DNA of 59,477 bases. It comes from Trueperaceae bacterium (GTDB taxonomy: Bacteria; Deinococcota; Deinococci; Deinococcales; Trueperaceae). The notes below the pieces were generated by a model, which saw only the letters and a list, made by a program, of their open reading frames with translations, did not search any database and was not told the origin of the DNA. Of the stretch, positions 1 to 59,477 are shown piece by piece (position 1 is the first letter of the stretch; the number at the start of each line of letters is the position of its first letter). The stretch is taken from NCBI GenBank assembly GCA_019454765.1, contig JACFNR010000013.1:1-59477 (forward strand), given 5' to 3'. Position numbers and translations under genes: made by a program.

Positions 1-509
1 TCCCCGTGCGCGTCATCCCAGGTGGCGTCAACGTCGATGATGACGCGGCCTACGTGCTTGCCCAGGCGGCGCTGGTGGCGCTTAAGCACCGCGTCACTGA
101 AGGCTCGACTGGCGGCCTTGACCCGCGCCTCATCGAAGGCATTCTCGAGGCGCGAGATGGTCGGCTGCGACGCCAGCTCACCGCCGGTCCCTGGGCACCT
201 GCCGAGAAGCAACTGGTGCGTCGGGTCACGCCGCAGCCGGGCCGCGTCGTTGGCGTCCTCGTACCCGTTCCCGATACCGAATACGCGCTGTTGGACGACG
301 CTCAACAGCGAGTGCCTGACCTTGCCTGCCGCCCTCGAGTCCGGCAACGCGCCCGCCACCGCCCTCGTCAACCCCAACCGGACATCCGCCAGCTTCAACA
401 AGAGCGCCCCACCATCAGAGCTGCTGGCGGGCTGGTCGAACACCGCCAGAACCGGCTTCACGAACCCACCCTCGAACAGCACAGACTGCGAAGTGGTAGT
501 CTCTCTCAC
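1..509 (-). mobile_element. IS1380-family transposase, N-terminal part (runs off window start)
   Basis: Read on the minus strand from a GTG at 509-507, the frame stays open to base 1 and begins VRETTTSQSVLFEGGF. It continues through FDQPASSSDGGALLLKLAD and GKVRHSLLSVVQQRVF and on to ELASQPTISRLENAFD and VIIDVDATWDDAHG. This layout is typical of IS1380-family DDE transposases; the final ID-D-T segment would hold the first catalytic Asp. A clear Shine-Dalgarno (GGAGG, 7 nt before GTG) supports the start. The remaining two thirds of the protein lies outside the window, so integrity cannot be judged. A 7-bp inverted repeat (528-534 / 550-556) lies just upstream and may be near the IS end, but I could not fix the terminal repeat. 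Confidence 0.8.
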
Positions 510-610
510 AAGAAGGCCTCCGAATGCTAGAAAGTGCGTCTGGTACACCCTTTCTACCATATCGAAGGCCTTCTCTCCTTACCCACTCATGAATAATCCG
601 CGCTAGAGGC

Positions 611-1141
611 GTGAAATACAGGGAGATCGTGCGCGACATCGCGCTCGACAACTACGGTTTCGTGACCACTAGCGAGGCCGCCGAGGCCGGCGTGCCGGCC
701 GTCGAGCTCCCCAAGCTGGCCGCGCGGGGTGGGCTCGAGAACGTGGCGTACGGCCTGTACCGGGTGACGGACATGCCGGCGACGGTCTTCGACCAGTTCG
801 CTGAAGCGCTCCTGCGCGTGGGAAAGGGGGCGTACCTCTACGGCGAGTCGGTGCTGGCCCTGTTCGGGCTCGCCGACGTGAACCCCCGGACCATCAAGGT
901 GGCCGTCAACCGGCGGGCGCGCCCGAAGCTGCCGCCCTACATCGAGCTGGTCCCGGTGAAGGTCGGCGAGCGCACGACTCACTACGAGGGGCTGGCGGCG
1001 CAGCCGGTAGCGGAGGCGATCTTGGCCTCGCGCGGGCGCATCGAGACTGAGCGGCTACGTGAGGCCGCCAAGCAGGCGCGAGCGGAAGGGCTGCTGACGA
1101 CGGTCGAGTGGCGGCGCGTGAGGCGGGCATTGGCGGCGTGA
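611..1141 (+). CDS. abiEi: AbiEi-type antitoxin (type IV toxin-antitoxin transcriptional regulator)
   Basis: The 176-residue protein has an N-terminal winged-helix segment (MKYREIVRDIAL ... GFVTTSEAAEAGV, residues ~1-60) followed by the AbiEi C-terminal region (GAYLYGESVLALFGLADVNP, residues ~76-95). In AbiE systems AbiEi both represses its own promoter and counteracts the nucleotidyltransferase toxin AbiEii without direct protein binding (type IV). The next gene overlaps it by 4 bp (GTGA), the usual operon order. The start is GTG; a weak AATAAT box lies at 592-597 and there is no good Shine-Dalgarno. Inverted repeats upstream (564-573 GAAGGCCTTC; 528-556) could be operator half-sites, but this is inference. 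Confidence 0.85.
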   Translation: MKYREIVRDIALDNYGFVTTSEAAEAGVPAVELPKLAARGGLENVAYGLYRVTDMPATVFDQFAEALLRVGKGAYLYGESVLALFGLADVNPRTIKVAVNRRARPKLPPYIELVPVKVGERTTHYEGLAAQPVAEAILASRGRIETERLREAAKQARAEGLLTTVEWRRVRRALAA

Positions 1142-1995
1142 GTTACGTTGGCGCGCCGAAGACCGTGCGCTCGCTAGAGCAGCGTATCCGCAACCTCGCG
1201 GGCGGCGAGGACCTGGCTCTACGGCGGCGCATCAGCATGGCGCTGGTGGTGGTCAGCCAGATGTTGCCCGAGGGCGCCATCAAGGGCGGTAGCGCCATGG
1301 CGCTGCGGTACGGTCGAAGGACGCGATTCACCCAGGACGTCGACGCTGCGCTGGTGAAGTCACTAGCCCGGTTCCAAAGCGACTTCGAGCAGTCCCTGGC
1401 AGCAGGTTGGCAAGGGTTCACCGGCAGGTTGATCAAGCGTCCCGCCCCGAAACCGCCGGCCGTGCCCACCGCTTACGTCATGCAGCCCTTCGAGGTGAAG
1501 CTCGACTACCGCGGCCGGTCATGGTGCAAGGTGAAGTTCGAGTTGGGGCACAACGAGCTGGGTGATGCGGACGAGCCGGAGTACCAGCTCGCCGAGGACC
1601 TATCGGACCTCTTCGCCGATGTAGGCTTCGATGCCCCGCAGCCTGCTCCGGTCCTGCGCGCTGAGCATCGGATCGCGCAGAAGCTCCACGCGCTATCTGC
1701 CGAGCGTAGTGATCGCGCACGCGACCTGGTTGACCTACAGCTTCTCGAGCAGCGCGAGGAGCTCGATCTCGTAGCCGTCGCTGCGACGTGCGCGCGGCTT
1801 TTCGATCACCGGCAGCAGCATGCATGGCCTCCGACGATCAGTTTGGGCGCGAACTGGGACACCCTCTACCTCGAGGCAGCCGAGGGCCTGGAGGTGCGCC
1901 CCGGTGTCGAGGAGGCGGTCACGTGGGCGAACGAGTTCATCCAGCGCAACGCGACGAACGGTACGCGGCCATCGTCAGCTAACGAGGGTTTCTAG
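1138..1995 (+). CDS. abiEii: AbiEii-type nucleotidyltransferase toxin
   Basis: The 285-residue protein carries the nucleotidyltransferase signature KGGSAMALRYG followed by RFTQDVDA (the conserved G-S and D-x-D elements), then a helical C-terminal half with IAQKLHAL and DRARDLVDL, as in AbiEii/AbiGii toxins. Family members transfer nucleotides to tRNA or other targets and arrest growth, aborting phage infection. I chose GTG 1138 because it overlaps the abiEi TGA as GTGA, the junction style used across this window; an in-frame GTG at 1108 is possible but would overlap by 34 bp. The length is typical, so the pair looks intact. It sits between an IS1380 element and a decayed integrase next to tRNA-Pro, indicating horizontal acquisition. 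Confidence 0.85.
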   Translation: MSYVGAPKTVRSLEQRIRNLAGGEDLALRRRISMALVVVSQMLPEGAIKGGSAMALRYGRRTRFTQDVDAALVKSLARFQSDFEQSLAAGWQGFTGRLIKRPAPKPPAVPTAYVMQPFEVKLDYRGRSWCKVKFELGHNELGDADEPEYQLAEDLSDLFADVGFDAPQPAPVLRAEHRIAQKLHALSAERSDRARDLVDLQLLEQREELDLVAVAATCARLFDHRQQHAWPPTISLGANWDTLYLEAAEGLEVRPGVEEAVTWANEFIQRNATNGTRPSSANEGF

Positions 1996-2007
1996 TCGGC
2001 CAGCAAC

Positions 2008-2689
2008 TTGAGGGTTCTGGTCGCAGAGACGTGTCCACCGAAGCCGGGAGGACCACCCAAGCGATTTCTGAATGGCTTCGGGAGGTCCCACAAGTGGGGC
2101 GATATCGACCGGGAGAACGGCTGGATCCGCATCGAGCGTAAGCTGACGCTCCTACCGGGCGGGGTGTTTACCTTCGACGAACCCAAGACCGAGGACAGAA
2201 AGCGCGCCGTTCCCCTGTCGCAGAAGATGGCTGCCATCCTCCAGGCGCATCTCAAGCGCCAGGAGGAGCTGCGCGCCTACGACGAGGAGTTAGACCTGGT
2301 CTTCGGTGATCTCAGCGGCCAGCCCGCGGACTCGCGCAACGTCCTGCGCCGCCCCGTGAAGCCAATCGCGAAGCGCGCTGGGATAAGGCGTAGCGTGACG
2401 CTGTACAGCGCGCGTTACTCCATCTTGACGGACGCGACCAACGGGACGCGCGCCCCCCAAGCTGACCTCGCGCGTCATGGGACACAAGCCCGTCACCTTC
2501 TCCGAGGACGTGCACGACGATCCAGACGGCGAGGCCCTGCGCGAGAGCACGGCCCACATGGACGCGTTCCTGCCCGATGCCGACAGCGGTTCCGAGGGAG
2601 AAGAGGCCGCTAAAGTCCCTTGGGACACTCTTTGGGACACTTTGAAGAATCCCGCGCTGATCACCTCGGCGCGGGATTCTCGTGTGTGA
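2008..2689 (+). pseudogene. Decayed tyrosine recombinase (phage/island integrase), N-terminus lost and frameshifted
   Basis: From about 2092 the frame reads KWGDIDRENGWIRIERKL, EPKTEDRKRAVPL, RQEELRAYDEELDLVFGD, then VTLYSARYSILT, the order of a site-specific tyrosine recombinase catalytic domain. The stretch before KWGDID does not resemble an integrase; the N-terminal arm/core-binding domains and the first catalytic Arg are missing. After ARYSILTDATNGTRAP the reading frame moves by one base within a run of six C (2453-2458) and continues as KLTSRVMGHKPVTF down to 2689. The usual HxLRH box is degraded (LYSARYS). A transcript end hairpin (2647-2679) overlaps the 3' end, and the tRNA-Pro 3' end lies 23 bp beyond, the standard integrase/attachment-site arrangement. 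Confidence 0.75.
2647..2679 (+). terminator. Hairpin at the 3' end of the integrase remnant
   Basis: A perfect 11-bp inverted repeat (GAATCCCGCGC 2647-2657 and GCGCGGGATTC 2669-2679) with an 11-nt loop. No T-run follows. It probably ended the integrase transcript; it could also be part of the attachment region next to the tRNA. Confidence 0.55.
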
Positions 2690-2711
2690 CGTCCTGGACG
2701 TCATTTCCTAA

Positions 2712-2788
2712 TGGTCGGGGTGGCCGGATTTGAACCGACGACCACTTGACCCCCAGTCAAGTGCGCTACCAGGCTGCGCTACACCCCG
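2712..2788 (-). tRNA. tRNA-Pro (anticodon GGG), CCA encoded
   Basis: On the minus strand the sequence begins CGGGGTGTAGCGCAGCCTGG and folds as a full cloverleaf. The acceptor stem CGGGGTG pairs with CACCCCG, the D arm has GCGC/GCGC, the anticodon stem is CTTGA/TCAAG with loop CTGGGGG, and the T arm is GTCGG-TTCAAAT-CCGGC. The anticodon GGG reads CCC proline codons. Discriminator A and the CCA end are encoded (2712-2715). The 3' end faces the island with the integrase remnant, so this tRNA is the probable integration site. Confidence 0.95.
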
Positions 2789-2881
2789 GTGTTCCTTCGT
2801 CCCTCACGCGGCGTCGGCTTCGGTGATCGCCGCGCGGGCGGCTTCCGTCAACCTGACCGGCCAGCGTCCAGGCCGGAGAGG

Positions 2882-2910
2882 AGTGTAACACGCGCCAGTT
2901 GGGAACTGAA
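2882..2910 (-). promoter_or_regulatory. Candidate promoter for tRNA-Pro
   Basis: On the minus strand TTCAGT (2910-2905), 17 nt, then TACACT (2887-2882), preceded by TGT. The predicted start would be about 90 bases before the tRNA. The -35 match is weak (3/6). Confidence 0.35.
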
Positions 2911-2940
2911 GCGGTGCTTCGGGCCGGCCGGCGCGGTCTT

Positions 2941-3339
2941 TCAGACCCCACCGGCGACGAAACTGGCGCCGATGCCGAAGGCCATGACGGCGAAGAGGAA
3001 CGCCGAAGCCGTGACGGTCACGGGCGTTAGGCGGGCTCGGCGCACGTCCTCGGGGAGCCAGTAGAAGATGAGGAAGAACAGCAGCGGGCCCAGACCACCA
3101 AGGTAATGGATGTAGAGCTGCTTCGGCCCGAGGCCCTGGTCGAGTAGCTTGATGCCAAGGAGCGCCTGCACGATCAGGCCCACCTGGGCAAGCACCAATG
3201 CGGCTTGACCCCACGCGGGCAGAGGGCGCCGGCGCCAGGCGAGCACGGTGCTCACGACGAGTGCCAGCAAGGTCAGGGCGAGCACCGCCACGCCGCTGAC
3301 CACGTGAGCGGCGGGTGGCAACCATAACGAGTCGATCAT
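2941..3339 (-). CDS. Small four-helix membrane protein of unknown function
   Basis: The 132-residue protein is almost entirely hydrophobic, with four predicted membrane helices (about 9-34, 44-66, 75-95 and 105-130) and a basic RRRP loop after the first. A conserved-looking segment, KQLYIHYLGGLGPLLFF, spans the third loop and helix. I do not recognise a family with certainty. The start ATG has a good ribosome binding site (GGAGG, 4 nt upstream). It lies alone between tRNA-Pro and a divergent VOC gene. Confidence 0.75.
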   Translation of the reverse strand: MIDSLWLPPAAHVVSGVAVLALTLLALVVSTVLAWRRRPLPAWGQAALVLAQVGLIVQALLGIKLLDQGLGPKQLYIHYLGGLGPLLFFLIFYWLPEDVRRARLTPVTVTASAFLFAVMAFGIGASFVAGGV

Positions 3340-3458
3340 CGGTCCTCCACGAGCGCGCCCGGGGCAGGCGCCGTGGCGCCGGCGCCTGCCGTTCGGGACG
3401 CGGCCCGGTGAGCTTACCCCGGACTCCGCTGGACGTCGGTCGGCGGCCGTGGATGCTG

Positions 3459-3464
3459 TAACGT
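3459..3464 (+). promoter_or_regulatory. Leaderless-type -10 box (TAACGT) for the VOC gene
   Basis: TAACGT ends exactly 6 nt before the ATG at 3471 and there is no Shine-Dalgarno, matching the TANNNT pattern of leaderless genes seen repeatedly in this window. Confidence 0.5.
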
Positions 3465-3470
3465 CGGCAC

Positions 3471-4130
3471 ATGGCGCTTCCCGCCGAGCCCACGCTGGAT
3501 CACCTCGTGTATGGCGTCACCGACCTGCCGGCGGCCGTCGAGCGCATCGCGGACGCGACGGGGGTCGCGCCCGTGGAGGGCGGACGCCACCTCGGGCGCG
3601 GAACTCGGAACTTCCTAGCCGGGTTCACGCCGACGGCGTACCTCGAGATCATCGCCCTCGACGCCGAGCACCCCACCGCGGCCGGCACCGCCGTGCCGTT
3701 CGGCGTGGACCGGCTGCGAGAGGACAGGCTCATCGCCTGGGCGGTCCATCCGTCTGGCGCGGCGGCGGCAGCGGCCGAGAGTCGCCGCCTCGGCGCGGAC
3801 CATGGCGACCTGCGGGGCATGTCGCGGCTCACCACCTCTGGCGCGACGCTCGACTGGAGGCTCGCCCTCGCGGAGCCCGACGCGGCCGGCGCGCTCCCGT
3901 GGGGCGGCGTCGCGCCCTTCATCATCGACTGGGGCGCCACGCGCCACCCCGCTGCCGACCTGCCCCGTCTTCGCTTGGCGGGCTTCATGCTCGTCACGCC
4001 CGACGTGACCGCCCTGCGGCAGCTCCTCGGCGCCGTCGGCGCCACGAGCGACCCGCCGCCCAGCATGGTGGCGGGCCCCGCCGGACTCCGCGCGATCATC
4101 GCGGGTCCACGCGGCGAGCTGGAACTGTAG
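3471..4130 (+). CDS. VOC-superfamily (glyoxalase-like) protein
   Basis: The 219-residue protein starts with LDHLVYGVTDLPAAVERI, the typical first strand and helix of a vicinal-oxygen-chelate module, followed by GRGTRNFLAGF and YLEIIAL. This is the layout of the glyoxalase-like (Glyoxalase_3) group, where His in LDH and Glu in YLEI are the usual metal ligands. The second half (GFMLVTPDVTALRQLLGA) repeats the fold. The substrate cannot be predicted. It is followed 45 bp later by a Nudix gene that has its own promoter box. Assignment to the superfamily is firm; any specific activity is not. Confidence 0.75.
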   Translation: MALPAEPTLDHLVYGVTDLPAAVERIADATGVAPVEGGRHLGRGTRNFLAGFTPTAYLEIIALDAEHPTAAGTAVPFGVDRLREDRLIAWAVHPSGAAAAAAESRRLGADHGDLRGMSRLTTSGATLDWRLALAEPDAAGALPWGGVAPFIIDWGATRHPAADLPRLRLAGFMLVTPDVTALRQLLGAVGATSDPPPSMVAGPAGLRAIIAGPRGELEL

Positions 4131-4163
4131 AGCACACCGCGGCGGCCGGACGCCTTGACCCCG

Positions 4164-4169
4164 TATCAT
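4164..4169 (+). promoter_or_regulatory. Leaderless-type -10 box (TATCAT) for the Nudix gene
   Basis: TATCAT ends 6 nt before GTG 4176, the same geometry as for the VOC, luxS and other genes here. It decides the start: the upstream in-frame TTG at 4155 would lie before the promoter. Confidence 0.55.
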
Positions 4170-4175
4170 CCGGTC

Positions 4176-4868
4176 GTGCACCACTCGGCGGCCACCAACT
4201 TGGAACCGCTCGACGTCCTGGGTCCCGATGGCCGGTCCACGGGCGTGGTCAAGGCGCGCGGGAAGGTCCACGAGGACGGCGACTGGCACCGCGCCATCCA
4301 CATCTGGGTCGTCCAGCAGGAGCGCTACGTGCTCCTGCAACGCCGCTCGCGCGACAAGGAGCTCGAGCCGCTCAGGCTAGACGTCAGCGTCGGCGGTCAC
4401 CTGCGGGCGGGGGAGACGCTCCTCGACGCCCTTCGCGAGGCGGAGGAAGAGCTGGGCCTGGAACTCAGGCCAGGGCAGGTTGAGTACCTCGGCACCGCCG
4501 TCTCTGAGAGGCGATACCCGGGCCACGAGCCGCCGCTTCTCGACCGGGAGCACCAGGACGTCTACGTGGTGCGCGACGACCGCCCCCTCCAGGCGTACCG
4601 CCTCCAGGCGAGCGAGGTCGACACCCTCTACGAGGTGCCGCTCGAGAAGGCCATCGCCCTGTTCGAGGCCGGCGAGCCGGTCGCCGCGGCGGGCTACGAC
4701 AGCATGCGCCGCCCCAGCGACGCGCTCCTCTACGCCGCGGACCTCCCCAGCCAGGGGAGGGAGGTCCACCTCGAGGCGCTGAGGCGCGTCGCGGCCTACC
4801 TGCGAGGCGAAGGGGCGCCGGACATCGCCCGGCGCCCCTTCGGCGTCTACACGCCGGCTGACGTCTAG
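4176..4868 (+). CDS. Nudix hydrolase, isopentenyl-diphosphate-isomerase-like subgroup
   Basis: The 230-residue protein has a Nudix box, GGHLRAGETLLDAL then REAEEELGL (residues ~78-100), preceded by HRAIHIWVVQQERYVLLQRRS, the context seen in Nudix proteins related to IPP isomerase/YfcD. The spacer between the first Glu and the RE pair is six residues, not the canonical seven. The C-terminal 100 residues are a family-specific extension. The gene converges on rnj and the two stop codons share a CTAG (4865-4868). The substrate is unknown. The start GTG was chosen from the TATCAT box; TTG 4155 is the alternative. Confidence 0.8.
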   Translation: MHHSAATNLEPLDVLGPDGRSTGVVKARGKVHEDGDWHRAIHIWVVQQERYVLLQRRSRDKELEPLRLDVSVGGHLRAGETLLDALREAEEELGLELRPGQVEYLGTAVSERRYPGHEPPLLDREHQDVYVVRDDRPLQAYRLQASEVDTLYEVPLEKAIALFEAGEPVAAAGYDSMRRPSDALLYAADLPSQGREVHLEALRRVAAYLRGEGAPDIARRPFGVYTPADV

Positions 4869-6739
4869 TTCTCGATGACGGTCGGCACGATGAGGGGCGT
4901 GCGACCCGTCGCCTTCCGGATGTAGCGGCGCACGGGGTAGAAGATGTCGTCGCGGATGTCGCTCAACCGGCGCTTCTCGCGCACGCCCCGCTGCAGGCTC
5001 TCAAGCGCGATGCGCTCCACCTCGTCCTTGAGGCCGTTGTTGCCGTGCACGACGCCGCGCATGATCACCTCGACGGCGGGCGTCTTGCTGGCAAGGGCCA
5101 TGATGACGACCACGCCCTCGGCCGAGAGCGTCTGCCGGTCGCGGATGATGGGCTCGGTCACCTCGTCGCCGGCCTTGCCGACCGTGTCGATGAGCACCAC
5201 GCCGGCGTCGACGCTGCCCGTCACCTTCATGTCGTCGCGGCTCAGCTCCACCACGTCGCCGTTGGCGACGATCATCGTCTTCTGCGGCGGGTGGCTCATG
5301 CCGTCGGCGAGGCGTTGATGGTGCACCTGGTGGCGCATCTCGCCGTGCCACGGGAGGAAGAACTTGGGCCGGGTCAGGTCGAGGATGAGCTTGAGTTCCT
5401 CGCGGCTGGCGTGACCGGAGGCGTGCACCTTGTAGGCGGGCGGGTAGAGCACGTTGACGCGACTGGCGTAGAGCTGGTTGATCACGCGCCCGACCGCCTC
5501 CTCGTTGCCCGGGATGGGGTTGGAGGAGAGGATGACGGTGTCGCCGGGCTTGAGGCGGATCTTGCGGTGCGTACCGTTGGCGAGGCGCGACAGGGCGGCC
5601 ATCGGCTGGCCTTGTGAACCGGTGCACAAGAAGAGTACCTTGTCGTCCTGCAGGTCGCCGATGTCGTCGGAGTTGAGGACGGGGTTGCGCGACTCGATGT
5701 AGCCCAGTTCCTGGGCGATGTTCATCGCCTTGATCATCGAGCGCCCCTCGAGGACCACGCGCCGCCCGTACTTCTCCGCGATGCGCAGGAAGTTCTGCAG
5801 CCGGTGAACGTGCGAGGAGAACGTGGTGACGATCACGCGCCCCTTGGCCTTGGCCACGATCTCGTCCACGGCCATCGCCACGTCGTGCTCGCTCGGCGTG
5901 TAACCCGGGCGCTCCGCGTTCGTGCTGTCGGAGATGAGGAGCAGCACGCCCTCGGCGCCCGCCTGCGCCAGCTTGTGCAGGTGGCTCGTCTTGCCGTCCG
6001 CCGGGTTGTAATCGAGCTTGAAGTCGCCCGAGTGCACCACGCGCCCGATGGGCGTGTGGATGACCAGTCCCGAGTTGTCCGGGATGGAGTGGGTCATCCG
6101 GAAGAAGTCGACGGTGAAGTTCGGGCTGATCTTGACGCGGGCGTCGGTGCTTATCTCGTGCAGGTCGACGTCGGCCTCGCTGAGCTTGAACTCCTCGAAC
6201 TTGCCGCGCAGCAGCCCGAGCGTGAGGCGCGCGCCGTACATGGGGACCTTCGGGAGCAGCCGCAGCATGTACGGCAGCCCCCCGATGTGGTCTTCGTGCC
6301 CGTGCGTGAGGACCCAACCCTTCACCTTGTGGGCGTTCTCGACCACCCAGTCGATCTTCGGCACGATGATGTCGACCCCGAGCATCTCCGTCTCCGGGAA
6401 GGCGAGCCCCCCGTCGACGAGGAGGATCTCGTCGTCGTACTCGAAGGCGAACATGTTCTTACCGATCTCGCCCATGCCCCCGAGGGCGATGACCTTGAGG
6501 CGCTTGTCGTCCGCCGCGCCGGTCCTGGGACCGCCGTCTTGTGGGGCGGTGGCCCGCTGGCCCTGCGAGCGGCCCCGGCCGCGCCGAGCGCGCCCCTCGC
6601 CCTCCTTGGGCTTGGGGGCGTCGTGGCTGGGTGGCGCCGAGGCGTCGGGGCGCGCCGTGCCGGGCCGCCCCTGGGCCTTGTCCTGCTCGGCCCGCCTGGG
6701 CCGGCGTCTACCGGTGAGCTTGCGCTCGTCGTCTGCCAT
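4865..6739 (-). CDS. rnj: Ribonuclease J (metallo-beta-lactamase fold exo/endoribonuclease)
   Basis: The 624-residue protein begins (MADDERKLTG) with an ~80-residue Arg/Pro/Gly-rich disordered extension. The RNase J core follows: KVIALGGMGEIGKNM, the zinc motif HGHEDH (residues 146-151), GDFKLDYNP, SDSTNAERPGYTPSE, the beta-CASP segment FSSHVHRLQNF, and HASGHASREELKLIL. RNase J matures rRNA and degrades mRNA 5'-to-3' in bacteria without RNase E. It is the third gene of an rpsO-pnp-rnj run, so degradosome-type enzymes are clustered. I chose ATG 6739; an upstream in-frame start at 6787 would add 16 basic residues. The basic N-terminus may bind RNA or partners (inference). Confidence 0.95.
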   Translation of the reverse strand: MADDERKLTGRRRPRRAEQDKAQGRPGTARPDASAPPSHDAPKPKEGEGRARRGRGRSQGQRATAPQDGGPRTGAADDKRLKVIALGGMGEIGKNMFAFEYDDEILLVDGGLAFPETEMLGVDIIVPKIDWVVENAHKVKGWVLTHGHEDHIGGLPYMLRLLPKVPMYGARLTLGLLRGKFEEFKLSEADVDLHEISTDARVKISPNFTVDFFRMTHSIPDNSGLVIHTPIGRVVHSGDFKLDYNPADGKTSHLHKLAQAGAEGVLLLISDSTNAERPGYTPSEHDVAMAVDEIVAKAKGRVIVTTFSSHVHRLQNFLRIAEKYGRRVVLEGRSMIKAMNIAQELGYIESRNPVLNSDDIGDLQDDKVLFLCTGSQGQPMAALSRLANGTHRKIRLKPGDTVILSSNPIPGNEEAVGRVINQLYASRVNVLYPPAYKVHASGHASREELKLILDLTRPKFFLPWHGEMRHQVHHQRLADGMSHPPQKTMIVANGDVVELSRDDMKVTGSVDAGVVLIDTVGKAGDEVTEPIIRDRQTLSAEGVVVIMALASKTPAVEVIMRGVVHGNNGLKDEVERIALESLQRGVREKRRLSDIRDDIFYPVRRYIRKATGRTPLIVPTVIEN

Positions 6740-6867
6740 ATGTTCCGTCCCGAGCCGTCCGCGTCCGCGCCTTGCGGCGCGCCTCACGGGCGGCGCGGGC
6801 TCCCTTCGTGTCGCTTGGTCGGGGCCGCGCCTTGCTCGGCGCCGGCCGCCGGTTGGTCGTGCGTGGT

Positions 6868-6889
6868 GGGCGGCGCGTGAGCGCCGCCC
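6868..6889 (-). terminator. GC hairpin between pnp and rnj
   Basis: GGGCGGCGC (6868-6876), loop GTGA, GCGCCGCCC (6881-6889): a perfect 9-bp stem with a tetraloop, 30 bp past the pnp stop. No T-run follows, so it may attenuate, protect the pnp 3' end, or terminate. Confidence 0.5.
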
Positions 6890-6918
6890 GTGAGCCGTGC
6901 CTCAGAGGCGGCGCTACC

Positions 6919-9120
6919 TCAGAAGCGGTCGCGCCTCGGGCCGCGGTCGCCGCCGCGACCGCCGCGGTCGTTGCCGCGCCTCTCGCCCGAGCGGCGCGGA
7001 CCGCGCGGGGCGATCTTGCCCTCCAGCTCGGGCCTCACGAGGTCGATCTTGCCGCGCTCGTCGATGCCGTTGACCTTCACCTTCACGTGGTCGCCCTGCT
7101 TGAGGAAGTCCTCGACGTTCTCCACGCGCTCCTCGGCGATCTGGCTGATGTGGAGCAGGCCGTCCGTGCCGGGGAAGAGCGTGATGAAGGCGCCGAACTC
7201 CGTGATCTTGGCGACCACGCCGTCGTACTCCTTGCCAAGCTCGGCGGTGGCGGTGATGGCCTCGATCTGCGCCTTGACGGCCTGCGCCGCGTGGGAGTCC
7301 TCCGAGTAGATGCGCACGGTGCCGTCCTCCTGCACCTCGACGGTGGCCCCCATGGCCTCCAGCTCCCGGATCTGCTTCCCGCCGGGCCCGATGACCGTGC
7401 CGATCTTGTCGGTCGGGATCTTGACCTGGAGGATGCGGGGCGCGCGCGCCGAGATCTCTGCGCGCGGCGCCGGCAGGGCACCCTTCATCTGCTCGAGGAT
7501 GTGCAGCCGACCAGCGCGCGCTTGCGCCAACGCCTCGCGCATGATGGCCGCCGTGATGCCACCGATCTTGATGTCCATCTGCAGCGCCGTGACGCCCTCC
7601 GCCGTCCCGGTCACCTTGAAGTCCATGTCGCCGAGGGCGTCCTCGGAGCCGAGGATGTCGGTGAGGATGCGGTAGTCAGCGCCGTCCATGACGAGGCCCA
7701 TGGCGATGCCCGCCACGGGCGCGCGCAACGGCACGCCGGCGTCCATGAGCGCAAGGCACCCGGCGCAAACGGTGGCCATGGACGACGAGCCGTTCGACTC
7801 CAACGTCTCGCCCACGACCCTGACGACGTACGGGAACTCCTCCTGGCTGGGCATGACGTCGAGCAGTGCCCGCCGCGCCAGGTTGCCGTGGCCCAGCTCG
7901 CGCCGGCCCGTGCCGCGCAACCGCTTCACCTCGCCCGTCGAGAACGGCGGGAAGTTGTAGTGGAGCATGAACTCCTCGCTGTTGTCGAGGCCGAGGTCGT
8001 CGACGAGGCGGTTGTCGCGCCCGGTGCCGAGGGTGGCGACGCCGAGGACCTGCGTCTCGCCCCGCGTGAACACCGCCGAGCCGTGCGCCATGGGCAACAC
8101 GCCCGTCTCGATCCAGATGGGCCGCACCTGGTCGGACCGGCGGCCGTCCGTGCGCAGGTTCTCCTGCAGCACGAGGCGCCGCATGGCGGCCTGCTCGGCC
8201 TTGTCGAAGGCGGCCTTCAGCTCGTCGACCTGCTGCTTGGCGCCGTCCGCCTCGACGTCGGGAACGAAGCCCGCGACCATCTCGTCGCGCAGCGCCTTCA
8301 GAGCGACGGCGCGCTCGTGCTTGCCGCCTGTCAGGAGGGCGTCGCGGAGGCGAGCAGCCACGGCGCGCTCGACCTTCGCGGCGACCTCGCTCGACACCTG
8401 GCTGGCCGGCGTGAAGCCGCGCTTCTCGCTGCCGATCTCGGCGCGCATGCGTTCGATCAGGTCGACCACGGGCGCGAGCTGCGCTTGGGCGAACTCGATC
8501 GCCCCGACCATCACGTCCTCGCTCAGCTCGTTGGCGGCGGCCTCGACCATGAGGACGGCGTCCTTCGAGCCGGCCACGGTCAGCTCCAGTTGCGAGCCGC
8601 CGTCGTGGAGGACGCGCATGCTGGGGTTGGCGACGTACTGCCCATCGACGTAACCCACCCCGCAGCAGGCGGTCGGGCCGCCCCACGGGATGTCGGAGAT
8701 GCTGAGGGCCGCCGAGGCCCCGATGGCCGCGAGAGGCGCGGGGTCGTTCACCTGATCGGCGGAGAGGACGGTGACGATCACCTGGACCTCGTTGCGCAGG
8801 CCCTTCGGGAACAGCGGGCGGATCTGCCGGTCGACGATGCGGGCGTTCAGCGTGCCCTGCACGCCGGGGCGACCCTCGCGGCGCATGAACGAGCCCGGGA
8901 TCTTGCCGATGGCGTAGTGGCGCTCCTCGTACTCGACGGTGAGGGGGAGGAACGGCACGGGGGAGGCGCCGTCCGACATCTCGGCCGTGACGAGCACGAG
9001 GGTGTCGCCGTACCGGACGGTGACGCTACCGGACGCCTGCTTGGCGAGCTTGCCGGTCTCGATCACCAGTTCGCGTCCGCCGAACTGGGTGGTGTACTTG
9101 CGGTGGTTGGGTAGGTTCAC
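6919..9120 (-). CDS. pnp: Polynucleotide phosphorylase
   Basis: The 733-residue protein shows two RNase PH domains (about 8-145, [18 protein letters not shown]; and ~310-530, with [16 protein letters not shown] and [11 protein letters not shown]), a KH domain ([20 protein letters not shown], ~550-610) and an S1 domain ([20 protein letters not shown], ~617-690). A short Arg/Gly-rich tail [20 protein letters not shown] follows. It degrades RNA 3'-to-5' phosphorolytically. GTG 9120 was chosen because AAGGAG lies 6 nt upstream; the frame is open further but without such a site. It is downstream of rpsO, the classical order, and upstream of rnj. Confidence 0.97.
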
Positions 9121-9255
9121 GCTCTCTCCTTCGACTCCTGCTCGACCCGCTGCTTGGCGCGGCCGCACCTACGGGGTGCGCCTGCGCCGTTTGGGGCCCC
9201 GGGACCGGGGCGACCGGGGCGTTGCGCGTGGCGCGGCGCCCGATACCGTGCGAAC

Positions 9256-9278
9256 GGCGAGGCCCGGAAGGCCTCGCC
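9256..9278 (-). terminator. GC hairpin between rpsO and pnp
   Basis: GGCGAGGCC (9256-9264), 5-nt loop, GGCCTCGCC (9270-9278), a perfect 9-bp stem about 95 bp after the rpsO stop. In many bacteria a hairpin here is an RNase processing site or attenuator for pnp. The rest of 9121-9373 shows nothing else recognisable. Confidence 0.5.
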
Positions 9279-9373
9279 GCTAGTGCCGTGACTAGTTGGG
9301 CCGCCGTGTCCGACGACCGGCCGCGTGATGGCGCCGGGCCGGCTCAGCAGGGCGACACGCTCCCGACAGCCCG

Positions 9374-9643
9374 TTACCGGCGCAGGCCGAGGCTGGCGAT
9401 GAGTTCCTTGTAAGCGTCGTAGTTCGTGCGCTCCAAGTAAGAGAGGAGCCGCTTGCGCTTGCCGACCATCATCAGGAGGCCACGGCGGCCGTGATGGTCC
9501 TTCTTGTGCACCTGCAGGTGCTGGCTGAGCTCCTCGATACGCTTGGTGAGGAGCGCGACCTGGACGGCCGTCGAACCGGTGTCCTGAGCGTCTTTGCCGT
9601 ACTGGCGCACGACTTCCGACTTCTGTTCCGCGGTGATGGTCAT
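9374..9643 (-). CDS. rpsO: 30S ribosomal protein S15
   Basis: The 89-residue protein has the usual length and sequence ([61 protein letters not shown]). S15 binds the central domain of 16S rRNA and nucleates small-subunit assembly. A GAGAGG ribosome binding site is present upstream of ATG 9643. It is divergent from the STAND-ATPase gene and starts the rpsO-pnp-rnj run. A TTGACC at 9719-9714 could be a -35, but no convincing -10 is seen. Confidence 0.97.
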
Positions 9644-9833
9644 GATACAGAACCTCTCGAAGATCTTTCGCCCCGAACCGGATCCGTTGCATAGTCGTCG
9701 ATGCCGGCCCAGGGGTCAACGGGTGATGTTAACACACGGCGGCGAGGTCGTGGGCAGCGCCGCCGGCCGCACCGTGCCGGGCGCGACCGCAAGGGTTCGC
9801 GTAGCGGTCGCAGACGGCTCGGCGCCGACCCAC

Positions 9834-9839
9834 TACAAT
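9834..9839 (+). promoter_or_regulatory. Candidate -10 box (TACAAT) for the STAND ATPase gene
   Basis: TACAAT is the best -10 match in the divergent 9644-9889 gap; it would give a leader of roughly 40 nt, ending in a ribosome binding site (GGAG) before ATG 9890. No good -35 is visible. Confidence 0.35.
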
Positions 9840-9889
9840 GACCGACGACCCCCTCGAGGTGCGCCGGAACCATGGGTCTCGGAGAGCAG

Positions 9890-12800
9890 ATGGCAACGAT
9901 CATCGCCGTGATCACCGCGGTCGGCGTGGTGGTCACCATACTTGCCAACCTGACCAACATCGCGCGCTTCGTGCACGAGAGGCGCGAGCGGCGCGGCTCG
10001 CCTCCGGGCGTGCCGGTAGCGATGGCGGCCGGTGCGAGCGGTGGCGCGGCCTTGGCGCTCACTCCTCCGCGGCCGCCGCCCTCCGCCATCCTCACGCCGG
10101 ACCAACGCATCAGGGTGTTCGTCTCCTCCACGCTGCAAGAACTCGCCACCGAGCGCGCGCTCGTCAGGAGCGCCATCGAGGACCTTCACCTCACGCCGGT
10201 CATGTTCGAGCTCGGGGCGCGGGCCCACCCGCCCGCGGACCTCTACCGCGCCTACCTGGCCCAGAGCGACGTGTTCGTGGGGATCTACGGCGAGAGCTAC
10301 GGCTGGGTGGCCCCGGGCGCTAACGTCAGCGGCCTGGAGGACGAGTACTTGTCGTCCTCCGCGCTCCCGAGCCTCATCTACGTGAAGGCGCCCGCGCCCC
10401 AGCGCGACGAGCGGCTGGAGGCGCTGCTCGCGCGGGTGAGGGACGAGGCGCGCGCTTCCTACCGTCGCTACTCGACGCCGCAGGAGCTGGCCGAGCTGGT
10501 GAGCGAGGACCTGGCCGTGCTCCTGACCGAACGGTTCCATCGGCCCGCGGCCGGCGCCGACGGGGACGACCCCACGGCGGAGCCCGCCCCGCGGGACTGG
10601 CAGGCAGGGGCGTTCGACGCGTTCGTGGGCCCCCCGACGAGCGGCGTGGTCGAACAGGTGCCGCCACTGCCGCTGGCGCCCCTGCCACGACCGCTCACCT
10701 CCTTCGTCGGCCGCGCCGACAGCCTGCGCCGGCTCTCCGAACTCGTGCTACTGCCGGACACGCGCCTCGTCACCCTGCACGGTCCCGGCGGCATCGGCAA
10801 GAGCCGCCTGGCGCTCGAGGCGGCGCGAGGCATGAAGGACGCCTTCCGTGACGGCGTCGCTTTCGTGTCGCTCGACTCGGTGCGCGACCCGGCGCTCGTC
10901 CCCACCGAGATCGCCTTCGCCGTCGGCCTCTACGAGACCGCCACCTCGGGGCCGGTGGAGAGGCTCGTCAGCGTGCTCGGCCGCCGCGAACTCCTCCTGG
11001 TGCTCGACAACTTCGAGGGCCTGTTGACCGCGGTGCCGCACGTGACGCGCCTCCTGGCGGCGGCGCCCGGGCTCAAGGTGATGGTCACGTCGCGCACGCT
11101 CCTGCGCCTGAGCGGCGAGGTCTCCTTCCCGGTGCCGCCCATGAACCTGCCGGAGGCCGACATGCCGCTGACGCCGGCGGCGGCTCTCGAGTTCGGCGCC
11201 GTGAAGCTCTTCGTGGAGCGCGTTAGGGCGGTGCTCCCCGCCTTCGAACTGGACGACGAGGCCGTCGCCTCCGTCGTCAACGTGTGCCGGCGTCTCGACG
11301 GGCTGCCCCTCTCCATCGAGCTCGCCGCCGCGCGGCTGGGAACCATGTCGGTGAGCGCGCTGGAGGAGCGGATGACGCAGCTCCTGCCGCTCTTGACCGG
11401 CGGCCCGCGCGACGCCCCCGCCCGCCAACGCACGTTGCGCGCGACGATCGCCTGGTCCTACGACCTGCTCGACAGGGAGCAACGCGTGCTGTTCGTGCAC
11501 ATGGCGGTCTTCGAGGGGAGCGCCGACCTGGAGTCGATCGAGGAGGTGCTGGGACCGAAGCCCGGCATCCTCGACGGGCTGCGGGCGCTGGTGGACGCCA
11601 GCCTGTTGACGCGCCTCGACCCCGACGCGGGTCGGCTCGGCCTGCTCGAGACGCTGCGCGAGTTCGCCCGCGAGGAGCTGACGAAGGACCCGCTCCTCCC
11701 CGAGCTCGAGCGCAGACACGCGCACCACTTCCTCGAGCTGGTGGCGGCGGTGCCGGACGCCCTTCGTGGCCCCGAGCAGCAGCGGTGGCTGGAGCGCCTG
11801 CGGCACGACGAGGGCAACCTCCGCAACGCCTTCGGATGGTTCGTGAAGCAGGGCGACGCCGTCAGCGCCACCACCATGGCCGTCAGGCTGCGGCCCTACT
11901 GGCAGCGCGTCGGCGCGCTCGAGGAGGGGCGCAGGCGCCTGGCGCAGGCGGCCGCCGTGCCCGGCGAGGTCGACGATGGGTTGCGAGCACGGGCGGCCCT
12001 CGCCGACGGTGTGCTCGCGTGGCGCCAGGGCGACCTCGCCACGGCGGGCACCGTGCTGGAGCGGGCCCTGGCGCTGGCCCAGGGGGTGGCCGACGTCGTG
12101 ACGGTGACGACGGCGCAGCGGGTGCTGGGGGCGCTCGCTCAGAACCACGCCGATTACCTCAAGGCCACCAGGCTGCTCGAGGCGGGCGCCGCGGGCGCCA
12201 AGGCGCGCGGCGACGTTGAGGCGGTCGCCAGCACCTACCTCAGCCTCGGCAACGTCGCGCTCGACCAGGGCCGTAGCGAGGTCGCCGTCGGCTACTACCA
12301 GGACAGCCTGCAGCTCGCCCGGCGCACCGGCGACACGTGGGGGACCGCCATGGCGCTCGACAACCTGAGCGTGGCCGCCTGGTACGCCGGCGACCTTGCC
12401 ACGGCCGACCGCCTGGGCCGGGAGGCGCTAGCGCTCTATCAGGAGCTCGTCCTGCCGAGCGGCTGCGCCAACATCTGGCACCGGGACGCCCTGGTCGCTT
12501 ACGCGCGCGGTGACCTCGCCACGGCCGAAGCGCAGGGGCGCGTGGCGCTGCGGGTGCGGCGGGCGCAGGGCGAGGCGCGCGGCGCGGCGTTCGTGATCTA
12601 CGACCTGGCGCGGGTTGCCCTGGCCAGGGGAGACGCTGCCGGCGCCGCCACGCTCCTGGCCGAGGGTCTCGAGCTGGCCCTGCCGCAGCAGGCGCCGGTC
12701 CTCGACCTCCTGTACGTGCAGGGGACGGCCGCCTACCTGGTTCAGATGGAGCGCTTCGACGAGGCCTACGTGCTGCTACGCGTGGTCGACGCCTGGCGCG

Positions 12801-13006
12801 AGCGGATCGGGGTGCCCGTCGCGCCGGTCAACCGCCGCGAGGTCGAGCGCCTCAAGCAGCAGGTCGAGCGCGTGATGACGCGCAAGGAGCGCAAGGAGCG
12901 CATCGGCCTGGAGGCCATGGCGCGCCAGCTGACCTACGAGGAGGCCGTCGAGCGGGCCACCTACGCGCTGGGGATCTCGGGCTACGGGCGGACGGCCAAG
13001 GCGTGA
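9890..13006 (+). CDS. Membrane-anchored DUF4062 / STAND (NB-ARC-type) ATPase / TPR protein
   Basis: The 1038-residue protein has one N-terminal membrane segment (IIAVITAVGVVVTILANL) and then a DUF4062 domain (residues ~73-190: RVFVSSTLQELATERALV, SDVFVGIYGESYGW, SGLEDEY). A STAND/AP-ATPase follows, with P-loop GPGGIGKS at ~298-305, Walker B LLLVLDNFEG, MVTSRT and GLPLSIELAAARL, then a winged helix (~510-600) and about ten TPR-like repeats to ~950. DUF4062 is a TIR-like fold found next to NACHT/NB-ARC ATPases. STAND proteins oligomerise on sensing a ligand, and many are signalling or defence switches; the role here is unknown. ATG 9890 is preferred (GGAG, 5 nt before); ATG 9872 is possible. 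No partner genes are adjacent. Confidence 0.85.
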   Translation: MATIIAVITAVGVVVTILANLTNIARFVHERRERRGSPPGVPVAMAAGASGGAALALTPPRPPPSAILTPDQRIRVFVSSTLQELATERALVRSAIEDLHLTPVMFELGARAHPPADLYRAYLAQSDVFVGIYGESYGWVAPGANVSGLEDEYLSSSALPSLIYVKAPAPQRDERLEALLARVRDEARASYRRYSTPQELAELVSEDLAVLLTERFHRPAAGADGDDPTAEPAPRDWQAGAFDAFVGPPTSGVVEQVPPLPLAPLPRPLTSFVGRADSLRRLSELVLLPDTRLVTLHGPGGIGKSRLALEAARGMKDAFRDGVAFVSLDSVRDPALVPTEIAFAVGLYETATSGPVERLVSVLGRRELLLVLDNFEGLLTAVPHVTRLLAAAPGLKVMVTSRTLLRLSGEVSFPVPPMNLPEADMPLTPAAALEFGAVKLFVERVRAVLPAFELDDEAVASVVNVCRRLDGLPLSIELAAARLGTMSVSALEERMTQLLPLLTGGPRDAPARQRTLRATIAWSYDLLDREQRVLFVHMAVFEGSADLESIEEVLGPKPGILDGLRALVDASLLTRLDPDAGRLGLLETLREFAREELTKDPLLPELERRHAHHFLELVAAVPDALRGPEQQRWLERLRHDEGNLRNAFGWFVKQGDAVSATTMAVRLRPYWQRVGALEEGRRRLAQAAAVPGEVDDGLRARAALADGVLAWRQGDLATAGTVLERALALAQGVADVVTVTTAQRVLGALAQNHADYLKATRLLEAGAAGAKARGDVEAVASTYLSLGNVALDQGRSEVAVGYYQDSLQLARRTGDTWGTAMALDNLSVAAWYAGDLATADRLGREALALYQELVLPSGCANIWHRDALVAYARGDLATAEAQGRVALRVRRAQGEARGAAFVIYDLARVALARGDAAGAATLLAEGLELALPQQAPVLDLLYVQGTAAYLVQMERFDEAYVLLRVVDAWRERIGVPVAPVNRREVERLKQQVERVMTRKERKERIGLEAMARQLTYEEAVERATYALGISGYGRTAKA

Positions 13007-13021
13007 CGCGCCCGGCCCGGG

Positions 13022-13040
13022 CCGGCGGCGTACTCGCCGG
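13022..13040 (+). terminator. Weak hairpin between convergent genes
   Basis: CCGGCG (13022-13027), 7-nt loop, CGCCGG (13035-13040), just after the STAND ATPase stop and before the convergent peptidase stop. Short stem, no T-run. Confidence 0.3.
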
Positions 13041-13075
13041 GACGGCCTCGTGCCGCGCCCTGCGAGTGCCGAGGT

Positions 13076-15046
13076 TCAGGGGTGCCGCTCGAACCAGTCG
13101 ACGATCGCCAGCAGCCGCGCAACCCGCCGGTCCGGTCGGCCCGACCGCGACAGGTCGTGACCCTCGCCCGGGACTCGGAGGAACTCCGTCTCGGCCTTGC
13201 CGAGCCGCTTTAGGACTGAGAAGAGCTGCTCCGCCTGTTCTATCGGGCAGCGGTGGTCCTCCTCCGAGTGCACGATCAGTAGGGGCGTCACCACCTTGTC
13301 GGCGAGGCGCAGCGGGCTCTGGCGCCAGAGCGTGGCCACGTCGCCCCAGGCGACGCCGCCCAGTTGCCGCTCCACGAACCAGGGGCCGATGTCGGACGTG
13401 CCGTACATGCTCGTCCAGTTGCAGATGCTCCGCTGCGTGACGGCCGAGCGGAAGCGGTCGGTGTGGCCCACCAACCAGTTCGTCATGAACCCGCCGTAGC
13501 TACCCCCGGTCAGGTGGACGGGCGCGTCGGGGCGGCCCAGGCGCGCGCGGCCCTCTTCCGCGAAGGCCATGACGTCGTCGGCGTCGACCGTGCCGTAGGC
13601 GCCGAGGAAGCCCGTCGCGAAGGCGGTGCCGTAGCTGCTGCTCCCGCGGGGGTTACCGAAGACGACCGCGTAGCCGCGAGCCGCGAGGAGCTGGAACTCG
13701 AAGGAGAAGCCGTAGCCGTAGTTCGTGTGGGGCCCGCCGTGCACCTGCAAGACCGCCGCCCCGTCTGGGCGCGGGCGAGCCGGGCGCAGCAGCCAGTACT
13801 CCGCCCCCCCGGCGCCCGCGGGGAAGGGTCCCTCGCTGTCGACCAGCTCGTGCCGGCGGCGCCACGCGTCGTTGACGCCGCTGAGCCGGGTCTCGCGCCC
13901 GTCACTCCAGAGCGCGTGCACCTCGCCGGGCGCGTCGGGGCGCTCGGCCACGAACAGCGCCACCAGGGGGCCGTCCTCCGCCGGGGCGGAGAATGCGGTC
14001 ACGACGCGGCGGCCGCCCTGCAGCGGGGTGAGCTCTCCCGACGCGACGTCGAGCCTAGAGAGGCCGCTGGCGCCGCGGTGGTTCACGTTGATGAGGAGCG
14101 TGGCGCCGTCCCCACTCCAGGCCGGGGTGGCGGCGTACGCGCCGTAGCGCGCGTCCCCGCCTGCGCTGGGGGGCGTCAGGCTGGCGCCAGACACGAGGCG
14201 CGGCGCGCCGCTCCCGTCGGTCGGCAGGAGCCACACCCCGGCCTCCGACGCCAGGTCGCTCGGCACCTGGTTGGCCGTGTACGCCAACCAGCGGCCGTCG
14301 GGCGAGGGCGCCAGGGTGGAGATGCCGGCAAGGCCGGCGAGGCGCTCCTCGAAGGCGCCCGACTCGAGGTCGACGTGAAGCAGCGCGGTGAGGTGGTCCC
14401 CCTCCGGCCGCTCGCCCGCCGGCACCGTGACCCACAACGAGCGGCCGTCCGGGGCGAACGCGACCAGGGCCGGCGCTTCGGGCAGGTCGGTGAGGCGCCG
14501 CGGTTTGCCACCACGCGCTCCCACGGCGTGAAGCTGCGCCGGCTCGGTCGGCAGCACCCCGACGCCGTCGCCGCGCCAGTAGCGGCGGGTGATGCGCCGG
14601 GGCAGGCCCTTCTCGCCCGCCTCGTCCTTGTAGTCGGCGTTCGTCGCGTAGACGAGTTCGCGGCCGGAGGGCGCCCAGGCGAACGTCCCGACGCCGGCGG
14701 CGTGATCCGTGAGGCGCAGCGGCTCGCCGCCCGTCAGGGGCATGACGTGCAGCTGCGGCGGCGTCTTCGGCGCGCTCACGCGGAGGAACGCCAGCCGGGT
14801 CCCGTCGGGGGAGAAGCGCGGCGCGGTGTCGGAGTAGTCGCCCAGCGTGAACGCCCGTCCGCCCCTGCGCTTGAGGTCGGTGGCGAGGTGGACGCGGCTG
14901 CGGTAGCGCGGGGGCGCGCCCTCGGTGCCGGGGACGATGTCGGTCACCACCCACGCGGCGGCCCCGCCGTCGGGGGCGGCCTGCACCCCCGACACGAAGG
15001 AGAGGGTGAGGAGGTCGGCGGCTGCCAGCGGTCTCGGCATGCTCAC
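13076..15046 (-). CDS. S9 family prolyl oligopeptidase / acylaminoacyl-peptidase
   Basis: The 656-residue protein has a beta-propeller half with repeated blade motifs (PRFSPDGTRLAFLRV, TFAWAPSGRELVYAT, LAPSPDGRWLAYTAN) and a C-terminal alpha/beta hydrolase. The hydrolase has GGPHTNYGYGFSFEFQLLA, the nucleophile elbow GGSYGG (Ser516), the acid in LIVHSEEDHRCP and the His in VPGEGHDL. Such enzymes cleave short peptides in the cytoplasm, with the propeller filtering substrate size. GTG 15046 overlaps the rlmB stop as GTGA; ATG 15040 two codons later is equally plausible. It is the last gene of the run that begins in the dcw cluster. Confidence 0.92.
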   Translation of the reverse strand: MSMPRPLAAADLLTLSFVSGVQAAPDGGAAAWVVTDIVPGTEGAPPRYRSRVHLATDLKRRGGRAFTLGDYSDTAPRFSPDGTRLAFLRVSAPKTPPQLHVMPLTGGEPLRLTDHAAGVGTFAWAPSGRELVYATNADYKDEAGEKGLPRRITRRYWRGDGVGVLPTEPAQLHAVGARGGKPRRLTDLPEAPALVAFAPDGRSLWVTVPAGERPEGDHLTALLHVDLESGAFEERLAGLAGISTLAPSPDGRWLAYTANQVPSDLASEAGVWLLPTDGSGAPRLVSGASLTPPSAGGDARYGAYAATPAWSGDGATLLINVNHRGASGLSRLDVASGELTPLQGGRRVVTAFSAPAEDGPLVALFVAERPDAPGEVHALWSDGRETRLSGVNDAWRRRHELVDSEGPFPAGAGGAEYWLLRPARPRPDGAAVLQVHGGPHTNYGYGFSFEFQLLAARGYAVVFGNPRGSSSYGTAFATGFLGAYGTVDADDVMAFAEEGRARLGRPDAPVHLTGGSYGGFMTNWLVGHTDRFRSAVTQRSICNWTSMYGTSDIGPWFVERQLGGVAWGDVATLWRQSPLRLADKVVTPLLIVHSEEDHRCPIEQAEQLFSVLKRLGKAETEFLRVPGEGHDLSRSGRPDRRVARLLAIVDWFERHP

Positions 15047-15798
15047 TTGCCGTTCTGCGCGGTGGGTGCGCTAGCGTGACGCCGGGCCGTGACGGCGGCG
15101 TACAGGAGGATGCCGGCGGCGACGCCGGCGTTGAGGGAGCCGACCTTGCCGGCCAGGGGGATGGCCACGAGCTCGTCGCAGCGCTCGCGCACGAGGCGGC
15201 GCATGCCGTCGCCCTCGGAACCGATGACGAGCGCCAGCTGCCTGTCCCAGTCGAGGTCGGTGGGGGTGGCGTCGGCGGCACCGTCGGCGCCGTACACCCA
15301 CACGCCCTTCTCCTTGAGCTCCTCGATGGTGCGGGCGACGTTCTTGACGACGACGAGGGGCAGGTGCGCGGTGGCGCCGGCGGCCGCCTTGACGACCACA
15401 GCCGTCAGGGGCGCGGCGCGGCGCTCCTCCATCACCACGCCGTGAGCGCCAAGGGCCTCGGCGCTACGGATGATGGCCCCGACGTTGCGGGGGTCCGTCA
15501 GGTGGTCGAGAAGTACGAGCAGGAGCTTCTCGCCGCGTGCCGCGGCCAGCTCGAAGGCGGCGTCAAGACCCGTCGTCCGCACCTCGGGGAGGAGGGCGGC
15601 GACGCCCTGGTGCTGCGTGGTCTTCAGCGCCTGGTCGAGCTGGATGCGGGGGACCTCGTCGAGCTGGGCGCCCGCGGCCTCGGCGGCGCGGCGCAACTCG
15701 CGGAGCATGCCGGGCTGCACCCCGCGGGCGACCGCCACCCGCTCCACCTGCGCGTCGCGCAGGGCCTCCAAGACGGCGTTGCGCCCGTAGATCCACAT
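15043..15798 (-). CDS. rlmB: 23S rRNA Gm2251 2'-O-methyltransferase (SpoU/TrmH family)
   Basis: The 251-residue protein opens with MWIYGRNAVLEAL, the substrate-binding domain of RlmB-type enzymes. The SpoU methyltransferase core follows: LVLLDHLTDPRNVGAIIRSA (motif 1), VIGSEGDGMRRLVRE (motif 2) and IPLAGKVGSLNAGVAAGI (motif 3, knotted SAM site). The assignment to RlmB rather than another TrmH member rests on the N-terminal domain. The ATG is 7 nt after a TATACT box (15811-15806), so the gene likely has its own leaderless promoter although it follows ribF by 28 bp. Confidence 0.9.
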   Translation of the reverse strand: MWIYGRNAVLEALRDAQVERVAVARGVQPGMLRELRRAAEAAGAQLDEVPRIQLDQALKTTQHQGVAALLPEVRTTGLDAAFELAAARGEKLLLVLLDHLTDPRNVGAIIRSAEALGAHGVVMEERRAAPLTAVVVKAAAGATAHLPLVVVKNVARTIEELKEKGVWVYGADGAADATPTDLDWDRQLALVIGSEGDGMRRLVRERCDELVAIPLAGKVGSLNAGVAAGILLYAAVTARRHASAPTAQNGK

Positions 15799-15805
15799 GT
15801 CGGGA

Positions 15806-15811
15806 AGTATA
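15806..15811 (-). promoter_or_regulatory. Leaderless-type -10 box (TATACT) for rlmB
   Basis: On the minus strand TATACT is followed by 7 nt and the rlmB ATG, the same layout as at other unit-heading genes in this window. Confidence 0.5.
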
Positions 15812-15826
15812 CGGTCGCGGTGAGCG

Positions 15827-16735
15827 TCAGCGCGCCAGCGCCGCGCGCGCCGCGACCTCGTCGGCCGCCAGTTGGGCCTTCAGCTCGTCGATCCCTGCGA
15901 AGCGCCGCTGGTCGCGCAGGCGGGTCACGAAGCGGACGTCGACCTCGACGTCGTAGATGTCGGCGGCGAAGTCGAACAGGTGGACCTCGAGGGCGGGCGC
16001 CGCCTCGGCGAAGGTGGGCCGAGCCCCGACGTTGGCCATCCCGCCGTGCACGGCCCCGGCGACGGTGACGGTCACGGCGAAGACGCCGGGCGGCAGCGCC
16101 TTGCCGTGGGGGACGATCAGGTTGGCGGTGGGGTAGCCGATCGTCCGGCCCCGGTGCTGGCCGCTCGTGACCGTGCCGCGCGCCAGGTAGGGAGCGCCGA
16201 GGAGGCGCGCGGCGCCCGTCACGTCGCCGGCGACGAGCAGGCCCCTGATGGTGGTCGACCTGACGGGGGCGCCGTCCAACTCGAACAGCGGGACCGCCTC
16301 GAGCTGGGGCGTGATGGTGCGGAGGTCGGCGAGGCCGCCCTCGCGCCCGTGCCCGAAGCGGAAGTCCTCGCCGACGACCACGGCGCGGGGGCGGAGCGCG
16401 GCCAGCTCGGCCAGCCACGCCGCCTTCGGCGTGGCGGCCAAGGCGCGGTCGAACGCCAGGCTCGCGACGGTGTCGGGCGCGAACCCCTCGAGGGCGAGCA
16501 GCTTCTCGGCCGGCGTGGCGAGGTAGGTGGCGCCCTCGAACAGGACCCGCGCGGGAGGGAAGAAGGTGACGACGACGGCGGGAGCCCCGGCGGCGTCCGC
16601 CAGCTCTCGCATGCGCGCCAGGACGCGCCGGTGCCCCAGGTGCACGCCGTCGAAGTTGCCGATGCACACGACGCCGCCGCGCGCAGTCACGGCGGCGAGC
16701 GACCCGGTGGTTGCGGGCGGCGCGGCGCGCCTCAC
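15827..16735 (-). CDS. ribF: Bifunctional riboflavin kinase / FAD synthetase
   Basis: The 302-residue protein has the FMN adenylyltransferase domain first (CIGNFDGVHLGHRRVL, VVVGEDFRFGHGREGG, RSTTIRGLLVAGDV) and then the riboflavin kinase domain (GTVTSGQHRGRTIGYPTANL, GMANVGARPTF, VEVDVRFVTRLRDQRRF). It converts riboflavin to FMN and then FAD. The GTG at 16735 overlaps the Nudix stop (GTGA); upstream in-frame codons would run far into the Nudix gene. The length is normal for the family. Confidence 0.93.
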   Translation of the reverse strand: MRRAAPPATTGSLAAVTARGGVVCIGNFDGVHLGHRRVLARMRELADAAGAPAVVVTFFPPARVLFEGATYLATPAEKLLALEGFAPDTVASLAFDRALAATPKAAWLAELAALRPRAVVVGEDFRFGHGREGGLADLRTITPQLEAVPLFELDGAPVRSTTIRGLLVAGDVTGAARLLGAPYLARGTVTSGQHRGRTIGYPTANLIVPHGKALPPGVFAVTVTVAGAVHGGMANVGARPTFAEAAPALEVHLFDFAADIYDVEVDVRFVTRLRDQRRFAGIDELKAQLAADEVAARAALAR

Positions 16736-17223
16736 ACGAACGTGCCGCAGCGCGCCAGCAGGTGCCTGACAGCGAGCAGCGTGACGCCCGAGGTCGTCTC
16801 GCTCCCGTTCGCCACCGCGGTCCACACCTCGAGCGCGTCGCGCCACTCGGGCACGAGGTGCTCGCCCGGGTCGGCGTCGGCTCTAGCCTGGCGCGTGCGG
16901 GTCAACTCGAACAGGTGGCAGAGCTCGTCGGTGAAGCCGGGCGAGGCGTAGAGGCGCGTGACGGGGACGAGCTCCCCTGCCAGGTGGACCTCCTCGGCCG
17001 CCTCGCGGGCGGCCGCCTCGGCCGGCGACTCGCCCGGCTCGATCAGGCCGGCGGGGATCTCCCACGTGGCGGCGCCCACCGCAGGGCGCGCCTGCCGGAC
17101 GCCGAGCAGCTCCCGGCCCCGCGCCACGAGGACGGCCACCGCGTCGGGGTGCTCCACCACCTCCCAGTGGCCGTCCAAGGTCGCCACGGTGATGAGCCTG
17201 CCGCGGAACTTGACCTCTCGCAT
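16732..17223 (-). CDS. Nudix hydrolase, ADP-ribose-pyrophosphatase-like
   Basis: The 163-residue protein has WEIPAGLIEPGESPAEAAAR followed by EAAEEVHL, the Nudix box in the setting typical of ADP-sugar pyrophosphatases (EIPAG before the box, YASPGFTDE after it). The conserved Gly near the box end (EExGU) is His here. It lies 27 bp after ftsZ, is joined to ribF by a GTGA overlap, and probably belongs to the dcw transcript. Its likely role is housekeeping removal of ADP-ribose or related nucleotides; the exact substrate is not shown. Confidence 0.85.
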   Translation of the reverse strand: MREVKFRGRLITVATLDGHWEVVEHPDAVAVLVARGRELLGVRQARPAVGAATWEIPAGLIEPGESPAEAAAREAAEEVHLAGELVPVTRLYASPGFTDELCHLFELTRTRQARADADPGEHLVPEWRDALEVWTAVANGSETTSGVTLLAVRHLLARCGTFV

Positions 17224-17250
17224 CAGATCGTCGCGCCGTCTCGCGGCGGC

Positions 17251-18336
17251 TCAGTTCTCGGTCGCGTCGGGGTTGTAGCGCAGGAACGCCGGGATGTCGT
17301 AGTTGCTGGGGTCGTAAGCCTTGCCGGCGCCGCCGGAAAGGCCGCCACGCAGGTGGGTTGGGCGCAACACGCGCGTCTGCGGCGCCTGGTCGAAGCCGGC
17401 CGCGATCACCGTGACGCGCACCTCGTCCCCGGCGTCCTCGTCGCTGGTGACGCCGAACAGGACGTTGGGTTGATCGATCTCGGTGGCCTCCGAGATCTTC
17501 TCCACGATGTCGGTGGCGTCGTGCAGCGTGAGGCCGTGCGACCCGGTGATGTTGATGAGCAGGTTGCGGGCCCCCTCGACGCCGCGCGCCAGCAGCGGGG
17601 AGTGGGTGGCCGACTCGGCCGCCTCGTCGGCGAGGTTCTCGCCGCGACCGGCCCCGATGCCCATCAGGACCGTGCCGGCACCCTGCAGGAGCGCCTTGAC
17701 GTCGGCGAAGTCGACGTTGATCAGGCCGGGCACGTTGATGACGTCGCTGATGCCACGCACGCCGTGGTAGAGCACGCGGTCGGCCACGCGGAACGCGTCC
17801 TGCAGCGTGGTCTTGCGGTCGAGCGCCGTCATGAGGCGCTGGTTCTCCACCACGATGAGGGCGTCGACCTTGTCCTCTAGCCGCCGCAGGCCCTCCTGCG
17901 CCTGCGCCATGCGCCGCGGGCCCTCCATCTGGAAGGGGGAGGTCACGACGGCGATGGCGAGGGCGCCCAGCTCGCGGGCGACCTCGGCCACGATCGGCGC
18001 GCTGCCCGTCCCGGTGCCGCCGCCCATGCCGGCCGTGATGAACACCAGGTCGGAGCCGCGCAGCGCCTCCGCGATGCGGTCGCGGTCCTCGAGGGCGGCC
18101 TTCTCGCCGACCTCCGGGTTGGCGCCGGCCCCCAGACCCTTGGTGAGGTGGTCGCCCATCTGGATGCGGACGTCGGCCAGCGAGGTGGCCAACACCTGCG
18201 CGTCGGTGTTCGCGGCCACGAACTCCACGCCCCTCAGGCCCGTCTCGATCATGCGGTTGACCGCGTTGTTCCCCCCGCCACCCAAGCCGATCACCCGGAT
18301 GACCGCGTTGTCGACGTTGCTCATCACCTCGTCCAC
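17251..18336 (-). CDS. ftsZ: Cell division protein FtsZ (tubulin-like GTPase)
   Basis: The 361-residue protein contains VIGLGGGGNNAVNRMI, the tubulin signature GMGGGTGTGSAP, the T7 loop NVDFADVK and the C-terminal conserved peptide YDIPAFLRYNPD, which binds FtsA and other partners. The linker before the peptide is short. FtsZ assembles the Z-ring at midcell. It follows ftsA directly (15 bp), the usual order. GTG 18336 has AGGGGA upstream; ATG 18324 (MSNVDNAV) is the alternative start. Confidence 0.97.
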   Translation of the reverse strand: MDEVMSNVDNAVIRVIGLGGGGNNAVNRMIETGLRGVEFVAANTDAQVLATSLADVRIQMGDHLTKGLGAGANPEVGEKAALEDRDRIAEALRGSDLVFITAGMGGGTGTGSAPIVAEVARELGALAIAVVTSPFQMEGPRRMAQAQEGLRRLEDKVDALIVVENQRLMTALDRKTTLQDAFRVADRVLYHGVRGISDVINVPGLINVDFADVKALLQGAGTVLMGIGAGRGENLADEAAESATHSPLLARGVEGARNLLINITGSHGLTLHDATDIVEKISEATEIDQPNVLFGVTSDEDAGDEVRVTVIAAGFDQAPQTRVLRPTHLRGGLSGGAGKAYDPSNYDIPAFLRYNPDATEN

Positions 18337-18351
18337 CTTTCCCCTGCCACC

Positions 18352-19584
18352 TTAGAAGAAGTCCTTCAGTACCCTGCGGATCCTGCCGAAGAGGCCCTCG
18401 GCGTCGTCGGCCACCGGGCGGCGCGTGGACGGGACGACCACGGGACCCTGCGCCATGCCGTAACGTACCAACCCCACCGCCGTGGCGTGGGCCGGGCTGG
18501 CGACCACGTCGGCCAGGCCGGAGACGCCGTCGGGCTTGCCGATGCGGACGGGCAGGCGGAAGCGGTCGTTGGCCACCTGCTCCACCCCCGGCATCAGGGC
18601 CGCGCCGCCGGTTATGACCACGTTGCCCGCCAGCAGCTCGAGGGCGCCCATGCGCTGTTCGATGTCGCGCCTGACCATGTCGAGGATCTCCACGACGCGC
18701 GGCCTGATGACCTGCGCCAGCTCGAAGGTCGAGATGGTGGCGGTGTAGCTGGGGTTGGCGACCTCCAGCTCCACGTCGCGGTCGGCCAGCTCGGGCAGGG
18801 CAACGCCGTAGCGGCGCTTGACGCGCTCTGCTTCGTCCGGCGGGATGCGCAGCAGCTGGCTGATGTCCTGCGTGATGTGGTCGCCACCCAGCGGGATGAC
18901 GGCGGAATGCGCCAGGGTGCCGCGGCGGAACACGCCCACGTCGGTCGTGCCGCCGCCGACGTCGATCAGGAGGGTCGTGAGCTCCTGCTCGCCGCGGTTC
19001 AGCACGGCCAGTCCGGAGGCGAGCGCCTGCACGACCATGCCGTCGACGCCGATGCCCGCGTCGGTGGCGCACCGCCGCAGGTTCTGCAGGGGTCCCTGGG
19101 CGCCGGCGACGATGTGCACGTCGACCTCGAGGCGCACGCCGGACATGCCGAGCGGGTCCTTGATGCCGTCGTTGCCGTCGACCACGTACTCCTGCGGGAT
19201 CACGTGGAGGATCTCCATGTTCGCTTCGAGCGGCACCGCGCGGGCGTTCTCGATGGTGCGGTCGACGTCGGAGCGGGTGACGTCGTAGCCGCGCCGTATG
19301 GCCGTCATGCCGTGACTGGTGAGCGCCTTCAGGTGGCTGCCCGCCACCCCGACCCAGGCGGAGTGGACCTCGACGCCGGCGACGCGCTGGGCGGCTGCCA
19401 CCGACTGGCGCACGGCCGCGATGGTGCGCTCCAGGTTGACGACGACCCCCTTGCGCAGGCCGTCGGAAGGCACCGTGCCCTCGCCGATGATGTCGAGCAC
19501 CCCGTCGGACGCGACCTCGCCGATGACGGTGCAGATCTTGGTGGTGCCGATATCGAGCCCGACGATGATGTGTTCGTCACTCAT
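18352..19584 (-). CDS. ftsA: Cell division protein FtsA (actin-like membrane anchor)
   Basis: The 410-residue protein shows the actin/Hsp70 fold: phosphate-1 loop VGLDIGTTKICTVIGE, subdomain 1C (residues ~80-160), phosphate-2 loop LLIDVGGGTTDVGVF, adenosine loop NVVITGGAALMPGV and the C-terminal amphipathic helix GLFGRIRRVLKDFF, which binds the membrane. It tethers FtsZ to the inner membrane and recruits the septal machinery. It overlaps ftsQ by 8 bp and precedes ftsZ. Confidence 0.96.
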   Translation of the reverse strand: MSDEHIIVGLDIGTTKICTVIGEVASDGVLDIIGEGTVPSDGLRKGVVVNLERTIAAVRQSVAAAQRVAGVEVHSAWVGVAGSHLKALTSHGMTAIRRGYDVTRSDVDRTIENARAVPLEANMEILHVIPQEYVVDGNDGIKDPLGMSGVRLEVDVHIVAGAQGPLQNLRRCATDAGIGVDGMVVQALASGLAVLNRGEQELTTLLIDVGGGTTDVGVFRRGTLAHSAVIPLGGDHITQDISQLLRIPPDEAERVKRRYGVALPELADRDVELEVANPSYTATISTFELAQVIRPRVVEILDMVRRDIEQRMGALELLAGNVVITGGAALMPGVEQVANDRFRLPVRIGKPDGVSGLADVVASPAHATAVGLVRYGMAQGPVVVPSTRRPVADDAEGLFGRIRRVLKDFF

Positions 19585-20176
19585 GTGCCTTGCTCACTCC
19601 CCAAGGGTAGACCGCCATGCGGCCCCCACGGTGGCTGACGAATGCCGACCAGTGCTCGCGCAGAGCCTCAGCGCTTGGCGTGAAAAGCCGTGTGCCGTTC
19701 AACTCGATGTCGAACCCTTCCGGCGAGTAGCTTATCACCCTGACACCAAACGGCCGCAGCAGCCTCAGGAGGGCGAGAGCCTCCGTGACGCGCTCCGGCC
19801 CCCAGCCCTCGAGCAGTGGTAGCCCAGCCGTCTCGGCCGGGGTCGCGCCGACAAGGACTGTACCATCGTCGGCCCAGGTGGTCGCGCCGCTGGTCAGCGC
19901 GGGGAAGCGTTCCCGGACGGTGATGGCCACCCTGTCGGGCCACTGCCTGACCACCAGCGCCTGCAGCACCCACGGGTCGGCCGCGAGGCCGCGCACGCGC
20001 CCCGCCGTCACCCACAGGAACGGGTCGCCGACGGCCACGTCGGCGAGGCGCATGATGGCCGCGGCGTCGTGATGAACCTGCCCGGCGACCGTCACGTGCT
20101 CGACGCGGGGCGCGAAGCGGCTGACGACGAGCGCGGCGCCCAGGGCCACGAGCGTGGCGACGAGCAGGCGACGCAC
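19577..20176 (-). CDS. ftsQ: Cell division protein FtsQ/DivIB
   Basis: The 199-residue protein starts VRRLLVATLVALGAALVVS, a single membrane anchor, then a POTRA-like domain (VEHVTVAGQVHHDAAAIMRL) and the FtsQ beta domain (ADPWVLQALVVRQWPDRVAI, VRERFPAL). Sequence similarity of FtsQ proteins is low; the position between murB and ftsA makes the assignment safe. The GTG start at 20176 lies one base after the murB stop (TGAGGTG). The open frame continues upstream inside murB, but those codons are shadow. The protein is somewhat short for the family. Confidence 0.85.
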   Translation of the reverse strand: MRRLLVATLVALGAALVVSRFAPRVEHVTVAGQVHHDAAAIMRLADVAVGDPFLWVTAGRVRGLAADPWVLQALVVRQWPDRVAITVRERFPALTSGATTWADDGTVLVGATPAETAGLPLLEGWGPERVTEALALLRLLRPFGVRVISYSPEGFDIELNGTRLFTPSAEALREHWSAFVSHRGGRMAVYPWGVSKAHE

Positions 20177-20177
20177 C

Positions 20178-21041
20178 TCAGAAGCCCCAGAGGCGCCACT
20201 CCAGCTCGAGCGGCGGCCGCACGCGCGCCTGGACGAGCGCCAGCAGCGCCCGCATGTCCGCGGCGGTGGCGCCGCCCAGGTTGACGATGAAGTTGCCGTG
20301 CTCGTGCGCCACCATGGCGTTCCCCACGCGCGCGCCCTTGAGGCCGGCAAGGTCGATGAGGCGCCCGGCCGACTCACCCGCGGGGTTCTTGAAGGCGCAC
20401 CCGGCCGACTTCACCTTGGGTTGGCCCGCGCGGGCGGCGTCCACCACCAGCATGCGCTCCGCCACGCGCTCAGGCGTGGAGGCCACGAGGCGCAGCCTGG
20501 CGCCCGTCACGATGGCGCCCGGCGGCAGCGAGGCGTGCCGGTAGGCGAAGCCGAGGGAGGCGGCCGGAACCACCTCGCGCGCGCCGTCCACGAACAGCTC
20601 GACCTCGACAAGCGCGTCGGCCATCTCGCCGAAGCGCGTGCCGGCGTTCATGGCCACGGCGCCGCCCAGCACGGCTGGCACGCCCGAGAGGCCCTCGAGG
20701 CCGGATAGCCCCGCGCGCTGCGCGCGTCGCACGAGCCCGGGCAGGGGAGTGGCGGCCCCCACCCAGGCGTCCGCCCTCTGCCCGAACGTGGCCATGGTGT
20801 TGTAGCTGCGCCCCAGCCGCACGACGCGCTCGTCGACGCCTGCGTCGGCCACCAGCACGTTGGCGCCCGAGCCCAGCACGAGGTACGGCGCGGCGGTCGC
20901 CTCGCGCAGGCCGGCGTCGTCCTCCACCTCCCACAGCTCGGCGCTCCCGCCGACCTGCAGGGTCGTGAGGTCACGCAGGTCGAGGGTGCGCACCCTGGCG
21001 CCTCCGCGCGCGCCGCCCGTCCGCGTCGTCACCGCCGGCAC
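20178..21041 (-). CDS. murB: UDP-N-acetylmuramate dehydrogenase (UDP-N-acetylenolpyruvoylglucosamine reductase)
   Basis: The 287-residue protein has the FAD-binding motif YLVLGSGANVLVADAG, GLEGLSGVPAVLGGAVAMNA, FAYRHASLPPG and the terminal GCAFKNPAGESAGRLIDLAG, then GNAMVAHEHGNFIVNLGGAT. The Ser/Cys region and YRHS-like motif place it with MurB; the compact length suggests the shorter (type II) class. It reduces UDP-GlcNAc-enolpyruvate with NADPH. GTG 21041 starts 3 bp after the murC stop. Confidence 0.94.
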   Translation of the reverse strand: MPAVTTRTGGARGGARVRTLDLRDLTTLQVGGSAELWEVEDDAGLREATAAPYLVLGSGANVLVADAGVDERVVRLGRSYNTMATFGQRADAWVGAATPLPGLVRRAQRAGLSGLEGLSGVPAVLGGAVAMNAGTRFGEMADALVEVELFVDGAREVVPAASLGFAYRHASLPPGAIVTGARLRLVASTPERVAERMLVVDAARAGQPKVKSAGCAFKNPAGESAGRLIDLAGLKGARVGNAMVAHEHGNFIVNLGGATAADMRALLALVQARVRPPLELEWRLWGF

Positions 21042-21044
21042 CCC

Positions 21045-22514
21045 TCAGGCCCCTGGTGTGGCGTGCGCGCCGGGCAGCGACTCGCTCCCGGCCCCGGCCT
21101 TGGCCGCCGCCCGGGCGCCGAGCGCGGCGGCGACGCGCCACACGTCACCCGCCCCCAGGGTGATCAGCAGGTCGCCGGGGGCGGCCGTTTCCGCCAGGTA
21201 GCCCTCCACCTCAGCGAGGTCGAACACGCGGGCGCTCACCCCGAGGGAGCGGATGCGCTCCGCGATGAGCTCGGGCGACACGCCGGCGATCGGCCGTTCG
21301 CCCGCACCGTAAACGGCGAGGACGAGCACCTCGTCGGCGAGCGCCGCCGCCGCCGCGAGGGCGGGCCACTGCCTGGCCGTGCGCACCCAGCGGTGCGGCT
21401 GCAGCACGGCGCGCACGCGGCGCCCCGTGGCGCGCGCCGCCTGCAAGGTGGCGGCCACCTCGGTGGGGTGGTGCGCGTAGTCGTCGATGACGAGGGCGCC
21501 GTTCAGCTCGCCGTACGACTGCCAGCGCCGCCCGACGCCGTGGAAGGCGGCCAGGGCGGGTAGCGCCGGTCGCGGGTCGAGGCCGGCGGCGTGGACCGCC
21601 GCCACGGCCGCCGCCGCGTTGAGCACGTTGTGCTTCCCGGGCACGGCCAGCGTGACGGCGCAGGACGTCAGGCCCGGGCCTGTCAGGGTGAAGGTGCTGC
21701 CGGCGGCGGCGAGCCGCACGTCGTCGATGCGGTAGTCGGCGCCCGCGTCGACCCCGTAGGAGCGCGCGGCGGGGTGGCCCGCCACCAGCTCGGGGAGCCC
21801 CGGCCAGTCGTGGCAGTAGACGAGGCGTTCGCTGGCCAACGCGAATCGGCGCGCCGCGTCGCGCAGGTCCTCCACCGACGCGTGGTAGTTGCGGCGCTCG
21901 TCGTACTCGCCCGCCACGTGGTCGTCGTCGAGGTTCGTGATCACGGCCACGCGGGCGGCGAGGTCGGCGAAGCCCGGGTCGGATTCGTCCACCTCCGCGG
22001 CGAGCCACGGCCCGCGGCCGTAACGCATGCTGCCGCCGATGCTCGGCAGCGACGCCCCGAGCTGGACGGAGGTGTCCGCGTCGAGGGCCAGGAGCATGGT
22101 GGCGACCATGGCGGTCGTCGTGCTCTTGCCGTGCGTGCCGGTGACGGCGACCGCCTGGCGGCGGGCGAACAGCTCGCCGAGGAGGGCGATGCGGCGCATG
22201 ACGCGCACGCCGGCCGCGCGAGCGGCCGCCAGCTCGGGGTGGTCGAACGGCACGGCCATGCTGTGGACGAGCACGTCGGCGCTCGCGGCGTGCCGGGCGT
22301 CGTGGCCGGTGCTCGTCGCGATGCCGAGGGCGTCCAGGTCGTCGAGCGCCGCGCCGCCCACCTGGTCGCAGCCGCTCACGACGAACCCCTCGGCGTGGCA
22401 CCAGCGGGCGAGGGCCGCCATGCTGACCCCGCCGATCCCCATGAAGTGGATGTGGCCGCCCGGCACGTCGCTGAGGTCGGGCCGGGTCGTCGTCGTCATG
22501 TCGCGTGCTTCCAT
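21045..22514 (-). CDS. murC: UDP-N-acetylmuramate--L-alanine ligase
   Basis: The 489-residue protein shows HIHFMGIGGVSMAALARWCH (the MurC N-terminal UDP-binding loop), the P-loop AVTGTHGKSTTTAMVATML, EVDESDPGF, NLDDDHVAGEY and VIDDYAHHPTEV. It adds the first amino acid of the stem peptide. ATG 22514 follows the murG stop by 3 bp; a second ATG at 22499 (MTTTTRPD) has GGAAG upstream and could be the real start. The order murG-murC-murB is standard for dcw clusters. Confidence 0.96.
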   Translation of the reverse strand: MEARDMTTTTRPDLSDVPGGHIHFMGIGGVSMAALARWCHAEGFVVSGCDQVGGAALDDLDALGIATSTGHDARHAASADVLVHSMAVPFDHPELAAARAAGVRVMRRIALLGELFARRQAVAVTGTHGKSTTTAMVATMLLALDADTSVQLGASLPSIGGSMRYGRGPWLAAEVDESDPGFADLAARVAVITNLDDDHVAGEYDERRNYHASVEDLRDAARRFALASERLVYCHDWPGLPELVAGHPAARSYGVDAGADYRIDDVRLAAAGSTFTLTGPGLTSCAVTLAVPGKHNVLNAAAAVAAVHAAGLDPRPALPALAAFHGVGRRWQSYGELNGALVIDDYAHHPTEVAATLQAARATGRRVRAVLQPHRWVRTARQWPALAAAAALADEVLVLAVYGAGERPIAGVSPELIAERIRSLGVSARVFDLAEVEGYLAETAAPGDLLITLGAGDVWRVAAALGARAAAKAGAGSESLPGAHATPGA

Positions 22515-22517
22515 CAG

Positions 22518-23618
22518 CTAGCTCACCAACTCCAACACGGCGCCAACGATACGACGCGCCGCCCCTGCCGGCGTGCGCGCCGCGGCGGCGGCGGCCGCCT
22601 GGGCCCGCCAGGTCGGCTCGAGCGCCCCTGCCCACACCTGCGCCAGCCGCCCCAGGTCGTCCTCCTCGAGCATCACGCCCGCGCCGGCCGCCGCGACCGC
22701 GCGGGCGTTGTGGCGCTGGTGGTCCTCCGCCGCGCTCGGCAGGGGCACCATCAGGGTCGGCACGCCGTGGAAGGCGGCCTCCGACAGCGTGCCGACGCCG
22801 GCGCGGGTGATGGCCAGGTCGGCGGCCGACCAGGCCGTGGCGGCGTCGAGGTAGGGCCGGGCGAAGTACCGCGCGTCTGCCGCGGCCCGGGCCTCGGTGC
22901 CGGCCAGCGCGCCCTCGACCTCGGCGAGCCAGCGCGGCCCCGTCGAGTGCAGCACCACGTGGGGCCGCGCCGGGTCCGTCGGCGCCGGCAGGGCGAGGTA
23001 GGCGGCGGGTACCGCCCGGTTGAGGGTGAGCGAGCCCTGGGAGCCGCCCATGACCAGCGTGACCACGGCGTCCCGCGGCAGCCCGAGGGCGGCGCGGGCG
23101 GCTTCTCGCGGGACGCGCTCCTCGCGCACCGGGAACGGCACGACGAGGGTCCTTGGCGCGCGCACGTGGGCGAGCGCCTCGGGCTGCGCCGACACGAACA
23201 GGCGGCTCGAGCCCGCGAACCAGCGGTTCACGCGGCTCGGGAAGGCGTTGCCCTCGTGCAGCACGAGTGGGACGCCGAGGAGGCGCGCGGCGGCGCAGCC
23301 GGGTAGGGAAGCGAACCCGCCGAACCCGACGACCAGGTCGGGGGCGTACTCGCGGGCGAGGCGCCGCGCGGCCCACAGTCCGCCCAGGGCGCGGAGCGCC
23401 TGGCGCGGGTCGGGGCGGTGACGGTCCCACTTGCCGGTGCTCACCCCGAGGAAGGGCACGCCGGCCTCGGCGCAGAGGCGCTCCTCCATGCCCCCGGCGC
23501 CGCCGAGCACGGTCACGGTGGCGCCGCGGCTCGTCGCCTCGCGCGCCACGGCGAGGGCGGGGTAGACGTGCCCACCGGTGCCGCCGGTGGCGAGGAGGAG
23601 GCGCGGCGAGCGGGTCAC
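22518..23618 (-). CDS. murG: UDP-GlcNAc:undecaprenyl-PP-MurNAc-pentapeptide GlcNAc transferase
   Basis: The 366-residue GT-B glycosyltransferase starts near the first glycine loop LLLATGGTGGHVYPAL and contains GFGGFASLPGCAAARL, VLHEGNAFPSRVNRWF, MGGSQGSLTLNRA and the donor site ITRAGVGTLSEAAFHGVP. It makes lipid II from lipid I at the inner membrane face. GTG 23618 overlaps the ftsW stop (GTGA). The E-N-A sequence in the acceptor region (HEGNAFPS) is a slight variant of the usual HEQNAxPG. Confidence 0.95.
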   Translation of the reverse strand: MTRSPRLLLATGGTGGHVYPALAVAREATSRGATVTVLGGAGGMEERLCAEAGVPFLGVSTGKWDRHRPDPRQALRALGGLWAARRLAREYAPDLVVGFGGFASLPGCAAARLLGVPLVLHEGNAFPSRVNRWFAGSSRLFVSAQPEALAHVRAPRTLVVPFPVREERVPREAARAALGLPRDAVVTLVMGGSQGSLTLNRAVPAAYLALPAPTDPARPHVVLHSTGPRWLAEVEGALAGTEARAAADARYFARPYLDAATAWSAADLAITRAGVGTLSEAAFHGVPTLMVPLPSAAEDHQRHNARAVAAAGAGVMLEEDDLGRLAQVWAGALEPTWRAQAAAAAAARTPAGAARRIVGAVLELVS

Positions 23619-24715
23619 GGTCTCGAGGCGCCCCTCACGGCGGTGGCGGGACGGTCGACCTGCGGCGCGGCTACGGTCTCGGCGGCCTGGCGACCGGCCA
23701 GCAGCAGGAAGCCGAAGGCCACGGCGACGGACAGCTGCGAGTTGAGGCCGTAGCTGACCCCCGGCAGCGGCATGCCGGTCACGGGGAACATGCCCGACGC
23801 CACGAGGAGGTTGATCCCCGCCTGGCCGCAGACGTAGGCGGTGGCGCCGGCGGCGAGCAGGGCGGCGGGGCCGGTCACGCGCCGGGCGATGCCGAAGCCG
23901 TGCCAGGCGAGGAGCGCGTAGAGCAGGATGAGCGTGAGCACCCCCACGAAGCCGAGCGAGTGCGCGATGGAGACGGCCACGAAGTCCGTGTCTGCCTCGG
24001 GCACGGGCACGCGTCGGCCGGCGCCGACGCCGAGCACGCCCCCGCGGCCGATGGCCTGGAGGGCGCGCAGCGCCTGGTAGGAGAGGTCGGCGGCCTGTGA
24101 CTGGGTCCCCCAGCGGTCGAAGTAGCCGACCATGCGCTCGCCGATGTAGCTGAACTGGCTCAGCACCGTTCCGGCGAGCAGCGCCGCGGTCACGGAGGCG
24201 GTGAACATGATGGCGAGCACGCGGCCGAGGGTGGCGCCGGCGGCGATCATGACCGCCACGGCGAGCACGAACACGAAGCCGGCGGTGCTGACGTCGGGTT
24301 CGATGACGATCAGCCCGGCGGTGAGGCCGATGACAAGCATCGGACGCCATATCTCCCAGTTGCCGTTGTGGTTGTGGAAGAAGGCGGCGAGGTAGGCGAC
24401 GACGGCCACCTTCATGAGCTCGGACGGTTGCACGCTCACGGCCCCGATGAGGAGCCAGCGCTTGCTCTCGCTGCCGGCCGGCGACACGCCGATGAACAGG
24501 ACGAGGACCAGGGCCACGAGGAGGGTGACGAAGGCGTACGGGGAGAGCTTGACGACGTGGCGGGCGCGCAGGCGCCCGACGGCGAGGCTGACGAGGAGCG
24601 CGGCGGCGAGGCGCAGCGCCTGCTCGAGGGCGAGGCCGGGCGCGGCTGCGGCCACCCCCACGACGCCTAGGACCCCGAGCGTCACCTGGATGCTCACGAG
24701 CAGCCGGTCAGTCAC
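23615..24715 (-). CDS. ftsW: SEDS-family septal glycosyltransferase FtsW
   Basis: The 366-residue protein has about ten membrane helices, with the SEDS motifs KRWLLIGAVSVQPSELMKVA and IVIEPDVSTAGFVFVLAVAV. The usual GIGAG-KL-LPEAHTDFIFA segment is GVGAGRRVPVPEADTDFVAV and the usual PFVSYGGSS is LPGVSYGLNS, so two signature regions diverge. FtsW polymerises lipid II at the septum with FtsI. GTG 24715 overlaps murD by 8 bp. Position between murD and murG matches FtsW rather than RodA. Confidence 0.92.
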   Translation of the reverse strand: MTDRLLVSIQVTLGVLGVVGVAAAAPGLALEQALRLAAALLVSLAVGRLRARHVVKLSPYAFVTLLVALVLVLFIGVSPAGSESKRWLLIGAVSVQPSELMKVAVVAYLAAFFHNHNGNWEIWRPMLVIGLTAGLIVIEPDVSTAGFVFVLAVAVMIAAGATLGRVLAIMFTASVTAALLAGTVLSQFSYIGERMVGYFDRWGTQSQAADLSYQALRALQAIGRGGVLGVGAGRRVPVPEADTDFVAVSIAHSLGFVGVLTLILLYALLAWHGFGIARRVTGPAALLAAGATAYVCGQAGINLLVASGMFPVTGMPLPGVSYGLNSQLSVAVAFGFLLLAGRQAAETVAAPQVDRPATAVRGASRP

Positions 24716-26081
24716 CGTCTCGCTCCCCGGTGGCGCCGAGCCGCGCGACGGCCTCCCGGTAGGCGGCGGCGCGGTCGACGTAGTCGACGAACTGGTCGAA
24801 GGAGGCGGCGAGCGGCGCGAGCAGCACCCGGCCGGCGCCGCCGCGGTTGGCACGCAGGTGCGCCACGGCGGCGCCGACGGCGGCGCGCATGGCGGCGCGT
24901 CCGCCCCGCTCGGCGACCGTCACGGTGGGCACGACGTCGCCGAATGCCGCGACGAACTCCTGGGCGCTGGCGCCGAACGCCACCAGCAGGTCGACGCGCT
25001 CGGCCACCAGCTCCTTGAGGCCGGAGACGTCGGCGCCCTTGCCCTGCCCGCCGGCCAGCCACACGAGCGGTCCCGGTGTGGCCGCGATGGCGGCGGCCAC
25101 GGCCAGGGGGCGGGTGGCGATCGAGTCCTCCACGAAGCGGATGTCGCCTACGCGCCCGGCGGGGGCGTAGCGCCCCGGCAGGCCGGTGAAGGCGCGCAGC
25201 CCGGCGGCCACGGCGGTCGGGTCGGCGCCGACGGCGGTGCAGGCGAGCGCCACGGCGAGGGCGTTGGCCACTTGGTGGTCGCCCTGGACGTGGAGCTCGT
25301 CGGCGCCGAGCAGGGGCGTGCCGTCGAGCACGAGGCGCCCACCCAGGTTGCGGTAGCCGTGGGCCTCGTGGCGCAGCGAGAAGCGGCGCACGGCGACGCC
25401 CCGCGCCGCCGCGTCGTCGGCCCAGGTGCGCAAGATGGCGTCGTCGTCGTTGACGACGAAGGTGCTGCTAGCGCCCAGGTTGGCTATCAGGTTGCGCTTG
25501 GCGGCGTGGTAGGCGGTCACGCTGCCGTGCCGGTCGATGTGGTCCTCGCCGAGGTTGAGGAGGACGGCGACGTCTGGCCTGAAGGTGGGGCAGCGTTCGA
25601 GTTGGAAGGACGACATCTCCACCACGTGCAGGGCGCCCGGCCGGGCGACGGCCGCGAGCGCCGGGACGATGTTGCCGCCAGCGACGGCGTCCATGCCCGC
25701 GGCGGCGAGCGTGTCCGTCGTCCACCTCGTGACGCTGCCCTTGCCGGCCGTGCCGCTGACGCCGATGTAGACGCCCGGCGTCGTGCGCCAGACCCACTCG
25801 ACCTCACCTATCACCTCGGTGCCGGCGGCGCGCAGCGCCCGGAGGTCGGGGTGGTCGATGGGCACTCCGGGTGCGGCGATGCAGAGCGCGTAGGGGGTGG
25901 CGTCCGTGCCGGGGGCAGCGGCTCGGCGCGCCCCGCGGGCGAGCGCGGCGTCGACGTCGGGTCCGTCCGCGCGCCGCTCGAAGAAGGCGACGGCGTGGCC
26001 GTCGGCGGTGAGGCGCTCGAGGGCGGCGAGCCCGGAGCGGCCGAGGCCGTAGACGAGCGTCTCCCGCGCGCGAGCGCTCAC
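24708..26081 (-). CDS. murD: UDP-N-acetylmuramoylalanine--D-glutamate ligase
   Basis: The 457-residue protein has the N-terminal YGLGRSGLAALERL loop, the ATP-binding loop GVSGTAGKGSVTRW (the canonical Asn of GTNGK is Ala), LNLGEDHIDRHGSV, HQVANALAVALACTAVG and WLAGGQGKGADVSGL. It adds D-Glu to UDP-MurNAc-L-Ala. GTG 26081 overlaps the mraY stop as GTGA; upstream codons in this frame are inside mraY. The order mraY-murD-ftsW is standard. Confidence 0.95.
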   Translation of the reverse strand: MSARARETLVYGLGRSGLAALERLTADGHAVAFFERRADGPDVDAALARGARRAAAPGTDATPYALCIAAPGVPIDHPDLRALRAAGTEVIGEVEWVWRTTPGVYIGVSGTAGKGSVTRWTTDTLAAAGMDAVAGGNIVPALAAVARPGALHVVEMSSFQLERCPTFRPDVAVLLNLGEDHIDRHGSVTAYHAAKRNLIANLGASSTFVVNDDDAILRTWADDAAARGVAVRRFSLRHEAHGYRNLGGRLVLDGTPLLGADELHVQGDHQVANALAVALACTAVGADPTAVAAGLRAFTGLPGRYAPAGRVGDIRFVEDSIATRPLAVAAAIAATPGPLVWLAGGQGKGADVSGLKELVAERVDLLVAFGASAQEFVAAFGDVVPTVTVAERGGRAAMRAAVGAAVAHLRANRGGAGRVLLAPLAASFDQFVDYVDRAAAYREAVARLGATGERDGD

Positions 26082-26995
26082 GGTGCCCCGCGCGCGAACG
26101 CCAGCGCCAGCGCGACGCAGAGCGCCGTGACCAGGCAGAAGCGCGTCGCGACGCGCGTCTCGCTCCAGCCGCTCAGCTCGAAGTGGTGGTGGAGCGGGCT
26201 CATGCGCAGGAGGCGCTTGCCGCCGGTGAGGCGGAAGTAGCCGACCTGGACGATCACGGACAGGACCTCCAGGACGGGGACGAGCGCCACGAGCGGCAGG
26301 TACCACACGGTGCCGTCGAGGATGGCGAGGCCGGCCACCGCCGCGCCGAGGGCCTCGGAACCCACGCCGCCCATGAACACCCGGGCCGGGTGGCCGTTGT
26401 ACCAGAGGAACCCGAGGAGGGCGCCGAGCAGCGCGGCGGCGAACGGCGATGCCAGGAAGAAGAGCAGGATGATGGCCGTGACGCCGGCGGCGAGGCCGTC
26501 GACGCCGTCGGTGAAGTTGAAGGCGTTGATGGCGCCGACGATCACGAGCGCGTAGGCGGCGACGTCGAGCCAGGCGCTGCCGAGGAGCGCGTGCCCGGCG
26601 CTCACCGCCCACCAGGCGAAGCCCAGCGCCATGGCGCCCTGCACGACGAGGCGGTAACGCGCCCCGAGGCCGCCTGCCGTTGGCTCGGCCCCCGCGGCCG
26701 CCTCGCGCTTGCGCGCCAGGCTGAGGGTGTCGTCGTAGAGGCCGAGCAGGCCCGAACCGATGACCAGCGCCGCCAGGGCGGCCTCGGGGCGGGCGACGCC
26801 GCCGAAGAGCGCCCAGGCGCCGACGGCGGCCAGGAGGAAGGCGACGCCGCCCATGGTGGGGGTGCCGGCCTTGCCGAGGTGCGATTCGGGGCCCTGCGCC
26901 CTGATGGCCTTGCCCCATCCCAGCCGGCGGGCCACCTGCACGAACGTGCCGGTCAGGACCAGGCTCGCGGCGGCCGCCGCCACGAGGCTCAGCAC
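26078..26995 (-). CDS. mraY: Phospho-MurNAc-pentapeptide transferase
   Basis: The 305-residue protein has about ten membrane helices and the MraY signatures HLGKAGTPTMGG, DDTLSLARK, NAFNFTDGVDGLAAG (catalytic Asp pair region) and LHHHFELSGWSETRV. It transfers phospho-MurNAc-pentapeptide to undecaprenyl phosphate, making lipid I. GTG 26995 lies within the murF end (7-bp overlap). It is shorter than the typical 320-360 residues, mainly at the N-terminus. Confidence 0.95.
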   Translation of the reverse strand: MLSLVAAAAASLVLTGTFVQVARRLGWGKAIRAQGPESHLGKAGTPTMGGVAFLLAAVGAWALFGGVARPEAALAALVIGSGLLGLYDDTLSLARKREAAAGAEPTAGGLGARYRLVVQGAMALGFAWWAVSAGHALLGSAWLDVAAYALVIVGAINAFNFTDGVDGLAAGVTAIILLFFLASPFAAALLGALLGFLWYNGHPARVFMGGVGSEALGAAVAGLAILDGTVWYLPLVALVPVLEVLSVIVQVGYFRLTGGKRLLRMSPLHHHFELSGWSETRVATRFCLVTALCVALALAFARGAP

Positions 26996-28503
26996 GGCGC
27001 TCCCTCCGGCAGCGGCGGGACGCTCCAGGCGCCGTCCGCGGCGCGGCGCGTCACCTCGGCGACGAGGGCCTCCATCCGCATGGACCGCGAGCCCTTGATC
27101 AGGACCGTGGCGCCGCGCGGGACGCTCGCCAGGTGACGCGCGGCCGCGGCCGCGTCGGCGACGTGGACGGCGCGCGGGTTCGTCTCCGTGATGGCCCTGC
27201 TCGCCGGCCCGACGGCGACGACGAGGTCGAGGTCTCGCGTCAGCTCGCCGGCCGCCAGGTGGGCGGAGCGCTCGGCGGCGCCGAGTTCGAGCATGTCCGC
27301 GAGGAACGCGGCGCGGGGCGGGGGGCAGGCGCGCAGGACGGCCACGGCCTCGGCGAGGGAGGCGGGGTTCGAGTTGTAGCTGTCGTCGATCACCGTGAGG
27401 CCGGCGAGCGCGAGGCGCTCGAGCCGGCCGGGTTCGAGGCGCGCGCCGGCGACGCGCCGCGCCGCCGCCTCGGGGGCGGTGCCGAGGAGCTCGGCCATGG
27501 CGATCGCCGCCAGCGCGTTGGCGGCCATGCCGGCGCCGGGCCACGGCAACGTGACGCGGCCCGGCAAGGCGCCGGCGCCCGTGGGACGCGCCGCCTGCTC
27601 GTGTCGGGCGCCGGATGGCCGCCCCGGCGGCGTCCCGCCTCCGTCGGGTCGGGGCGCCAGCGACCAGGTGAGCTCCGCGCCCTGGCCGCGCGGGCGGGCC
27701 GCGCCCGCCAGGGTGGCGAGGGCGCCCGGGTGGTGGGCGGGCGGCCCGGCCGCCGGTCCAGCCGCCGCCGCGAGCGCGACCGTCACCACCACGCTGCGCG
27801 CGAGCGTCTCCTCGCGCAGGTGGCGCGCCGCGCCCGCCCCGACCACGAGGCGGCCGGGCGTGCGGTCGAGGAGGAGGGTCTTCTCGCGCGCCACCCCGGC
27901 GACGTCGCCGAGGGCGCTCAAGTGACTGGCGGCGACGTGCGTCAGGACGGCGTGGTCGGGCCGCGTGAGCTCGACCAGCTCTGCCATCTCGCCGGGCCGG
28001 TCGACGCCGAGTTCCAGGACGAGCGGCGCGCCGGGCCCCGGCGCGCCGGGGCCGGTCCCGCGCTCGTCTTCGAGCGCGGCATCGACGAGCACCTTGGCGA
28101 GGGCGTAGTGGGTGTTGAGGTTGCCGGGGGTGGAGCGGGCGGCCAGCGCGGCGGCGAGCATGGCTTTCGTGCTCGTCTTGCCGACCGAGCCCGTCACGGC
28201 CACGACAGGTCCCGTCAGCCGGTCGCGGGCGGCGCGACCGAGCGCGAGCAGCGCCGCCCTGGCGTCGTCGACCAGTAGGCCTCGGCGGTGGGGGCGGTCG
28301 GCCACCACGAGGGCTGCGCCCCTGGCGAGCGCGTCGTCGGCGAAGGTGAGGCCGTGCGCGGTCGCGCCCGGGAGGGCGAAGAAGGCGTCGCCGGGTCGGA
28401 CGGCGCGGCTGTCGAACGCCACGCCGGTGGCGTCGGGGAGGTCGGCGACGGGCTCGACCGTGTTCAGCAGGCGCACCAGCGCGCGAACGCTCAACAGGGT
28501 CAT
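26989..28503 (-). CDS. murF: UDP-MurNAc-tripeptide--D-alanyl-D-alanine ligase
   Basis: The 504-residue protein has FDSRAVRPGDAFFALPG near the N-terminus, the P-loop VAVTGSVGKTSTKAMLAAAL, LELGVDRPGEMAELVELTRP, MAANALAAIAMAELLG and VIDDSYNSNPASLAEAV. A Gly/Pro/Ala-rich insert (about residues 240-320) enlarges the central domain. ATG 28503 was chosen because GGGAG lies 8 nt upstream; a GTG at 28518 would precede that site. It begins the second part of the dcw cluster, after a 107-bp gap where murE would normally be. Confidence 0.94.
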   Translation of the reverse strand: MTLLSVRALVRLLNTVEPVADLPDATGVAFDSRAVRPGDAFFALPGATAHGLTFADDALARGAALVVADRPHRRGLLVDDARAALLALGRAARDRLTGPVVAVTGSVGKTSTKAMLAAALAARSTPGNLNTHYALAKVLVDAALEDERGTGPGAPGPGAPLVLELGVDRPGEMAELVELTRPDHAVLTHVAASHLSALGDVAGVAREKTLLLDRTPGRLVVGAGAARHLREETLARSVVVTVALAAAAGPAAGPPAHHPGALATLAGAARPRGQGAELTWSLAPRPDGGGTPPGRPSGARHEQAARPTGAGALPGRVTLPWPGAGMAANALAAIAMAELLGTAPEAAARRVAGARLEPGRLERLALAGLTVIDDSYNSNPASLAEAVAVLRACPPPRAAFLADMLELGAAERSAHLAAGELTRDLDLVVAVGPASRAITETNPRAVHVADAAAAARHLASVPRGATVLIKGSRSMRMEALVAEVTRRAADGAWSVPPLPEGAPC

Positions 28504-28527
28504 CGACGCAACTCCCACATGTTGACT

Positions 28528-28533
28528 ATCTTA
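28528..28533 (-). promoter_or_regulatory. Candidate -10 box (TAAGAT) for the murF-to-ftsZ unit
   Basis: On the minus strand TGTGTAAGATAG lies 24 bases before the murF ATG, leaving a short leader that carries the GGGAG ribosome binding site. The -35 region (CTGCTC at 17 nt spacing) is poor. It lies right after the hairpin at 28588-28604, consistent with a new transcription unit. Confidence 0.4.
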
Positions 28534-28587
28534 CACATCATGCGTGACATGAGCAGGCGCTGTAGCGGGGCACCGCGGGCGCGGGAC

Positions 28588-28604
28588 GGCCTCGGCGCGA
28601 GGCC
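28588..28604 (-). terminator. Hairpin after ftsI
   Basis: GGCCTCG (28588-28594), loop GCG, CGAGGCC (28598-28604), a perfect 7-bp stem starting 6 bp past the ftsI stop codon. No T-run follows. Confidence 0.45.
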
Positions 28605-28610
28605 ACGAGC

Positions 28611-30104
28611 CTAAGGGAGGGCGGCCAGCGCGTCGGTCGTGGGCGCCACGCCCCAGTGCGCCACGACCTCGCTGCCCACCGCCCGGAAGATGGGGGCCGC
28701 CACGTACGTGCTGGTGCTCGTGCCCTCCGGCTTCATCAGCATCACGACCACCACGACCTCGGGCTTCTCGAGCGGGAACATCCCCGCGAACGTCAAGGCG
28801 TAGTCGCCGGCGGGGTAGGTTCCAAGCTCCGGGTCGTAGACGTCGGCCGTGCCCGTCTTGCCGCCCGTGCTCACGCCCGGGATGCGCGCCTGGCGCAGCC
28901 CGCCCGTGTCCATCACGTGTCCGAGCATCGTCCGGATGCCCTGCGCGACCTCGGGGGCCAGGACGCGGTGCGGCGCGGGAAGGCGCTCGCCCTCCACCAG
29001 CCGCGGCGGCACGTAGACGCCGTCCTGGGCGAAGACGCCGTAGGCGGCGGCGACCTGGAGCGGCGTGACGGACAGGTTCTGTCCGATGCTGTTGGAGGCC
29101 TGGTCCTGCGGGACCCAGCGCGCCCACGGGTTGAGGATGCCGGTGCGGCTCGACACGCTTGTCTGATCGAGTTCGTGGCCGAGGCCGAAGCGCCACAGCC
29201 ACTCGTGGAGCTGGGCCGGCTCGAAGCGGGCGCCCAGGTTGATCATGGCAGAGTTGCTCGAGAACGCCAGGACGTCGGGGACGCTCAGGAGGGCGTCGTG
29301 GCGCGCCACGTCGCGGAAGGTCTTGGTGCCTACCCGCAACGTCATCGGCGCCTCGACCAGCTCGCCCGGGGAGAGCAGGCCGGACTGCAGGAGCCCGGCG
29401 ACGACCAGGGGCTTGATGACGGAGCCGGGCTCGTACACCTGCTGGAAGGGGCGGTTGAGCATCTGCTTGCGGTCGGCCTGCTGCCAGGCGTTGGCGTCGA
29501 AGCTCGGGTAGCTGGCCGAGGCGAGCACGCGGCCCGTGCCGACCTCGAGCACCACGGCGGCGCCGCTCTCCGCGCCGTGCTCCGTGGCGGCCGCGGCCAG
29601 GTGGGCCTCGGTGGCGGCCTGCAGCACGGGATCCAGCGTCAGCGTCACGTCGTGGCCGGCCGCGAGGGCCGCGTCGAGGGAGTACTCGACCCCCTCGAGC
29701 CCGTAGCGGCCGTCCGGCTGCAACGCCCCGGTGAATCCCAGCACCGGCGCCGCGAGCGGCCCCTGCGGGTAGCGCCGCTCCAGCGCCGGCCCCTCGGCGA
29801 GCACCGTGCCGTCCGTGGCAAGCACGCGCCCGCGCGTGGCGCTCTCGACCGGCAGCGGCGGGAGGGCGGTGAAGCCGCGCTGCTGCAGCGAGAACCCAAC
29901 GACGGCGGCGGCGAGCGGCAGTAGGGTGAGCGGGAGGAGGAGCCAAGACCGCCGGAAGCGCAACGGCTCCGGGGGCGCCGGGCGGGTGGCGTCCTGTCGG
30001 CCGGACGCATCCGGCCGACGCGAGGGCGGAGCAGCGCGACGGTTCGCACCGTCCGGGAAGTGGTAGCCCGCGACGCCGCGGCTACCCGGGGTGGTCAGCG
30101 CCAT
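28611..30104 (-). CDS. ftsI: Septal penicillin-binding protein FtsI (peptidoglycan transpeptidase) with reduced N-terminal domain
   Basis: The 497-residue protein has a ~45-residue cytoplasmic Pro/Arg-rich part, one membrane helix (SWLLLPLTLLPLAAAVVGFS) and the start of the PBP dimer domain RGRVLATDGTVLAEGP. It then moves within about 15 residues to YPQGPLAAPVLGFTG, so most of the usual 100-150 residue pedestal domain is missing. The transpeptidase domain is complete: SVIK (in YEPGSVIKPLVV), SSN (FSSNSAMINLG) and KTGT (TGGKTGTADVY). ATG 30104 overlaps ftsL by 10 bp. It crosslinks septal peptidoglycan, normally with FtsW. Confidence 0.92.
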   Translation of the reverse strand: MALTTPGSRGVAGYHFPDGANRRAAPPSRRPDASGRQDATRPAPPEPLRFRRSWLLLPLTLLPLAAAVVGFSLQQRGFTALPPLPVESATRGRVLATDGTVLAEGPALERRYPQGPLAAPVLGFTGALQPDGRYGLEGVEYSLDAALAAGHDVTLTLDPVLQAATEAHLAAAATEHGAESGAAVVLEVGTGRVLASASYPSFDANAWQQADRKQMLNRPFQQVYEPGSVIKPLVVAGLLQSGLLSPGELVEAPMTLRVGTKTFRDVARHDALLSVPDVLAFSSNSAMINLGARFEPAQLHEWLWRFGLGHELDQTSVSSRTGILNPWARWVPQDQASNSIGQNLSVTPLQVAAAYGVFAQDGVYVPPRLVEGERLPAPHRVLAPEVAQGIRTMLGHVMDTGGLRQARIPGVSTGGKTGTADVYDPELGTYPAGDYALTFAGMFPLEKPEVVVVVMLMKPEGTSTSTYVAAPIFRAVGSEVVAHWGVAPTTDALAALP

Positions 30105-30427
30105 GCCGTTCGAACCTCCAGTGAGGGAGCGGGGAGTGGTGGGAGGGTGGCGGTGTCGCGCGCCGCCAGCACGGCGGCGCCCCCTTCGGGGACGGGGACG
30201 AAGCCGGCGGAGCGCGCCCACGCCGCCACCGCGGCCGGGCCCTGGACCACGTTGGCGGCCTGGCGCGCCTGCGCCACGCTCGAGGTCAGGTCGGTCTTGA
30301 GGTCCATCAGGTCGGCCTGCCGGTGCAGCAGTGCCTGGTTGCTCGCCCCGAGGAGCGCGAGCAGGAGGAGCAGGACGAGGTAGGCGGGGAGCGCCAACCG
30401 GAAGGGGGCGGGCAGGCTGACGTTCAC
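30095..30427 (-). CDS. ftsL: FtsL-like small bitopic division protein
   Basis: The 110-residue protein has one membrane helix (LPAYLVLLLLLALLGASNQ) followed by a heptad-rich coiled coil (LHRQADLMDLKTDLTSSVAQ and on) and a short tail. Sequence is too poorly conserved to identify FtsL alone; the size, topology and position between rsmH and ftsI make it the FtsL slot. It would link FtsQ/DivIC-type partners to FtsWI. GTG 30427 overlaps the rsmH stop (GTGA). Confidence 0.75.
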   Translation of the reverse strand: MNVSLPAPFRLALPAYLVLLLLLALLGASNQALLHRQADLMDLKTDLTSSVAQARQAANVVQGPAAVAAWARSAGFVPVPEGGAAVLAARDTATLPPLPAPSLEVRTAWR

Positions 30428-31398
30428 CCCTCCACCCGTTCCCCGACGCGCAGCTTGGCGCTGCGCGCGCGCGGGTTGCGGGCCACCTCGTCGGGCCCGG
30501 CCTCGAGGGGACGCTTGTGGAGCGGCGCGAGCCGCGGCGAGTCCTTGAGGAACTGCTTGACGATGCGGTCCTCGAGCGAGTGGTAGGAGAGGACCACGAG
30601 ACGACCGCCGGGGACGAGCAGCCTGGCCGAGCCCTCGAGGCCCTCCTGCAGGGCACCGAGCTCGTCGTTGACGTGGATGCGCAGGGCCTGGAACGTGCGC
30701 CGCGCCGGGTGTTCGCGCCGTGGGCCGGTGGGGTAGGCGGAGCTGACGACCTCGGCCAGTCGCGCCGTCGTGGTGATGCGGCCGGCGGCGCGCGCCTCCA
30801 CGATGCGGCGCGCCACCCGCCGGCTATGGCGCTCCTCGCCGTAACGGAAGATGATGGCCGCGAGGTCCTCGAGCGAGTAGTCGTTGACGACGTCCTCGGC
30901 GCTGACGCCCGCCTCGCTCATGCGCATGTCGAGGGGGCCGTCCTTGCGGAACGCGAAGCCGCGCCCCTCCTCGTCGAGTTGCATCGAGGAGACGCCGAGA
31001 TCGAGGAGGACGCCCCGCACCTCGCTCACCCCCGCCGCGGCCACGAGGCGCTCCACGTCGCGGAAGTTGCCGAGCTGGAAGCGCAGCTCGCCCGGCAGCC
31101 CCTCGCGCTCGAGCGACGTCACGTGCGTCAGCGCCGTCGGGTCCTGGTCGATGGCCACGACGTTGGCGCCGCGGCTCAGGAGGAGACGCGAGTGACCGCC
31201 GGCGCCGAACGTGCCGTCCACGTACCAGGCGCCCGGGCGCGGCGCGAGGCCCTCGAGCGTCTCGGCCATCATCACGCTGACGTGAGGGGCGCCCCGGTCC
31301 GCGTCCGTTGCCGCTTGGGCGGCGCCCGCCGGGGTGCCTTCGAGGGCGCCACGCGGGGCCGCGCCGACGGACGTGGGGTGTTCGCCCACGTGCGTCAC
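30424..31398 (-). CDS. rsmH: 16S rRNA m4C1402 N4-methyltransferase
   Basis: The 324-residue protein has HVSVMMAETLEGLAP, the SAM-binding loop YVDGTFGAGGHSRLLL, VLLDLGVSSMQLDEEGRGF, GPLDMRMS, ARRTFQALRIHVNDEL and VLSYHSLEDRIVKQF, all typical of RsmH/MraW. It methylates N4 of C1402 in 16S rRNA. About 38 residues precede the conserved start, from GTG 31398, which overlaps the mraZ stop as GTGA; a later start is possible. Confidence 0.95.
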   Translation of the reverse strand: MTHVGEHPTSVGAAPRGALEGTPAGAAQAATDADRGAPHVSVMMAETLEGLAPRPGAWYVDGTFGAGGHSRLLLSRGANVVAIDQDPTALTHVTSLEREGLPGELRFQLGNFRDVERLVAAAGVSEVRGVLLDLGVSSMQLDEEGRGFAFRKDGPLDMRMSEAGVSAEDVVNDYSLEDLAAIIFRYGEERHSRRVARRIVEARAAGRITTTARLAEVVSSAYPTGPRREHPARRTFQALRIHVNDELGALQEGLEGSARLLVPGGRLVVLSYHSLEDRIVKQFLKDSPRLAPLHKRPLEAGPDEVARNPRARSAKLRVGERVEG

Positions 31399-31823
31399 CC
31401 GATCAGCTCCCGGAGAAGCTCGGGCGCGGGCGGGTTCGACTGCACGTCGCCCAGGTTGTCCAGCCAGAGCGCCTCGTTCCAGATCTCAAGGCGGTTGGGC
31501 GCGCCGACGACCACGACGTTGCCGTCCGCGCGGGCGTAGTTGCGCAGGGGCGGGGGGAGGGTGATCCGGCCGGCGGAGTCGAGCTTCGCCTTGGCGGCGC
31601 CCGAGTAGAAGAAGCGCACGAACTTGCGGGAGTCGGGGTCGGTGAGGGGGAGCGCGGTGAGGTGCTGCTCGATGCGCTCCCAGGCCGTGAGCGGGAACAC
31701 GAACAGGCAGTCGTCGAGGCCGCGGGTGACGATCATGCCGTCTGCCACGAAGTCGCGGAAGGGGGGCGGGATGATGACGCGCCCCTTGTCGTCGACGTTG
31801 TACTGGTACTCCCCGAACGGCAT
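31395..31823 (-). CDS. mraZ: Transcriptional regulator MraZ
   Basis: The 142-residue protein consists of two AbrB-like halves with the DXXXR signatures NVDDKGRVIIPPPFRDF and KLDSAGRITLPPPLRNYA. It starts at ATG 31823 (MPFGEYQYN) with AGGAG 10 nt upstream. MraZ forms ring-shaped oligomers that bind repeated TGGGN boxes and repress the dcw promoter; such boxes are present at 31945-31969. It is the first gene of the mraZ-rsmH-ftsL-ftsI unit. Confidence 0.95.
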   Translation of the reverse strand: MPFGEYQYNVDDKGRVIIPPPFRDFVADGMIVTRGLDDCLFVFPLTAWERIEQHLTALPLTDPDSRKFVRFFYSGAAKAKLDSAGRITLPPPLRNYARADGNVVVVGAPNRLEIWNEALWLDNLGDVQSNPPAPELLRELIG

Positions 31824-31944
31824 GGAAGTCGGACTCCTAGTGCTGGGGTGGCGGGGCGCGAGACCTGTCCACCGTCCGTCTCGCCGTGACGTTCGCACCG
31901 TGCTGCACGCGCTCGCCACGCCCCACCCGCGGGATGTCAGACTC

Positions 31945-31969
31945 TACCACACTCTCCCACGATTTCCCA
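31945..31969 (-). promoter_or_regulatory. MraZ operator: three TGGNN boxes at 10-bp spacing
   Basis: On the minus strand the sequence is TGGGA-N5-TGGGA-N5-TGGTA (31969-31965, 31959-31955, 31949-31945), the exact repeat spacing known for MraZ binding. A further TGGGA lies at 32010-32006. A TAGAGT that begins inside the last box could be the -10 of the mraZ promoter, which would make this a repressor site overlapping the promoter (inference). The rest of 31824-32118 shows no gene. Confidence 0.75.
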
Positions 31970-32118
31970 CTGGCGCTTCAGGATCGGCCTGATGTGTGCG
32001 AACTCTCCCACTCGCGCTTGGCGTGGCCCGAGCATGCCCGGGCGGCGCCCCACCGGCCGTGTACCGCCGGCCGAACCTCGGTGGGCCGTGTCCCGCGGCA
32101 GGGCGCGCCACCCTGACG

Positions 32119-32163
32119 GGCCTCACCAGAGTCGGCCTCACCGGAGTTGGCCTCACCGGTGGC
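32119..32163. repeat. Three tandem 15-bp repeats
   Basis: GGCCTCACCAGAGTC, GGCCTCACCGGAGTT and GGCCTCACCGGTGGC follow each other directly, in the non-coding gap between mraZ and rnpB. The first two differ at 2 positions; the third shares its first ten bases. Confidence 0.7.
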
Positions 32164-32195
32164 CCGGCGCCAAGGGTGTCTGGAGGTAGCAATGG

Positions 32196-32219
32196 GTGCG
32201 GCCCCTTGCGGGGCCGCAC
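32196..32219 (-). terminator. Terminator hairpin of rnpB
   Basis: A perfect 10-bp stem (GTGCGGCCCC 32196-32205 and GGGGCCGCAC 32210-32219) with a GCAA (GNRA) loop in the RNA, directly after the RNase P RNA 3' end. No T-run follows. Confidence 0.65.
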
Positions 32220-32220
32220 G

Positions 32221-32660
<440 letters not shown>

Positions 32661-32690
32661 AGATAACAGACCGGCGCCCCCCACATGGAA

Positions 32691-32722
32691 GCGCGGGGTC
32701 CCGGACGTCCGGGACCCCGCGC
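32691..32722. terminator. Perfect 32-bp palindrome (hairpin) after the BMP gene
   Basis: Arms GCGCGGGGTCCCGGAC and GTCCGGGACCCCGCGC are exact reverse complements with no spacer, so a hairpin of 14 bp with an ACGT loop can form on either strand. It lies 20 bp past the BMP gene stop and 31 bp before the estimated rnpB 5' end, so it most likely ends the BMP transcript. It would also lie in the rnpB promoter region. Confidence 0.6.
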
Positions 32723-32742
32723 CGAACCGGCACGCGCCGTGG

Positions 32743-33858
32743 TTACTGCAGGCGGTAGTCGGTGACGACGATCTTGCCGTCGATGATGTCCTGCTTGGCC
32801 TGGTTGACGGCGGCCACGACCGCCTCGGGGATGAGGGCGGAGTTGTACTCGTCGAGGGCGTAGTCGACGCCGTCCTCTGCCAGGCCGAGGTTGACGACGC
32901 CCGGCGTGAAGGTGCCGTTCACGACGTCCATAACGGAGTTGTAAGAGGCCACGTCCACGCGCTTCAGCATGCTCGTCAGGCCGAAGTTGAGGGTGGCGGG
33001 ATCGCCGTCGGTGTCACCGAACGGGTTCTGGTTGCTGTCGACGCCGATGAAGAAGATCGGCTTGGCGGCGCCGCCGCACTTCTCGTCGTAGCCGGCCGGC
33101 TTGGCGATCTGCTCGAGCTGAGCGTCGATGGGGGTGGCGCGCGTCGCGCCGCTCGGCACGAAGCACTGCTTCTCCGTCACGTAGTCGATGACGCCGTTGC
33201 CGGACGCGCCGGCGGCGGCGTAGATGATGTCGGCGCCCTGGGCGTTCTGCGTGCTGGCGAGCTCCTTGGCGCGAGCCGGGTCGTTCCAGGCGTCGGGCGT
33301 CACGCCGACGTAGTTGGAGATGATCTTGCAGTCGGCACAGGCGGCCTTCACGCCCTCCTGGTAGCCGAGGTCGAAGGCGTGGATGAGCGGGATGTCCATG
33401 CCGCCCACGAAGCCGACGACGCCCGTGCGGGTGAGCGAACCGGCGATGTAGCCGACGAGGAACGACCCCTCCTGCTCCTTGAACAGGATGCTGCGCACGT
33501 TCTCGCCCTCGGACACGGCGTCGATGATGACCCACGAGGTGCGGGGGAAGTCCGCGGCGTTGCTGGTGATGGCGTCGGCCTGGCTGAAGCCCGGGGCCAC
33601 GATGAGCTCGGCGCCCTCGAGCGCGATGCGGCGCTGCCCCTCGGCGAACGTGTCGGGGCTACCCTCGAACTCGATGAGCTCGACCTCGTAGCCGTCGGCC
33701 TTCAGGTCGTCCTGGGCGCGCACGACGCCGCGCCAGGTGCCCTCGTTGAACGAGCGGTCGAACTTGCCGCCCGCGTCGTAGACGATGCCGAGGACGTAGT
33801 CCTGGGCCATGGCGCCCGTGATGAGGAGAGCTGCGAGTAAGACGATCAGTCTGCGCAT
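32743..33858 (-). CDS. BMP-family solute-binding protein (ABC importer, probable nucleoside type)
   Basis: The 371-residue protein has a signal peptide MRRLIVLLAALLITGAMA before QDYVLGIVYDAGGKFDRSFN, the start of the Bmp/Med/PnrA fold. It continues with EGQRRIALEGAELIVAPGF, EGSFLVGYIAGSLTRTGVVG, GGMDIPLIHAFDLGYQEGVK and GADIIYAAAGASGNG. No lipobox Cys is present, so it is probably a periplasmic rather than lipid-anchored binder. BMP proteins commonly bind purine nucleosides. No permease or ATPase gene is adjacent. ATG 33858 has GGGAGG about 10 nt upstream. The 208-bp gap upstream holds no gene that I can see. Confidence 0.9.
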   Translation of the reverse strand: MRRLIVLLAALLITGAMAQDYVLGIVYDAGGKFDRSFNEGTWRGVVRAQDDLKADGYEVELIEFEGSPDTFAEGQRRIALEGAELIVAPGFSQADAITSNAADFPRTSWVIIDAVSEGENVRSILFKEQEGSFLVGYIAGSLTRTGVVGFVGGMDIPLIHAFDLGYQEGVKAACADCKIISNYVGVTPDAWNDPARAKELASTQNAQGADIIYAAAGASGNGVIDYVTEKQCFVPSGATRATPIDAQLEQIAKPAGYDEKCGGAAKPIFFIGVDSNQNPFGDTDGDPATLNFGLTSMLKRVDVASYNSVMDVVNGTFTPGVVNLGLAEDGVDYALDEYNSALIPEAVVAAVNQAKQDIIDGKIVVTDYRLQ

Positions 33859-34066
33859 GTGTGTGGTCTTCCTCCCGTTGAGTGCTTCGCGGCCCCGGCT
33901 AGGACGCCGCCCGCTGCGGCCGCCCGCGCCGTCACCAACGACATGGTGTAGCGCCTGGAGGATACCAGATGGGGTGTGGCCGTGACCGGTCGCCTCGCGT
34001 CCGGCCTTAACCCAGCTTTGAGACACGGGCGGCCTGCGATCGCGCGCGCGTGACGGCCCGCGGGCG

Positions 34067-34681
34067 TCAGAAGACGATGCGGCTCCAGTCGAGCTCGTCG
34101 AGGTTCTGGTAGACGTCGACGTGCTCGAGCAGCGTGCCCGCCGACTGGTTGCGGAACATGGCGCACTCGACGTGCTTCCCGAGCCGCTTGATGGCCTCCA
34201 CGAGCTCGACGTAATCACCGTCGCCCGACACGAGCAGCGCCGTGTCGTAGGCGTCCTGGTGGGCGAGCGACAGAGCCTCGACGGCGATGGCGACGTCGAT
34301 GCCCTTCTCGACCATGGCCCCGTCGGGTCGGCGGTGCAGCTTGCCGAAGCGCACCGTGACGTACGGGATGCGTCTGAGGGAGTCGAAGAAGCGCGCCTGC
34401 CCCTCGCGCAGCTCCTCGTCGTAATCCTCCGTGAGTGGGGCGTTGTAGTAGTAGGTGCGGAAGAGCGGACGCTCCCTCAGGAGCTGCGAGATGAGCTCGG
34501 CGAGGTTCACCCTGGTGTTGCGCAGGTTCTCGCGCATGCCGTTGTAGAGGTTGCTGCCGTCGATGAAGATGGCCACGCGTTCCCCCGGCAGGGAGGGGCG
34601 GCCACCGCCCCGGCGCTGCCCGCCCTGGTCGGCGCGCTCCTTCGGCTTGGTTGGCCGTCCGCTGCTGTCTCTCTCCACCAT
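34067..34681 (-). CDS. NYN-domain (PIN-like) putative ribonuclease, LabA/DUF88 type
   Basis: The 204-residue protein (from MVERDSSGRP) has a ~30-residue basic Gly/Arg tail, then the NYN domain: AIFIDGSNLYNGMRENLR (first Asp), KGIDVAIAVEALSLAHQDAY (second Asp), TALLVSGDGDYVELVEAIKR (third and fourth Asp) and VECAMFRN. These acidic residues form the metal site of the PIN-like nuclease fold. Related proteins cleave RNA or regulate gene expression. ATG 34681 was chosen; an upstream in-frame start at 34741 would add 20 residues. It is divergent from luxS. Confidence 0.85.
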   Translation of the reverse strand: MVERDSSGRPTKPKERADQGGQRRGGGRPSLPGERVAIFIDGSNLYNGMRENLRNTRVNLAELISQLLRERPLFRTYYYNAPLTEDYDEELREGQARFFDSLRRIPYVTVRFGKLHRRPDGAMVEKGIDVAIAVEALSLAHQDAYDTALLVSGDGDYVELVEAIKRLGKHVECAMFRNQSAGTLLEHVDVYQNLDELDWSRIVF

Positions 34682-34778
34682 GGTCGATACCGGACCTTCC
34701 CGAAGCAAGATACTGCCCGGACGCGCGGCGTCCAGCGGCACGTCGGCAAGTCTACCCGTAAGCGGTCGCCGCTCGCCC

Positions 34779-34784
34779 TATACT
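34779..34784 (+). promoter_or_regulatory. Leaderless-type -10 box (TATACT) for luxS
   Basis: TATACT is followed by 6 nt and the luxS ATG. There is no Shine-Dalgarno and no room for a leader, so translation probably starts at the 5' end of the mRNA. Confidence 0.6.
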
Positions 34785-34790
34785 CCGGGG

Positions 34791-35282
34791 ATGAGCGACG
34801 GAACAGCACCAAGGCTCGAGAGCTTCGAACTCGATCACGACCGCGTTCGCGCCCCCTACGTGCGGCTCGCGGCCCGGCACGTCGGGGCGCGCGGCGACGT
34901 GATCACGAAGTTCGATCTGCGCCTCGTGCAGCCCAACGAGGCCGAGATCCCGACCGCCGCGCTGCACACCATCGAGCACCTCCTCGCCGGCTACCTGCGC
35001 GCGGCCTTGTCTGACGTGACCATCGTCGACGCCAGCCCGATGGGCTGCCGCACCGGCTTCTACCTGACGGTGCTGGGGGAGCCGACGGAGGAGAGCGTGC
35101 GCGACGCGTTCGTGACCGCGCTCGGCGCCGTGGCAGGGCACGAGGGACCGGTCCCGGGCTGCGACCGCCGCACCTGCGGCAACTGGCGCGACCACTCGCT
35201 GCCGGGAGCCAGGGCGTGGGCCGGCAGCGTCCTGGAGCGTGAGGTGGTCGTCCAAGCGACCGTGACCATCGGCGCGCCGTGA
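34791..35282 (+). CDS. luxS: S-ribosylhomocysteine lyase (autoinducer-2 synthesis)
   Basis: The 163-residue protein carries the zinc motif HTIEH (residues 59-63), SPMGCRTGFYL and CGNWRDHSL (zinc Cys129), with FDLRLVQPNEAEIPT before the motif. It splits S-ribosylhomocysteine into homocysteine and DPD, the AI-2 precursor, in the activated methyl cycle. Length is normal. The start was set by the TATACT box 6 nt upstream; the frame is open earlier, but inside the divergent promoter region. No pfs gene is adjacent. Confidence 0.95.
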   Translation: MSDGTAPRLESFELDHDRVRAPYVRLAARHVGARGDVITKFDLRLVQPNEAEIPTAALHTIEHLLAGYLRAALSDVTIVDASPMGCRTGFYLTVLGEPTEESVRDAFVTALGAVAGHEGPVPGCDRRTCGNWRDHSLPGARAWAGSVLEREVVVQATVTIGAP

Positions 35283-35389
35283 CCAGCGGCGCGCCGTGAA
35301 AGCCGCCCCGCTGCCTGCTCCACCACCTCTAATGCGCGTTTCACCCGGCCATCAAGTCTCTCATGAGAGCCCGTGACATGATCCCCGGC

Positions 35390-36067
35390 ATGGAACGCAA
35401 ACCGCTGATCTTGATCGTCGAGGACGAGAAGGAGATCGCCAAGTTCATCGATCTCGAGCTGCAGGCCGAGAGCTACGAGACGGTCGTGACGTACGACGGG
35501 GTGACCGGCCTGTCGAAGTTCCGCGAACTCAACCCCGACCTGGTGGTCCTCGACCTGATGCTGCCCGTGCTCGACGGCCTCGAGGTCGCGAGGCGCATCC
35601 GCAAGACGAGCAACACCCCCATCATCATCCTGACGGCGAAGGACTCCGTCGACGACAAGGTGACGGGCCTCGACTCCGGCGCCGACGACTACCTCGTCAA
35701 GCCGTTCTCGATCGAGGAACTCCTCGCGCGCGTGCGCGCCCACCTGAGGCGCGTGAACCCGGCCGTGACCGGCGAGGTGCGGGTCGTCGACCTCGTCATG
35801 AACCTCGACGGTCGCGAGGTGTTCCGCGACGGCCGCAGGATCGAGCTCTCCGCCAAGGAGTTCGAGCTCCTCGAGCTGTTCGCCCGCAACCCGGGCAAGG
35901 TCTTCAACCGCTTCGAGATCGAGGAGAAGGTGTGGCCGGAGTACACGGGCGGCAGCAACGTCGTCGACGTCTACGTCGGCTACCTGAGGCGCAAGCTGGA
36001 GCAGGAGGGCGAGCGCCGCCTCGTTCACACCGTGCGCGGCGTCGGCTACGTGCTGCGCGAGGAGTGA
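35390..36067 (+). CDS. OmpR/PhoB-family response regulator
   Basis: The 225-residue protein has a receiver domain ([15 protein letters not shown], phospho-acceptor Asp55 in [42 protein letters not shown]) and a winged-helix DNA-binding domain ([48 protein letters not shown]). It is the partner of the histidine kinase 18 bp downstream. Start ATG 35390 ([10 protein letters not shown]) matches the family start; ATG codons at 35363 and 35378 are possible. The target genes are unknown; luxS upstream is on the same strand but 107 bp away. Confidence 0.93.
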
Positions 36068-36085
36068 GCGGAGGGCGGTAGCGAC

Positions 36086-37558
36086 GTGCGCCTGCGCCTG
36101 CAACTGACGCTCGTCTTCGGGGCGTTCATCGCCGTCATCCTCTCGGCCGTGGCGGTCTCCGTGTACGTGCTGACGGAGCGGTCGTTGAGCGTCGGCGTCA
36201 CCGACCAGGCCGAGCGCGCGCTGGCGGAGCTCACCAGCGGCACCTCCACCATCGCGCAGGGGCTCCAGAAGCTGCCGAGCGACACCTACTACCAGATCCT
36301 CCTGATCGGCCAGGCCGGACGCGTCCCCGACCTGCCGTCCGAGCTGCGGGCCGGCGTGCCGTACGCCTTCAACAGCAGCCTGGTGGCGTCCATGTCCGAC
36401 GCCTCGGCGCAGCAGCTCCTCAAGGACGGCCAGATGATCGAGACCGTGACCGTGAGGGGGGAGACCGTGCGCGTGATCGGGCGCCTCGCCACCATCACGC
36501 TCACCAGCAACGGACCCAGCGTCCAGGCCGCCTTCCTCGTGGGCATACCCGCCTCCTTGGTGGCGCAGACGCTCGACCAGTTGGCGCAGGACCTCATCGC
36601 CACCGTGCTCATCGCCTTCATCGTGTTCGCGCTCGGCGTCTGGCTCCTGTCGGAGCGCGTGCTCGGGCCGCTCAAACGCGTGACCGCCGCGGCGGCGCAG
36701 GTGTCGGTGTCCGACCTGGCGCAGCGCGTGCCCGTGCCCAACAACCGCGACGAGATCCGCGACCTGGGCGTGACCATCAACCACATGCTCGACAGGCTGC
36801 AGGAGTCGTTCGAGACGCAGCGTCGCTTCACGGCCGACGCCAGCCACGAGCTCAGGACCCCGGTCACGGCCATCGGCGGGCACGTCAGCTACCTCCTGAG
36901 GCGCACCAGCCCGACCCAAGACCAGCTCGACTCGCTCGAGGTGATCCAGCGGGAGAGCGACCGCATGGCCAAGCTCGTCAACGACCTGCTGGAGCTCGCC
37001 CGCGCCGACGCCGGCTTCACCGTCCACCTGGAGCCGATGAACCTCGTCGAGGTGGTGGAGGCGGTCAAGAAGGAGGTCGGCCCCGTCTCCGGCGGCACGA
37101 CCGTCGAGATCCGCTCCACCACGCCGCTCGCCGAGGTCATGGGGGACGCCATCAGGCTCAAGCAGGTGCTCCTCAACCTCGTGCAGAACGCCATCAACGC
37201 TGGCGCCAAGAAGGTGACGGTGACGGTGCGGCCGGAGCGCACGCAGGTTCACCTCGAGGTCCTCGACGACGGTGCCGGCATCCCGGCCGAAGCGCTCGCC
37301 CACCTCTTCGACCGCTTCTACCGCGTCGACGGCGCCCGCTCCACCCGCGGCAACGGCAGCGGCCTCGGCCTGGCCATCGTCAAGTGGATCGTCGTGCAGC
37401 ACGGCGGCACCGTCGAGGTCGAATCGAGGCTCGGCGAGGGCTCCGTCTTCACCGTCTCGCTGCCCGCGCTCGAGGTCCGCTCCACGCTCGACATCGCCGC
37501 CAACGTCCGCGCCACCCTCGTCGACTCGATGATGTCGCGCGGCCGGAACACGCCCTAG
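36086..37558 (+). CDS. Sensor histidine kinase, two membrane helices
   Basis: The 490-residue protein has a first helix (LTLVFGAFIAVILSAVAVSV), an extracytoplasmic sensor region of about 140 residues, a second helix (LIATVLIAFIVFALGVWLLS, ~172-191), HAMP (VLGPLKRVTAAAAQVSVSDL), the HisKA box FTADASHELRTPVTAI (His254), and the HATPase with N, G1 and G2 boxes (LVQNAINAGAKKV, VLDDGAGIPAEALAHLFDRF, GSGLGLAIVKWI). It phosphorylates the upstream regulator. GTG 36086 has GGAGGGCGG upstream. The signal cannot be predicted from sequence. Confidence 0.93.
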   Translation: MRLRLQLTLVFGAFIAVILSAVAVSVYVLTERSLSVGVTDQAERALAELTSGTSTIAQGLQKLPSDTYYQILLIGQAGRVPDLPSELRAGVPYAFNSSLVASMSDASAQQLLKDGQMIETVTVRGETVRVIGRLATITLTSNGPSVQAAFLVGIPASLVAQTLDQLAQDLIATVLIAFIVFALGVWLLSERVLGPLKRVTAAAAQVSVSDLAQRVPVPNNRDEIRDLGVTINHMLDRLQESFETQRRFTADASHELRTPVTAIGGHVSYLLRRTSPTQDQLDSLEVIQRESDRMAKLVNDLLELARADAGFTVHLEPMNLVEVVEAVKKEVGPVSGGTTVEIRSTTPLAEVMGDAIRLKQVLLNLVQNAINAGAKKVTVTVRPERTQVHLEVLDDGAGIPAEALAHLFDRFYRVDGARSTRGNGSGLGLAIVKWIVVQHGGTVEVESRLGEGSVFTVSLPALEVRSTLDIAANVRATLVDSMMSRGRNTP

Positions 37559-37565
37559 GGGCAGC

Positions 37566-37628
37566 CTCGGCTCCGGTCGGCCGAGATAAGCAGGCGCTCG
37601 CGCGCTCTCCGGCCCTGTCGCAGGGGCC
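37566..37628. terminator. Two short hairpins between convergent histidine kinase and purM
   Basis: CTCGGC/GCCGAG (37566-37571 / 37580-37585) and GGCCCTG-tcg-CAGGGGCC (37611-37628, one bulge) occupy the convergent gap. Either could terminate one or both transcripts; neither has a T-run. Confidence 0.35.
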
Positions 37629-37630
37629 GC

Positions 37631-38671
37631 TCAGGCCCCGATCAGCGCCACGCCCGCGCCCTCGCGCACGCGACCGATGGCGTGGAGGCGGGCTGGCACG
37701 CCCGCCACCGGCCCGACGCGCTCCCGCACCTCCGCCACGTCTCCCTCCGCCACGACCAGGACGAAGCCGACCCCCATGTTGAGCGCCGCGAACGCCTCGC
37801 CCTCGGGCAGCCGGCCCGCGCGCACCAGCTCCGTGAACACGGCCGGCACCGGCCAGCTGCCAAGCGCGACCTCGGCCCCGAGGCCGGGCGGCAGGCTGCG
37901 CGGCAGGTTGCCGGGGAGGCCCCCACCCGTGACGTGCGCCATGGCCTTCACCAGGCCCGCGCCGAGGAGCGGCCTCACGGCCGGAAGGAAGCTGAGGTGG
38001 GGTGCGAGCAGGGCCTCGCCCACCGTGCGCCCCCGCTCGTCGCCGGCCAGCGGCTCGGCGTACCGTCCCGCCAGGAGGTGCCGGGCGAGGCTGAAGCCGT
38101 TCGTCTGCAGGCCGCCCGACTCGAACGCGAGAAGCACGTCGCCGGCGCGCACGCCGGAACCGTCCACGACCGCGGAGCGCTCGACGACGCCGACGATCGT
38201 GCCGGCAACGTCGAGCTGGTCCGGCAGGTAGACGCCGGGCATCTCCGCCGTCTCGCCGCCGAGGAGCGCCATGCCCGCCACGCGGCAGGCGTCCGCCACC
38301 CCGGTGACGACCTCGGCCACCACGGCGGGCTCGAGCCGCGAGGCGGCCACGTAGTCGAGGAAGAAGAGCGGCGTCGCCCCCTGCACGAGGATGTCGTTGA
38401 CGCAGTGGTTGACGAGGTCGCTGCCGATGAGGGCATGCCGGCCCAGGGCGGCCGCCACGACGGTCTTGGTGCCCACCCCGTCGGTGGAGGCGACCAGGAC
38501 CGGCTCGGAGTAGCCTGCCGGCAGGGCGAAGAGCCCGCCGAAGGCGCCGAGGCCGCGCAGCACCTGGGGGGTATAGGTACTGGCCACCGCCCCCTCGATG
38601 CGCCTCATCGTCTCCTCGGCGGCGGCGAGGTCGACGCCGGCCTCCTTGTAACCGCTCGTCTCGGGCGTCAT
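37631..38671 (-). CDS. purM: Phosphoribosylformylglycinamidine cyclo-ligase (AIR synthetase)
   Basis: The 346-residue protein shows SGYKEAGVDLAAAEETMRRI, STDGVGTKTVVAAALGRH (ATP-binding), LVNHCVNDILVQGATPLFF, GGETAEMPGVYLPDQLDVAG, GLQTNGFSLARHLL and AHVTGGGLPGNLPRSLPPGL. It closes the imidazole ring in purine biosynthesis. ATG 38671 lies 7 nt after a TAGAAT box and lacks a Shine-Dalgarno. No other pur genes are adjacent. It is divergent from priA with only 44 bp between start codons. Confidence 0.96.
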   Translation of the reverse strand: MTPETSGYKEAGVDLAAAEETMRRIEGAVASTYTPQVLRGLGAFGGLFALPAGYSEPVLVASTDGVGTKTVVAAALGRHALIGSDLVNHCVNDILVQGATPLFFLDYVAASRLEPAVVAEVVTGVADACRVAGMALLGGETAEMPGVYLPDQLDVAGTIVGVVERSAVVDGSGVRAGDVLLAFESGGLQTNGFSLARHLLAGRYAEPLAGDERGRTVGEALLAPHLSFLPAVRPLLGAGLVKAMAHVTGGGLPGNLPRSLPPGLGAEVALGSWPVPAVFTELVRAGRLPEGEAFAALNMGVGFVLVVAEGDVAEVRERVGPVAGVPARLHAIGRVREGAGVALIGA

Positions 38672-38678
38672 CGTCGCG

Positions 38679-38710
38679 ATTCTATCCCTGGAGCGCGCCG
38701 AGGCTAGACT
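38679..38710. promoter_or_regulatory. Back-to-back leaderless promoters of purM and priA
   Basis: TAGAAT on the minus strand (38684-38679) is 7 nt from the purM ATG, and TAGACT on the plus strand (38705-38710) is 5 nt from the priA GTG. The boxes are 20 bp apart, so each gene's -35 region overlaps the other's -10. Confidence 0.5.
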
Positions 38711-38715
38711 GACGC

Positions 38716-40998
38716 GTGCCGGCCGCCATCGACGTGCTGCTGCCCCTGCCCATCGGGCCGCTCACCTACCTGCCGCCGCTGCAGGGCGACCCGCCCGGCC
38801 CTGGGCGGCGCGTCGTCGTCCCGTGGCAGGCCGGGGTGCGCATCGGGGTGGTGAGCGACGTGCGGACCGTCGACGCCGGCCGCGGCGTCGAGCTCAGGCA
38901 CGCCCTGCACGCGCTCGAGGGCCAGGTGTGGCTCGATCACGCGGCACTCGCCACGGTGACGAGCCTGGCGCGGCACTCTGGGGTGCCGGCCGGGCTGGTC
39001 CTGGCCACGCTCAACCCGCCCGGACTGCAGCAGGAGCTCGACCACGAGGTGCGCCTCGCGCCGGGCGGCAAGGACCTCCTCGCGGCGCTCGACCACCCGC
39101 CGCCGCGCGAGGCGGAAGGCGGCGCCTGGTTCGCTGCCGCCCTCGTTCCCGGCAAGGCGCTCGAGGAGCTGCGCCGTCAGGGGCTGATCGACGAGCGGGC
39201 GCGCCCGAGAGCGCTCACGCGGCGCGTCCTCGTGCCGGTCAGACCCCCGGACGACGAGCTTGAGGGCGCGCGGCGCCTCGCCCAGCGCACGGCGCTGGAG
39301 CGGCTCTTCGAACTCGACGAGGCGGAGAGCGCCGCGGCGCTCGCGGCCGACGCGGACGTGAGCCCGAGCGCCGTGCGCTCCCTGGTCGCCAAGGGGTACG
39401 CCGCGTACGCCGAACGCCCGCAGGAGGAGCCCGCCCCGCCGCTGCCCCACCCGGCGCCCGAGGCGCTCCCCGCGATCAAGGTCGAGCAGGTGCCGCCCGA
39501 GGGGGACGGCGCCGTCGTGGGCGCCAGGCGGCGGGCGCGCCTCGCCGCCCTGCTGCCGCGCCTGCGCGCCGACCTGGCGGCCGGACGGAGCGTGCTCGTG
39601 CTCGCGCCGGAGGCGGCCATGGCGGACGCCGCCGCGAGCGACCTGGCCACCGCCCTGCCCGTCTCCCTCCTCTCGGGCGAGGCAACGGACCGGCAACGCG
39701 TGCGGCTGTGGCGCGAGCTGGAGCGGGGGAGGCCGCAGGTGTTGGTGGGCACCTACCTCGCCCTGCTCGCCCCGCTGGAGAACCTCGGACGCGTCGTGGT
39801 GCTCGACTTCGCCAGCAGCGCCTACAAGCTGCAGGCGGGCTCGCGCACGCTCGTGTCGAAGGCGGCCACGCTGCGGGCGCGGCTGGCGGCGGTGCCCCTG
39901 ACGCTGCTCGACGTGGTGGCCGGGCCCGACCTCGTGGTGCAGGTGGCGGCGGCGGCCCGGCGCCACCTGCCGCTGCCCCGCCTGCGCCTCCACGTCGCCG
40001 ACCTCGCGGGTGGCGGCAACTGGCCCGTCCACCCCGACCTGACCCGCACGCTCAAGCAGGTGGTGGAGCGCGAGCGTCAGGCGCTCATCCTGGCCCCGCG
40101 CCGCGGCTACTCGGGCGCTCTCGGCTGCCCAGAGTGCGGCTGGCAGGCGCCCTGCCCCAACTGCGACCTGACCCTCCGCTACCACCGTGCCGAGGGGGTC
40201 CTCCGTTGCCACCAGTGCGGCCACGCCGAGCGGCCGCCCGACACCTGTCCGGCGTGCGGCGGCACGAACGTCGGCCCACTGCGCGGCGCCGGCACGGAGT
40301 GGGTGGCGGCGCAGGTGCGCCGCAGCCTCGACGGTTTCCCCGTCTACCGCTACGACCGCGATCACCGCGACGACGTCACGGCCCTCCTGGCCGGCGCCCC
40401 CGGGGTGGTCGTCGGGACGCTTGCGCTCCTCTCGCTCCCGCCGCTCCCCGAGCTGTCGCTCATCGGCATCACGCACTTCGACGCGCATCTCATGGCGGCC
40501 GACTTCCGCGCCGAGGAGGAGGTCCTCCGCACCGTCCTGCGGCTGGCCGAGCTGACGGGGGGAAGGCAGCCGCTCGTGCTGGTGCAGACGTTCTCGCCAG
40601 AGCACGAGCTGTTGAGGGCCCTGGGTGCGCCCGACCCGGCAGCGGCGCTCGAGCTGCTGCTGGCGGGGCAGCTGGCGCGCCGCAAGCGGTTCGGCTACCC
40701 GCCCTACGCGGGGCTGGCCAAGCTGCAGTTCTCGGCGCGGGACAGGGGGAGCGCCCTCGCCGCGGCGCAGCACGCCCTCGACGCGTTGCTCACGGGCGGA
40801 GCGCTGCAGGGCGAGGTCCTCGGCCCCGCCAGTGCCCCGGTCGAGCGGGTGCGGGGCCAGTACCACTTCCAGCTCCTCCTGCGGGGCACGGACGAGGTGC
40901 GGCTCGAGGCGCTCCTGGCGCTCGTGCCCGGCCGCTATCCCGGCGCCAGGCTGGGGGTGGACGTCGACCCGCGCGACGTCGGTGCGCTCCTCGACTAG
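38716..40998 (+). CDS. priA: Primosomal protein PriA homologue lacking helicase ATPase motifs
   Basis: The 760-residue protein keeps the PriA layout: N-terminal 3'-DNA-binding domain (VLLPLPIGPLTYLPP), central helicase-like domain and the zinc domain with paired Cys (CPECGWQAPCPNCDLTLRYH, CHQCGHAERPPDTCPACGG). The C-terminal domain (RKRFGYPPYAGLAKLQFSAR) is also present. The Walker A loop is absent (GAVVGARRRARLAA where GVTGSGKTE is expected) and the DEEH box reads VVLDFASSAYKLQ. D. radiodurans PriA is a known pseudohelicase, so loss of unwinding with retained replisome-loading function is likely here. GTG 38716 follows TAGACT by 5 nt. Confidence 0.9.
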   Translation: MPAAIDVLLPLPIGPLTYLPPLQGDPPGPGRRVVVPWQAGVRIGVVSDVRTVDAGRGVELRHALHALEGQVWLDHAALATVTSLARHSGVPAGLVLATLNPPGLQQELDHEVRLAPGGKDLLAALDHPPPREAEGGAWFAAALVPGKALEELRRQGLIDERARPRALTRRVLVPVRPPDDELEGARRLAQRTALERLFELDEAESAAALAADADVSPSAVRSLVAKGYAAYAERPQEEPAPPLPHPAPEALPAIKVEQVPPEGDGAVVGARRRARLAALLPRLRADLAAGRSVLVLAPEAAMADAAASDLATALPVSLLSGEATDRQRVRLWRELERGRPQVLVGTYLALLAPLENLGRVVVLDFASSAYKLQAGSRTLVSKAATLRARLAAVPLTLLDVVAGPDLVVQVAAAARRHLPLPRLRLHVADLAGGGNWPVHPDLTRTLKQVVERERQALILAPRRGYSGALGCPECGWQAPCPNCDLTLRYHRAEGVLRCHQCGHAERPPDTCPACGGTNVGPLRGAGTEWVAAQVRRSLDGFPVYRYDRDHRDDVTALLAGAPGVVVGTLALLSLPPLPELSLIGITHFDAHLMAADFRAEEEVLRTVLRLAELTGGRQPLVLVQTFSPEHELLRALGAPDPAAALELLLAGQLARRKRFGYPPYAGLAKLQFSARDRGSALAAAQHALDALLTGGALQGEVLGPASAPVERVRGQYHFQLLLRGTDEVRLEALLALVPGRYPGARLGVDVDPRDVGALLD

Positions 40999-41056
40999 GG
41001 GCCCTCGACGGACGGCCGCCGTCGCCGGGGTGGGCGGCGCACACCGCCACAGCGGA

Positions 41057-41062
41057 TAAGAT
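41057..41062 (+). promoter_or_regulatory. Leaderless-type -10 box (TAAGAT) for smpB
   Basis: TAAGAT ends 8 nt before GTG 41071, in the 72-bp gap after priA. Confidence 0.4.
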
Positions 41063-41070
41063 GGCCGGCG

Positions 41071-41523
41071 GTGACCGCCATGCTCCGCAACCGCCGCGCC
41101 ACCCACGACTACGAGCTCGTCAAGACCTTCGAGGCCGGGATGGAACTGACCGGCAGCGAGGTGAAGTCGTTGCGGCAGGGCGGCGGCTCGATCGCCGAGG
41201 CGTACGCCCGCGTGGTGGGCGGCGAGGTGTTCGTGGAGGGGATGAACATCCCCATCTACCAGGAGGCGAGCTACAACAACCACGAGCCGACGCGGCGCAG
41301 GCGGCTGCTCCTCAACGCCCACGAGATCGACGAGATCGCCCGCGGCCTCGAACGGCGCGGCCTCACCTTGGTGCCGCTCAAGCTCTACTTCAAGGGGGGC
41401 TGGGCCAAGCTCGAGCTGGCGTTGGCGCGCGGCAAGAAGCTGCACGACAAGCGGGAGGACGCCGCCAAGAAGGACGCCGAGCGGGAGATGGCGCGCGAGC
41501 TGGCGCGGAGTAGCAGGCGGTGA
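41071..41523 (+). CDS. smpB: SsrA-binding protein SmpB
   Basis: The 150-residue protein has RRATHDYELVKTFEAGMEL, TGSEVKSLRQGGGSIAEAYA, FVEGMNIPIYQEASYNNHEP, RRRRLLLNAHEIDEI and the basic C-terminal tail GKKLHDKREDAAKKDAERE, which mimics mRNA in the decoding centre. SmpB carries tmRNA to stalled ribosomes. GTG 41071 fits the upstream TAAGAT box; ATG 41080 (MLRNRRATHDY) is the alternative. The ssrA gene is not in the window. Confidence 0.95.
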   Translation: MTAMLRNRRATHDYELVKTFEAGMELTGSEVKSLRQGGGSIAEAYARVVGGEVFVEGMNIPIYQEASYNNHEPTRRRRLLLNAHEIDEIARGLERRGLTLVPLKLYFKGGWAKLELALARGKKLHDKREDAAKKDAEREMARELARSSRR

Positions 41524-42899
41524 GGGCGCTCCTCGCCTGGGTGCTCGTCGCGCTGTCCACGGTGGCCTCCGCCGAGCCGCGGCTGCTGGTGAACGGCCGC
41601 GAGGTCGCCGGCAACACTTCAAGCCTCATCGCGGGCACCAGCTACGCCCCGGGACCGGCGCTCGCCCAGGCGTTGGGCGCCGACCTGGTGGGTGACTCGG
41701 GCCGGGACGTCGTCACCCTCCAGGCCGGCGGGCGGGTGCTGCAGCTCGGTCTGGTCGACCCGGGCGCCCAGCCGCCGGCCGCCGCGGTCTGGCTCGACGG
41801 CCGGCCCTTGGCGGGCGGCCCGGCCGTGCGCCACGAAGGCGAGGTGTTCCTGCCCGTCAAGGTGGTCGCCGAGGCGCTGGGCGCCAGCGTGACCTACCTG
41901 GCGCCCGAGGACACCGTGTTGGTCGTGCAACCGCGGGCGCGCCTCACGGCGATGCAGCTGCGGGAGGCGGGCGGCGAGCGGCTCGAGCTCACCCTGTCGG
42001 CGCCGGTGCGCTACTCCACCTTCTTCAACGAGCCGGTTGGCACCCTGCACATCTACCTCGAGCGGACCGACATCGAGACGCGCGTGCCACCCGTCGAGGG
42101 GGTCGGCCTCACGGCGGCGAGCGCGACGGCCAAGGCCGGAGCTGTGGAGGTCAGGGTCCAGGTCCGACCGGGCGGCGCCTACCACGTGTACGCGGTGCCC
42201 GACGGGCGCGGCTTCAAGCTGAACGTGTCGTTCGACGCGCGCGCCGACGGCCCCGTCGCGGCCAAGCTGCTCGTGATCCTCGACCCGGGCCACGGCGGCT
42301 CCGACCCCGGCATCGTCAGCGGTGGGCTCGGGAGCGAGGCGTCCCTGGCGCTGGCGTTCGCCGAGCGCCTGGCCATCGCGCTGGAGGCACGAGGCATGCG
42401 CGTCCTCCTGACGCGCCGCTCTGACGCCCCCGTGTCGGTGCCCGAGCGCTCGCGCATCGGCGCCACGGCCGACCTGTTCGTCAGCCTCCACGCCGCCGAC
42501 CTCGACCTCGGCGACTTCCGGGCGTACTACCTGGGTGACGCCGGCAACGTCGCGTCGCTGGAGACGGCGGTGCGCGAGAACGCGGCCGCGGCGGCCCGCG
42601 ACGCGGGCGCTCAGGCGGGCACGGACGCCCTGCGCCGCGAACTGCTGCTCGGCCTGGTGCCGGACCTCGACGTGGGGCGGCGCGTGGCCGAGGGGTTGGC
42701 GGGGCGGCTCTTCGCCATCGGCGGCTACCGGGCAGAGACGTTGGCGAGCGCCCCGCTGCAGGTGCTCGGCGGCGCCGCGGGACGCGGCGTGCTGTTCGAG
42801 TTCTCCCCGGCCGACCTGGCGTCGGACGGGCTGGCCGACCGCTTCGCCGAGGCGGTCGACCAACTCGTGCGCGGCGGCGTCATCGGCAAGGCGCCGTGA
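41520..42899 (+). CDS. N-acetylmuramoyl-L-alanine amidase (Amidase_3) with N-terminal wall-binding region
   Basis: The 459-residue protein has a signal peptide (MRALLAWVLVALSTVASA), a region resembling copper-amine-oxidase-N repeats (RLLVNGREVAG, GEVFLPVKVVAEALGASV), an AMIN-like domain (LELTLSAPVRYSTFFNEPVG) and the Amidase_3 domain. The latter shows zinc His in VILDPGHGGSDPG, Glu in GSEASLALAFAERL, His in LFVSLHAADLD and the catalytic Glu in GVLFEFSP. It cleaves the bond between MurNAc and the stem peptide, for daughter-cell separation or wall turnover. The GTG start overlaps the smpB stop (GTGA). Confidence 0.9.
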   Translation: MRALLAWVLVALSTVASAEPRLLVNGREVAGNTSSLIAGTSYAPGPALAQALGADLVGDSGRDVVTLQAGGRVLQLGLVDPGAQPPAAAVWLDGRPLAGGPAVRHEGEVFLPVKVVAEALGASVTYLAPEDTVLVVQPRARLTAMQLREAGGERLELTLSAPVRYSTFFNEPVGTLHIYLERTDIETRVPPVEGVGLTAASATAKAGAVEVRVQVRPGGAYHVYAVPDGRGFKLNVSFDARADGPVAAKLLVILDPGHGGSDPGIVSGGLGSEASLALAFAERLAIALEARGMRVLLTRRSDAPVSVPERSRIGATADLFVSLHAADLDLGDFRAYYLGDAGNVASLETAVRENAAAAARDAGAQAGTDALRRELLLGLVPDLDVGRRVAEGLAGRLFAIGGYRAETLASAPLQVLGGAAGRGVLFEFSPADLASDGLADRFAEAVDQLVRGGVIGKAP

Positions 42900-43510
42900 C
42901 GGACGGGGCGCCGCGCTCGCGGCCGCCGCTCGCGCGGCCGCCGGTCTGGCGGCCGCCGTTCTGGCGGCCGCCGTTATGGCGGCGCCTGCTCAGGGCCGCC
43001 GCAACGCCGCAGGCGCTCGTGGGGGCGCTGCTACTCTTGGCCGCCGTCGCGCAGCTGAGGCCGCCCAGTTGGCGCCCGAGCCCGCCGCCCACCTTCGGCG
43101 GCGAGCCCGCCAAGCCCGACCTGAGCGAGCAGGGCGTGCGCTTGGTGCTGCACGACGAGGCGGGCCTCGAGCGGAACCAACGCGTCGACCTCGCCCTGCC
43201 GCGCGGGGCGTCGCAGCGGCTCGCTGCCGTCTTAGGCGCCCTGCGCGCCGAGCTGGTGCGCGCCGGCGTGTGGCCCGAGGAGCTGCCGACCCCCCGCGTC
43301 TTCGTCGAGACGTTCGAGCGGCGCCAGGTGGCGGTCGTCGACATGCTGGTCCCGGCGCCCGCTCCCGTGAGCGTCGCCCAGGAGCTTGCGATACTGCGGT
43401 CGCTCGTGGCCACGGCGGAGGCCAACGGGGCGGCCGCCGTCAGGTTCCTGCGTGACGGCAGGCCGGCCGCCACGCTGCTGGGCCACGTGGCGGTGCCGAC
43501 CGGGTTGTGA
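42896..43510 (+). CDS. GerMN-like membrane protein with RPPxW repeats
   Basis: The 204-residue protein starts with a cytoplasmic tail holding RPPLA-RPPVW-RPPFW-RPPLW, then one membrane helix (ATPQALVGALLLLAAVAQL) and a ~130-residue extracytoplasmic domain. That domain (VRLVLHDEAGLERNQRVDLA, RVFVETFERRQVAVVDML) resembles GerMN/sporulation-type domains often found beside cell wall amidases. The GTG overlaps the amidase stop (GTGA), so the two are probably co-expressed and act on the wall together. The domain call is tentative. Confidence 0.7.
   Translation: MTDGAPRSRPPLARPPVWRPPFWRPPLWRRLLRAAATPQALVGALLLLAAVAQLRPPSWRPSPPPTFGGEPAKPDLSEQGVRLVLHDEAGLERNQRVDLALPRGASQRLAAVLGALRAELVRAGVWPEELPTPRVFVETFERRQVAVVDMLVPAPAPVSVAQELAILRSLVATAEANGAAAVRFLRDGRPAATLLGHVAVPTGL
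42920..42979 (+). repeat. Four tandem 15-bp coding repeats (RPPxW)
   Basis: Units CGGCCGCCGCTCGCG, CGGCCGCCGGTCTGG, CGGCCGCCGTTCTGG and CGGCCGCCGTTATGG encode RPPLA, RPPVW, RPPFW and RPPLW. The first nine bases are identical in all four, which suggests recent duplication by slippage. Confidence 0.85.
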
Positions 43511-43531
43511 CGAGACGTGGGGGCGCCTGCG

Positions 43532-44830
43532 TCAGGGGTACATGCGGGTGAGCATGCGCGGGAACGGGATCACCTCGCGGAGGTGATGCGCGCCAGTGAG
43601 CCAGGCCAGGAAGCGCTCGAGGCCCATCCCGAAACCGGAGTGCGGCACGCTCCCGAAGCGCCGCAGGTCTAGGTACCAGGCGAACGCCTCGCGGGGCAGA
43701 CCGTGCTCGTCGATGCGCCGCTCGAGCAGCGCCAGGTCGTGGATGCGCTGCGAGCCGCCGATGAGCTCCCCGTAGCCCTCCGGGCCGATGAGGTCGGACG
43801 CCAGCACGCGCGTCGGATCGCCCGGCACCGGCTCCATGTAGAACGCCTTGGCGCTCGTGGGCCACCGGTCGACGAACACGGGGCGGTCGTAGCGCTCGCC
43901 GAGCAGCGTCTCGTGCGGCGCCCCGAAGTCGTCCCCGAACGCGAGCGACTCACCTTGCGAGTTCAGGTAGGCCAGGGCCTCGTCGTAGCTGATGCGCGGG
44001 AAGCCGCCCGCCGCGGCCGGCTCCAGCTTCGCGACGTCGCGACCAAGCACGTCGAGCTCCACGCGGCAGCGGTCGAGGACCCGGCCGACGAGGTAGGCGA
44101 CCATCTCCTCCTGGAGCCGCATGTTGCCATCGTGCTCGAGGAAGGCGACCTCCGGCTCGATCATCCAGAACTCGAGCAGGTGCCGTCGCGTCTTGCTCTT
44201 CTCGGCGCGGAAGGTGGGGCCGAACGTGTAGACCTTGCCGAGCGCCATGGCGCCGGCCTCGGCGTAGAGCTGGCCCGACTGCGACAGGTAGGCGTGACCC
44301 TCGTCGAACAGGTCGATCTCGAAGAGGTTCGTGGTCCCCTCGACGGCCGTCGGCATGAAGAAGGGGGCGTCGAAGCGCGTGAAGCCGCGGTCGCCGAAGA
44401 AGTCGTGCACGCCCCGCTCGACCTCGTTGCGGACGCGCAGGATGGCCCAGGGCGCCTTGTGGCGCAGGTACAGGTGGCGGTGCTCGAACAGGAAGTCGAC
44501 CCCGTGCTCCTTCGGGGTGATGGGGTAGTCTCCGCTCGAGCCGACCAGGCGCACGGCGCTGAGACCCAGCTCGACGCCCTGCTTGGCGCGGGCGTCGGCC
44601 CGCACCTCGCCCTCCACGATCACGGCCGCCTCCTGCGGCAGCGTGCGCGCCAGCTCGAAGGTGGCGTCGTCGACGTCGCCGCGGGCGAGGACGCCCTGCA
44701 CGAAGCCGCTGCCGTCGCGGAGCTGCAGGAAGGCGATCTTCCCGCTCGACCTGATGCCGGTGAGCCAGCCGTTGACCTGCACGTGCTCGCCGACCAGGGC
44801 GGGCAACGCGTCGATGGTGACGATCCTCAT
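43532..44830 (-). CDS. asnS: Asparaginyl-tRNA synthetase
   Basis: The 432-residue class IIb synthetase has the OB-fold anticodon domain ([20 protein letters not shown]), motif 1 near [16 protein letters not shown], motif 2 ([20 protein letters not shown]) and motif 3 ([14 protein letters not shown]), with [20 protein letters not shown] typical of AsnRS. It charges tRNA-Asn directly. ATG 44830 overlaps the HAD stop (ATGA), and a TACACT box (44843-44838) lies 7 nt before it, so both co-transcription and its own start are possible. Confidence 0.95.
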
Positions 44831-45651
44831 GCGGGTGAGTGTATCCCGCCGCCCTGCGCGCCCATGGCCTCGACGAGCGCCTCCACGGCGCCGCACTCCT
44901 CGACGTCGCCCACCGTCGGGAAGCGTTCGAGGAGTTCCGGCGCGGCGTTGGCGACGACGCGGGGGTGACCGACGACCTCGAGCATCGGCAGGTCACCGTG
45001 GCTGTCGCCCACGGCCATCACCTCCGCCAAGGGGACGCGCATCTGCTCGGCCAGCTGCCTGACGGCGCTCGCTTTCGAGACGCCCGCGCGCGTTATGGAG
45101 ACGAAGGCGATGCCGGGCAGGGCCGGGCTGCCCGCGTTCGAGAGGCTGACGCCGGCGGGGGCCAGCTCGAGGATGGCCTCGGCGCGCCCCGCGGGCAGCA
45201 CCCACTGGGCCCGCACGACCGGCTCGGTGGCGGCCACGTCCTCGAGGTCCCTGACGATGGCCGTGACGCCGATCATGGTGGCGTGCTTCTCGCTCAGGTC
45301 GGTGGTGCGCTCGACGTAGAGGGAGCTGGGGGTGTAGAGCTCGAGCACGGCGCCGCGCTTGCGCGACAGCTCGATGATGGCGTGGACGTCGTCGTCCTTG
45401 AGCGCGACGGCCTTTATCGTGCGGCCGTCGGGGTAGCCGAGGTAGGCGCCGCTCTGGAACACGTGCGGGTTGTCGGGCCCCAGGCGTTTCGCCACGCGCT
45501 GCGCCACCCCGAAGCCGGGGCGACCCGTGCAGACCGCCAGCTTCACGCCCGCCGCCGTGGCGCGCTCCGCCGCCTCCCACACGCACTCCTCGACGCGCCC
45601 GCTCTCGCCGATGATGGTGCCGTCCAGGTCGAGGACGACCAGCGGTATCAC
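44827..45651 (-). CDS. HAD-superfamily phosphatase (Cof type)
   Basis: The 274-residue protein has HAD motif [13 protein letters not shown], motif [16 protein letters not shown], the motif III Lys near [15 protein letters not shown] and motif [20 protein letters not shown], with a C2-type cap in between. This is the Cof/sugar-phosphatase group of cytoplasmic hydrolases. The substrate is not predictable. GTG 45651 overlaps the aspS stop (GTGA) and the stop overlaps asnS (ATGA), so it is embedded in the synthetase operon. Confidence 0.88.
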
Positions 45652-47429
45652 GGGTGGTCTCCCTTGGCGACGCTCAGGCCGAGCTCGGCGAGCTGGTCGG
45701 CGGCGAGGGGGCCGGGGGCGCCGGTGAGCGGGTCGGCGCCGCGCTGGTTCTTGGGGAACGCGATCGTGTCGCGGATGCTCTTCGCGCCGGAGAGGAGCAT
45801 GACGAGTCGGTCGAGGCCCCAGGCGACGCCCCCATGCGGCGGCGCGCCGTGCGCGAGGGCGTCGAGGAAGAAGCCGAAGCGCGCCCGCGCCTCGTCGTCC
45901 GTGAAGCCGAGCGCGCGGAACATGCGCTTCTGCACGTCGAGGCGGTGGATGCGGAGGCTGCCGCCGCCGATCTCCGAGCCGTTCAGCACGAGGTCGTAAG
46001 CGTGGGCCCTCACGCTGCCCGGGTCGCTCTCCAGCCGGTCCATGTCGGCCTCCCGGGGGCGGGTGAACGGGTGATGCATGTAGGTCCAGGCGCCGCTGTC
46101 CGCGTCCTGTTCCAGGAGGGGGAAGTCGACCACCCAGAGGAAGGCGAGTTCCCCCTCGTCGATCTCGAACCCCAGGACGGCGGGCAGGCGTAGCCGCACG
46201 GCGCCCAGGGCGGTGCACGCCGCCTTCCAGGCGTCGGCAACGAGCAGGATGACGGCGCCTTCCTCGCCGGCAAGGGCGTGGAGGCTCTCCGCCTCCGTCT
46301 CCGAGAGGAACTTGGCCACGGGGCCGCTCAGTCCGCCCCCTCCTCGCCGCAACCAGGCCAGCCCCTTGGCCCCGAACGCCTTGGCGTGCTCCTCGAGCTC
46401 GGCCAACGCCTTGCGGGTGAGCGGGGCGGCGTAGCGGGCGGGCACGACGAGCGCCTTCACGGCGCCGCCCGGCGCCGCTGCCGCCGCGAAACCGCGGAAC
46501 GTGCTGCCAGACAGCGCCTCGGTCACGTCGGCGAGGGGGAAGGGGAAGCGCACGTCGGGCTTGTCGGAGCCGTAGCGGTCCATGGCCTCCTGGTAGCTGA
46601 GCCGCGGGAACGGCGTGACGATCTCGGCGCCGGTGGCGGCCCGGACCACGTGCGCCATCAGGCGCTCGTTGAGGTCGAGCACGTCGTCCTCGTCAACGAA
46701 CGACATCTCCATGTCCAGCTGCGTGAAGTCCGGCTGCCGGTCGGCCCGCAGGTCCTCGTCGCGGAAGCAGCGCGCCACCTGGAAGTAGCGGTCGACCCCG
46801 CTCATCATGAGGAGCTGCTTGAAGAGCTGCGGCGACTGCGGCAAGGCGTAGAAGGCGCCCGGCCGCTGGCGGGCGGGCACGACGAAGTCGCGCGCGCCCT
46901 CCGGCGTGGAGAGGGTCAGGAGGGGCGTCTCGACCTGAACGAAGCCGTGGGCGTCGAGGAAGTCCCAGATGGCCTTGGTGGCGCGGTGGCGCAGGAGCAG
47001 GGGGGCCAGCGCGTCGGGGCGGCGCAGGTCGAGGTAGCGGTACTTGAGCCTCAGCTCCTCGCCCACCTCCCCCTCGGCGCCGCTACCGTCGATAACGAAC
47101 GGCGGCGTGAGGGCGGGGGAGAGCACCGTGAGCGCAGAAGCGACCAGCTCGACCTCGCCGGTGGCCAGGCGGGGGTTGCGCTGCGCGTCCGGGCGGGCCC
47201 TGACGACGCCCGTGACCTCGACGACGAACTCGTTCCTCATGCCCTCCGCCACTTCGAAGGCGGCGGCGGCGCCCGGCTCGACCACCACCTGGGTCAGGCC
47301 GTAGCGGTCGCGGAGGTCGAGGAACACCAGGCCGCCGAGGTCGCGGCGGCGGTTGACCCAGCCCTGGAGCGTGACGCGCGCGCCGACGTCGGGCGCCCGC
47401 AGCTCGCCGCAGGTGTGCGTCCGCCTCAT
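45648..47429 (-). CDS. aspS: Aspartyl-tRNA synthetase, bacterial type
   Basis: The 593-residue class IIb enzyme has the N-terminal OB domain ([20 protein letters not shown]), [20 protein letters not shown] (motif 1), [20 protein letters not shown] (motif 2), the bacterial GAD insertion (residues ~290-420) and motif 3 ([15 protein letters not shown]). Full-length bacterial AspRS. ATG 47429 is 13 bp after the hisS stop. Order hisS-aspS is widely conserved. Confidence 0.97.
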
Positions 47430-47442
47430 GCGCGGCCGCCCA

Positions 47443-48714
47443 TCATCGGGGCGCCGCCGCGGCGCCGAGGGCGTCTCGCAGCCCTTCCGTCGTGACCTCG
47501 GCCTGCTGACCCGTCGTCAAGTCCTTGAGCTGCCAGGCGCCGCGGCCCCGCTCGTCGGCGCCGCGCAGGGCGGCGTGGCGCGCGCCGCTGCGGTCCGCCT
47601 CCTTGAGGCCCTTGCCAGGGTTGCGGCGTTGGTAGGCGAACTCGACCCTGAGGCCGGCGCGCCTGAGGCGCGTGGCGACGTCGGCCGCCTCCGCCACTGC
47701 CGCGTCGTCCAGCGGCACGACGAACAGGTCCGGGCGCGCGGCGGGCGTCGGGGTGGTCGCCTCCTGCTCGAGGGCGTCGAGCACCCGCTCGATGCCCACG
47801 GCCCACCCCGTCGCGGGGAGGGGCGGTCCGCCGAGCAGCTCGATCAGGCCGTCGTAGCGTCCGCCGCCGCCGAGCGCCGACTGCGCGCCGATGCCGTGGT
47901 AGTGCACCTCGAAGGCGGTACGGCGGTAGTAGTCGAGGCCCCGCACGATGGCCGGGTCGAGATCGAACGGCACCTCCCAGTCGCCCAGGTAGCCGGCCAC
48001 CCGCTCCAGGTGCTCGCGGGCCGGCCCCGCCAGGCGGTCGAGGGGGCGATCGAGGTGAGCGATGACGGCCTGGTCGCGCTCGTCCTTGCTGTCGAGGACC
48101 CGCAGCGGGTTCAGGCGCAGGCGTTCCCGGCTCACGGGGGAGAGCCGATCGGCCACGCCCTCGAGCTCCCGCCTGAGGTAGGCGTTGTAGGCGAGGCGGT
48201 CGGACGGGTCGCCCACGGAGCCGAGTTTCACCCTGTGGCGCGTGAGGCCGCATTCGGCGAGGGTGCGGTAGAGGAGCTCGATGGCCTCGGCGTCGGCCAG
48301 CGGCGAGTCGTTGCCGACCGCCTCGTAGTTGACCTGATGGAACTGGCGGAAGCGACCCCGTTGCGGGTTCTCGGCGCGGAACAGGGGTCCCTCGCTCCAG
48401 AGCTTCACCGGATGCGGCAGGGTGTGCATGCCGTGCTCGATGAACGCGCGCATGACGCCGGCGGTGAACTCGGGCCTGAGCGTCAGGCGGCGGCCGCCGC
48501 GGTCCTCGAAGGTGTACATCTCCTTCTGCACGACGAGGTCGGCGGAGTCGCCGACCGACTTCTCGAACACCTCGCTCGCCTCGAAGACGGGGGTGGATAT
48601 CTTGCCCGCCCCGGCGCCGCCGAGGACGCGCTCTGCGGCGCTCACCACCGCGCGCCACGCTGGCTGCCGCTCGGGGAGGATGTCTTGGGTGCCTTTGACG
48701 GCCTGTAGCTTCAT
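47443..48714 (-). CDS. hisS: Histidyl-tRNA synthetase
   Basis: The 423-residue class IIa enzyme begins [19 protein letters not shown] and shows motif 1 ([16 protein letters not shown]), [15 protein letters not shown], motif 2 ([18 protein letters not shown]), the HisA motif [14 protein letters not shown] and [15 protein letters not shown], then the HGTP anticodon domain at the C-terminus. ATG 48714 lies 8 nt after a TAGACT box (48728-48723), so it is likely the leaderless first gene of hisS-aspS-HAD-asnS. Confidence 0.97.
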
Positions 48715-48722
48715 CGTCCCGG

Positions 48723-48728
48723 AGTCTA
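48723..48728 (-). promoter_or_regulatory. Leaderless-type -10 box (TAGACT) for hisS
   Basis: TAGACT on the minus strand, 8 nt before the hisS ATG; no Shine-Dalgarno lies between. Confidence 0.45.
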
Positions 48729-48768
48729 CACCTCGCCGCCGGAGCCCCTCCTGGAGCCGGGACGAAGG

Positions 48769-48800
48769 AGGCGGGCCGCGCCTGTCGGTGCGGCCCGCCT
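48769..48800 (-). terminator. Hairpin after the TIG-domain lipoprotein gene
   Basis: An 11-bp perfect stem (AGGCGGGCCGC 48769-48779 and GCGGCCCGCCT 48790-48800) with a 10-nt loop between the lipoprotein gene and hisS. No T-run follows. Confidence 0.55.
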
Positions 48801-48855
48801 GCGGAGTGGAGCGGCGAGCGGAGGAATCGCCGCGGTCATGGAAGCGAGGATGGGG

Positions 48856-49218
48856 TCAGGGGAGGTTGGTGGGGAGCCCGTTGCTCCTGACGCCGCCGGC
48901 GTAGACGAACACCCAGCCGTTGCCGCCCAGTTCGGGGGCCACGAAGGTGATGCGGGTCGGGGTCCAGTCGACGACGCTGACCTTCTGCCCGCCCTTGCCC
49001 TCGGCGTTGGCGCCGACGAGCACGTAGTTGGCGGCCTCGCCGCCGGTGCGGCCGTCACCGAAGTAGCGGCCCTGGAGGACGACGACGTCGCCCTTGACGG
49101 CGGGGGTCGACACGGAGATGAGGGTCACGGGAACGTTCGTGACGATGGACGGCGCCGGAGCGCACGAGGCCACCAGTATCCCGAAGAGACCGAGCAGGGT
49201 GAGGGCGAGACGCTTCAC
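48856..49218 (-). CDS. Small IPT/TIG-domain lipoprotein
   Basis: The 120-residue protein has a lipoprotein signal MKRLALTLLGLFGILVASC, with the lipobox LVASC giving Cys19 as the anchor. A single Ig-like IPT/TIG-type domain follows (STPAVKGDVVVLQGRYFGDG, KVSVVDWTPTRITFVAPELG, WVFVYAGGVRSN). It probably sits on an outer cell envelope surface; the function is unknown. GTG 49218 has AGGAGG 6 nt upstream, one of the best ribosome binding sites in the window. Confidence 0.8.
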   Translation of the reverse strand: MKRLALTLLGLFGILVASCAPAPSIVTNVPVTLISVSTPAVKGDVVVLQGRYFGDGRTGGEAANYVLVGANAEGKGGQKVSVVDWTPTRITFVAPELGGNGWVFVYAGGVRSNGLPTNLP

Positions 49219-49286
49219 TTATGTCCTCCTACTGGCTGAGCCTAATGACGAGCCGCGGCGTGCGTCAATGGATTGTTTCATACGGA

Positions 49287-49292
49287 TATGGT
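49287..49292 (+). promoter_or_regulatory. Leaderless-type -10 box (TATGGT) for the YfbR-like gene
   Basis: TATGGT ends 7 nt before GTG 49300, which also matches the N-terminus of YfbR. Confidence 0.4.
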
Positions 49293-49299
49293 GGTGGGC

Positions 49300-49881
49300 G
49301 TGACCAGCCATTTCTTCGCTTACCTCGCCCGCCTGAAGTTCATCCAGCGGTGGGGGCTCATGCGGAACACGCGGGCTGAGAACACGCAGGAGCACTCGTT
49401 GCAGGTCGCCATGATCGCGCACGGGCTCGCCGTCATCAACAACCGGCGCTTCGGGGGTGCGTTCGACCCGGCGCGCACGGCCCTACTGGCCGTCTTCCAC
49501 GACGCGGAGGAGGTCATCACCGGCGACGTGCCCACGCCGGTGAAGTACTTCAACCCGAGCATCAAGGGGGCGTTGGCGGGGATCGAGGCGGTGGCGCGGC
49601 GGCGGCTCGTGGGCATGCTCCCGAGCGATCTGGAGCCCGACTACGCCCCGCTCTTCTTCGCCGCGGAGCCTGACGCCGCGAGCTGGCGCCTGGTCAAGCA
49701 GGCCGACAAGCTGTGCGCCTACCTGAAATGCCTCGAGGAGGCCAAGGCGGGCAACCTGGAGTTCGCGCGCGCCGAGCAGGCCATCCGCCACGAGCTGGAG
49801 CAGCTGGGCGACCCGGCCGTGGAGACCTTCCTCGCCACCTTCGTCCCCTCGTTCCGCCTCACGCTGGACGAGCTCAACTGA
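49300..49881 (+). CDS. YfbR-like HD-domain 5'-deoxynucleotidase
   Basis: The 193-residue protein reads SHFFAYLARLKFIQRWGLMR and NTRAENTQEHSLQVAMIAHG, very close to E. coli YfbR, with HD metal ligands in EHS, FHDAEEVITGDVPTPVKYFN and KQADKLCAYLKCLEEAKAGN. YfbR dephosphorylates dNMPs. GTG 49300 (VTSHFF) aligns with the YfbR start (MKQSHFF); a TTG at 49273 would add nine unrelated residues. The length is close to that of YfbR (199). Confidence 0.88.
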   Translation: MTSHFFAYLARLKFIQRWGLMRNTRAENTQEHSLQVAMIAHGLAVINNRRFGGAFDPARTALLAVFHDAEEVITGDVPTPVKYFNPSIKGALAGIEAVARRRLVGMLPSDLEPDYAPLFFAAEPDAASWRLVKQADKLCAYLKCLEEAKAGNLEFARAEQAIRHELEQLGDPAVETFLATFVPSFRLTLDELN

Positions 49882-49914
49882 TGTCAACCCCGGCCCGTCC
49901 GCTCGTGACATCAT

Positions 49915-49935
49915 GCACTAGCTGTGAGCTAGTGC
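49915..49935 (+). terminator. Perfect 9-bp hairpin between yfbR-like gene and mgtE
   Basis: GCACTAGCT (49915-49923), loop GTG, AGCTAGTGC (49927-49935), 33 bp past the nucleotidase stop and 45 bp before mgtE. It is less GC-rich than the other hairpins here. It may be a terminator or part of the mgtE leader. Confidence 0.4.
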
Positions 49936-49980
49936 CAGGCGGCACGAGCGACGGCGGGTCCCGCCCGGAGGTCCCCCACC

Positions 49981-51372
49981 ATGGCCGACACCGCCACCCA
50001 TGACGAGCTCGTAACCGAGCTCGTCGGCTACGTTGCCCAGAGGCGCTTCGACAAGATCCAGGCGCGGCTGAGGGAGTACGGCCCGCCCGACCTGGCGGAC
50101 GTCCTCGAGGCGCTGCCCCGCGAGGTCGAGGCGGTCGTGTTCAGGCTCCTGGGGCGAGAGCGGGCGCTCGACACCTTCGAGTACCTCGGACTCACCTCGC
50201 AGGAGCGCCTGATCCAGGGGCTGGGCGACCGCGAGGTGGCGGGCATCCTGAACGACATGTCGGCCGACGACCGCACCGCCCTCCTAGAGGAGCTCCCCGG
50301 CGAGGTGACGCGCCGCCTGATGAACCTCCTGTCGCCGTCGGAGCGCGACGTCGCCACGCGCCTCCTCAACTACCCCGAGGACTCCATCGGTCGCCTCATG
50401 ACGCCCGACTACGTGGCAGTGAAGCGGCACTGGACCGCGTCGCAGGCGCTCGACCACGTCCGAGTCTACGGGCGCGACTCCGAGACGCTCAACGTCGTCT
50501 ACGTCACGGGTCCGGGCGGGGTGCTCATCGACGACCTCCGCATGCGCGAGCTCCTGCTCGTCGACCCGAGCACCCGCATCGAGAGCATGATCGACGAGAA
50601 GTTCGTCGCCCTGCACGCCACCGACGACCAGGAGACCGCCGTGGCGGTCTTCCGCAAGCACGACCGCTCCGCGTTGCCCGTGGTGGATGCGGGCGGCGTG
50701 ATCGTGGGCATCGTGACGGTCGACGACGTCCTCGACGTGGCGGAGGAGGAGGCGACGGAGGACATCCAGATGCTCGGCGGCGTCGAGGCCCTCGAGGAGC
50801 CGTACCTCAGCATCTCCCTCGGGCGCGTCATCAGGAAGCGCGCCTTCTGGCTGGTCCTGCTCTTCCTCGGCCAGACGCTCACGGCGACCGCCATGGGCTT
50901 CTTCGAGGCCGAGATCGCCAGCGCCGTCGTGCTGGCGCTGTTCCTCCCGCTCATCATCTCGAGCGGCGGCAACTCGGGCTCGCAGGCCGCGGCGCTGGTG
51001 ACGCGCGCCATGGCCCTCGGCGAGGTCGGCGTGAAGGACTGGTGGGCCATCGCGCGCCGCGAGATCCTCGCCGGCATCGCCCTCGGCGCCCTCCTGGGCG
51101 GCCTCGGCTTCGCGCGCGTCGCCATCTGGGGGCTGGCCTTCCGCGCCTACGGTGACGACTGGTTCCTGATAGGCGTCACCATCTTGCTGGCGCTGGTGGG
51201 CGTTGTCCTGTGGGGCTCCCTGACGGGCTCGCTGCTCCCCATCGTCCTCAAGCGCATGGGCGCCGACCCGGCGGCCTCGTCGACGCCCTTCGTGGCCACG
51301 ATCGTCGACGTCGTGGGCATAGTCATCTTCTTCGGCCTGGCCAAGGCGGTCCTCACCGGCACCATCCTGTGA
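49981..51372 (+). CDS. mgtE: Magnesium transporter MgtE
   Basis: The 463-residue protein has the cytosolic N domain (LPREVEAVVFRLLGRERALD, ~25-130), a CBS pair (SIGRLMTPDYVAV to VVDAGGVIVGIVTVDDVLDV, ~135-260), a plug helix and five membrane helices from ~285 (RAFWLVLLFLGQTLTATAMG, PLIISSGGNSGSQAAALVTR, the selectivity region). It is a Mg2+-gated Mg2+ channel. The ATG has AGGTCC-type Shine-Dalgarno sequence upstream. It stands alone between a hairpin and the lysine operon promoter. Confidence 0.95.
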   Translation: MADTATHDELVTELVGYVAQRRFDKIQARLREYGPPDLADVLEALPREVEAVVFRLLGRERALDTFEYLGLTSQERLIQGLGDREVAGILNDMSADDRTALLEELPGEVTRRLMNLLSPSERDVATRLLNYPEDSIGRLMTPDYVAVKRHWTASQALDHVRVYGRDSETLNVVYVTGPGGVLIDDLRMRELLLVDPSTRIESMIDEKFVALHATDDQETAVAVFRKHDRSALPVVDAGGVIVGIVTVDDVLDVAEEEATEDIQMLGGVEALEEPYLSISLGRVIRKRAFWLVLLFLGQTLTATAMGFFEAEIASAVVLALFLPLIISSGGNSGSQAAALVTRAMALGEVGVKDWWAIARREILAGIALGALLGGLGFARVAIWGLAFRAYGDDWFLIGVTILLALVGVVLWGSLTGSLLPIVLKRMGADPAASSTPFVATIVDVVGIVIFFGLAKAVLTGTIL

Positions 51373-51376
51373 GCGG

Positions 51377-51605
51377 CTTTCGAATCGAAGGCGGAAGGCG
51401 GAAGCGCGCCCGGTCTGCCGGCTGGGTGGCCGCCGCCGCCTTGCATCGGAACGGCCGCGGGCCCTACGGCCTTCGAACCGCAATCTAAGCCCGTTGGCAT
51501 CGCGAAACGCGAGGGTTGACACCCCGGCCCGCGGGCACTAAGCTGCCTCATCGGTCGCGAACCGAGCGACCGCCGCGACGAGGCCCCGACTTTCGAAACG
51601 AAGGC
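51377..51605. repeat. Two copies of CTTTCGAAWCGAAGGC flanking the lysine promoter
   Basis: CTTTCGAATCGAAGGC (51377-51392) and CTTTCGAAACGAAGGC (51590-51605) differ at one base and lie on either side of the promoter at 51516-51544. A related TTCGAA core (CCTTCGAACCG) lies at 51470-51480 in the opposite orientation. The remainder of the 322-bp gap from 51373 holds the promoter and leader and no gene. Confidence 0.6.
51516..51544 (+). promoter_or_regulatory. Strong sigma-70-type promoter of the lysine operon
   Basis: TTGACA (51516-51521), 17 nt, TAAGCT (51539-51544). It is the only consensus -35 with ideal spacing that I found in the window. The predicted start near 51551 leaves a leader of about 144 nt. 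Confidence 0.7.
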
Positions 51606-51694
51606 CGCACCCGGCAACCACCGCCGGGCCGGCTCAGGGGCGCCGTTCGCCCCGCCGGGCCCGGCGGCGCGGACCGCGGCACCAGGAGGAGAAC
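51545..51694 (+). promoter_or_regulatory. Structured 5' leader of the lysine operon
   Basis: First hairpin: GCCTC (51545-51549) with GAGGC (51580-51584), enclosing CGGTCGC (51552-51558) with GCGACCG (51566-51572). Second: CCGCCGGGCC (51621-51630) with GGCCCGGCGG (51658-51667), enclosing GGGGCG (51637-51642) with CGCCCC (51648-51653). The second ends about 16 nt before the AGGAGG ribosome binding site. It does not resemble the lysine riboswitch. An attenuator or protein-binding leader is possible. Confidence 0.5.
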
Positions 51695-51855
51695 ATGCAG
51701 CAGATCGACACCCCCCACGGACGACTCGAGATCGACCCGGCCGCGCTCATGCTCGGTGAGCTGCTCGTCACCGACGAGGGCGCGGAGCTCGAGGTGGTCG
51801 GCCTCGACCCACTGAGGTTCGAGCTCGCCCCGGAGGAAGCCGAGGACTGGGGCGA

Positions 51856-51859
<4 letters not shown>
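51695..51859 (+). CDS. lysW: LysW amino-group carrier protein, without cysteines
   Basis: The 54-residue acidic protein reads [20 protein letters not shown], then [20 protein letters not shown], and ends EEAEDWGE. The C-terminal EDWGE, whose final Glu is coupled to alpha-aminoadipate, and the central [13 protein letters not shown] are those of Thermus LysW. The two CxxC zinc pairs of Thermus LysW are absent: the first is DTPH and the second is replaced by TDEG. AGGAGG lies upstream of the ATG, and the stop overlaps lysX (GTGA). It carries pathway intermediates from LysX to LysK. Confidence 0.93.
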
Positions 51860-54540
<2,681 letters not shown>

Positions 54541-54544
<4 letters not shown>

Positions 54545-55752
54545 ACCCGCCGTTAGGCGACCCCGCCGGCGGCGTGAACGTGGCAGCCGTCGGCGCCTCC
54601 GTCCTGGAGCGGGAGGCGCGGCACGCCCCCACGTTGTACGCGCAGTCGACGGCCTTCGTGAGGGGCGAGGGCGTGAGGCTCTACGACGACGCTGGGCGCG
54701 AGTACCTCGACTTCATGGCGGGCATCGGGGTGGCCAGCGTGGGTCACGCCAACCCGCGCCTCGCCGCCGCCGTGGCACGCCAGGCCGCACGGCTGATCGT
54801 CTGCCCGCAGAGCCAAGCCAACGACGTCAGGGCCGCCCTCCTGGAGCGGCTCTGCGCCCTCGCCGGGGCGCCGGAGGGGCGCGTCTTCCTCTCGAACTCG
54901 GGCAGCGAGGCCAACGAGGCCGCCATCAAGTGGGCCCGGGCGGCCACCGGTCGGACGCGCGTGGTGGCCGCCAAGCGCGGCTTCGCGGGCCGCACGCTCG
55001 GGGCGCTGAGCCTCACCTGGGAGCCCACCTACCGCCAACCGTTCGGGCCGCTGCCAGGCGAGGTCGAGTGGGTCGCTTTCGGCGACGGGGAGGCGCTCGC
55101 CGCCGCCGTGGACGCCGATACGGCCGCGGTCGTGCTCGAGCCCGTCCAGGGCGAGGGGGGCGTGCATCCCGCTCCCGAGGGCTACCTGGCGCTGGCGCGC
55201 CGCGTCACGGCCGAGCGGGGCGCGCTGCTGGTGTGCGACGAGGTCCAGTGCGGCGTCGGTCGCACCGGGGCGTTCCTCGCGTCGCGCGCGGCGGGCGTGA
55301 CGGCCGACATCGTGACCCTCGCGAAGGGGCTCGCCGGCGGCGTCCCGATCGGGGCGACGATCATGGCGGACGCCGTGGCGCGCGCCATGCCGCGGGGCGG
55401 GCACGGCTCGACGTTCGGTGGCAACCCCTTGGCCTGCGCCGCCGCGCTGGCCGTCCTCGACGAGATCGAGGAGTCCGACCTGATGACGAACGCGGCAGCG
55501 ATGGGGGAGCGGCTGATGGCGGGGCTCCGCGCCATCGGGAGCGAGCGCGTGCGCGAGGTGAGGGGGCGCGGGCTGATGGTCGGCCTGGAGCTGAGGGAGC
55601 GGGCGGCGCCGGTCGTGGCGGGCCTGAGGCGACGGGGACTGCTCACGGTCCTCGCGGGCGCCACGGTGGTCAGGTTCCTGCCGCCGTTGACGGTGGACGC
55701 TGCGGACGTGGACAGCGCGGTGGCGACGGTCGCAGCGGAGCTGGCGGCGTGA
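54541..55752 (+). CDS. lysJ: LysW-aminoadipate semialdehyde aminotransferase (ArgD homologue)
   Basis: The 403-residue class III PLP aminotransferase has YLDFMAGIGVASVGHANPRL, FLSNSGSEANEAAIKWARAA, LLVCDEVQCGVGRTGAFLAS, the PLP Lys in DIVTLAKGLAGGVPIGATIM and HGSTFGGNPLACAAALAVLD. It converts the carrier-bound semialdehyde to carrier-bound lysine. GTG 54541 overlaps the lysZ stop; the longer open frame upstream is inside lysZ. Confidence 0.94.
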
Positions 55753-56894
55753 CACCGCTCGCAGCGCCGCGGCCGCCCTTCGGGGTCGCCCCGAGCGGGG
55801 GCGGCGTCATCGGGGACGCCGAGGCCGTTGAGCTCCTCAGGCGCGTGGTGGCCACGCCGAGCCTGTCGGGGGAGGAGGGCGCCGTGGCCGCGCTGCTGGT
55901 GGCGGCGGCGGGGCGCGGTGCGGCGCGCGCGGAGGTCGACGCGGCCGGCAACGCGGTGGCCACCTGGGGCGCCGGCCCGCTGGCAGTGACGTTCCTCGGG
56001 CACATGGACACGGTTCCGGGCACGATCCCCGTGCGCGTGGTCGACGGCGTCCTGCACGGCCGCGGGGTGGTCGACGCCAAGGGGAGCCTGTGCGCCGCGC
56101 TGGTCGCCGCCACGCGGGTGGGGCCCGCCGTCTGGGAGCGCCTAACCTTCCGGCTCGTGGGTGCGGTCGAGGAGGAGGCGGCGAGCAGCCGCGGTGCGCG
56201 CCACGCGGTGGCCAGCCTGCCGGCGCCCGACCTGGTGATAGTGGGGGAGCCCAGCGGTTGGGAGCGCTACACCCTCGGCTACAAGGGCCGTCTCGGGGTG
56301 ACGGTCACGGCGCGGCGCCCGTCGGCGCACTCCTCGCGGGAGGAGCCGAGCCCCGCCGAGGTCGTGCTCGACGCCTACGCGGCGTTGCGCGAGTGGGTGG
56401 GGCGTGACAACGCGGCGGCCAGCGAGGTCGGCGAGGCGCCGCCGCTGTTCGACCGTCTGCAGGTCGCGCTGCTGGGCGTTGACTCGGGCAGCGACGGGCT
56501 GGAGGAGTGGTGCGAAGCGCGCATCGGCCTGAGGCTCCCGCCCCGCTGGGCCGGCGCCGCGCTCGTGGCCGCGCTCGACGACCTGCTTCGCGCCGCCGGA
56601 GTGACCGCCAGCTTCACCGAGGCGTGTGACGCCCACAGGGCGAGCAACCGTTCGGTCCTCGCCCGCGCGTTCCGGGTGGCGATCCGGACGTTCGACGGCC
56701 GGCCGACGCCGACGCTCAAGACCGGCACCTCCGACATGAACGTCGTCGCGCCCAGTTGGGACGTCCCGATGGTGGCCTACGGGCCGGGCGATTCGAGCCT
56801 CGATCACACGCCGGAGGAGCGCCTGCCCCTGGGCGAGTACCTCCTCGCGGTGGACGTGTTGGAGCGGGTCCTGACCGAGCTGGCGGGCGCGTGA
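55749..56894 (+). CDS. lysK: LysW-lysine hydrolase (M20 peptidase family)
   Basis: The 381-residue M20 metallopeptidase shows LLRRVVATPSLSGEEGAVAA, FLGHMDTVPGTIPVRV (zinc His and Asp), GRGVVDAKGSLCAALVAATR, VGAVEEEAASSRGARHAV (catalytic Glu) and KTGTSDMNVVAPSWDVPMVA. It releases lysine from LysW, completing the pathway. GTG 55749 overlaps lysJ. The first ~20 residues are Pro/Gly-rich and not conserved. It is the last gene of the operon. Confidence 0.93.
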   Translation: MTPLAAPRPPFGVAPSGGGVIGDAEAVELLRRVVATPSLSGEEGAVAALLVAAAGRGAARAEVDAAGNAVATWGAGPLAVTFLGHMDTVPGTIPVRVVDGVLHGRGVVDAKGSLCAALVAATRVGPAVWERLTFRLVGAVEEEAASSRGARHAVASLPAPDLVIVGEPSGWERYTLGYKGRLGVTVTARRPSAHSSREEPSPAEVVLDAYAALREWVGRDNAAASEVGEAPPLFDRLQVALLGVDSGSDGLEEWCEARIGLRLPPRWAGAALVAALDDLLRAAGVTASFTEACDAHRASNRSVLARAFRVAIRTFDGRPTPTLKTGTSDMNVVAPSWDVPMVAYGPGDSSLDHTPEERLPLGEYLLAVDVLERVLTELAGA

Positions 56895-56998
56895 CGAGGG
56901 GCTCGGGGCCGCTGCCTGTCGCTGCGTTCGACTGCCGTATTATCAAATGCGTGTAGCACCACCAACGCGACCCACCCGCAGCCGACCGTCCGGCGGCT

Positions 56999-57004
56999 TA
57001 CACT
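56999..57004 (+). promoter_or_regulatory. Leaderless-type -10 box (TACACT) for the SDR gene
   Basis: TACACT ends 7 nt before ATG 57012, without a Shine-Dalgarno in between. Confidence 0.5.
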
Positions 57005-57011
57005 CCCACCC

Positions 57012-57770
57012 ATGAACGAACGCGTGGCTCTCGTGACCGGTGGGGCGAGCGGGATAGGGAAGGCGTGCGCCGCGCGCCTCGGGGCCGACGGGCTCGTCGT
57101 CGTGATCGCGGACCGCGACGCCGCCGCCGCCGCGGCGGCGGCCCGCGAGCTCGGTTGCCTGCACGTCGTCGCGGACGTCTCGACGCGGGACGGCTGCGCG
57201 GCGGCCGTGACGAGCGCGCTGGAACTCGCCGGGGGCCTCGACGTCCTCGTCGCCAACGCGGGTTACCAACACATCGACCCGCTCGCCTCCTTCCCCGAGG
57301 ACACCTGGGACGACATGCTCGCGCTCATGCTCACCGGCCCGTTCCTGCTCACCAAGTACGCCTGGGAGGCCCTCGGACGGAGCGGCAACGGCAGGATCGT
57401 CTACATGGGGAGCGCCCACAGCCTGACCGCCAGCCCCTTCAAGGGCGCCTACGTGGCCGCCAAGCACGGCCTGGTCGGGCTGGCGAAGGTCGCCGCCCTC
57501 GAGGGGGGCGGGGCGGGCATCACCGCCAACGTCGTGGCGCCGGCCTACGTCCGTACGCCGCTGGTCGCCGCCCAGGTGGCCGATCAGGCGCGCACCCGCG
57601 GCATCGCCGAGGCCGAGGTGGAGGCCAAGGTGTTCCTCGAGAACGCCGCGGTCAAGCGGTTGCTGGAGCCCTCCGACGTCGCCGCGCTCGTCGGCTACCT
57701 GGCATCCGAGGCCGCCTGGGGCGTCACCGGCAGCGTCCACAGCATCGACCTCGGCTGGACCGCCCGGTAG
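57012..57770 (+). CDS. Short-chain dehydrogenase, probably 3-hydroxybutyrate dehydrogenase
   Basis: The 252-residue Rossmann enzyme has the NAD site [40 protein letters not shown], catalytic Ser in [20 protein letters not shown], Tyr and Lys in [14 protein letters not shown] and [20 protein letters not shown]. The [15 protein letters not shown] region and VRTPLV loop match D-3-hydroxybutyrate dehydrogenases, which interconvert 3-hydroxybutyrate and acetoacetate. No other ketone-body or PHB genes are near. Specificity is inferred. Confidence 0.85.
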
Positions 57771-57790
57771 GGGCTACGGCCGGGCGGGCG

Positions 57791-58594
57791 TCAGCGGACG
57801 GGCTCGTACACGAGCGGACCGCTCCGCGGCACCCTCTCGAGCATCCCCGCGCCGAGTACCGCGGCTACAAGGCACTGCGCAGCGACGAAGAGCCAGAACA
57901 GCGCGCCACCGGAGTTCATCACGCCCGAGTAGGCGATCGTCACGTCCGTCGCCGCGTGGAAGATGGCCGCCAGCAGCACGCTGCCGCGCGTGTGGTTGTA
58001 GAGCCACGACACCATCACGGAGGTGGCGACGATCGACGCCATGAAACCCGCGAACGGGAGCCCCGCCTGGAACGTCCCGCGCGTGAGGAAGAGCGGCAGG
58101 TGCCAGACGCCCCAGACGAGGCCGAGGAGCAGCGCCGCGGTCAGGGGAGTCGAGCGGGCCTGGAGGCGCGGTAGGGCGAAGCCCCGCCAGGCGGCCTCTT
58201 CCGTGAGGAGGAACAACCAGACGTTCAGCGCCAGAAGACCCGGCAGGCCCGCGGCTCCGACCGTGTCACCCACGTGCGTGGGGGCGCCGACGGACCTCCC
58301 GACCAGCGCGCTCACCATGGCGATCACTGGGGTGAGCAGTAGGGCGACCGCGTACCAGCGCCAAGCCACCCGGGCGCGCACCATGCGAAGCAGCACGTCG
58401 CGCAGCGCCGGCCAACCGCCGGTCAGCGCCGCCGCACCGAAGGTCGCGATCGTCAGACCGAGCCAGAACGCGAGTGAACTGGGCACGTGCCAGGAGATGA
58501 TGCCCCGCTGCTGAGCGATGGTGGTGCCCCACACCGCCCAGGGCAGAGCGAACGCCAACACGAAGAACAGGCCAAGGCCGCGGTCTCTCGCCAT
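57791..58594 (-). CDS. CPBP-family intramembrane metalloprotease
   Basis: The 267-residue protein has seven to eight membrane helices and the CPBP (Abi/CAAX protease-like) motifs: EEAAWRGFALPRLQ (motif 1, EExxxR), WGVWHLPLFLTRG (motif 2, His) and LLAAIFHAATDVT (motif 3, FHA). Relatives include Rce1-type proteases and bacteriocin-immunity proteins. The substrate is unknown. ATG 58594 immediately follows the TGA of the TMEM175 gene (TGAATG). Confidence 0.85.
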   Translation of the reverse strand: MARDRGLGLFFVLAFALPWAVWGTTIAQQRGIISWHVPSSLAFWLGLTIATFGAAALTGGWPALRDVLLRMVRARVAWRWYAVALLLTPVIAMVSALVGRSVGAPTHVGDTVGAAGLPGLLALNVWLFLLTEEAAWRGFALPRLQARSTPLTAALLLGLVWGVWHLPLFLTRGTFQAGLPFAGFMASIVATSVMVSWLYNHTRGSVLLAAIFHAATDVTIAYSGVMNSGGALFWLFVAAQCLVAAVLGAGMLERVPRSGPLVYEPVR

Positions 58595-59272
58595 TCAGGG
58601 CTCCCGTCCCGGCGCCTCGGCAGGCGCCACCGGCGTCGCTCGCGCCACCAGCATCAGTACAACGTAGAGGAACAGCACGGTGGTCCAGGCGTACTTGGCA
58701 AGGTCCGCGTCCAGCAGCGCCAGCGGCACGGACGTCCCGAAGACGACGGGCGTTATGAGGCTCCGTCGCAACAGGTAGCCGAAGAGCGCCGCGTCGACCC
58801 TCGGACCGAACAGATGGTTGGCGCGGGCGTAGAGCCACAGGCACGTCTGGCCGAGCCCGATGGCCGCCACCAGAGCGGCGTAGGCCATGACCGCGGGCGC
58901 GTGGTTGCCGTACTCGACCAGCAGGGCGGTGGCGTAGCCCGTCAACCCGACCAGCAGGAGCACCAGCAGGTTGAGGCGCAGGAGGCCCGCCGTGAAGCGA
59001 TCGAGCAGCCCGAACAGCCGGTGGTGCGAGAGCCAGTAGGCGCCCACGACGAGGAACGAGAGCGCGTACGCCGCGAAGTCGACCCACTGCCCCGCCAGCG
59101 CGGCGACAAGGCGCTCCGGAGGCACGGCCGGCACGTGAATCTCGACGGCGAGAAGCGTCATGGCGATGGCGAACACGGCGTCGCTGAACGCCGCAGCGCG
59201 CTCCGTGTTCGTGCCGGCCGACGCCTCGACGTAGCGCCGGAAGGCGTTCACTGGGCGCCCCCGCCGCACCAT
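58595..59272 (-). CDS. TMEM175-family potassium channel protein (DUF1211)
   Basis: The 225-residue protein has about six membrane helices. The first carries the family signature AAAFSDAVFAIAMTLLAVEI (FSD motif), followed by YALSFLVVGAYWLSHHRLF. Bacterial TMEM175 proteins form tetrameric K+-selective channels. ATG 59272 (MVRRGRPVNAF) is my choice; GTG 59251 (VNAFRRYVEAS) is equally possible and the open frame upstream of these is not protein-like. It is probably co-transcribed with the CPBP gene. Confidence 0.82.
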   Translation of the reverse strand: MVRRGRPVNAFRRYVEASAGTNTERAAAFSDAVFAIAMTLLAVEIHVPAVPPERLVAALAGQWVDFAAYALSFLVVGAYWLSHHRLFGLLDRFTAGLLRLNLLVLLLVGLTGYATALLVEYGNHAPAVMAYAALVAAIGLGQTCLWLYARANHLFGPRVDAALFGYLLRRSLITPVVFGTSVPLALLDADLAKYAWTTVLFLYVVLMLVARATPVAPAEAPGREP

Positions 59273-59430
59273 GCCGACGCCGACCCGCGGGCGGTTCCGG
59301 GCGCGCGGTCGGTGGGCAGGTGGCGGCGAGTGAGGACGATGATCCGTGGCGTGGCGAGATTGTAGGGGCCCTCGCGCCGGCCCGAAGCCGCAACGGTCAC
59401 GAGCCGGCGAGGGCCGCCAAGAGCGGCGGC
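59273..59430. other. Intergenic region with a hairpin
   Basis: No gene seen. GCCGCC (59413-59418) and GGCGGC (59425-59430) form a short stem next to the stop of the partial gene at the window end and may end its transcript. I found no clear promoter for the TMEM175 gene. Confidence 0.4.
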
Positions 59431-59477
59431 TCAGCCCTTGTAGGTCACGACGCGACCCCACACCTGCTGCGTGCCCC
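59431..59477 (-). CDS. C-terminal end of an unidentified protein (runs off window end)
   Basis: On the minus strand the last bases read GTQQVWGRVVTYKG then TGA (59433-59431). With only 14 to 15 residues visible, neither the family nor the reality of the frame can be confirmed. The frame was chosen because it has a stop followed by a hairpin. Confidence 0.35.
   Translation of the reverse strand, partial: GTQQVWGRVVTYKG

What the first reader, a model, noticed from the sequence alone, without database searches (positions are those of the whole stretch)
9890..13006. Membrane-tethered DUF4062-STAND ATPase-TPR protein
A single protein joins an N-terminal membrane helix, a TIR-like DUF4062 domain, an NB-ARC-type ATPase with intact P-loop and Walker B, and a long TPR sensor. 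This is the architecture of STAND immune switches (effector, oligomerising ATPase, sensor), but with a membrane anchor and in a housekeeping neighbourhood beside rpsO. It could be a signalling switch or an anti-phage receptor not yet described.
Basis: partly seen in the sequence, partly recalled or inferred. Interest (0 to 1): 0.6.

Follow-up and report, generated by a model that had tools for sequence, protein, structure and literature searches.

The report
Membrane-anchored NADase-type STAND receptor gene
A Trueperaceae bacterium (Deinococcota) carries, in a spot where its closest relatives have nothing, a gene for a membrane-anchored sensor protein built like immune receptors: a probable NAD-destroying domain, a molecular switch and a ligand-sensing tail; the parts are known from phage defence and human vaults, but this membrane-tethered bacterial combination appears undescribed.

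Summary
In detail: one intact gene (best start 9890, stop 13006; 1038 aa) encodes an N-terminal membrane helix, DUF4062, an NB-ARC-type STAND ATPase with intact P-loop and Walker B, and a TPR superhelix. DUF4062 is no longer of unknown function: a 2026 preprint (PMC13174449) shows it is a TIR-like NADase in phage defence (Swarozyc) and in TEP1. A profile of this family matches the solved Swarozyc protein (E 4e-6) and keeps its S-x-x-E-x-E-[YF] motif. The gene is an accessory insertion: rpsO and the S9 peptidase are direct neighbours in five congeners, and only 11 of 111 searched genomes of the phylum have DUF4062. Relatives are widespread, with conserved effectors and divergent sensors. Five of seven intact Trueperaceae copies carry the membrane helix, which is under purifying selection; no other relative examined has it. 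Most likely it is a membrane-tethered STAND immune receptor that depletes NAD+ after TPR sensing; trigger, NADase activity and antiphage role are inferred, and no defence-gene neighbour was seen. Verdict: new variant of a known kind. By-product: in relatives' tandem arrays (some beside rpoB), only the DUF4062 segment is homogenised by gene conversion.

The parts
9834..9839 (+). TACAAT, a possible -10 element of the gene's own promoter (weak; no -35 match)
   Evidence: read from sequence; the consensus scan found no promoter
9881..9886 (+). GGAGAG, probable ribosome-binding site for the ATG at 9890
   Evidence: sequence; the homologue L041 starts at the same residue
9890..13006 (+). Membrane-anchored DUF4062-NB-ARC-TPR (STAND) protein, 1038 aa
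9893..9994 (+). N-terminal membrane helix (residues 2-35; hydrophobic core 3-25, then basic RFVHERRERR, predicting N-out/C-in)
   Evidence: hydropathy; predicted helix 2-35; same kind of helix in four other Trueperaceae proteins; lowest dN of any part against L041 (0.21, dS 0.93)
9995..10096 (+). Disordered Ala/Pro-rich linker (residues 36-69), variable (dN 0.76)
10112..10537 (+). DUF4062, TIR-like NADase-type effector domain (residues 75-216)
   Evidence: Pfam; profile match to solved KpSwz and TEP1 DUF4062; predicted alternating beta-alpha topology
10328..10348 (+). S-G-L-E150-D-E152-Y motif; E152 (10343-10345) is the likely catalytic Glu, counterpart of KpSwz E97; E150 not excluded
   Evidence: PMC13174449
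10697..11479 (+). NB-ARC-type STAND ATPase (residues about 270-530)
   Evidence: Pfam; Foldseek to 6mfv, RPP1, Apaf-1, MalT
10781..10804 (+). P-loop GPGGIGKS (residues 298-305)
10991..11017 (+). Walker B LLLVLDNFE (residues 368-376)
11480..11764 (+). Winged-helix/ARC2-like region (residues 531-625)
   Evidence: predicted structure
11810..12967 (+). TPR superhelix, presumed sensor (residues about 641-1026)
   Evidence: Pfam TPR_12 and others; helical pairs, pLDDT mostly above 90
9644..9740 (-). rpsO promoter/leader, conserved in congeners and left intact by the insertion

Best explanation
The gene encodes a single-protein immune receptor of the STAND class fixed to the inner face of the cytoplasmic membrane. 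At rest the NB-ARC switch is closed and the DUF4062 domains are kept apart. When the TPR superhelix binds its trigger (probably a phage protein), the switch opens with nucleotide exchange and the proteins oligomerise. The clustered DUF4062 domains become active NADases (E152) that deplete NAD+ and abort the infection. The membrane helix holds receptor and effector at the membrane, which may favour clustering in the plane or place the sensor where phage entry or assembly happens. Shown here: the architecture, intact motifs, homology to a proven NADase, the helix under purifying selection, and accessory status. Inferred: NADase activity, oligomerisation, trigger, antiphage role, and the reason for tethering.
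For: DUF4062 over Pfam's cut-off. A profile of 36 family members finds the solved KpSwz Swarozyc (E 4.2e-6) and TEP1 TIR (E 0.0019), the only PDB matches with E up to 10. KpSwz and TEP1 are NADases that need a conserved Glu (PMC13174449). The spacing S-x-x-E-x-E-[YF] is the same in natural Swarozyc-like proteins and in this family, with the Glu kept in 105 of 106 relatives. STAND fold: Foldseek hits STAND-TPR 6mfv (2e-13), TIR-NLR RPP1, Apaf-1 and MalT. Conserved effector and divergent sensor: mean pairwise identity DUF4062 67%, NB-ARC 49%, winged helix 39%, TPR 29% over 96 relatives. Patchy: 11 of 111 genomes of the phylum have DUF4062, 0 of 5 congeners, with the empty site shown. The helix is conserved.
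Against: No defence gene was seen next to this gene or its Trueperales relatives; neighbours are housekeeping or unknown genes. This subfamily was not found on phages or viral contigs, and plasmids gave only distant DUF4062. Composition is native, so recent transfer is not shown. Three human DUF4062-NACHT proteins lacked NADase activity when assayed (PMC13174449), so the domain can be inactive. The fold search with the N-terminal model alone hit generic Rossmann-like folds, not TIR. The trigger is unknown.
Confidence: 0.55

Rival explanations
1. A membrane-tethered signalling or stress switch, not an antiphage receptor: the TPR senses an endogenous ligand or partner and DUF4062 makes ADP-ribose/nicotinamide or lowers NAD+ as a regulated signal, as MalT- and AfsR-type NB-ARC-TPR proteins sense metabolic state.
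For: The NB-ARC-TPR half resembles AfsR/HaaT and MalT. The gene and its relatives sit beside housekeeping genes: rpsO here, fabF in three Trueperaceae, rpoB in eight Microbacterium loci. Not found on phages or viral contigs.
Against: Patchy presence, absence in congeners, fast-diverging TPR sensors and effector homogenisation in arrays suit a receptor under changing selection better than a fixed regulator. No DNA-binding domain was found.
Confidence: 0.25
2. A self/non-self or contact-dependent cell-death receptor (allorecognition, like fungal NLRs), triggered at the membrane by other strains or toxins rather than by phage.
For: Membrane location; array diversification with a constant effector; fungal STAND proteins with TPR or WD repeats do this (discussed in PMC10907252).
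Against: The only tested bacterial DUF4062 system is antiphage (PMC13174449). No direct evidence here.
Confidence: 0.12
3. DUF4062 is catalytically dead here and serves only as an oligomerisation or adaptor domain.
For: Human NWD1, NWD2 and NPHP3 carry DUF4062-NACHT but showed no NADase activity (PMC13174449).
Against: Both Glu residues of the motif and the surrounding residues are nearly invariant over several phyla.
Confidence: 0.15

Closest known systems
Swarozyc (KpSwz), DUF4062 antiphage NADase (PMC13174449)
   Same: Homologous DUF4062 with the same S-x-x-E-x-E-[YF] motif; single-gene effector plus sensor; patchy spread
   Different: Swarozyc has a short stalk and a C-terminal HTH/winged auxiliary domain that binds the phage portal; here an NB-ARC ATPase and TPRs take its place and a membrane helix is added
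TEP1 / NPHP3 / NWD1 / NWD2 (eukaryotic DUF4062-NACHT)
   Same: DUF4062 immediately before a STAND ATPase, with repeats at the C-terminus
   Different: NACHT rather than NB-ARC, WD40 in several, eukaryotic; no membrane helix is described for them in that paper
Avs and bNACHT bacterial STAND immune receptors
   Same: N-terminal effector, STAND switch, C-terminal (often TPR) sensor
   Different: Different effector families; no PADLOC Avs model matches
Plant TIR-NLRs (RPP1)
   Same: TIR-type NADase effector, NB-ARC, repeat sensor; structural similarity
   Different: LRR sensor and different TIR family
AfsR / MalT NB-ARC-TPR regulators
   Same: NB-ARC-TPR half
   Different: No DNA-binding domain here; DUF4062 and a membrane helix instead

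Membership tests
DUF4062 TIR-like NADases | Match to the DUF4062 profile over the curated cut-off | tested here: met
   66.3 bits against 24.7
DUF4062 TIR-like NADases | Homology to a member with proven NADase activity | tested here: met
   Family profile against PDB: KpSwz E 4.2e-6, TEP1 TIR E 0.0019
DUF4062 TIR-like NADases | Conserved catalytic Glu | tested here: met
   S-x-x-E-x-E-[YF] kept; E152 in 105/106, E150 in 103/106. Aligners gap this spot, so E150 remains an alternative
DUF4062 TIR-like NADases | TIR-like fold | tested here: inconclusive
   Predicted beta-alpha x5 topology, but Foldseek found no TIR with the N-terminal model and hhalign to seven TIR_2 sequences failed
DUF4062 TIR-like NADases | NAD+ hydrolysis | not testable with these tools
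   Needs a biochemical assay
Swarozyc | C-terminal HTH/winged auxiliary (portal-binding) domain | tested here: not met
   The C-terminus is NB-ARC and TPR
STAND NTPases (NB-ARC) | NB-ARC profile, P-loop, Walker B | tested here: met
   24.5 bits against 23.5; motifs conserved
STAND NTPases (NB-ARC) | STAND fold followed by a repeat superhelix | tested here: met
   Full-length model, Foldseek 6mfv E 2.1e-13, RPP1, Apaf-1, MalT
STAND NTPases (NB-ARC) | Nucleotide-driven oligomerisation | not testable with these tools
   Needs biochemistry
Avs (AVAST) receptors | Match to an Avs model | tested here: not met
   PADLOC gives only a generic TPR model
AfsR/MalT-type regulators | DNA-binding domain / equivalog score | tested here: not met
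   No DNA-binding domain in Pfam; AfsR model 58 bits against 1430
Membrane-anchored proteins | N-terminal transmembrane helix conserved in orthologues | tested here: met
   Hydropathy; five of seven intact Trueperaceae proteins; dN 0.21 against dS 0.93. Membrane insertion itself not tested

The most novel reading that the evidence does not exclude
A bacterial membrane-tethered 'resistosome': a DUF4062-NADase STAND receptor whose activation takes place on the inner membrane. It belongs to a large, undescribed prokaryotic family of DUF4062-NB-ARC-TPR receptors that diversify their sensors while gene conversion keeps the effector uniform in tandem arrays.
Probability: 0.4. Interest if true: 0.7.

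Novelty: new variant of a known kind. Interest (0 to 1): 0.5.

Why it matters
It links the newly described DUF4062 NADases (Swarozyc, TEP1) to STAND-type receptors in bacteria: the bacterial counterpart of TEP1's effector-ATPase-repeat layout, here fixed to a membrane. If active, it gives a simple single-gene system to test how a STAND switch turns on a TIR-like NADase, and whether membrane tethering matters. The family's arrays, with a homogenised effector and diverging sensors, offer a natural experiment in receptor evolution.

Tried and rejected
Fold search with the N-terminal model alone: only generic Rossmann/P-loop folds, no TIR. Profile comparison of DUF4062 with seven TIR_2 sequences of the phylum: no signal, profiles too shallow. 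Foreign composition: rejected, codon usage is the closest of all window genes tested to the local norm. Clear promoter or terminator: none above chance. Phage or viral carriage: no match; plasmids hold only distant DUF4062. A first reading that E150 equals KpSwz E97 was dropped: the deposited chain shows Ala where natural homologues have Glu (S+5), so E97 most likely corresponds to E152, although HMMER and MAFFT place a gap there. Housekeeping role tied to rpsO: rejected, since the rpsO leader is conserved and the gene is absent at the site in congeners.

Full report
Observation. The ORF at 9872-13006 (+) is intact. The ATG at 9890 is preferred: GGAGAG lies at 9881-9886, and the closest homologue (L041, genome G009, 56% identical) starts at the aligned residue. 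The protein has 1038 aa. Numbers below use this start; numbers from the 1044-aa reading are 6 higher. Pfam finds DUF4062, NB-ARC and TPRs over cut-off. AlphaFold2 gives a fairly confident full-length model (pLDDT 80): helix 2-35, a disordered linker, an alternating beta-alpha domain, the NB-ARC module, a winged-helix region and a long TPR superhelix. Foldseek's best PDB match is a STAND-TPR protein (6mfv), followed by TIR-NLR RPP1, Apaf-1 and MalT.

Membrane helix. Residues 7-25 of the 1044-aa reading reach a hydropathy mean of 2.6 and are followed by RFVHERRERR, which predicts the N-terminus outside and the rest in the cytoplasm (positive-inside rule, established knowledge). Four other Trueperaceae proteins have the same kind of helix at the same place, with sequences that differ but keep the character (ILANLTNIARF, ILANLTSVAGF, IAVNATTVTRF). 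Two intact Trueperaceae copies (G010, the second G009 copy) and the three Deinococcales copies lack it. None of the other relatives from the genome scan showed a helix of this hydrophobicity before DUF4062. Against L041 the helix has the lowest dN of all parts (0.21, dS 0.93), while the linker right behind it has dN 0.76. A tree puts the anchored proteins in two well-supported branches; one origin of the helix is not ruled out.

Effector. A search of the literature for DUF4062 found a May 2026 preprint (PMC13174449): DUF4062 is a family of TIR-like NADases, forms the antiphage system Swarozyc (activated by the phage portal) and is active in human TEP1. A profile of 36 members of the present family finds exactly these two solved proteins in the PDB and nothing else with E up to 10: KpSwz (E 4.2e-6) and TEP1 TIR (E 0.0019). 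The solved KpSwz chain reads SFTEKAFDYA. Natural homologues on plasmids read S/G-Y-T-E-[KM]-E-[FY]-D-Y-A, so the Ala is most likely the E97A mutation used for the structure (inference). The family here reads S-G-L-E150-D-E152-Y with the same spacing, so E152 is the likely catalytic residue. Aligners place a gap nearby, so E150 is not excluded. E152 is kept in 105 and E150 in 103 of 106 relatives.

Genomic setting. The own genome has one DUF4062. The window species lies in Trueperaceae: named records of its homologues in the same family (G109, G029 and G026) are Trueperaceae MAGs. DUF4062 occurs in 11 of 111 searched genomes of the phylum and in none of five congeners. In congeners G001-G005 and in G009 the S9 peptidase and rpsO are direct neighbours with roughly 110-240 bp between them, whereas the window has 3.4 kb there. 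The rpsO promoter/leader is conserved on the rpsO side of the insertion, so rpsO keeps its own leader. The closest homologue, in G009, lies on a different contig from that genome's rpsO. Codon usage is fully native, so the gene is accessory but not visibly foreign. Neighbours of the Trueperales homologues are housekeeping or unknown genes; no defence island was seen.

Family. A scan of 84,980 species genomes finds this DUF4062-NB-ARC-TPR type in Microbacteriaceae and other Actinomycetota, Chloroflexota, Bacteroidota, Ignavibacteriota, Pseudomonadota, Myxococcota and a Thorarchaeota MAG; 79 loci were kept, the best of 154 matches. Over 96 full-length relatives, mean pairwise identity falls from effector to sensor: DUF4062 67%, NB-ARC 49%, winged helix 39%, TPR 29%. 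This gradient is usual for STAND immune receptors but is not proof. 18 of the 79 loci hold 2-4 copies, and eight Microbacterium loci lie next to rpoB. In four arrays (three Microbacterium species, one Dehalococcoidia MAG) a 340-480 bp tract that is the DUF4062 domain is 99-99.8% identical between neighbouring copies, while the rest is about 60-80%. Between M. gallinarum and M. flavescens, same-position copies match better outside DUF4062 (86-91%) than copies in one genome do (74-75%), but DUF4062 itself is more alike within a genome (97-99.8%) than between them (91-93%). That is gene conversion limited to the effector domain.

Mechanism and rivals. The best-supported reading is a membrane-tethered STAND receptor with an NADase effector. 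The steps shown are architecture, homology, motif conservation, constraint on the helix and accessory status. The steps inferred are NADase activity, oligomerisation, trigger, antiphage function and the purpose of the anchor. A regulatory switch with an endogenous ligand, a dead DUF4062 and an allorecognition receptor remain possible, in that order. The lack of defence neighbours and of phage carriage keeps the antiphage claim moderate. I found no description of a membrane-anchored or NB-ARC-TPR bacterial DUF4062 protein in the main text of PMC13174449 or in the other searches; its supplement was not readable here, so an architecture figure there could already list the soluble form.

Noticed in passing
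L104, L107, L120 (Microbacterium), L083 (Dehalococcoidia MAG): Tandem DUF4062-STAND genes share a 340-480 bp DUF4062 tract at 99-99.8% DNA identity while NB-ARC and TPR parts are about 60-80%: gene conversion limited to the effector domain.
   Followed up: yes
L101, L103, L104, L107, L115, L120, L137, L140: In eight Microbacterium loci the DUF4062-STAND genes (1-4 copies) lie directly beside rpoB, a fixed chromosomal site for a variable receptor array.
   Followed up: partly
L049:439-5450; L048:6420-11423; L047:6369-11366: In three Deinococcales genomes a soluble DUF4062-STAND gene follows two paralogous 345-350 aa polytopic membrane proteins (34-35% identical to each other) with no Pfam match: membrane parts encoded in trans where Trueperaceae have a helix in cis.
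   Followed up: partly
L050:5053-7029 (G035:C347): A Trueperaceae copy of the gene is broken into different reading frames, either a decayed gene or an assembly error.
   Followed up: no
L042, L043, L044: In three Trueperaceae genomes of two genera the anchored gene lies next to fabF of the fatty-acid synthesis cluster, another housekeeping neighbour.
   Followed up: partly
L196 (Acinetobacter junii plasmid pAJ_068-3): A Swarozyc-like DUF4062 gene lies just downstream of a reverse transcriptase family gene on a small mobilizable plasmid.
   Followed up: no

What the first reader, a model, noticed from the sequence alone, without database searches (positions are those of the whole stretch)
51695..51859. 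LysW carrier protein with no zinc-binding cysteines
The 54-residue protein has the LysW C-terminus (EDWGE) and central [13 protein letters not shown] but none of the four Cys that fold Thermus LysW around zinc. The first CxxC is DTPH, and the second pair is replaced by TDEG. The other five pathway genes are intact and overlap in one operon, so the carrier is presumably functional and folded without the zinc ribbon, or with a different D/H/E ligand set. This bears on how LysX, LysZ, LysY, LysJ and LysK recognise the carrier. The Thermus comparison is from memory.
Basis: partly seen in the sequence, partly recalled or inferred. Interest (0 to 1): 0.7.

Follow-up and report, generated by a model that had tools for sequence, protein, structure and literature searches.

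The report
Zinc-free LysW carrier protein in Trueperaceae
In most members of one bacterial family, the small carrier protein used to build lysine has lost all four cysteines that normally hold its zinc atom, yet the gene is conserved and predicted to fold the same way, so the zinc looks dispensable for this carrier.

Summary
Window 51695-51859 encodes a 54-aa LysW ortholog with no cysteine, first gene of a tightly overlapping lysW-X-Y-Z-J-K operon. It is no sequencing error: the same form occurs in 27 of 32 LysW-bearing Trueperaceae genomes searched, including the finished Truepera radiovictrix type-strain genome; five relatives keep four Cys. No second, Cys-bearing carrier was found in the window genome. 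The gene is under purifying selection, and AlphaFold (no templates) gives a confident fold (pLDDT about 94-95 over the globular part) whose best PDB matches are zinc LysW structures. The two zinc knuckles are replaced by tight-turn sequences (TPYG and [TS]D[DE]G); no conserved alternative ligand set exists, so a zinc-free fold is much likelier than a swapped D/H/E site. A second, differently built Cys-less LysW exists in Deinococcaceae-like genomes and in Meiothermus granaticius, whose LysX is 98.6% identical to that of a relative with a Cys4 carrier: a natural carrier swap.

The parts
51684..51691 (+). Shine-Dalgarno sequence of lysW (AGGAGGAG)
   Evidence: sequence
51695..51859 (+). lysW, 54-aa carrier protein without cysteine
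   Evidence: TIGR01206 55.2 bits; PF21344
51710..51721 (+). codons T6-P7-H8-G9, which replace the first zinc knuckle CPEC; predicted turn of hairpin 1
   Evidence: alignments; model
51770..51781 (+). codons T26-D27-E28-G29, which replace the second knuckle CxxCG with one residue deleted; predicted turn of hairpin 2
51842..51856 (+). C-terminal EDWGE; the last Glu is the attachment point for the substrate in characterised LysW
   Evidence: sequence; invariant; role from PMC10433800
51856..52701 (+). lysX, ATP-grasp ligase, with the GSWGR motif that recognises EDWGE
   Evidence: TIGR02144 347.6 bits; motif
52698..53732 (+). lysY (argC-type reductase)
   Evidence: TIGR01850 324.6 bits
53729..54544 (+). 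lysZ, [LysW]-aminoadipate kinase
   Evidence: NF010659 418.5 bits
54541..55752 (+). lysJ aminotransferase
   Evidence: best match NF042418 LysJ 441.5 bits (under its cut-off 700); TIGR00707 over its cut-off
55749..56894 (+). lysK, [LysW]-lysine hydrolase
   Evidence: NF003367 394.4 bits, cut-off 363

Best explanation
This is an ordinary LysW by descent and genomic position that has become a zinc-free protein. In characterised LysW two CxxC knuckles bind one zinc and staple two beta-hairpins together. Here each knuckle is replaced by a tight beta-turn sequence (TP[YH]G; [TS]D[DE]G, one residue shorter), and the hairpins are held by ordinary turn geometry and core packing (inferred). The parts the enzymes are known or likely to use (the acidic ELEV strand, the AP linker and the C-terminal EDWGE with its terminal Glu) are unchanged, so LysX, LysZ, LysY, LysJ and LysK can handle it as they handle the zinc form. 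The change happened inside Trueperaceae from a Cys4 ancestor (one event is compatible with the trees) and independently in a Deinococcaceae-like lineage by a different route. Shown here: sequence, conservation, selection, operon, absence of a second carrier, distribution. Predicted: the fold. Inferred: that no metal is bound, that it is loaded and processed normally. Not established: that the product in this particular genome is lysine.
For: Ortholog of LysW by curated model and by operon. 27 Trueperaceae genomes carry the Cys-less form and 5 the Cys4 form. The T. radiovictrix type strain (finished 3,260,398-bp chromosome) has it in a complete lysS-T-U-W-X-Y-Z-J-K cluster, with no other LysW (its only other hit is a thioredoxin). 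No other Cys carrier in the window genome. Median pairwise dN/dS 0.25 over the whole gene, 0.14 for residues 18-54, 0.05 for 45-54. AlphaFold from Cys-less sequences only, no templates: mean pLDDT 89.7, 94-95 over residues 1-40, five strands, flexible tail. Foldseek: the best PDB matches are LysW chains; 5eio_C TM 0.74 by target length, 1.9 A. Ligand positions are not metal ligands in any conserved set. Nearly the same LysX (275/279 identical) sits with a Cys4 LysW in one Meiothermus and a Cys-less LysW in M. granaticius. LysX of Cys-less and Cys4 Trueperaceae differ consistently at one conservative K/R column only.
Against: AlphaFold may reproduce LysW folds from training, and it cannot prove stability without metal. 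The first hairpin evolves faster in the Cys-less group (residues 1-17 dN/dS 0.63, against 0.10 in Cys4 Thermaceae), which would also fit partial disorder. The model of the second Cys-less type is of low confidence (mean pLDDT 69.9). No biochemistry exists here. The missing homocitrate synthase leaves the pathway's function in this genome open.
Confidence: 0.8

Rival explanations
1. The protein still binds zinc or another metal through a different set of ligands (D5, H8, D27, E28 or similar).
For: In the window sequence D5, H8, D27 and E28 lie near the old ligand positions; the Sulfolobus LysW in 3vpb reads ...EHECG..., consistent with a His at one ligand position, and three-Cys LysW are described (PMC10433800).
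Against: Position 5 is D, E, S, R, T, V or A, and position 8 is Y in 18 of 26, H in 6, F or Q in one each; the gapped equivalents are invariant T6 and G9, T/S26 and a deletion. Only D27 and an acidic residue 28 are conserved, next to each other in one turn, which is not a four-ligand site.
Confidence: 0.07
2. The protein is intrinsically loose and folds only on its enzymes; the tail alone matters.
For: Faster evolution of residues 1-17 (dN/dS 0.63); the EDWGE tail is the most constrained part.
Against: Residues 18-44 are still constrained (0.18) and T6, G9, D14, L20, G21, E22, V25, D27 are invariant; confident globular model.
Confidence: 0.1
3. A decaying or repurposed remnant: the operon no longer makes lysine in this genome, and the carrier drifts.
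For: No homocitrate synthase ortholog in the window genome or in any searched genome of its genus, including a single-contig one; no lysS, lysT or lysU beside lysW.
Against: All six genes intact and overlapping; purifying selection; the WITNTARGG and GSWGR motifs of LysX unchanged from Thermus; the Cys-less form also occurs in genomes that do have the lysSTU genes: G084, G098, G108, G109.
Confidence: 0.1
4. Sequencing or assembly error, or a hidden second LysW with cysteines.
For: The genome is a 93-contig draft, 97.4% complete.
Against: Same state in 27 genomes, including the finished T. radiovictrix genome; no other LysW-like hit in the window genome with three different queries.
Confidence: 0.02

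Closest known systems
LysW of Thermus thermophilus (PDB 3wwl, 3wwn, 5ein, 5eio) and the archaeal LysW/ArgW (5k2m, 3vpb)
   Same: Ortholog: same operon partners, length, ELEV strand, AP linker, EDWGE tail; best fold matches of the predicted model.
   Different: No zinc ligands: both knuckles replaced by turns, one residue deleted. Characterised LysW have four or three zinc-binding Cys (PMC10433800).
Second Cys-less LysW type (FENPE[ST]G / DDETG, 57 aa) in G006, G007, G008, Meiothermus granaticius (L074) and MAG L062
   Same: LysW upstream of lysX with no Cys in the protein.
   Different: Different replacement sequences, no deletion, different place in the trees; hence an independent loss.
C- (zinc-free) forms of bacterial ribosomal proteins such as S4 and L31
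   Same: A zinc-binding protein whose Cys are lost while the function is kept, with zinc and zinc-free forms exchanged between lineages (PMC3087516).
   Different: Those can coexist as paralogs, some under zinc control; here one single-copy carrier gene.
AmCP-like LysW carriers of Streptomyces
   Same: LysW-type carriers with EEDWGE tails.
   Different: The two Streptomyces plasmid copies read here keep the two CxxC pairs.

Membership tests
LysW equivalog family (TIGR01206) | score over the curated cut-off | tested here: met
   55.2 against 53.2 bits, over residues 12-54 only
LysW equivalog family (TIGR01206) | C-terminal EDWGE with terminal Glu | tested here: met
   sequence
LysW equivalog family (TIGR01206) | operon with lysX, lysY, lysZ, lysJ, lysK | tested here: met
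LysW equivalog family (TIGR01206) | ATP-dependent loading of the amino acid on the terminal Glu by LysX | not testable with these tools
   needs purified proteins
Zinc-ribbon proteins (PF21344 Zn_ribbon_LysW as a structural class) | two CxxC knuckles (or three Cys plus another ligand) that bind zinc | tested here: not met
   0 Cys in the proteins of 27 genomes; no conserved substitute ligands, although the sequence scores 31.6 bits (cut-off 27)
Zinc-ribbon proteins (PF21344 Zn_ribbon_LysW as a structural class) | fold of the LysW globular domain | tested here: met
   predicted only: pLDDT 94-95 over residues 1-40, TM 0.74 to 5eio_C
Complete alpha-aminoadipate lysine pathway in this genome | homocitrate synthase LysS | tested here: not met
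   only LeuA-like (31%) and CimA-like (37%) hits in the 97.4% complete genome
Complete alpha-aminoadipate lysine pathway in this genome | homoaconitase LysT/LysU and homoisocitrate dehydrogenase | tested here: inconclusive
   lysT and lysU not in the window; the rest of the genome and homoisocitrate dehydrogenase not searched (quota used)

The most novel reading that the evidence does not exclude
LysW lost its zinc twice by different turn designs, and in the homocitrate-synthase-free Trueperaceae the zinc-free carrier and its five enzymes now work on aminoadipate from another source, or on another substrate, so that both the carrier and the pathway's input have changed.
Probability: 0.3. Interest if true: 0.65.

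Novelty: new variant of a known kind. Interest (0 to 1): 0.5.

Why it matters
LysW is the model amino-group carrier protein, and the characterised ones are described as zinc proteins. Natural zinc-free versions, evolved twice, would show that the metal is scaffold and not part of enzyme recognition, and they give ready-made reagents: a Cys-less LysW from a cultured type strain (T. radiovictrix) and a Meiothermus pair in which nearly identical LysX enzymes face a zinc and a zinc-free carrier. A metal-free, Cys-free 54-residue carrier would also be convenient for engineering. The missing homocitrate synthase raises a separate question about what these operons feed on.

Tried and rejected
Alternative metal ligands: rejected on conservation. 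Hidden second LysW: not found with three queries; other hits in relatives are a thioredoxin, a two-ribbon ORF next to lysW and LysW-like ribbons without EDWGE. Missed upstream start with Cys: none. Several separate losses inside Trueperaceae: both trees break up the Cys-less group, but one clade is not rejected (AU p 0.251 rpoB; 0.155 LysX), so I do not claim it. Co-adaptation of LysX: one conservative column, and 39 of 500 random groupings reach that count. Homocitrate synthase candidates on contig C30 are LeuA/CimA-like neighbours of an ilv-like cluster, judged by identity, position and size only. No record of the genus Deinococcus could be recognised among the class genomes; one plasmid copy in Deinococcus sp. 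NW-56 is Cys4. Papers on the T. thermophilus LysZ-LysW and LysY-LysW complexes are not held, so contact residues were not mapped.

Full report
What is there. The ORF at 51695-51859 encodes a 54-aa protein without cysteine, preceded by a strong ribosome-binding site. It is a LysW by NCBIfam TIGR01206 (55.2 bits, cut-off 53.2) and by Pfam PF21344. It is the first gene of lysW-lysX-lysY-lysZ-lysJ-lysK, each start overlapping the previous stop by four bases; the five enzymes have their expected families as best matches. LysX keeps GSWGR, the motif reported to recognise EDWGE (PMC10433800), and WITNTARGG as in Thermus.

How far it extends. Among 39 genomes of the family (Trueperaceae, by the named relatives), 27 have a Cys-less LysW, five (G074, G095, G096, G097, G099) have four Cys, and seven gave no full match. 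A sequencing error is therefore excluded. The window genome has no other LysW and no Cys-bearing LysW-like paralog.

Ligands. Across 26 Cys-less Trueperaceae proteins the first knuckle is replaced by invariant T6 and G9 around P7 and Y/H8, the second by [TS]D[DE]G with one residue deleted. Counted without gaps, the four positions are a mixed position, Y/H/F/Q, invariant V and D/E. Neither reading gives four metal ligands. Both replacements are typical tight-turn sequences (from general knowledge of beta turns), and the AlphaFold model places turns there: strands 2-6, 9-13, 23-25, 31-37 and 40-44, pLDDT 94-95 over residues 1-40, a flexible tail. The best PDB matches of the model are LysW chains (3wwn, 3wwl, 5eio, 5k2m, 3vpb). 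The limitation is that AlphaFold neither models zinc nor proves stability, and it may have learned the LysW fold.

Selection. Median pairwise dN/dS is 0.25 over the gene, 0.18 for residues 18-44 and 0.05 for 45-54; residues 1-17 reach 0.63, against 0.10 in Cys4 Thermaceae. The first hairpin seems to have been freed from some constraint by the loss of the zinc, while T6, G9 and D14 stay fixed. Synonymous sites are partly saturated and the pairs are not independent, so these are rough values.

Evolution. In an rpoB tree the Cys4 Trueperaceae lie near the base and the Cys-less ones mostly form one large group; in a LysX tree the Cys4 lineages fall inside a mixed subclade. One Cys-less clade is not rejected by either data set. 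Since the outgroups are Cys4, loss is the direction. A second Cys-less type, MAKIKFENPESGAIIELENPELGEIVIDDETGAEFEV..., occurs in three f3 genomes beside a Cys4 sister family and in two Meiothermus-like genomes. It uses different sequences and no deletion, so it is taken as an independent event. In M. granaticius (L074) the flanks and lysX match a Meiothermus MAG (L064) at 92.7% and 95.7% DNA identity and LysX is 275/279 identical, but the roughly 680-bp stretch with lysW and its upstream neighbour does not align, apart from the end of lysW; L064 has a Cys4 LysW and L074 a Cys-less one. This is a natural swap of zinc and zinc-free carriers on nearly the same ligase. Outside Deinococcota, 27 LysW from genomes (mostly Chloroflexota, some archaea and others) and the two Streptomyces and one Staphylococcus plasmid copies read here all have the two CxxC pairs.

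The T. radiovictrix locus has lysS-lysT-lysU directly upstream of lysW. In the window a magnesium transporter gene (mgtE) lies there instead. A homocitrate synthase ortholog is found in 10 of 39 Trueperaceae genomes; it is absent from the window genome and all its searched congeners, one of them a single contig. All 39 have ArgJ. LysX differs consistently between the two groups at two conservative columns only. So in this genome the carrier operon persists without the known entry enzyme. Non-orthologous supply of aminoadipate, scavenging, or a changed substrate remain possible. The Cys-less form itself does not depend on this, because G084, G098, G108 and G109 have the Cys-less LysW and the lysSTU genes together.

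Verdict. No paper found in the held library describes a Cys-less LysW; subscription papers could not be checked. It is a new variant of a known carrier, with precedent in zinc-free ribosomal proteins (PMC3087516).

Noticed in passing
window genome G000 and 28 other Trueperaceae genomes; contrast L276:5220-6452: No homocitrate synthase ortholog although lysW-lysK is intact; lysS is present in only 10 of 39 genomes, and in nine of those lysT and/or lysU lie beside lysW.
   Followed up: partly
L029, L203, L204, L206 (upstream of lysW): A roughly 100-aa ORF with two zinc ribbons (eight Cys), whose first half resembles LysW, sits directly upstream of lysW in Thermus, Meiothermus and f3 genomes; it lacks EDWGE and is absent from the window.
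   Followed up: partly
L242-L245, L215, L217: A Cys4 LysW-like ribbon of about 66 aa without EDWGE, elsewhere in a few Trueperaceae and Meiothermus genomes; function unknown.
   Followed up: no
L287 (NZ_CP026518.1, 190992-197096): A Deinococcus sp. NW-56 plasmid carries a whole lysS-T-U-W-X-Y-Z-J operon with a Cys4 LysW.
   Followed up: no
L290 (NZ_CP043848.1, 30368-36535): A Staphylococcus epidermidis plasmid carries lysW, a RimK-type ligase, an aminotransferase and an argC-like reductase: a possible carrier-protein biosynthetic cluster outside lysine synthesis.
   Followed up: no
L074 against L064: Sharp break of DNA similarity around lysW and its upstream ORF between otherwise 93-96% identical flanks, suggesting replacement of a short cassette.
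   Followed up: partly
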